A stretch of 22,544 nt of DNA from a virus: IMG/VR virus record IMGVR_UViG_3300037264_002206, positions 1-22,544 of that record, one strand, 5' to 3'. The translations under genes were made by a program, and so were the position numbers. The notes under the pieces are model-generated. The model did no database searches. It saw nothing but the letters and a program-made list of their open reading frames with translations, and was not told the DNA's origin. Below, piece by piece: positions 1 through 22,544 of this stretch. Numbering within the stretch: position 1 is the stretch's first letter; each line of letters opens with the position of its first letter.

Positions 1-828
1 CCGCTCGGCGCGGGCGACCTGTTGGAATACTCAAACGGATGGCGGGTCGTTACTGCAGCCGGCGCGTTGCTCGGTCTAGGACCGACGGGAGCGACGGGGC
101 CAACAGGCCCTACTGGGCCAACGGGCGCCACGGGGCCGACCGGGCTAACCGGACCTATCACGCGATTCGACACCACGCACAGCCCGGCGGCGCTCTATCA
201 TTTCAACGAAAGTCTGATCGACAGTTCTGGCAACAGCCTAGATCTGACGGGGGGATCTCCCATTTACCGAGAGGTTTGGCCGAACGTCGTTGGCATGGTC
301 AGTGGAACGCCAAACCGCGGCGGCGTATCTGATGCCAGCCTTCGGATCTTCGGTGCGCTGACCGTGCAGGCGTTGCTCGTGATGCGAGGAACGCCTATCA
401 ACGCGTACGTTGCTGCGTTCGACGGTGCGGGGGAGCTCGAGGCCGCCAACTATGCATGGGCGTTGAGACTGACGTCACAAGACGCCCTCTACTATTTTAG
501 CGAGAGCGGTCTCGGAACCAACGCAGATTTCACATCAACCGGCAACGTAAAAAAATTGCCGGTGTTGGGCGTGCCGTTCCTGGCAGCATTCACACGCACC
601 GCGGGAGGTGTGGTCAAGTTCTACTTGAATGGGTTGCAATTCGGTGACGACAGTGGTGCGTTGACTGCGCCTACTGGTGCAACAACCAGCCAACTAGCGA
701 TCAACGATTCGGGGGCGGGTTTCGCCGAAATCTTCGGGCTAAAGATTGTGGCGGCAAGATTGAACGCCGCGGAAATGAAAGCCGAATACAATCGAACGCT
801 AGGCACGCAGTTCGGAACTTTGCCGTGA
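1..828 (+). CDS. Collagen-like / LamG-like phage appendage protein (5' partial)
   Basis: The reading frame is open to the left edge, so the gene begins upstream; the TTG at 22 is only the first possible start inside the window. After a short lead comes a collagen-like run of Gly-Pro-Thr and Gly-Ala-Thr triplets (about bases 79-156). The rest reads as a laminin-G/concanavalin-like beta sandwich: an ALYHFNE strand followed by DSSGN, a later VKFYLNG strand, and a closing LNAAEMKAEYNRTLG helix typical of LamG_3 domains. Collagen-like triplets in phage proteins normally form trimeric stalks, and LamG folds bind carbohydrate, so a trimeric surface or receptor-binding fibre is the likely role. It lies just upstream of head morphogenesis genes, so it could decorate the head or neck rather than the tail tip. 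Domain reading is fairly sure; location on the virion is inference. Confidence 0.75.
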   Translation, partial: PLGAGDLLEYSNGWRVVTAAGALLGLGPTGATGPTGPTGPTGATGPTGLTGPITRFDTTHSPAALYHFNESLIDSSGNSLDLTGGSPIYREVWPNVVGMVSGTPNRGGVSDASLRIFGALTVQALLVMRGTPINAYVAAFDGAGELEAANYAWALRLTSQDALYYFSESGLGTNADFTSTGNVKKLPVLGVPFLAAFTRTAGGVVKFYLNGLQFGDDSGALTAPTGATTSQLAINDSGAGFAEIFGLKIVAARLNAAEMKAEYNRTLGTQFGTLP

Positions 829-865
829 GCGCGCTGACCGCTGCAGAAATGTCAGTGCACGCTTG

Positions 866-1990
866 ATGGCGACAGCCCGCACCCCGCGAGTCACGACGCG
901 CCGTCAGCGCACGTCAGCCCACGGAGACGGTCCGCGCGCGCCGATGTACCTGGTGCGCATGGTGCAGGCCAGAGTGCTGAAACAGATCGACGAATTCATC
1001 GATCGATTGGTGCGCGCGCTCGAGCCGGAGCTGCGCAAGCGATTTCTGCATCTGGACGCGGACAAGCGCAGCCCAATCACGCTCGCACGCAAGACGCTGA
1101 AGAGTCTTGGGCAGATTGACGACACCTTTCGACCGGAGACGCTAAAAGGCCTCCGCGCTTCGGAGGAGTTCCGTGCCACAGGGCGGACGTCCAAGGCGTT
1201 CGACCGCGCCGAGCACGAGACTGGCATCAGAGTGGCTGTCGAGCGCGACGGCAATCTTGTTCTACGCAGTGGCAGCCATCGCTTCAAGGTCGCCAAAGAA
1301 CTCGGTCTGGACAGCATTTGGGGAACAGTCGTGGACGCCAGTACCGGACGTGTGTTGTTCGTGGGAGACATCCCGCTGAAGGCTGCCGCGCAGGCGGCCG
1401 CGCCGCCGTTGCCGGCCAGCATCGTAAAACTGTTCGAAACCGGCCCGATTCCCGTCAGTGCTGAATGGCTGCGTGCGACGTTCCGCGTCATCGACCATCA
1501 GGCATCTACGGATCTGAATCGCGTCATCGGTGTGCCGACCCGTGAAGTGCTGTCGAACGCACATGAACTTGAGCGAAAGTGGGTTCGCGCTAACACAGAC
1601 TTGATCAAGCTGCCGGAGAAGGCTCGTCGCGAAATCGAAGCGATCGTGACCGACCCCATCAAGCAGGGCCGTCGCGTGGAGGAGATTCGCAAAGAGATTC
1701 AGGAGCGGCTCGGCGTCACGCGCTCGCGCGCGGAAACCAACGCACGCAGTCAGACACTTCGAACATATGGCCAGATCCAGGAGGAACGGCAGCGCGCGGC
1801 CGGCATCGAGGAGTACGTGTGGAGCACGTCTGAAGATGAACGGGTACGGCCGGACCACGCAGACCTGGACGGAACTACGCAGAGGTGGGATAGTCCGCCG
1901 GTGGTGGACAAGCGTACTGGCCGCCGCGAGCACCCAGGCTTCGACTATAACTGCCGTTGCGCGGCGGTGCCGGTGCTGACGGATGACTGA
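866..1990 (+). CDS. Phage head morphogenesis protein, Mu gpF / SPP1 gp7-like (minor capsid)
   Basis: A 374-residue protein whose C-terminal third carries the Mu F / SPP1 gp7 pattern: a helical region with RAETNARSQTLRTYGQIQE, then YVWSTSEDERVRPDHADLDG, then a Trp, and a closing HPGFDYNCRCAAVPVL. These Asp/His and C-R-C elements mark the family, whose members sit near the portal and assist head assembly or enter with the DNA. The N-terminal two thirds are charged and helical, with a possible second domain around residues 95-180. ATG at 866 is preferred; a TTG lies directly before it at 863. No strong Shine-Dalgarno sequence is visible. The 3' end overlaps the next start by eight bases. In phages of this type the portal gene usually lies just upstream, which would place it to the left of this window. 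Confidence 0.85.
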   Translation: MATARTPRVTTRRQRTSAHGDGPRAPMYLVRMVQARVLKQIDEFIDRLVRALEPELRKRFLHLDADKRSPITLARKTLKSLGQIDDTFRPETLKGLRASEEFRATGRTSKAFDRAEHETGIRVAVERDGNLVLRSGSHRFKVAKELGLDSIWGTVVDASTGRVLFVGDIPLKAAAQAAAPPLPASIVKLFETGPIPVSAEWLRATFRVIDHQASTDLNRVIGVPTREVLSNAHELERKWVRANTDLIKLPEKARREIEAIVTDPIKQGRRVEEIRKEIQERLGVTRSRAETNARSQTLRTYGQIQEERQRAAGIEEYVWSTSEDERVRPDHADLDGTTQRWDSPPVVDKRTGRREHPGFDYNCRCAAVPVLTDD

Positions 1991-2210
1991 CCCCACCCCC
2001 GAGCAGCGACGGTGTTGCTATGAAATCGCGTGCTTCGTTGGCGTGTACGGACGGCCGCCGTCCACGCGCGAGCTCGCACGGCTGCTCGGGTGCAGGCAGT
2101 CCAGCGCCGTCAAGCGTCTGCGATACATGGCCAAGAAGGGCCTCGTGTCCGGCAGCGGCCGGACGTTGACTCCCCATTGCCCTGTGGCCGATCAGCCAGG
2201 GAACCGCTAG
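1983..2210 (+). CDS. LexA-type winged-helix DNA-binding protein, stand-alone (75 aa)
   Basis: The protein closely follows the N-terminal DNA-binding domain of LexA: a first helix around TPEQRRCCYEIACFV, a YGRPPSTRELARLLG segment that matches the GMPPTRAEIAQRLG helix-turn region of E. coli LexA, then a recognition-helix region QSSAVKRLRYMAKKGLV matching PNAAEEHLKALARKGVI. It stops soon after the expected wing, so there is no C-terminal autoprotease domain and no self-cleavage. The ATG at 1983 overlaps the end of the gpF-like gene by eight bases, indicating translational coupling and late expression. It might repress or tune phage genes, or occupy host SOS operators. The fold call is strong; the target is unknown. 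Confidence 0.8.
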   Translation: MTDPTPEQRRCCYEIACFVGVYGRPPSTRELARLLGCRQSSAVKRLRYMAKKGLVSGSGRTLTPHCPVADQPGNR

Positions 2211-2222
2211 CCTGCGAAGCTA

Positions 2223-3347
2223 GTGGCGCAGGTACAACGATTCGACGCAGGCAGACTCGACCGCACGAAGCGGACGGGTGCCGGCGGCGCACGCATGCCA
2301 GCCACCATCGCGCGCACGGGCGTCCAGACGTACCGCCGCGCGGACGGTACCGAGGTGCGCGAGTACCGCGCCCCGGACCAAGTCTTTTCGGCGGAGTCTC
2401 TTGCGACTCTCGGCGGCATCCCGATCACCATCGATCACCCGGGTGCCGTAACGCCGGCCAACTATCGGCAGCACGCCGTGGGCCATGTCAGCGACCTGCC
2501 AGCCGCGCGCAAGACGGACGCCTCCGCCGAGTGGGTGGAGGCGCAACTCATCGTGAACGACGGCGCGACGCTCGCGCGCATCGATGCCGGAGGCGACGTG
2601 CCCATCAGCATGGGCTACTCTGCGGACGTTGTGCCGCAACCCGGTGTTGCTCCGGACGGGCAACACTACGACGCCGTTCAAATGAATGTGCGTTTCAACC
2701 ATTTGGCGTTGTGGCCCGTAGGCGGACCACGCGCAGGTGCCGGGGCTCGTCTCCGGCTGGACTCCAAGGGAGACGAGATGCTCGGTGAATTCAAGCAGGA
2801 CGACGCGGGCGCCAAGCGCCTAATCAAGGTCGACGGAATCGATTGCGAGTTCGGCAGCGAGACGCATGTCTCCCTGCTCGAGCGCAACGTCAAGGCGCAG
2901 AGCGATCGCGCGGACGGCCTAGCCGCCGAGCTCGCGACGGCCAACACAGCCGCCGGCGACGCAAACGCCAAGCTGCTGGCGGCCAACACGGAGCTGACCG
3001 CGCTCAAGGCTCGCGACGTCAACGCGCTCGTTCAGGACGAACTCGACTTCCGCAGCAAGCACCTGCCGTTGCTCGACAAGGCGTACGACTTCACCGGCAA
3101 GACGCGCGACCAGGTTCGTGCTGATGCGCTCGGCGCAGAGCTGGCGGCCGAGGTCGCCAAGCAGCCAGAAGGTCAGCAACTCGGCTTTGCTAACGCGATG
3201 CTGAAGATCAAGCTCGACGCCGCCGGCACGCCCGCCAAGCCCACGCACACGCCCACGCCCACCGTCAAGACCGACGGCAGCGACAAGCCCAAGCGGCGCG
3301 ACCCCTACGGCGACGCCTACAAGGCCACGTTCCCGGGAGCCAAGTAA
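2223..3347 (+). CDS. DUF2213-type capsid maturation protease with C-terminal scaffold
   Basis: A 374-residue protein. Residues 1-175 fit the DUF2213 pattern: an N-terminal VQRFDAG strand, PATIARTGVQTYRRADGT, a PDQVFSAESLATLGG segment, ITIDHPG, GHVSD, ISMGYSADV and NHLAL. By analogy with His/Ser prohead proteases, His72 in DHPG and Ser129 in ISMGY are candidate catalytic residues; this is inference. Residues about 215-265 are an Ala/Leu-rich coiled coil typical of scaffolding, and the tail is Pro/Thr/Lys-rich. The layout fits a protease-scaffold fusion that templates the procapsid and then digests itself. The GTG at 2223 is preferred over ATG 2295 because the N-terminal strand and the TGVQTYRRADG context are conserved in the family. 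It lies just before the cement and major capsid genes, as expected. Confidence 0.8.
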   Translation: MAQVQRFDAGRLDRTKRTGAGGARMPATIARTGVQTYRRADGTEVREYRAPDQVFSAESLATLGGIPITIDHPGAVTPANYRQHAVGHVSDLPAARKTDASAEWVEAQLIVNDGATLARIDAGGDVPISMGYSADVVPQPGVAPDGQHYDAVQMNVRFNHLALWPVGGPRAGAGARLRLDSKGDEMLGEFKQDDAGAKRLIKVDGIDCEFGSETHVSLLERNVKAQSDRADGLAAELATANTAAGDANAKLLAANTELTALKARDVNALVQDELDFRSKHLPLLDKAYDFTGKTRDQVRADALGAELAAEVAKQPEGQQLGFANAMLKIKLDAAGTPAKPTHTPTPTVKTDGSDKPKRRDPYGDAYKATFPGAK

Positions 3348-3352
3348 AGATC

Positions 3353-4120
3353 ATGGCATCGTTCATCCAAACCACCGAAACTCTCGTTCGTCGGCAAGCC
3401 GGCGTTGTCTCGCGTCACGGTGCGCATCTCACGACTCGCGCGTTGAATCAAGCTGCCGGCTCAGCCGAAGGCTTGCTGCTCGCGCCGTCCGGCACGACCG
3501 GACTCGAGTGCATCGCGCCCACGACCGAGGCACTGGTCAAGTCCAGCGCGGGCTTCAGCGTGTTTCGCCCGCTCGCCGAAGACTTCGACGCGACCCATCA
3601 CTACGCGGACAACGAAGCCGTCGCGTTGATGGAAAACGGCCACATGTACGTGCTCTGCGAAGGCACGTGCGTCGCCAACCAGCCGGTGTACGCCCGCATC
3701 ACCAGCGACGGTGGTAGCAATACGGTGCTCGGCAAGGTCCTCGCTGGTTCGGACGTAGTGTCCGGTGGCGTGGTCATCACGCCCGATGCGAGTTTCGCCG
3801 CGGTCGTCTCGAGCTTCCAGATCGTGCTGAGCGACGGTCTCGTGACCGAGTCGTTCATCTTCACGTCCGACGCCACGCCGACCACGGCGGAAGTCGCCGC
3901 CGGCTTGGTGGCGCTCATCGACGCCAGCGCGAATTTCGCAGCGACCGGTACCGTGACCATTTCGATCACGAGCACAACGGGCGTTGTCGAGATCCTCTCG
4001 ATTGATGAGCGTTTGCCTGTGACCACGCCGGCCCGCGCGTTCCGAATCCCCGGCTGTTTCTTCGACGAGTCGCGCACCGGCGCCGGCCTGGTCGAGATTC
4101 GCCTGAACAAGGTCAACTGA
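3353..4120 (+). CDS. Capsid structural cement / decoration protein with inserted beta domain
   Basis: A 255-residue protein between the protease-scaffold and major capsid genes, the usual place of the cement (gp24-like or DUF2190-like) protein. Residues about 75-135 read as a small beta barrel: FRPLAEDFD, NEAVALMENGHMYVLCEG, NQPVYARITSDG and LGKVLAG, matching the family pattern of a conditioned strand followed by G-x-P-V-Y-x-R. Residues about 153-224 look like an insertion: a strand-rich stretch with a TPTTAEVAAGLVALIDAS helix, unlike the short cement proteins of related phages. The family strand pattern resumes with ARAFRIPGCFFDESRTG and ends VEIRLNKVN. It would bind the outside of the capsid lattice and stabilise it. 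ATG at 3353 follows the previous stop by five bases. Confidence 0.7.
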   Translation: MASFIQTTETLVRRQAGVVSRHGAHLTTRALNQAAGSAEGLLLAPSGTTGLECIAPTTEALVKSSAGFSVFRPLAEDFDATHHYADNEAVALMENGHMYVLCEGTCVANQPVYARITSDGGSNTVLGKVLAGSDVVSGGVVITPDASFAAVVSSFQIVLSDGLVTESFIFTSDATPTTAEVAAGLVALIDASANFAATGTVTISITSTTGVVEILSIDERLPVTTPARAFRIPGCFFDESRTGAGLVEIRLNKVN

Positions 4121-4150
4121 GCGCGTTGAAGGGAACCTCAAGGAAACATC

Positions 4151-5233
4151 ATGTTTGAATTTCGACTCGACGCAGACAGCCAGATTGATCTCGAGCACGC
4201 CAAACGCGCTCAGGCCCACGGTCTCACTCGCCTAGGCTATCCCGATTTCCGGCTGAAGCTGGACGAGGGCAGCATGGTGTTCACCGAGGACAGTTCGGTA
4301 CCCCTCGCTCGCGACCTGAACTTCGTGCTCGCGCATGTGCGGGACAACTACCGTCCGCTCAAGTGGGCACAAATCCTCAAGACCGTTGCGGTCCCGGATT
4401 GGGCGGAGAACTGGGAAGTCTCGCGCATCGTCGGTACGGGCGGCATCAAGCTGGCCGCGCAGCACGGCCCGCGAGACATCATCCGCGGCGACTTCAGCCG
4501 CACGTCCACCACGGGCAAGATGATCGAGCTCGTCAACGGGTACTACTACAGCACCCGTGAACTCGTGCGATACGCCAAGCTCGGCATCAACGCCGAGACT
4601 GAACGCGCGATGGCGCAGCAACAGGCCGCTGACGAGTTCCTCGATATGCTGGCCGCGACCGGATCCAGCGGCACGGACAACCCCGTCGCAGGACTCGGCT
4701 TCACCGGCCTCGGCAACAACGCGGACGTGGCGGGTTCGCTGGTGGTCGGCACGACCAAGGCTTCCACCAACACCAGCTGGACCACGGCTGTCGCCGCAGA
4801 CTTCCCTCTGGTCATCAAGGACCTGCACGCGCTGACGGACGCCGTGTACACCGCGTCCAAAGAACGGCGAAATGCGGACACGATCGTGATGCCGCTGGAC
4901 GAGTTCCAGGCCATCAACAGCCTGCGCCCGTCCAACTACGCGGACAACGTTCTGACTCGCTTCCAGGCGGAGTGGAACGCCAAGATCGGCCGCCAAGGCC
5001 GCATCATGGTGTGGGATCGCTTCGCGGCGCTGGGCACCATCTCGACGGGTCCGCGCGTCGCTGCCTTCGACAGCACGGACACGAACGTCGCATGCGTGAT
5101 GGTCGGCAAGACGTACGGCGTGGACCAGGTCTTGGAAGTCACCCGCGGCTTCGAGGCCAACGCTTCACTCGTCACGGGCGGCGTGCGCATTCTGGATCAG
5201 TCTGGTCTGCGCTACCTCGACCTCGACGCCTGA
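4151..5233 (+). CDS. Major capsid protein (DUF2184-like)
   Basis: A 360-residue protein of the expected size, placed after protease-scaffold and cement genes, with a clear Shine-Dalgarno sequence (AGGA at 4141-4144, six bases before ATG). Its pattern is that of the HK97-fold DUF2184 major capsid proteins: an N-arm with FTEDSSVPLARDLNFV, then IVGTGGIKLAAQHGPRDI and FSRTSTTGKMIELVNGYYY strands, the long helix STRELVRYAKLGINAETERA followed by MAQQQAADEFLDMLAATG, then a long domain with DTIVMPLDEFQAINSL and ending GGVRILDQSGLRYLDLDA. It forms the hexamers and pentamers of the head. A strong terminator follows about 100 bases downstream, consistent with an abundant product. Role is nearly certain from context and length; the precise family is a sequence reading. 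Confidence 0.85.
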   Translation: MFEFRLDADSQIDLEHAKRAQAHGLTRLGYPDFRLKLDEGSMVFTEDSSVPLARDLNFVLAHVRDNYRPLKWAQILKTVAVPDWAENWEVSRIVGTGGIKLAAQHGPRDIIRGDFSRTSTTGKMIELVNGYYYSTRELVRYAKLGINAETERAMAQQQAADEFLDMLAATGSSGTDNPVAGLGFTGLGNNADVAGSLVVGTTKASTNTSWTTAVAADFPLVIKDLHALTDAVYTASKERRNADTIVMPLDEFQAINSLRPSNYADNVLTRFQAEWNAKIGRQGRIMVWDRFAALGTISTGPRVAAFDSTDTNVACVMVGKTYGVDQVLEVTRGFEANASLVTGGVRILDQSGLRYLDLDA

Positions 5234-5335
5234 GCTTCACGCGCGCCCGTCCACATCATCGGAAAGTTCGATCAGGGCCGAGTACGGGCGCGCAATTCTT
5301 CGCAGAGAGTCCTCCAACACTTCGCGTAAGGGCAG

Positions 5336-5384
5336 ACGGCCCGGGCGGCACACCCTCCGGTGCTTCCCGGGCCGTCGGGTTTTT
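5336..5384 (+). terminator. Intrinsic (Rho-independent) terminator after the major capsid gene
   Basis: A perfect 10-bp GC-rich inverted repeat, ACGGCCCGGG (5336-5345) and CCCGGGCCGT (5366-5375), encloses a 20-base loop with a small inner hairpin CACC/GGTG (5351-5354 and 5359-5362). It is followed by CGGG and a run of five T (5380-5384). This is a classic intrinsic terminator. It should reduce transcription into the connector and tail genes relative to the capsid gene. The next start codon lies at 5387, two bases after the T run. Confidence 0.85.
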
Positions 5385-5386
5385 GA

Positions 5387-5692
5387 ATGACTGTCACAGC
5401 TGCTTCGTTTCTTCTGGCCAAGCCCGAGTTCGCGAAAGCGGGCACTGCGCAGATCGCGGCCGCGCTCGATTTTGCTGAACTGGAAACCAGCGACGAAGCG
5501 TTCGGTGACAGCCGCGACTACGCTGTGATTCTGAAGACGGCAGACATCCTGGCGCAATCTCCGGCAGGACGCGACGCGCGACTGATGCTCGCGCAGACCG
5601 GCGCGGCCACGACGTACGGAGTCGAGCGTCTGCGTCTGGACACAGTCGCCGCGCTCAGCGCCAGTAGGTTCGGGTCCTCGGAGAGCGAGTGA
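5387..5692 (+). CDS. Head-tail connector / adaptor protein (DUF4054-like)
   Basis: A 101-residue, mostly helical protein. The pattern KPEFAKAGTAQIAAALDFAE, then an acidic turn, then YAVILKTADILAQSPAGRDARL and a TTYGVERLRL segment follows DUF4054-type adaptors, where a helix bundle ends in SPxGxxARL and a tyrosine-containing strand. Such proteins form the ring below the portal. Its place after the capsid gene and before the gp10/gpG-like gene fits. The ATG at 5387 directly follows the terminator T run and has no visible Shine-Dalgarno sequence, which is unusual for this window. Its stop overlaps the next ATG by one base (TGATG). Confidence 0.6.
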   Translation: MTVTAASFLLAKPEFAKAGTAQIAAALDFAELETSDEAFGDSRDYAVILKTADILAQSPAGRDARLMLAQTGAATTYGVERLRLDTVAALSASRFGSSESE

Positions 5693-6135
5693 TGGCCGGT
5701 GGCGTCAAGGAAACGCGACGCGCGGCTCTGCCGATGCCCAAGCAGATCGAAATCACGATCGGTGTGCACGGCGATGACGGTGCCGCATCGCACGGCGAAG
5801 GTCTGACCGTCGCAGACGTCGCGACCTTCCACGAGTTCGGAACACCCACGGTGCCGATGCGTTCGTTCATCCGTGGGTGGGTCGACGAGAATCAGGCCTT
5901 CATTCGCGACACCCTGCAGAAGCAATTTGCGGCGGTCGCCGCCGGCAAGCGCCCTGCAGACATCGCTGCCGCGCGATGCGCGCTCGCGTTCGAAGGCGCC
6001 GTGAAGCAACGCATCAGCCGCAACATCCCCCCGCCGTTGGCTGCGAGCACCATCGCGCGCAAAGGTTCGAGCGTGGCATTGATCGACACCGGTCAGCTAC
6101 GCAACGCCGTTCGTGGTAAGGCGGAGGTGAAGTGA
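5692..6135 (+). CDS. Tail completion / neck protein (HK97 gp10- or Mu gpG-like)
   Basis: A 147-residue protein with hallmarks of the gp10/gpG neck family: a central [16 protein letters not shown] motif (the family HEFG-x-x-x-x-PARPF pattern), a long helix after it, and a C-terminal [13 protein letters not shown], equivalent to the L-x-D-T-G-x-L-x-x-S/A-I motif. These proteins join head and tail. ATG at 5692 shares one base with the preceding stop; a GTG at 5689 is an in-frame alternative. A strong Shine-Dalgarno sequence for the next gene (GGAGGTG, 6123-6129) lies inside its end. Confidence 0.75.
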
Positions 6136-6136
6136 C

Positions 6137-7315
6137 ATGGTAACGACACGCAACGGACGAGCGGCCATCGCCGCGAGCAAGGTGCAGAACAGCGCATGGC
6201 AACGCGTGCTGCAAGGCGGCCGCGGCGCGACCGGCCCGCAAGGGCCGCAAGGCATCGCGGGCACCGCAGCCGCGGCCGGCGCCACTGGTCCGCAAGGCCC
6301 CGCGGGAACAACGGGCCCCACAGGACCGACAGGCGCGGCCGGCGCCACCGGAGCGACGGGGCCCACAGGCGCGACCGGTGTCCTCGGCTCAACAGAACGT
6401 CAGCTCACGATCACGACTACTACGGATTGGACAGACTTAGATCTGGCGGCCACGTTCCCCGGCATCGTGACCGGCGATTGCATCACGATCGTCCTGCAAG
6501 CAAATCTCACGATCAATTCGATCACCCCGCCGTCGGCAAATTTTTGGTGCTTTTTCATCCTGCGAGACCAGAGCGGCGGAGACTTCTCGATCACGGTCAA
6601 AGACTCCGGCACAGGCAACGCGGATCACCGGTTCCGTACGCCGGGTCAGCCCTTCGGCGGCGCGGCGTTCGACTTCGTCATGCAGTCGGAGGAAGTGACT
6701 ACGACGTTCGTGTACACGGACACGTCCAACTCCTGGCGCATTATCTCTGGCGCGCGTGGAGCCATAGGCCCAACGGGACCGACGGGCGCAGCTGGCGCCA
6801 CCGGAGCGACGGGGCCCACAGGGGCTGCGGGCAGCTCATCGAAAGTGCAGTCGATCACGTCCAGCGTGGCGGCGACCGCTGCCACGACGAATCTGTCGTT
6901 CGGCAGCTACACCATGCAGGTCGCGGAGATGACCGCAGGTGCCGTGTTCCGATGCACAGGGCACATCACTCTCGTCAAGACCACGGACACGACCGTCGCA
7001 CCAATCTTCGAATTGCTGGTGAACGGCGTGGTCGTATGCACAGCCACTACTAGCAGCATTGGCAGCACCGCAGAGACTATCACCGGCATCGTGCATGCGT
7101 TCATGACGATCAAAACCACCGGGGGTGCAGGCACGCTCGATGCCGTGATCGGGTGGCCCATTTCTTTCCGTCAAGGCGACTCGTCCAATGACGCCGTCGC
7201 GGATGACGCGATCGACACGACGGTAACCCGCACCCTGGAGCTGCGCGTTCGGATGGCCGCCGCGGTCGCGGCCAACACGCTGACAGTGCGTCAGGGTTTT
7301 TACGAGAAGTTGTGA
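6137..7315 (+). CDS. Collagen-like phage fibre protein with two collagen stalks
   Basis: A 392-residue protein with a short basic/helical N-terminus (residues 1-27), a first collagen-like Gly-x-y stretch (about 30-84, interrupted at 43-47), a beta-rich globular domain (about 85-204), a second collagen-like stretch (205-233), and a C-terminal beta-rich domain (about 234-392) ending in [11 protein letters not shown]. The pattern stalk-knob-stalk-knob suggests a trimeric surface fibre. A strong Shine-Dalgarno sequence (GGAGGTG at 6123-6129, seven bases before ATG 6137) implies good translation. Its stop overlaps the PhoD-like gene start (GTGA), so the two are probably made together. It lies among neck genes, so it may be a neck or head fibre. 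The globular domains are not ones I can name. Confidence 0.75.
6341..6369 (+). repeat. 29-bp direct repeat, copy 1 (collagen-encoding)
   Basis: This 29-base stretch, starting GGCGCCACCGGAGCGACGGG, occurs again exactly at 6794-6822 within the same gene. Flanking bases on the left are also similar over about 25 more positions. It encodes Gly-Ala-Thr and Gly-Pro-Thr triplets. Confidence 0.85.
6794..6822 (+). repeat. 29-bp direct repeat, copy 2 (collagen-encoding)
   Basis: Exact second copy of the 29 bases at 6341-6369, in the same reading frame 453 bases (151 codons) further on. Recombination between the copies would delete one knob and one stalk without breaking the frame. Confidence 0.85.
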
Positions 7316-8532
7316 GCTGCGAGCAACTATGGCTTGGCGGACTGACTTCGACGTCAGTCCGCGCCGTCGCGAAGCTCGCGCGCGACAGCTCGTCCGTCAA
7401 GCTTGCGTGCTGGACGGCTGCCGCACCCGCCACGTTCATTCGCAGTGACGCGGTCGCCAGCGTCGGCAACATCGTCAAGTTGGAAGTCACGGGACTGGCC
7501 GCAAACACCGCGTATCAATGCCGCGTCGAGCCGGACACCGCGCCCGCGGTCGGGCTCACGGGAAGCTTCACGACGCTGCCGAGCGGGACAAATGTCAGCT
7601 TCACGACCGCACTGATTGGCGACGCGCTGGAACTGAGCAACCACGCGGTGTTCGACGCCGTGCGCACGTCGGGCGCTCGTCTGCTGTTGCACCTCGGAGA
7701 CATGCACTATCGCAACTTGGCGGTGAACGATCAAGCAAACTTCCGCGCGGCACTCGACGAGGTATTCGCGCAGTCGAAGCAAAGCCAATTGTACCGCACG
7801 ATCCCGAGCGCATACGTGTGGGACGACCACGACTACGGCCCGAACAACAGCGACGGTACGTCCGTAGGGCATGACGCGGCGTGCGGCATCTATCGTGCGC
7901 GCGTCCCGCATTACGCCCTAGTAGACGCTGGCGCGACGGCACCGGTTCACCAGACCTGGGATGTAGGACGCACCCGATTTCTGTTCACAGATCAACGCAG
8001 CGCCGCAAGCCCGCGCGCGAACACGGACAACTCCAGCAAGACGATGCTCGGCGCCGCGCAGAAGACGTGGTTCAAAGACCAGATTCAAAACTCCTCAGGC
8101 AAGCTACTCGTCTGGGTGTGTCCGCGGCACTTCACGGGCAACGCCACAGCGGGCGCGGACCATTGGGGCGGCTTCACGACAGAGCGCACGGAGCTGGTCG
8201 ACCACATCAAAACGCACGCGCACGGGCGTGTGATCGTACTGAGCGCGGACATGCACGCGCTGCGCATTGGCGATGACCGCGACTTCGCCACCGGTGGCGG
8301 CGAGGCGCTCAAGGTGTTCAACGTTGGTGGACCGCTCGACCACGGCACGGTGGACACCGGCGGGTACGGCGGGGTAACATCGTCGGGCGCGACGGCATTC
8401 AGCGCCGTCAATGGGCAGTTCGCCACGATGCAGATCACAGATACAGGTGCCGCGACGATCGACGTCGTGTGGCGCGGCTTCAACACCGCAGGGACGCAGA
8501 TCATGACGCACTCGTTCGCGGTGACCGTGTGA
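7312..8532 (+). CDS. PhoD-like metallophosphoesterase (alkaline phosphatase D family)
   Basis: A 406-residue protein with a PhoD layout. An N-terminal FN3-like beta domain (residues 1-95; [16 protein letters not shown] and the strand [15 protein letters not shown]) precedes a calcineurin-like phosphoesterase core. Metal-site motifs are visible: LLHLGDMHY (Asp130, His132, Tyr133), [13 protein letters not shown] (Asp171, Asp172, His173, Asp174, Asn178), an FLFTDQRS strand and VLSADMHAL (Asp313, His315). Family members hydrolyse phosphomonoesters or phosphodiesters, including teichoic acid or phospholipid substrates in some bacteria. No signal peptide is visible, so export via the host secretion system is unlikely and carriage on the virion is plausible. 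The GTG start overlaps the stop of the collagen fibre gene. Whether all catalytic ligands are kept cannot be settled by eye; the usual first metal motif (an Asp or Cys around residue 100) is degenerate here. Confidence 0.85.
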
Positions 8533-9107
8533 CCGACTTCGCAAGTTTTCGCGCCGCCGTGGCGGCCGCCGTCCAGGCAGCCATGCCGTCCAGCGTGAGC
8601 GCGCCAGCGAACAACGACGGGCCGGCTGTTTTCTGGGTAGACGGCGCCATGCCATACGGCAAGCATCTCATTCAATTGTCCGAAGTGTCCGTCGTATACG
8701 AGATGGATCGCGACACGGCACTGTACACAGGCGGTGCACAGACGCTCTCGAGCTTCGTCGCCATCACGGTGCAGGTGCAGTGTGAATCGCAGCACGACGA
8801 CCCGACGCTGAACGCGCAATGGTTGGTCGAGCAAATCCGTCTAGGCCTCCGCAAGGTGTCCGTCGCGGACGCACTCAAGACGGCCAACGTCATCATCGCC
8901 AACTTCCCGAGCGCGACCGTGCGGCGATCGTACCCCACCGACGGCCGCATCATCAGCGCCGCCAGTTTCGACGTCGCGTTCCGCACAGAATTCACGTTCG
9001 ACGCCACGGGCGAAGACGCTGGCCTCATTGAACGCGTTGTGGCAGAGGGCGAAGGCGGCCTTGCTGGCGCAGACGTCGACGTAACAGACCCGGACCCGGA
9101 GCCCTGA
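8529..9107 (+). CDS. Neck / tail terminator protein
   Basis: A 192-residue protein. GTG at 8529 is chosen because it overlaps the previous stop in a GTGA arrangement; the open frame extends upstream to 8469 but that part lies inside the PhoD-like gene. The core reads as the tail-terminator (neck terminator gp12-like) fold: an N-terminal helix FASFRAAVAAAVQAAM, a strand with a Trp and a GKHLIQLSEV segment, FVAITVQVQCES, a long helix LNAQWLVEQIRLGL, a GRIISAASFDVAFRTEFT strand pair and an acidic tail. Such proteins cap the tail tube and join it to the neck. Its position between neck and sheath genes supports this, despite the appendage genes on each side. Confidence 0.6.
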   Translation: MTDFASFRAAVAAAVQAAMPSSVSAPANNDGPAVFWVDGAMPYGKHLIQLSEVSVVYEMDRDTALYTGGAQTLSSFVAITVQVQCESQHDDPTLNAQWLVEQIRLGLRKVSVADALKTANVIIANFPSATVRRSYPTDGRIISAASFDVAFRTEFTFDATGEDAGLIERVVAEGEGGLAGADVDVTDPDPEP

Positions 9108-10030
9108 TGCAATCCTTCCGCATTCCAGACCTGAAGCAGACACAGCTCGCGCGCATTCGTCAAGACGCCGCACGTGGCGCGTTGGCGCGGTACGACGCGG
9201 CGTTCGCCGAGTCCTTCGCCGTTGCTGCATCACTGGCTTCGTCCAGTTCAGGTGGCGGCTGGGATCCGACGATGTGTCCGGAGGTGGCCGCAGGGTATTG
9301 GTGGAGCGCAGACCGCACGACGGGTTTCGGCACCACAGACTTTCGCGTCGTCGAGGGCAACGGGCGTTCGACCTTCGACCTGGTGCAGGCCACGGTCGCC
9401 AGGCAGCCCACGGTGTTGACCGAGTTTGGAGGGTCGCAGTTCCGGATGCGCGATGCCGGCGACGCGAACCCCTGCTTACTCGCTACGGCCGCCACGGTCC
9501 AAGCTGGCTGGACAGGGCCGACATACATGGGGATGTGGGTCCGCGTGCCGGACGCAAGCGGAGACGTCACGTCGGCCTGCACGCTGCTGATGCACAACCT
9601 GACCACGGGCAACCAGCGCCGAATCCACTGCAATTACTTCACTGGAGTTCCGGACACGCTCAACAGTACGGTGGTGGAGGCGGGCGTCGCGCAGGCAGGC
9701 AATACGGCGAAGAGCACCGGCACAGCCAACGCATCATGGCATTGGGTGGAGGTCGCTTTCGATTTGGCGCTACAGCTCGGCGGGTCTTCTCCGGGCGATG
9801 TAACCAAGCACTTCTCAGATTTCACGTTGCAGGCGCTGACGACGGTCCCGACCACTGCGCCGGCGGTGATCTTCGACGCGCTCGCCAAGATATTCGTGGC
9901 GACGCAGAATGGTGCAGCCAACACGGACACCACTGATTGGGCCGCCTGCTACTACGCAAACGGCATCCCCTCACTGGCTGACCGCGTCATGCTCGCGCGC
10001 TGGAATGCGCCGACCACGCCGCCCCGTTGA
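9107..10030 (+). CDS. LamG/concanavalin-like appendage protein
   Basis: A 307-residue protein. Residues 1-50 are a helical, Ala-rich N-terminus (ARIRQDAARGALARYDAAFA) that may anchor it or trimerise. From about residue 60 the sequence is strand-rich with features of a jelly-roll carbohydrate-binding fold: FDLVQATVARQPTVL, GPTYMGMWVRVP, WHWVEVAFDL and a C-terminal PSLADRVMLARW. This pattern (a flagged DATNGRQPT-like strand followed by a M-x-x-W strand) is common in LamG-like phage proteins. Its start shares one base with the previous stop (TGATG). It is probably a surface or receptor-binding protein made with the tailspike that follows; partner and ligand are unknown. Confidence 0.55.
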   Translation: MQSFRIPDLKQTQLARIRQDAARGALARYDAAFAESFAVAASLASSSSGGGWDPTMCPEVAAGYWWSADRTTGFGTTDFRVVEGNGRSTFDLVQATVARQPTVLTEFGGSQFRMRDAGDANPCLLATAATVQAGWTGPTYMGMWVRVPDASGDVTSACTLLMHNLTTGNQRRIHCNYFTGVPDTLNSTVVEAGVAQAGNTAKSTGTANASWHWVEVAFDLALQLGGSSPGDVTKHFSDFTLQALTTVPTTAPAVIFDALAKIFVATQNGAANTDTTDWAACYYANGIPSLADRVMLARWNAPTTPPR

Positions 10031-10057
10031 CTGCATCCGACCGGAGACACAGAAGAC

Positions 10058-11158
10058 GTGCCGAGGTTCGATGTAGGCGCCACAGATCCCACGGGGGCCG
10101 CAGACACGACGGCGGCGCTTCAGGCGGTCATCCAGCCCGCCGACCGCCAGCCGGCGAGCGCGTGGGGGGACACACGGCACACCGTCGAGCTACAGCCCGG
10201 GGCGCGCTTTCGCATCTCTAGCCAGCTGCAGATCACGCGGCGCGTGCACATCCGCGGCAACGGCGCAGAGATCTTCTGCGAGAGCGCATTGTGTGACATG
10301 CTGCGGATCCAGGCGAGCGCGCCGGGAACGTTGATTGAAGGCCTGACGTTCCGCTATCGCGTTGCGTCCGTCCAGTTGCAGGACAACGACCGCACAGCAG
10401 TCAAGGTCGAGGCCTTCAATACCCAGTTGCGTGACGTCGAGATCGACGGAGCGGGCTACGGTCTCGTGCTGGACGCAAGCGCGCCAGGGACCAATTTGAA
10501 TTGGTTCTTTGCGGAGAACGTGAGCATCACCAACTCGCGTCGCCGAGCTCACTACGCCAAGGGCCTGGACGCCAGCGGCGGTGTGTTCGTGGGCGTGCGG
10601 ACATTGACCACTGAAAATCACTTCGACAGTGCCAACCACTTCGGCCCCGCAATCGCTGCGGAGGAGTCGTCAAACAACGGCAACACCTACGTCGGGTGTC
10701 TCTGGGAGGTCAGCAACGTGGGCCTGCGCGTCGCCAATACTAGCGGCCCCAACCCGTCTGTCTTCGTGGGCTGCTACGTTGAAGGCGCCGACCCCATCGA
10801 ATGGGTGGGTAACTTCGCGACCAAGACAACAGTCATCGGCGGAATCCTCGGGCGGCGTGAGGACGTGAAGGGCGATCGCGTGGGCGCGCAGATGTCGAGG
10901 CTCACGTTCCGGGCCGTGAGCAATGCCGGCATCGCCTACACCGTGGCGATCCCCGGCGCTGACCAAGACTCCGCCATGTGGTTCGCGGGCAATGATGCAC
11001 CGCTCGAGACGTGGCTGCTCAAGCGCGCCACCAGCGGCACCACGCACGATTGGAACTGGCAGAACTACCTGACGCAGGGTCGCAACACCATCAGCTTCCA
11101 CGTCAAAGACCTTGGGGGCGGAAGCTACGAAGTCGCGGGTATCGTGGCGAGCAGCTGA
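10058..11158 (+). CDS. Right-handed beta-helix tailspike-like protein
   Basis: A 366-residue protein that opens directly with the pectate-lyase-superfamily start motif (FDVGATDPTGAADTTAALQAVI), followed by repeating short strands and turns: VHIRGNGAEIFCES, LIEGLTFRYR, TQLRDVEIDGAGYGLVLDA, FAENVSITNS, NTYVGCLWEVSNVGLRVANT and TVIGGILGRRED. This periodicity is that of a single-stranded right-handed beta helix, as in phage tailspikes. There is no obvious head- or baseplate-binding N-domain, so it may dock on a partner such as the preceding LamG-like protein. The GTG start at 10058 follows a GGAG about twelve bases upstream. Enzymatic activity on surface polysaccharide is possible but no catalytic residues can be assigned. 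Confidence 0.7.
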   Translation: MPRFDVGATDPTGAADTTAALQAVIQPADRQPASAWGDTRHTVELQPGARFRISSQLQITRRVHIRGNGAEIFCESALCDMLRIQASAPGTLIEGLTFRYRVASVQLQDNDRTAVKVEAFNTQLRDVEIDGAGYGLVLDASAPGTNLNWFFAENVSITNSRRRAHYAKGLDASGGVFVGVRTLTTENHFDSANHFGPAIAAEESSNNGNTYVGCLWEVSNVGLRVANTSGPNPSVFVGCYVEGADPIEWVGNFATKTTVIGGILGRREDVKGDRVGAQMSRLTFRAVSNAGIAYTVAIPGADQDSAMWFAGNDAPLETWLLKRATSGTTHDWNWQNYLTQGRNTISFHVKDLGGGSYEVAGIVASS

Positions 11159-11208
11159 CTCCCCATTGTTCACTCGCGCGGCCGCCCTCACCGTGCGACG
11201 CTGGGCAG

Positions 11209-11382
11209 GTGAACCCCAAGCTCAAGGCCACGCTATATCCGCTATTGGCCGCGTTGCTCGGCGCGCTCGCCTCCTACTTCGCCACCGGCTGCACCGCTGC
11301 ACAGGTCGCCAAGGTCGAGTCCGTCGCCGATCGTATCGAGATGCGTGTGTTGTGCGCGTCGGCCGATGCAGGAGCTCGCTGA
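11209..11382 (+). CDS. Small membrane or lipoprotein-like protein (57 aa)
   Basis: The open frame here extends further upstream, but the sensible start is GTG at 11209, just after the tailspike gene, giving 57 residues. The N-terminus is basic (NPKLK), followed by a hydrophobic segment TLYPLLAALLGALASYFATG and a Cys at residue 28, then a polar helical tail (AAQVAKVESVADRIEMR). The ATGC sequence before the tail is a weak lipobox (Ala rather than Leu at -3), so a lipoprotein or a plain single-pass membrane protein are both possible. A role in lysis or in membrane contact is conceivable. It lies three bases before the sheath gene. I do not recognise a family. Confidence 0.55.
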   Translation: MNPKLKATLYPLLAALLGALASYFATGCTAAQVAKVESVADRIEMRVLCASADAGAR

Positions 11383-11385
11383 ACG

Positions 11386-12744
11386 ATGGCGATCACTGAC
11401 ATCGTTGCGGTCACGATCAGCGTTCAGGACTCGGCGCCGAAGGCGATTGCGTTCGACACGCCGCTGATTGTCGCGAAGGGCCCGTACGTGGGCGCGCGCT
11501 TGTACGGCGCCACGCCGTCCGGTCTCGCCGAGATGCTGACGGACGGCTTCCCCGCATACTCGCGCGCGTATCAGCTGATGACCCGTATCGCGGGCCAGTC
11601 TGGCGGTGCGGCGCAGGCATACGTCTTCTCCCGCACCACGCAACACACGCCGGTGCTGGACTTCACGGTCGACATCACCAAGACCGCAGTCGGTCAGGTG
11701 CTGAGTTTCACGATCAGCTACCAAGGCGTGAGCTCGGCCATCAGCGTCACAGTCGTGACCAATACGGTCGACGCGATTCTCGATCTGATCGAAGCAGCCA
11801 TCGACGCCAGTCTCGCGGGCTTGGCAGGCATCGTAGTCACTCCCGACAACGCGACGGCAACCAAACTCACGCTCACCACGGACACGACCGGCGAGTTTAC
11901 GCAAGTCGATCTGGCCGGCGCGCAGTGGGCGTCGCTCGAGGACGTCGGCACGGACGGCTCGCTCGCCGCGCAGCTCGCCGCCGGCAAGACGGCGGCTGAA
12001 GCCATCGACGGCGGTACGGCATACGGCCTGCTGATCGATTCCTACGCGGAGACCGAGATCAACTTGGCCGCAACATTCGCCGAAGCGAACGAGATGTTGT
12101 TCCTCGGGCAGGCGCCGGACCAAGAGATTCTCGAGAGCGGGCAGACCGACGACATCGCCAGCGACCTGAAGACGGCTGCGTTCACGCGCTCAGCGGTGTG
12201 CTTCACCCGCAACATGACGAGCGATTGGGCGGCGGGGTTGCTCGGGCGCCAGCTCGGTCAGACTCCAGGCTCGTCCAGCTGGCACATGAGGCAGATTGCT
12301 GGCGCGACGGCCGACGTCCTGACCGGCACGCACTTCGCGGCCGCGCGCGCCAAGCGCGCCCTCTTGTTCACGACCGATCGCGGCGTCGCCCACACGTGGG
12401 ATGGCTACGCAGCGAGTGGCAGATTTTTCGACATCACGCACGGTGTGGACTTCCTCAAGGCCGACATCGAGACGCGCATCTACCAAGCAATGCTGAACGT
12501 CGAGAAAATCAGTTTCAATGGCGCCGGCCTAGCGCTCATCGAGTCGGCCATCCGTGCGGCGCTCGGCAACGCAGAGACAGAGCTCGGTCTGGTCGAGCCT
12601 GGCTGGACCGTGGACATGCCCAACCTGACCGGGTATTCGACTGTGGACAAGGCGGCGCGCTTGCTGCGCACGGTTCGCTTCACGGCCGTACTGACCGGAG
12701 CGGTCCACAAAGTTACCGTCGCCGGAACCTTGACCCTCAGCTGA
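11386..12744 (+). CDS. Contractile tail sheath protein (DUF3383-like)
   Basis: A 452-residue protein, immediately followed by a tube protein gene. The N-terminus (DIVAVTISVQD and FDTPLIVAKGP) matches the start of DUF3383-type sheath proteins. Residues about 90-175 form an inserted beta domain (LDFTVDITKTAVGQVLSFTI, then an AILDLIEAAIDAS helix and TATKLTLTTDT). Then follow a YGLLIDSYAETEINLAATFA helix region, AAGLLGRQLGQTPGSSSW, and the C-terminal domain with RIYQAMLNVEKISFNGAGL, IRAALGNAETELGLVEPGW and ending VTVAGTLTLS. The sheath polymerises around the tube and contracts on infection, so the phage is a myovirus. The ATG lies three bases after the previous stop. Function is supported by context and family pattern. 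Confidence 0.85.
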   Translation: MAITDIVAVTISVQDSAPKAIAFDTPLIVAKGPYVGARLYGATPSGLAEMLTDGFPAYSRAYQLMTRIAGQSGGAAQAYVFSRTTQHTPVLDFTVDITKTAVGQVLSFTISYQGVSSAISVTVVTNTVDAILDLIEAAIDASLAGLAGIVVTPDNATATKLTLTTDTTGEFTQVDLAGAQWASLEDVGTDGSLAAQLAAGKTAAEAIDGGTAYGLLIDSYAETEINLAATFAEANEMLFLGQAPDQEILESGQTDDIASDLKTAAFTRSAVCFTRNMTSDWAAGLLGRQLGQTPGSSSWHMRQIAGATADVLTGTHFAAARAKRALLFTTDRGVAHTWDGYAASGRFFDITHGVDFLKADIETRIYQAMLNVEKISFNGAGLALIESAIRAALGNAETELGLVEPGWTVDMPNLTGYSTVDKAARLLRTVRFTAVLTGAVHKVTVAGTLTLS

Positions 12745-12751
12745 AAGAATC

Positions 12752-13177
12752 ATGAGCAACTTTGATCTGAACGCTGTCGAGGTCGTGGTCACGGGCATCC
12801 CGATCAAGGACGGGCTCGTGTCCTTCGAGGTGGCGCCCGAGGGAGATGCCTACGCGGACGAAGTGAGCGTGGATGGCAAGGTCTGCCGCTACGCCACCGG
12901 CGAGACGCGCGCGACCTGCAACATCGTGCTCAAGGGTTACAGCGAACATCACGCGCAGCTCAGCGCCCTGTGCGCCGCCGATCGCCAAACTACCAACGGT
13001 CTCGGCGTGGGCGCCTTCCTCCTCAAGGATGGCAACGGCGCGACGGTCATCAGCGCGTCGCAGGCCTGGATCATGGGCATTCCCGCCATGACGATGACGA
13101 CCAAGCGAGAGGACATCACGTGGAAGATCCGTCTCGTTCTGAACTCGCCGCTGAACCACATCATCGCGGGCAACTGA
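12752..13177 (+). CDS. Tail tube protein (DUF3277-like)
   Basis: A 141-residue protein that follows the sheath gene directly. The pattern fits DUF3277 tube proteins: FDLNAVEVVVTGIPIKDGL, a VSFEVAPEGDAYADEVSVDG segment, TGETRATCNIVLKGYS, a helix HHAQLSALC, FLLKDGNGATVISASQAWI, and a closing KREDITWKIRLVLNSPLNHI. These are the strands and helix of the common hexameric tube fold, through which DNA passes. The spacing to the sheath stop is seven bases. The call rests on both pattern and the invariant sheath-tube gene order. Confidence 0.85.
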   Translation: MSNFDLNAVEVVVTGIPIKDGLVSFEVAPEGDAYADEVSVDGKVCRYATGETRATCNIVLKGYSEHHAQLSALCAADRQTTNGLGVGAFLLKDGNGATVISASQAWIMGIPAMTMTTKREDITWKIRLVLNSPLNHIIAGN

Positions 13178-13189
13178 GCTCGCTGACGG

Positions 13190-13206
13190 GCGCGCACGCC
13201 GCGCGC
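13190..13206 (+). other. GC-rich hairpin in the tube-chaperone gap
   Basis: In the 60-base gap after the tube gene, GCGCGC (13190-13195) and GCGCGC (13201-13206) can pair across a five-base loop. A loosely T-rich stretch follows (13207-13221), without a clean T run. It may attenuate transcription or protect the upstream message end; it could equally be chance in GC-rich DNA. Confidence 0.3.
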
Positions 13207-13237
13207 TCTGAGTTTCTGTTTACGCAGTCGGAGGAAC

Positions 13238-13660
13238 ATGTCCAATCGTGCGCGCACTCAATTCGAGTGCGGCGGCGTGGCGTTCGACGTCGGCCGTCTG
13301 AATCTCAACGATTCTTGCAACGGTCTCGAGCTGTTGGCGAAGGTGCTCGGCCCTGCCATCAGCCAGCTTCAGGACAATCCTGCGTCGGCGCTGACGGCGC
13401 TACTTGGGCAGGCAAGTCAGATCCCCAAGCTGATCGCGCTGTTCGCGCCTGTGGCGAAGGTCGCCCGAAATTCGGAGGGAACGTACGGTGCCGGCGAAGG
13501 CTTCGCGATGGTCGACGTCAAGCCGTTCGTGGAGCAAGTGTTTGCAGGTCGGTTGGACCTGGCGTGCGCGTTCCTGGCGGAGTGCGTGCGGCTGGAGTAC
13601 TCGACTTTTTTATCGAGCGCCAGCAATGGGGCGCTGGCGCAGCTGCTGGCGAAAGTCTGA
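13238..13660 (+). CDS. Tail assembly chaperone, short form (zero frame)
   Basis: A 140-residue, largely helical protein between the tube and tape measure genes, the standard place of the tail assembly chaperone (G) gene. It starts at ATG 13238 after a good Shine-Dalgarno sequence (GGAGG, 13230-13234). Segments include FECGGVAFDVGRLN near the start, a long helical middle (ALTALLGQASQIPKLIALFA), and VKPFVEQVFAGRLDLACAFL. Chaperones of this kind bind the tape measure and are not in the finished virion. Near the 3' end the gene holds a canonical -1 slippery heptamer at 13606-13612, so some ribosomes leave this frame and make the longer form. Confidence 0.8.
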   Translation: MSNRARTQFECGGVAFDVGRLNLNDSCNGLELLAKVLGPAISQLQDNPASALTALLGQASQIPKLIALFAPVAKVARNSEGTYGAGEGFAMVDVKPFVEQVFAGRLDLACAFLAECVRLEYSTFLSSASNGALAQLLAKV

Positions 13661-13842
13661 AAGTTCCCGCTGACGCGAACGCGCTCGTCTGGCGCATCGT
13701 GCTCGACCCGCGCATCCCTGACGGCTTCGCGCAGGTGCACGCGGCGTACGATCTGGACGACGTGGCGCACGCCATCACGCTGATCGAACAACTCGACGGT
13801 ATCGAGAAGCGCCGCGCGGCGAAGGCCGGGCAACGTGGCTGA
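13238..13842 (+). CDS. Tail assembly chaperone, frameshifted long form (GT-like)
   Basis: A -1 shift at T TTT TTA (13606-13612) joins the first 125 codons of the short form to a -1 frame that is open to the stop at 13840-13842, giving 201 residues. The extension reads IERQQWGAGAAAGESL, then VPADANALVWRIVLDPRIPD, a YDLDDVAHAITLIEQLDG helix and a basic KRRAAKAGQRG tail. This is not a shadow of another gene: it fills the otherwise empty 170 bases before the tape measure and has sound protein-like composition. In lambda and many other phages the frameshifted form binds both tube and tape measure. The stop overlaps the tape measure start by eight bases. Confidence 0.85.
13606..13612 (+). promoter_or_regulatory. 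Programmed -1 ribosomal frameshift slippery site
   Basis: Six T and an A read as T TTT TTA in the zero frame (codons TTT 13607-13609 and TTA 13610-13612), the X XXY YYZ type also used by HIV-1. After slipping, the next codon is ATC at 13612-13614. The zero frame stops only 48 bases later and the -1 frame runs on to the tape measure start. Confidence 0.9.
13617..13640 (+). promoter_or_regulatory. Likely frameshift-stimulating hairpin
   Basis: GCGCCAGC (13617-13624) and GCTGGCGC (13633-13640) form a perfect 8-bp stem with an 8-base loop, four bases downstream of the slippery heptamer. The distance and stability fit a stimulatory element. A competing stem AGCGCC/GGCGCT (13616-13621 and 13630-13635) is also possible. 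Confidence 0.7.
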
Positions 13843-15529
13843 AGAGCAAAGTCTCCGAAGTTTGCTCGCATCGTTCGTCGTTGAGGTCGACAAGGCGGGC
13901 GAGCTCGTCAAAGGCAACAGTGCGGTCGACGCGCTGAAGAAGAAGCTCGAGGAGCTGACCGCTGCGGCCAAGCCTACAGGCGACGCCGTCGCTGCGGCAT
14001 TCGACAAGATCGGCGTCGCTCGCGCGAACGCGACGCTATCTGCACCGAGAGGCGCAGGTCTGCCCGGCAAGACTCCCGGCCTGCTCGATTCCCTGCGCGC
14101 GAAGGCGGGCGCGGGCGTTGCGTCCTTCAAGGAAGGTTTCCGAGAATCCTCCGGCCTGTCCGGCGCCATCGGCGGCTTAGCCACGCTTCGCAACGGCATT
14201 CTCGCGTTGGGCGCCGGCGCCGCTGTTCACGCACTGACAGGGCTGGTCGATCGCATCGGTGACATCTCCGAATCGGCGGCGCGGCTGGGCGTCACGGTCG
14301 AGGAGTTCCAGCGGCTCGACGTACTGGCCAAACAGAACGACACCAGTGTCGGCGCGCTCGGGACGGCGTTCCGCGCGTTGGCGAATGCCGCCGTCGATCC
14401 GACGAAAGAAACGGCAGCGGCATTCGCCAAGCTGGACATCTCCACGAAAGACGCGGCCGGCGGCTTCAAGTCGCGGCAGGATCTATTCTTCGAGACGGCC
14501 GGTGCGCTCGCGGACATCGGCGACGGCACCGAGCGCGCGGCGCTGGCGCAAAAGCTGTTCGGTCGTGGTTCCACGGAGTTGCTGCCGCTGCTCGCGGGCG
14601 GGCGCGCGGGGCTCGAGGCGCAGCGCGACGCACTGATGCAGCTGCCTGTGTTCACCAAAGAGACGGTGGATGCGGCCGACGCGCTCAGCGATTCGTGGAA
14701 AACGCTCGGCCCTCAGCTGCTCGCGGCCGCAGGCCCGCTGATCGCGAAGCTTCTGATCCCTGGGTTGAAACTGGCAACTGACCTGCTGTTCAAAATGAGC
14801 AAGGTCGTGCAGTCGTTCACGCGCGACCTGTCGCCGTTCAATGTGCTGCTCGCCGGTATGGCGCTGAAGCTGTCGCTGATGGTTTCGCAGTTCACCAAGT
14901 TCGTTCAGCTGTCCGGCGGTTGGGCGAAGTGGACCGGAGGCGCGAGCAAAGCTGTTGGGCAGATGGCGAAGCTGGCGGCCGCGTTCCTGCTCATCGAAGA
15001 TTTCATCGGCTTCTTCCAAGGCAAGGAATCTGTCATCGGTGACTTGCTCGGGAAGGCGTTCGGCGCCGAAGCTGTCGAGGGCACGCGCGCGGCGCTGCAC
15101 GATCTTGTCGACGTCATCAAAGAACTGTTCGGCCTGCTCACCGGCGAAGGCCTCGGCAATAAAACGCGACAACTCGGCAAAGATATTGCGGAGTTCGGCG
15201 ACGTGCTCGGCAACGACCTAGCGTCCGCGTTCGGCATCGGACGGGGCGGCACCCAGGGCGTATTTCAAGGAGGCGACTTGCTGGGTTCTGTGGGCACCAC
15301 GCTGACCAACGCCAGCCCGTTTGGCGGGGTCATCAACGCGACCGCGGCCTCGCTGGTTGGGGGTGGCGGGCAGTCTGCACCGAACAACGTCAGCGTGGGC
15401 GACACCACCGTGATCGTCAACGGCGTCAACCCAAACAACGCGCCCGCCGTGGCCGCCGCCGCCAGTGGCGCAATCGGTAAGGGCCGTGACGCCATCATCA
15501 TGCCGTACATCACAGGAGGCCCCATCTGA
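13835..15529 (+). CDS. Tail tape measure protein (short)
   Basis: A 564-residue Ala/Leu/Gly-rich protein after the chaperone gene. GTG at 13835 overlaps the frameshifted chaperone end. Residues 1-60 include coiled-coil-like KKKLEELTAAAKPTGDAVAA. Residues about 110-260 resemble the tape measure N-region (ESAARLGVTVEEFQRLDVLA, TERAALAQKLFGRGSTELLP). Hydrophobic stretches follow around 290-365 (PLIAKLLIPGLKLATDLLF and FNVLLAGMALKLSLMV) and near 380 (AAAFLLIEDFIGFF), and the C-terminus is Gly/Asn-rich. Tape measures set tail length; using the usual rule of about 0.15 nm per residue the tail would be roughly 85 nm, which is short for a myophage. The stop shares one base with the next ATG. Confidence 0.85.
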   Translation: MAEEQSLRSLLASFVVEVDKAGELVKGNSAVDALKKKLEELTAAAKPTGDAVAAAFDKIGVARANATLSAPRGAGLPGKTPGLLDSLRAKAGAGVASFKEGFRESSGLSGAIGGLATLRNGILALGAGAAVHALTGLVDRIGDISESAARLGVTVEEFQRLDVLAKQNDTSVGALGTAFRALANAAVDPTKETAAAFAKLDISTKDAAGGFKSRQDLFFETAGALADIGDGTERAALAQKLFGRGSTELLPLLAGGRAGLEAQRDALMQLPVFTKETVDAADALSDSWKTLGPQLLAAAGPLIAKLLIPGLKLATDLLFKMSKVVQSFTRDLSPFNVLLAGMALKLSLMVSQFTKFVQLSGGWAKWTGGASKAVGQMAKLAAAFLLIEDFIGFFQGKESVIGDLLGKAFGAEAVEGTRAALHDLVDVIKELFGLLTGEGLGNKTRQLGKDIAEFGDVLGNDLASAFGIGRGGTQGVFQGGDLLGSVGTTLTNASPFGGVINATAASLVGGGGQSAPNNVSVGDTTVIVNGVNPNNAPAVAAAASGAIGKGRDAIIMPYITGGPI

Positions 15530-16287
15530 TGGCGGATGACCTTATCGCGTTCGACGGCGGTGTGCTCATCGCCGACATGCTCAGCGAGGCGTCTGCCACA
15601 GACGACATCGAGCTGACGCAGTACCCCGTCGAGACAGGCTCGTTCATCAGCGACCACGCCATCGTGAAGCCTCGCACGCTCGAGCTGACCTTGGTGCAGA
15701 CCGAGACCCCGATCGCGGGGGCGGGCTTCCGGACGCAGTCCGTCGACCTGTCCTCCAGCGCGAGGCCCGCGGCTACCCAGCAGGGGCGCGCAGACGTGCC
15801 GCAGGCGAAAGTGCAGCTCACCTTGCAAGGCTTAGGCGCTGCCGTCGTGGGCGCGCTCGGCGGCGGTCCGCCAAAGGAGATCCGCTGGACCGGGCAGAAG
15901 ACCGACGCCCCGGCAGAGGTGAAACAATTTCGCGTTTCCGTGCTGCAAGCGGACCAAGACGTGGCGCGAGTGAACGAATTTCACGACGCGCTCTTGTCGT
16001 TGCAAGAAACGACGGAGCTTTTGACCATCACGGTCAAGGGGCAAATCTGGACCGACATGATCCTCGTGTCCGTCAAGCGTACCGATCCGCAGGGGCAGGC
16101 GGGTTGTGCGCGATTCGGCTGCTCGCTGCAGCAGATTCGCACGGTCGAGACGGAAACGGTCGAGCTGCCGCCAGTGCCAAAGGCGACAGCCAAAGTCAGC
16201 GCAGGCAAGGTGCAGTACGGCCCACCCGCACCGCCGGTCGTGGAGCGACAGCGTACAGCCGCGCACGCGCTCGTGTTCGGAGAATGA
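15529..16287 (+). CDS. Dit-like baseplate/distal tail protein
   Basis: A 252-residue protein after the tape measure. It matches the Dit-like phage tail N-domain pattern: ADDIELTQYPVETGSFISDH, then ATVKP-type strand RTLELTLVQTETP, later a FHDALLSLQETTELLTITVK segment (helix then strand, equivalent to the family Y-x-x-L-x-x-L-x-x-x-x-E-L-V-T-V-x-T), and MILVSVKRTDPQGQAGCARF leading to a final strand. A Pro/Val-rich tail (VERQRTAAHALVFGE) ends the protein. These proteins form the ring at the end of the tube that connects the hub. The start overlaps the tape measure stop (TGATG). Confidence 0.75.
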   Translation: MADDLIAFDGGVLIADMLSEASATDDIELTQYPVETGSFISDHAIVKPRTLELTLVQTETPIAGAGFRTQSVDLSSSARPAATQQGRADVPQAKVQLTLQGLGAAVVGALGGGPPKEIRWTGQKTDAPAEVKQFRVSVLQADQDVARVNEFHDALLSLQETTELLTITVKGQIWTDMILVSVKRTDPQGQAGCARFGCSLQQIRTVETETVELPPVPKATAKVSAGKVQYGPPAPPVVERQRTAAHALVFGE

Positions 16288-16626
16288 ATGGCGACCCTCG
16301 AAATCCCTACGCTGACGGACGGCACGGTCACGTACGACCATCGCGCCGACATCGAGGGCACGGAGTACCTGCTGACCTTCCAGTGGAACGCGCGCCGCGA
16401 ACGCTGGACGTTTTCGATCAACGGGCTGGACGGCGCGGACATTCTGACCGGGCAGACCGTCTCGCTCGGTATCCCGCTGAACCGCCGCGCTGTGGGCGGA
16501 CCTCCCGGCGTGTTCATGGCCACCTCGACATCCGATGATGTGGCGCCGCCCGGCTTGACGGAGCTCGGGGCGCGTGTGCGTTTGCTGTACGTAGAGGCTT
16601 CGACGGCGGCAGAGCAGGGCTTGTGA
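16288..16626 (+). CDS. Baseplate plug protein (Pam3 gp18-like)
   Basis: A 112-residue beta-rich protein starting at the base after the Dit-like stop. The sequence matches the small baseplate plug family: LTDGTVTYDHRADIEGTEYL, then LTFQWNARRERWTFSINGLD, an ILTGQTVSLGIPLNRR strand and a VAPPGLTELGARVRLLYVE end. In cyanophage Pam3 this kind of protein plugs the centre of the baseplate between Dit-like ring and hub. Position between those two genes here agrees. Confidence 0.8.
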   Translation: MATLEIPTLTDGTVTYDHRADIEGTEYLLTFQWNARRERWTFSINGLDGADILTGQTVSLGIPLNRRAVGGPPGVFMATSTSDDVAPPGLTELGARVRLLYVEASTAAEQGL

Positions 16627-16657
16627 CCGCCTTCTGCACGGCGTCGGCTGGTGAGCA

Positions 16658-17533
16658 ATGACCGCCTTCACCCGCGCGTACGTGCTGACCGTCGGCACCG
16701 TGAAAATGGATGCGTCGACGGGCGTGGCGGTGAACACGCTGCGCATCGCCTTCCAGGTCGAGCGCGACGTCAAGCGCGTGCCCAACAGCGCGGAGTTCGA
16801 AATCACGAACCTGAACGAAGGGCATCGTGAAGCGCTGGCGAAGCTACACAACGTGCCGGTGCATCTCGAGGCGGGGTACGTCGGCGAGATGGGCACCGTG
16901 TTCCTTGGTGACCTGCGCTCGGCCCGGACCCGGAAGGAAGGCACGGAGTTCATCACGCGCGTGTCATCGGGCGACGGCGAGTCGAAGATCCGCACCGCCA
17001 ACATCAGCCGCACATTCCCCGCAGGCACACCCGTCGGTACGGTCATCGCGGCGCTGGGCAAGGCGCTCGGCGCCAAGACAGGCAACGTCTCCGCGTTCGC
17101 GACGGCGGCTCTGTCCAACGGCTCGACCAAGCTCACCCGATCGCTGACCATCCACGGCGCGGTGTACGACGAGCTGGAGAAATTCACGACATCGTGCGGC
17201 CTGGCCTGGTCGATTCAGGACGGCGCGGTCCAGATTCGGGAGCGCGGGCTGCCCGTGCGCGGCACACGCGGGGCGCTCCTGAACGCGACGTCTGGACTGG
17301 TCGGCAATGTGGAAGTGGAGATTGCGACGGAGACGAAAGACGGCGCAATCAAAGGGCAACCCGTCGTTCACGGTTCGTGCCTGTTGCGTACCGATGTGAG
17401 CCCGGGACAGCCCGCCAAGATCGATTCTCTTGCCTTCAGCGGGAACATCGTCATAGTTTCTACTGTCCACCGGGGCGATACGCACGCCCCGGATGGTTGG
17501 GTTGTGGATTGGAGCGGGAGACCTTACGCATGA
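16658..17533 (+). CDS. Baseplate hub protein (gp27 / gpD-like)
   Basis: A 291-residue protein. It begins with RAYVLTVGTVKMDAS and IAFQVERDVKRVPNSAEFEI, a hub strand pattern followed by TNLNEGHREALAK, then VHLEAGYVGEMGTVFLGDL (typical of the first hub domain), a GESKIRTANISRTFPAGTP segment, LGKALGAKTGN helix, a LTRSLTIHGAVYDELEKFTT region, and CGLAWSIQDGAVQIRERGL. The end (VVSTVHRGDTHAPDGWVVDW) is the conserved V-x-H-x-G-D-T-x-x-x-x-W. Such hubs form the trimer above the spike. A GGTGAG lies a few bases before ATG 16658. Its stop overlaps the next ATG (ATGA). Confidence 0.8.
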   Translation: MTAFTRAYVLTVGTVKMDASTGVAVNTLRIAFQVERDVKRVPNSAEFEITNLNEGHREALAKLHNVPVHLEAGYVGEMGTVFLGDLRSARTRKEGTEFITRVSSGDGESKIRTANISRTFPAGTPVGTVIAALGKALGAKTGNVSAFATAALSNGSTKLTRSLTIHGAVYDELEKFTTSCGLAWSIQDGAVQIRERGLPVRGTRGALLNATSGLVGNVEVEIATETKDGAIKGQPVVHGSCLLRTDVSPGQPAKIDSLAFSGNIVIVSTVHRGDTHAPDGWVVDWSGRPYA

Positions 17534-18006
17534 GCGACGCCATCGAAGTCATCACCCTCGCACGCGGCACCGCCGACGAGGACGGCAATTGGGTGAGCGG
17601 CGGCGGGCATCGCGTGCACGCCGACTGGTCATCGGCCGAACGCGAAGTCAAAGCTCGCGTTTTGAGAAGTTTGGCTGCTCGTTCCAATCCGCCCGACGGG
17701 GTGGCGTTCGTGCGCGCGTGGGAGACTCCCGCCATTCCGCACTTAGACGCGCTCGCAGACCCTCGCGCCACGGCACGTGAGGCGGCGGACATGCTGGTCA
17801 CCGAAGCCGCGGCGTCCTGCGCGCTTGACGGCGACACCCATTCGCTGAGCAACACTGGACCGGCCGCAGAGATGGCCGCTGCGGCGCGCGAGACCGCGCG
17901 CCTCGCATCGATCACATGCAAGACGTGCCACGGCAAGCTCGACGTGGACGGGACGTGCGGCGATTGCGCCGTGAAGTCGACCAAGGGGCGCCGCCGTGGC
18001 CGCTAA
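17530..18006 (+). CDS. Unknown baseplate-region protein with C-terminal zinc-ribbon-like motif (158 aa)
   Basis: ATG 17530 overlaps the hub stop (ATGA); the frame is open further upstream but that part lies in the hub gene. The N-terminal 115 residues are helical and contain RVHADWSSAEREVKARVLRS, PAIPHLDALADPRATARE and an Ala-rich AAAARETARLASI. At the end Cys130-x2-Cys133-x9-Cys143-x2-Cys146 looks like a zinc ribbon, followed by a very basic tail (STKGRRRGR). I do not recognise a family for the whole protein. The location between hub and spike suggests assembly or a minor baseplate role, although the basic tail could bind DNA or RNA. Confidence 0.7.
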   Translation: MSDAIEVITLARGTADEDGNWVSGGGHRVHADWSSAEREVKARVLRSLAARSNPPDGVAFVRAWETPAIPHLDALADPRATAREAADMLVTEAAASCALDGDTHSLSNTGPAAEMAAAARETARLASITCKTCHGKLDVDGTCGDCAVKSTKGRRRGR

Positions 18007-18226
18007 GCTCGAGCAACCACGGCCGCGGACGTTGCACATTCCGAACGTCGAGTTCAAGGAGCGACGCTTGACGTGGGTGTGGCAAGCGTTCGACACAGGC
18101 ACAGCGCCGATGTGCCGCATCGGTAAGGCGCGAATCAAATTGTCCCCCCGTGATCGACGCTTTCGCGGCTGTTTGGACAGACCGCCGGGCAGCTGGCGGC
18201 GGTGCGAGGTGGCCGATGCCTGCTGA
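17996..18226 (+). CDS. Small basic hypothetical protein (76 aa)
   Basis: This frame fills the gap between the zinc-ribbon protein and the spike gene. GTG 17996 overlaps the previous stop by 11 bases and the 3' end overlaps the preferred spike start by 11 bases. The product is basic and Trp-containing (RRLTWVWQAFDTGTAPMCRI, SPRDRRFRGCL) and has no match I know. The neat fit to the gap supports it; the unusual composition at its end (RPPGSWRRCEVADAC) and the absence of a visible ribosome binding site argue for caution. The alternative is a long upstream extension of the spike gene starting at 18150. Confidence 0.45.
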   Translation: MAAKLEQPRPRTLHIPNVEFKERRLTWVWQAFDTGTAPMCRIGKARIKLSPRDRRFRGCLDRPPGSWRRCEVADAC

Positions 18227-18758
18227 CTCCCGCCAGCCGAGCTGGAACGAAGTCATCGACGCGGGCGCACAGGCCGCCTTGCGCGGCGTTCACACCGCGA
18301 TGCTCGGCACCATCCGCAGTTACGACGCGGCCGCGCAGACCGCCAGCGTGGAGCTGGCAACGCACCTACCGCGCGCCGCCGGGGAATACGCAGCCGTCGC
18401 GCCCGTCGAAGGTCCCGTGCTGTGGCCGGGGGCGTGGGCGGCGGGCGATCGATGTCTGGTCGTGTTCCTCGAGGAGAGCGCCGCCAAGTGGCTCGAGACT
18501 GGCTCCGTCGAGGCGCCCGACGTGCAGATTCGGCACGGTTTGCACCCGGTCGTGCTGCCGTTCCCTTCGATCGAGGGGCAGGCGGTTCAGTTCGTGGCGC
18601 TCGGGAATCTCGTGTCGGCGCAGTTGGCGGACCTGAAGTCAGCCATCAATGGCTGGACGCCTGTGCCGAACGACGGCGGTGCGGCGCTCAAGGCTGCGCT
18701 AACATCATGGCTGGCGTCCAGTTCGGCGGTGTCCGCCGTGAAAGTAAAGGCGAGATGA
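18216..18758 (+). CDS. Baseplate spike / puncturing protein (gp138-N or gpV-like)
   Basis: A 180-residue protein from ATG 18216, which has GAGGTGG at 18206-18212 before it. The open frame extends to 18150 but the longer start lacks such a site. The pattern is that of gp138-type spikes: a helix WNEVIDAGAQAALRGVHTAM, then LGTIRSYDAAAQTASVELAT (first OB-fold strands), VEGPVLWPGAWAAGDRCLVV and FLEESAAKWLETG, ending in a VVLPFP and a C-terminal region rich in Ala/Val. In this family an OB-fold base bears a beta helix. Here the C-terminus after residue 120 is short, with a helix QLADLKSAING, so the piercing part may be small or supplied by another protein. The stop overlaps the next ATG (ATGA). Confidence 0.75.
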   Translation: MPADSRQPSWNEVIDAGAQAALRGVHTAMLGTIRSYDAAAQTASVELATHLPRAAGEYAAVAPVEGPVLWPGAWAAGDRCLVVFLEESAAKWLETGSVEAPDVQIRHGLHPVVLPFPSIEGQAVQFVALGNLVSAQLADLKSAINGWTPVPNDGGAALKAALTSWLASSSAVSAVKVKAR

Positions 18759-19315
18759 GCATCGACGATTTGATTGAAGCACACGACCGTCATGTGGCAG
18801 AAGCGCGGCGGCCTGCGTTGATGCATGCGGATTACGCATCGCTTGAACGCAAAGCGCTTGCGCACGACATATTGCAGGACCTGCGCACCATCGACCCGGA
18901 CTTCGGCAAGCCCGCGCGTATGAATTGGACGCGGGTGTTGCTGAACACATCGCCCCCGGATTGGGCGCGCAGGCTCACGCTAAGTCTCGACGATCTGTGG
19001 CCGCAACCCTGCGCCGTCAAAGTCCGCACATGCCCTGAGTGCTACGCCAGCCGCGGGCATTGGGGGTGGTGTGTCGGGCAGGGGTACAGCGCCGTGGGCC
19101 CGCACCCTGACTCGACGGACGCATCGCCATCCACACAGCGCGCGCCCGCGCGAGGCCCTTGCCCCTGCGGCATTGAGCGGTCGGACTGCGACTACCACAG
19201 GCCGACGGCATCCGCGGTATCTGAATACCGCATAGCCGACTCGGAAGTTGTTGAAGTTACAGTGACCGGGAACACGACCATTCACGGGCGCAATGCTCGG
19301 GTACGGTGGACCTAA
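18755..19315 (+). CDS. Unknown cysteine-rich protein between spike and gp25-like genes (186 aa)
   Basis: ATG 18755 overlaps the spike stop (ATGA). The N-terminal 80 residues are helical (SIDDLIEAHDRHVAEARRPA, SLERKALAHDILQDLRTIDP) followed by a Trp-rich WTRVLLNTSPPDWARRL. The middle and C-terminus hold Cys93-x2-Cys96-x9-Cys106 and Cys136-x-Cys138-x6-Cys145-x2-His148, which look like metal sites. A short beta-like tail follows (VVEVTVTGNTTIHGRNARVR). I do not recognise it. It may bind zinc or iron, as some phage spike apex domains do, or act as an assembly factor. Confidence 0.65.
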   Translation: MSIDDLIEAHDRHVAEARRPALMHADYASLERKALAHDILQDLRTIDPDFGKPARMNWTRVLLNTSPPDWARRLTLSLDDLWPQPCAVKVRTCPECYASRGHWGWCVGQGYSAVGPHPDSTDASPSTQRAPARGPCPCGIERSDCDYHRPTASAVSEYRIADSEVVEVTVTGNTTIHGRNARVRWT

Positions 19316-19684
19316 ATGCCGATCGGCATTCAAATCCCCGGCGACCTGGCGCTGACCGCTGACGGCACCGAGCTGGTGCTGACGACCGGCAGCGCGCTGG
19401 CCATCCAGCAGATCCGTACCGGCGCCGCCATCTGGCAGGGCACGCTGGCGTGGGATCCGGACGCCGGCCTGCCCATGTTCGACGTCATCGTGGTCAAAGG
19501 GCCGGACTTTCGCGTGCTCCGCGCCGTGTTCCGAACGTTCATCCTGTCCTGCGCCGCGGTCGAGTCGGTCGACTCTCTGACAGTGTCACTGGATAAGGCG
19601 ACGCGAACGCTGACGGTCAACTTCGCGGCGACGTGCTCCGATGGCGTTCAGATCCGCGAGTCGTTGCCGTTTGCGCTCGCGTAG
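19316..19684 (+). CDS. Baseplate wedge protein, gp25-like
   Basis: A 122-residue protein that starts at the base after the previous stop. It matches gp25/GPW-type wedge proteins: IPGDLALTADGTELVLTTG, a helix ALAIQQIRTGAAIWQGTLAW, a PDAGLPMFDVIVVKGPDFRV segment, then LRAVFRTFILSCAAVESVDS with a strand LTVSLDKATRTLTVNFAA. The family normally has Asp-Ala-Gly-Leu as here. It joins inner wedge to sheath. Placement before a J-like gene is the expected order. Confidence 0.8.
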   Translation: MPIGIQIPGDLALTADGTELVLTTGSALAIQQIRTGAAIWQGTLAWDPDAGLPMFDVIVVKGPDFRVLRAVFRTFILSCAAVESVDSLTVSLDKATRTLTVNFAATCSDGVQIRESLPFALA

Positions 19685-19700
19685 GGTAGGCTGAACGCGA

Positions 19701-19856
19701 ATGCCGATCAAGCCTGCGCCCGTTCTACCGATCGTGGATGGCGTCAAATGCTGCACGTTCGCAGGCTGGTCCGGCTATCCGCCAGGCTGGTCGTTGTGGG
19801 GGTGCGGCGCCGCTGGCGAACTGCTGGCGTGGGGCGTCAGCAGGGACTGGACCTGA
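19701..19856 (+). CDS. Tryptophan/glycine/cysteine-rich miniprotein (51 aa)
   Basis: A short frame from ATG 19701 to TGA 19854-19856 fills the gap between the gp25-like and J-like genes, leaving three bases before the next ATG. The product is MPIKPAPVLPIVDG, then CCTF, AGWSGYPPGWSLWGCG, AAGELLAWG and SRDWT. It has five Trp, three Cys and eight Gly in 51 residues. There is no signal peptide. I do not recognise a family; the fit to the gap and unusual but ordered composition support it being real. Confidence 0.55.
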   Translation: MPIKPAPVLPIVDGVKCCTFAGWSGYPPGWSLWGCGAAGELLAWGVSRDWT

Positions 19857-19859
19857 CCG

Positions 19860-21026
19860 ATGCCCGTAGACGCGACCGGCTACTCGCCCCGCACACAGGC
19901 GGAGATCCTTCAGGAGCTCATCGACGACCTGCGCACGGTCATCAGCGACAAGCTGGACCTGTCCGAGCGGAGCGTGCTCGGAAACTACATCAACATTCTG
20001 GCGCCCAAACTCGCGTCGCTCGAGGATCTGAACGCTGAAGCGTACGACGCCTTCGACGTCGACAACGCCAGCGACGACCGCTTCGTCGCCCTCTGCCTGC
20101 TCTCCGGCGTCGAACGCCGTGGCGCCACCAACGGGCTCGTGGACGTCAGCGTCACCCTGCAAGCGTCGAAGTCGTACGCCGCTGGCGACCTGGTCGCGCA
20201 TGTGACGGACGACCCCACGAACCGGTGGGAAAATCGCGACGCACTCGCGTCCACGACGGCCGGCGCATACCCTGCCGTGTTCATCTCGCAGCTGACTGGC
20301 GCGCTCGCCATCGCGCCCGCGGGCACGCTGACCGTCATCGCGGATCCTGTGGACGGGTGGGATGCCATCACGAACGCAGCGGACGGCACACCCGGGACAG
20401 ACATCGAGGCGATCGAAGCCTTGCGCGTGCGCCGCGAGCAGGGCGTGGCCGCGTCCGCCAGCCGCACACGTGGAGGCATCCGTGCCGCCGTCGTGGACCT
20501 GGACGGCGTGCTGAGCGCAGAGGTGTTTGAGAACACATCGAACGTCACGGACAGCAACGGAATTCCCGGCCATTCAATCAGGGTGGTTGTATGGGACGGT
20601 TCGCCGGCCGCTGCCGACGACGACGAAATCGCCGACGCCATCTACGCGCGCAAGGCGGAAGGCATCCTGTCCGTGGGCAGTCAGACGGGCACCGCGCAGG
20701 ACGACTCGCTCGGCCCTGTGCCGATCGCCTTCGACCGCGCCACCGAATCCGTCGTGACGATCGCGGTCGCCATCGAGTCCGCGGACGGCGTGGCCATCAC
20801 CGACGTCGAGGCTGCAATCCTGGCGGCATTCCCTGGTGGCGGTGTGGGGCTCGTCGGCGAAGGCGTCGTGTTCAACAAGCTCGCGGGCAGCGTGTTCGCG
20901 GTGCCGGGCGTCGATGACTGGACGACCTTCACGATCAACGGCACCACGCTCGACCTGGTCGCGGTGCAGTCGACAATCTACACGACGTCGGCAGGATCGA
21001 TCACTGTGACTGGAGACGTGAGCTAG
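19860..21026 (+). CDS. Baseplate wedge protein J-like (gp6 / gp47-like)
   Basis: A 388-residue protein with the baseplate-J layout. It opens TGYSPRTQAEILQELIDDLR, with a later LGNYINILAPKLASLEDLNA helix and FDVDNASDDRFVALCLLSGV (the family motif of a helix, DxAxGxxLDxL-like). Strand-rich residues about 105-165 follow (VDVSVTLQASKSYAAGDLV), then TPGTDIEAIEALRVRREQGV with SASRTRGGIRAAVVDLDGV, VFENTSNVTDSNGIPGHSIR and VVVWDG. The end has a VTIAVAIESADGVAITDVEA segment and a closing TINGTTLDLVAVQS strand. J proteins form the wedge ring. The ATG at 19860 lies just after the miniprotein. Confidence 0.85.
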   Translation: MPVDATGYSPRTQAEILQELIDDLRTVISDKLDLSERSVLGNYINILAPKLASLEDLNAEAYDAFDVDNASDDRFVALCLLSGVERRGATNGLVDVSVTLQASKSYAAGDLVAHVTDDPTNRWENRDALASTTAGAYPAVFISQLTGALAIAPAGTLTVIADPVDGWDAITNAADGTPGTDIEAIEALRVRREQGVAASASRTRGGIRAAVVDLDGVLSAEVFENTSNVTDSNGIPGHSIRVVVWDGSPAAADDDEIADAIYARKAEGILSVGSQTGTAQDDSLGPVPIAFDRATESVVTIAVAIESADGVAITDVEAAILAAFPGGGVGLVGEGVVFNKLAGSVFAVPGVDDWTTFTINGTTLDLVAVQSTIYTTSAGSITVTGDVS

Positions 21027-21027
21027 C

Positions 21028-21438
21028 ATGTCAGACGCCGATCTCGGGCTCGAATACCGCGGAGGCATCGCAGCTCCCGCGGCTGAAGAAATCGGTTTCA
21101 CGCCACGCGCCATCGCGTCCGTGGCGGATGAACCGTCCGTGCTCGAGTACCCGCCCGACCAACAGACACTGGCCGGCGCGGGCACGTGGGACGGCCGTGC
21201 GCGGTCGGTCGCAGTGGGCGGCAGCGGGGCGCGCGCCATCGCGGTACCGAACGGCTCGCACACGGGGCAGTCCGTGTGGATCATCGACGCCGCGGGCAAC
21301 TCCGCCGCGGGCAACATCACGATCGACCCCGCCGGTGCCGGCACCATCAACGGCGCCGCGACGCTGGTGTTGTCCAGCAACTTCGCGTGCGCGCTGCTGC
21401 AGTACACCGCGACCAATACGTGGATTCGGCTGACGTGA
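21028..21438 (+). CDS. Unknown beta-rich protein, possible small fibre (136 aa)
   Basis: A 136-residue protein, one base after the J-like stop. The N-terminal 45 residues are acidic and disordered-like (SDADLGLEYRGGIAAPAAEE). From there it is strand-rich: RARSVAVGGSGARAIAVPNG, SVWIIDAAGNSAAGNITIDP, GAGTINGAATLVLSSNFACA and LLQYTATNTWIRLT. This Gly/Ala/Asn-rich repeating pattern with a final NTWIR is common at the ends of phage fibre or decoration proteins. It may be a baseplate-bound knob. Its stop overlaps the start of the next gene (GTGA). Confidence 0.6.
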   Translation: MSDADLGLEYRGGIAAPAAEEIGFTPRAIASVADEPSVLEYPPDQQTLAGAGTWDGRARSVAVGGSGARAIAVPNGSHTGQSVWIIDAAGNSAAGNITIDPAGAGTINGAATLVLSSNFACALLQYTATNTWIRLT

Positions 21439-21638
21439 CCGACTTCGAGCGGCTCATTCTCGACGAACTCCGCGACATGCGCACGGAGGTCGGCGATCTT
21501 CGTGAGGCTGTGGCTCGCTTGGAAGCCACCGAGAAGCCAACTCCGCGCGCGCTCGCGCGAGACGGCGGGCTGACGATCAGCGCGGCCACGCTCGGCGGCG
21601 GGCTGCTGTGGCTGCTGCAGCATTGGGCGGGCAAGTGA
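21435..21638 (+). CDS. Coiled-coil plus transmembrane protein (XhlA-like), 67 aa
   Basis: GTG at 21435 overlaps the previous stop (GTGA). The product is a short helix with heptads (DFERLILDELRDMRTEVGDL, REAVARLEATEK) and a hydrophobic C-terminal segment TISAATLGGGLLWLLQHWAG. The layout matches XhlA/hemolysin-type small proteins found next to holins and endolysins, which act with a holin in lysis. No endolysin or other holin is visible in this window, so a lysis role is inferred from layout only. Its stop overlaps the next start. Confidence 0.65.
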   Translation: MTDFERLILDELRDMRTEVGDLREAVARLEATEKPTPRALARDGGLTISAATLGGGLLWLLQHWAGK

Positions 21639-21778
21639 GTTTCCGTTTCACGCGCTGCAAGGGCAAGCCGTGCGATTTCGGGTGGGCCATCCTGCGCGAA
21701 GCGTTGCAGTCTGCGGCCGATGACCTACCGGATCTTCTGTGGCTGCCGCCGCTCGGCTGGGTAGTCACATGGGACTGA
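21635..21778 (+). CDS. Tryptophan-rich miniprotein (47 aa)
   Basis: GTG 21635 overlaps the previous stop (GTGA) and the frame ends at TGA 21776-21778, ten bases beyond the next gene start at 21769. The product begins SFRFTRCKGKPCDFGWAILR, continues EALQSAADDLPDLLWLPPLG and ends WVVTWD, with four Trp and two Cys. It fills the only gap between the XhlA-like gene and the next tail gene. I do not recognise a family. Confidence 0.55.
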   Translation: MSFRFTRCKGKPCDFGWAILREALQSAADDLPDLLWLPPLGWVVTWD

Positions 21779-22326
21779 CGCAGGAGACGAATCATCGCGC
21801 CGCAGTGCTCGAGCTGGCCGCGCCGTTTTGGGGCAAGCCGCGCATCGTCTCGATTCTCGTCGCAGTGCTCGACCAGATCCAGCGCATCGAGGACGACGCA
21901 TGGGACATTCTGACCCTGCGTACGATCGACAACGCCGACCTCGTTCGGCTCAAGGTGCTCGGCAAGCTCGTCGGACAGCCGCGGTTCGGCTTCGGGCTCG
22001 AGGACTATCGCGACTTGGTTCGCGCGCGAGCTCGTGCCAATCGCAGCCAAGGACGCGCGCTCGACCTGGTCGAGGTGATGGCGATTCTGGTCGGTGAAGC
22101 GAACTTCAGCATGACGGAGGGCGGCAACGCCACGCTTTATATTTCCGCGCTCACGCCGTTGACCGACACGGACGTGGCGAAGATCGGACTCATCCTGCCT
22201 GACACGCGCGCCGCGGGAGTGGGTGTGCAGTTTCTTTGGAGCGACGAAGCTGTCGCGGCCGCCGTTTTCGTTTGGGGTGACCCGTGGTCGACAGCCGAGA
22301 CCTGGGCATCCGTGAGAGTGATGTAA
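21769..22326 (+). CDS. Baseplate/tail protein (DUF2612-like, gpI-type position)
   Basis: A 185-residue protein from ATG 21769 (the frame is open to 21739 but the miniprotein occupies that part). The pattern fits DUF2612: helices KPRIVSILVAVLDQIQRIED, AWDILTLRTIDNADLVRLKV, LGKLVGQPRFGFGLEDYRDL and VRARARANRSQGRALDLVEV, then strands NFSMTEGGNATLYISALTP and a GVGVQFLW end. This is a wedge/fibre-attachment protein in the position of gpI, after J and before fibre. The function is inferred from order and pattern. Confidence 0.8.
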   Translation: MGLTQETNHRAAVLELAAPFWGKPRIVSILVAVLDQIQRIEDDAWDILTLRTIDNADLVRLKVLGKLVGQPRFGFGLEDYRDLVRARARANRSQGRALDLVEVMAILVGEANFSMTEGGNATLYISALTPLTDTDVAKIGLILPDTRAAGVGVQFLWSDEAVAAAVFVWGDPWSTAETWASVRVM

Positions 22327-22327
22327 C

Positions 22328-22544
22328 ATGAGCATGCCCCTCCCGCCCGCATGGGCCAGCAATACGAACTACAGCGCCGGGCCCGACACAGGAACGCCCA
22401 CGAAGGTTGACCCCGCGTCACAGGCCAATGGTTTCGTGCGCGGCGTGAACGCGGCAGCGCAGCACGTCAACTACGTGCTCGACCCTATCACCCGCGAAGC
22501 GCGTCGCGCGTTCCTCCTGGCCGCGTGTAAGCTCCGCCGCATCG
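22328..22544 (+). CDS. Tail fibre-like protein (3' partial, first 72 aa)
   Basis: ATG 22328 lies one base after the previous stop and the frame is open to the right edge. The N-terminus reads PPAWASNTNYSAGPDTGTPT, then KVDPASQANGFVRGVNAAAQ, HVNYVLDPITREARRAFLLA. The W-A-S-x-x-N-Y-x-A-G-P opening and the A-A-A-Q-H-V-N-Y-x-L helix recur at the start of phage structural proteins placed after the DUF2612 gene. These N-termini probably attach a tail fibre or appendage to the baseplate. The receptor-binding end is outside the window. Confidence 0.65.
   Translation, partial: MSMPLPPAWASNTNYSAGPDTGTPTKVDPASQANGFVRGVNAAAQHVNYVLDPITREARRAFLLAACKLRRI

Follow-up and report, generated by a model that had tools for sequence, protein, structure and literature searches.

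A PhoD-like metallophosphoesterase encoded in a variable fiber slot between phage neck genes is a probable virion component

The DNA analyzed in this study (hereafter called the window) is a 22.5-kb virus contig of metagenomic origin. The genes surrounding its PhoD-like gene are those of a contractile-tailed phage, including genes for a MuF head protein, a DUF2213 protease, a cement protein, the major capsid protein, Neck1, sheath, and tube. Further structural genes encode the tape measure, Dit, hub, and wedge proteins. The genes between positions 5689 and 11158 that are described below are all encoded on the plus strand.

A tail completion (Neck1) gene at 5689..6135 (phrog_222, E=1e-32) forms the upstream border of a fiber slot, and a neck or tail terminator gene at 8529..9107 forms its downstream border. 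The latter assignment is based on matches to PF23961 (0.0016) and NF047498 (3.8e-5), both of which are below the curated cut-offs. Two genes occupy the slot. One (6137..7315) encodes a collagen-like fiber protein of 392 amino acids with two Gly-X-Y stretches and a C-terminal domain, which matches Pfam Collagen (9.1e-12) and tail-fiber PHROGs. The other (7312..8532) encodes a PhoD-like metallophosphoesterase of 406 amino acids, with a GTG start codon and a TGA stop codon ending at 8532. The PhoD gene shares four nucleotides (GTGA) with the fiber gene at 7312-7315 and four (GTGA) with the terminator gene at 8529-8532. An initial annotation made from the sequence had proposed translational coupling between the PhoD and collagen-like genes, and the overlap bears this out; the terminator side is arranged in the same way. 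This annotation had also described the flanking genes as neck and LamG-like. The neck assignments hold, with a strong match for Neck1 and a weak one for the terminator, but the LamG assignment was not confirmed.

A second variable slot is located between the terminator and sheath genes. Its first accessory gene (9107..10030) has no match to LamG or any other family, and the single-sequence model of its product, with a pLDDT of 33.5, is not usable. The other accessory gene (10058..11158) exhibits weak similarity to pectate-lyase-like beta-helix proteins (PF12708, 1.4e-4, below the cut-off), and its product is a possible tailspike-like depolymerase. The sub-threshold LamG match in the window lies instead in a partial gene at 1-828, upstream of the MuF gene, which also includes a Gly-X-Y stretch; this product might be a further collagen-type fiber or a decoration protein. 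Searches using hhalign and BLASTP for LamG homology among the C-terminal domain of cyanophage PhoD proteins, the fiber of contig L046 (see below), and the window genes at 1-828 and 9107-10030 gave no significant result.

Viral contigs were searched with the major capsid and sheath proteins, which yielded two relatives, the close L139 and the more distant L140. The capsid protein of the phage contig L139 is 62% identical to that of the window, and the two contigs have the same order of genes for the head, neck, sheath, tube, tape measure, and Dit. The Neck1 protein is 55% identical to the product of the same-place gene in L139, and the terminator protein is 51% identical to its syntenic counterpart. 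The interval between these two genes in L139 has a small gene besides the one for a collagen-like fiber, and PhoD is absent from it. The L139 interval between the terminator and sheath genes, in turn, lacks counterparts of both accessory genes of the window. Because L139 has a collagen fiber without PhoD in the same slot, we conclude that PhoD is an optional part of a variable fiber slot between neck genes. A collagen-like fiber gene also overlaps a PhoD gene, by one nucleotide, in the unrelated contig L046. Searches of viral contigs for relatives of the window terminator and collagen genes returned none. Likewise, a collection of cultured phages contained no match to the major capsid protein, and the sheath proteins among the matches listed were only 23-26% identical.

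The product of the PhoD gene matches the Pfam PhoD family (PF09423) over residues 138-385 with E=7.3e-17 and 61.9 bits, well above the curated cut-off of 27, and it matches the "phosphodiesterase" family PHROG_24476 (phrog_24476) with E=2.7e-73. It scores 34.6 bits against NF058638, the equivalog for B. subtilis-type PhoD, for which the cut-off is 1000. A profile search with both PhoD and PhoD_N, as the initial annotation had suggested, therefore succeeded for PhoD, but the Pfam PhoD_N profile finds no match in this protein. Structure prediction with AlphaFold, using 18 aligned sequences as input, gave a model with a mean pLDDT of 83.9 and a pTM of 0.88. The top match to this model among PDB entries, as determined by Foldseek, is B. 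subtilis PhoD (2YEQ, E=4.8e-25, TM 0.77 on the query). Purple acid phosphatases rank next, and isolated FN3 domains appear lower in the list. The presence of these isolated domains confirms the FN3-like N-terminal domain that had been suspected from the sequence. This domain covers approximately residues 1-88 (7312..7575), and its strand A corresponds to residues 3-9 (7318-7338) in a region, residues 1-20, where the pLDDT is greater than 90. The catalytic domain covers approximately residues 89-406 (7576..8529).

The protein has neither a signal peptide nor a hydrophobic segment, in agreement with the initial annotation, and thus it lacks the Tat export route of the known PhoD exemplar. The absence of a Tat signal speaks to the location of the protein and says nothing about its family. 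Additional differences from B. subtilis PhoD are that the window protein is shorter and that its gene resides in a phage structural operon.

The metal ligands of B. subtilis PhoD are largely retained, as judged by HMM alignment to 2YEQ. The GDMHY motif supplies Asp130 (D207) and Tyr133 (Y210) at 7699..7710, the WDDHDYGPN motif supplies Asp171 (D265), Asp172 (D266), and Asn178 (N272) at 7822..7845, and the ADMH motif supplies Asp313 (D436) and His315 (H438) at 8248..8256. The GDMHY, WDDHD, and SADMH motifs had been recognized previously, and an alignment with 17 relatives shows no variation at their key residues. Asp104 (7621..7623) aligns to Cys180, which is the Fe3+ ligand in B. subtilis PhoD (PMC4223295). 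The Fe3+ site, which consists of Cys or Asp, Asp, Tyr, and His, is therefore represented by D104, D130, Y133, and H315. All positions that form the Ca2+ sites (D207, D265, D266, N271, N272, and D436) are kept except N271, where the window protein has Pro177. The B. subtilis mutants C180A, D265A, N271A, N272A, and D436A all lose activity (PMC4223295). The N271 column is variable across the subfamily and is occupied by P, G, or A in most members, including cellular ones. The loop at this column may be shifted by one residue. N178/N179 may make up the CaB site, or the site may be weaker.

The usual first motif had been described as degenerate in appearance, with a possible change of specificity. 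This view is not borne out, because Asp104 aligns to the Cys180 position and a natural PhoD subfamily uses Asp in place of Cys (PMC4223295). Among 125 sequences, the Fe-ligand column is 24 Cys and 24 Asp in phages, so half of the phage sequences are of the Asp type, versus 74 Cys and 2 Asp in cellular genomes; these counts are uncorrected for relatedness, apart from the mapping of about eight changes of state on the tree. Together, the counts and the tree indicate that the swap has occurred repeatedly and mostly within phages. Purple acid phosphatases share the superfamily fold and also use Asp as an Fe ligand, but we rejected this family assignment because their His2-Asp-Asn set for the second metal is absent and the PhoD-type WDDHD residues Asp171/Asp172 plus Asn are present instead. 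The window protein belongs to the PhoD family and is predicted to be a phosphodiesterase of the Fe3+/Ca2+ type, and we infer both this activity and its substrate.

Homologs of the window PhoD are encoded by Nostoc phage YongM, Anabaena phage Elbi, and Dolichospermum phage Dfl-JY23, with 37-43% identity over the PhoD part. For Anabaena phage A-1(L), gp82, gp81, and gp80 have been reported to form five neck fibers; the base, made of gp82, was imaged by cryo-EM, the complete fiber was reconstituted, and mass spectrometry added further evidence (PMC10966104). By BLASTP, the gene order in YongM and Elbi is gp82 (72%), a second and extended gp81 (46-47%), PhoD, gp81 (86-93%), gp80 (44-61%), and gp79, and the order in Dfl-JY23 is gp82 with a C-terminal extension, PhoD, and gp81. 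Comparison of these orders with A-1(L) places PhoD within the neck-fiber operon. The A-1(L) operon itself has no PhoD gene.

The YongM homolog has been detected in phage material by mass spectrometry, where it ranked seventh by score among 32 proteins with 35% coverage, beside capsid, sheath, and tube proteins (PMC8875764). Its operon neighbors were also detected, and DNA polymerase and thymidylate kinase had a score of 19 (PMC8875764). The sample is described as "amplified and concentrated" with no gradient step stated, and the authors filed PhoD under DNA anabolism (PMC8875764). In addition, a viable YongM mutant obtained with UV has lost a single base, which shifts the PhoD reading frame at residue 514 of 653, past the catalytic domain (PMC11356776). 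Its viability is consistent with an accessory role for PhoD.

The window PhoD shares its tree neighborhood and its association with a fiber operon with these cyanophage proteins, which are annotated as "alkaline phosphatase D." However, the cyanophage proteins have a split FN3 domain (see below), an extra C-terminal domain of about 260 amino acids, and a Cys ligand, and their fiber is of the A-1(L) type whereas that of the window is collagen. A BLASTP comparison of window genes with A-1(L) gp79-gp82 at 1e-3 gave no match. What the two systems would share is a fiber attached at the neck and encoded by a small operon; in the sister phages of A-1(L), the homologous operon holds PhoD.

Phage PhoD proteins are found in different surroundings as well. 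Actinophage-like contigs encode the PhoD domain in one polypeptide with domains that match minor tail or tail protein families (phrog_1885, 1887, 5939), and in Thermobifida phage P1312 it is placed after the tape-measure gene and a tail gene. The P1312 gp22 type that represents PHROG_24476 resembles the window protein in its PhoD domain, its Asp ligand, and its location in a structural gene cluster, but it is about 1100 amino acids long with a large C-terminal part. Homologs in Streptomyces BE and Microbacterium A3Wally phages are found away from structural genes, among non-structural ones. By a simple hydropathy rule rather than a trained predictor, a signal or membrane segment is present in 59 of 78 cellular PhoD proteins versus 1 of 57 from phages. 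The split between phage and cellular proteins requires 6 changes on the PhoD tree, compared to a mean of 39 when shuffled, with weak branches joining the phage groups. The closest relative of the window PhoD is found in contig L162 (43% identity, support 100/98). Recent capture of a host gene is therefore disfavored, because the window protein groups with phages and its closest match is a phage protein at only 43% identity, although the branches between phage groups are weak.

Eight phage PhoD proteins (L016, L018, L022, L023, L028, L158, L160, and L162) start past strand A of the FN3 domain. In seven of these cases, a peptide resembling strand A forms the C-terminus of the product of the adjacent upstream gene. 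These C-terminal peptides are QTQSLWIG, DVENLWVGHVE, NVVSIWSIAY, QTESIWISVD, ALASMWVGALS, EVISIWTSTY (preceded by a second copy), and VILNMWTATF (the third of three copies). The eighth case, L158, has a weaker peptide, GMVSIYKLNN. Elbi carries one strand-A-like copy, YongM two, and Dfl-JY23 three, and gp81 of A-1(L), which has no PhoD beside it, lacks a strand-A-like tail. In L162, the upstream protein is a paralog of the downstream one (shuffle z of 19) with the strand appended at its end, and the same layout is observed in YongM. No such paralogy was found among the window fiber genes.

To quantify this pattern, the regular expression [LIVM]W[^P][GSTAI] was applied to the last 20 residues of upstream proteins. 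It matches 7 of 8 proteins upstream of split PhoDs and 1 of 27 upstream of unsplit ones, against 1.6% for background ORFs, and it was written with all eight split cases already seen. The contrast between split and unsplit cases (Fisher p = 9e-6) ignores relatedness, and all but one of the eight split proteins belong to two or three linked groups; on the tree, the split state changes about four times. The pattern was originally noticed with five cases, and of the three from a later scan (L158, L160, and L162), two fit. A strand-A profile built before the scan scores L162 at 12.6, but L160, L022, and L023 at -1.0, 0.4, and 3.0, respectively, and the strand-A-like peptides in these last three were recognized by eye.

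Read most simply, these sequences suggest that the split enzymes receive strand A from the upstream subunit and are thereby held by it. Alternatively, the genes might have undergone fission with passive reassembly of the products; either explanation implies physical association. In the window, strand A is part of PhoD itself, and the fiber protein encoded upstream has no donor strand. Because the window PhoD is unsplit, its attachment is not explained by strand donation.

We favor the interpretation that the window PhoD is a virion-mounted enzyme on or near the collagen-like neck fiber, and we estimate the probability of this reading at roughly 70%. The initial annotation had likewise preferred an enzyme on the virion to a metabolic phosphatase, and support for this idea comes through homologs, namely the mass spectrometry of YongM (PMC8875764), the neck-fiber operon (PMC10966104), the fusions with minor tail proteins, and the absence of signals from phage members. 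We infer incorporation into the virion and docking on the fiber from these relatives. Because the collagen-like fiber is not homologous to A-1(L) gp80-82, neck attachment in particular is proposed by analogy and synteny.

According to this model, PhoD would be synthesized, folded, and loaded with its metals in the cytoplasm. It would be co-translated with the fiber and neck proteins and would enter the particle without secretion, as an optional attachment of the collagen-like fiber at the neck region. On an arriving particle, the enzyme would cut phosphodiester bonds of the host envelope or extracellular matrix and thus ease access to the receptor. Candidate targets include phosphorylated polysaccharide, phospholipid, and extracellular DNA.

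Three other explanations were weighed against this model. The protein could be on the virion yet catalytically irrelevant, with its fold serving as a binding or decoration domain. Changed ligand motifs in some phage relatives (YSDND in Streptomyces and WDNHD in Microbacterium phages) fit this possibility, as does the recovery of the YongM mutant, whose frameshift at 514/653 is outside the catalytic domain (PMC11356776). However, the ligands are invariant in the window protein and in most relatives despite low overall identity, which argues for retained catalysis and makes an inert domain unlikely. We consider it similarly improbable that the enzyme is located at the tail tip or baseplate instead of the neck. 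Such a position would agree with the actinophage relatives that are fused to minor tail proteins or placed after the tape-measure gene, and with L162, where PhoD follows a tape-measure-like gene. The window gene, in contrast, occupies the interval bounded by the Neck1 and terminator genes, a long way from those for the baseplate, and the cyanophage homologs are encoded in a neck-fiber operon.

Far less probable is that PhoD is an intracellular or released metabolic enzyme, active in phosphate scavenging or nucleotide metabolism, that resides in a structural operon by chance. The annotation of relatives as alkaline phosphatase D, the DNA anabolism grouping chosen for YongM (PMC8875764), and the non-structural neighbors of the Streptomyces BE phage gene are in line with such a function. 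Nevertheless, the YongM protein ranks by the capsid and tail proteins and not with the DNA polymerase and thymidylate kinase (PMC8875764), and the recurrent coupling to fibers, the tail fusions, and the donor-strand pattern all speak against a chance location.

Returning to the preferred reading of a virion-mounted enzyme, a broader and more tentative proposal, which we hold at somewhat less than even odds, extends it to the clade. Judging from the sequence patterns, these phages may dock a plug-in phosphodiesterase on their fibers by donor-strand complementation, in which the C-terminus of a fiber subunit serves as FN3 strand A and the presence of one to three strands per subunit sets the number of enzymes. 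The window phage would belong to this clade as an unsplit case, with the same enzyme borne on a collagen neck fiber, and the enzyme would clear phosphodiester-containing surface material for the arriving particle. The PhoD family, virion enzymes as a concept, and the neck-fiber operon are already known. For their combination, and for the apparent strand-donor docking, no precedent turned up in the literature searched. Our search for phage PhoD together with virions or tail fibers, or for donor-strand docking, returned nothing relevant from a body of literature that covered a minority of subscription papers.

Virion enzymes known to attack host surfaces are mostly glycan depolymerases and peptidoglycan hydrolases, along with some glycerophosphodiesterases. 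Those glycerophosphodiesterases that are present in the tails of enterococcal phages have been surveyed previously (PMC10194240). If true, the presence of a PhoD-type enzyme on neck fibers would bring phosphodiester chemistry into this set, in an unusual location, and many phage proteins with phosphate-metabolism annotations such as "alkaline phosphatase D" or "purple acid phosphatase" would become likely virion parts. The split FN3 pattern provides a docking mechanism that is directly testable and possibly a modular way for phages to attach enzymes to fibers.

Two additional observations concern individual relatives. The bacterial contigs L119 and L125 encode PhoD proteins that lack a signal peptide and group with phage sequences, and these contigs probably represent prophages. 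Furthermore, the Elbi genome (L028) encodes at 5995-7950 a PhoD protein that is 76% identical to YongM ORF12, which contradicts the claim that ORF12 homologs are missing from the compared phages, Elbi among them (PMC11356776).
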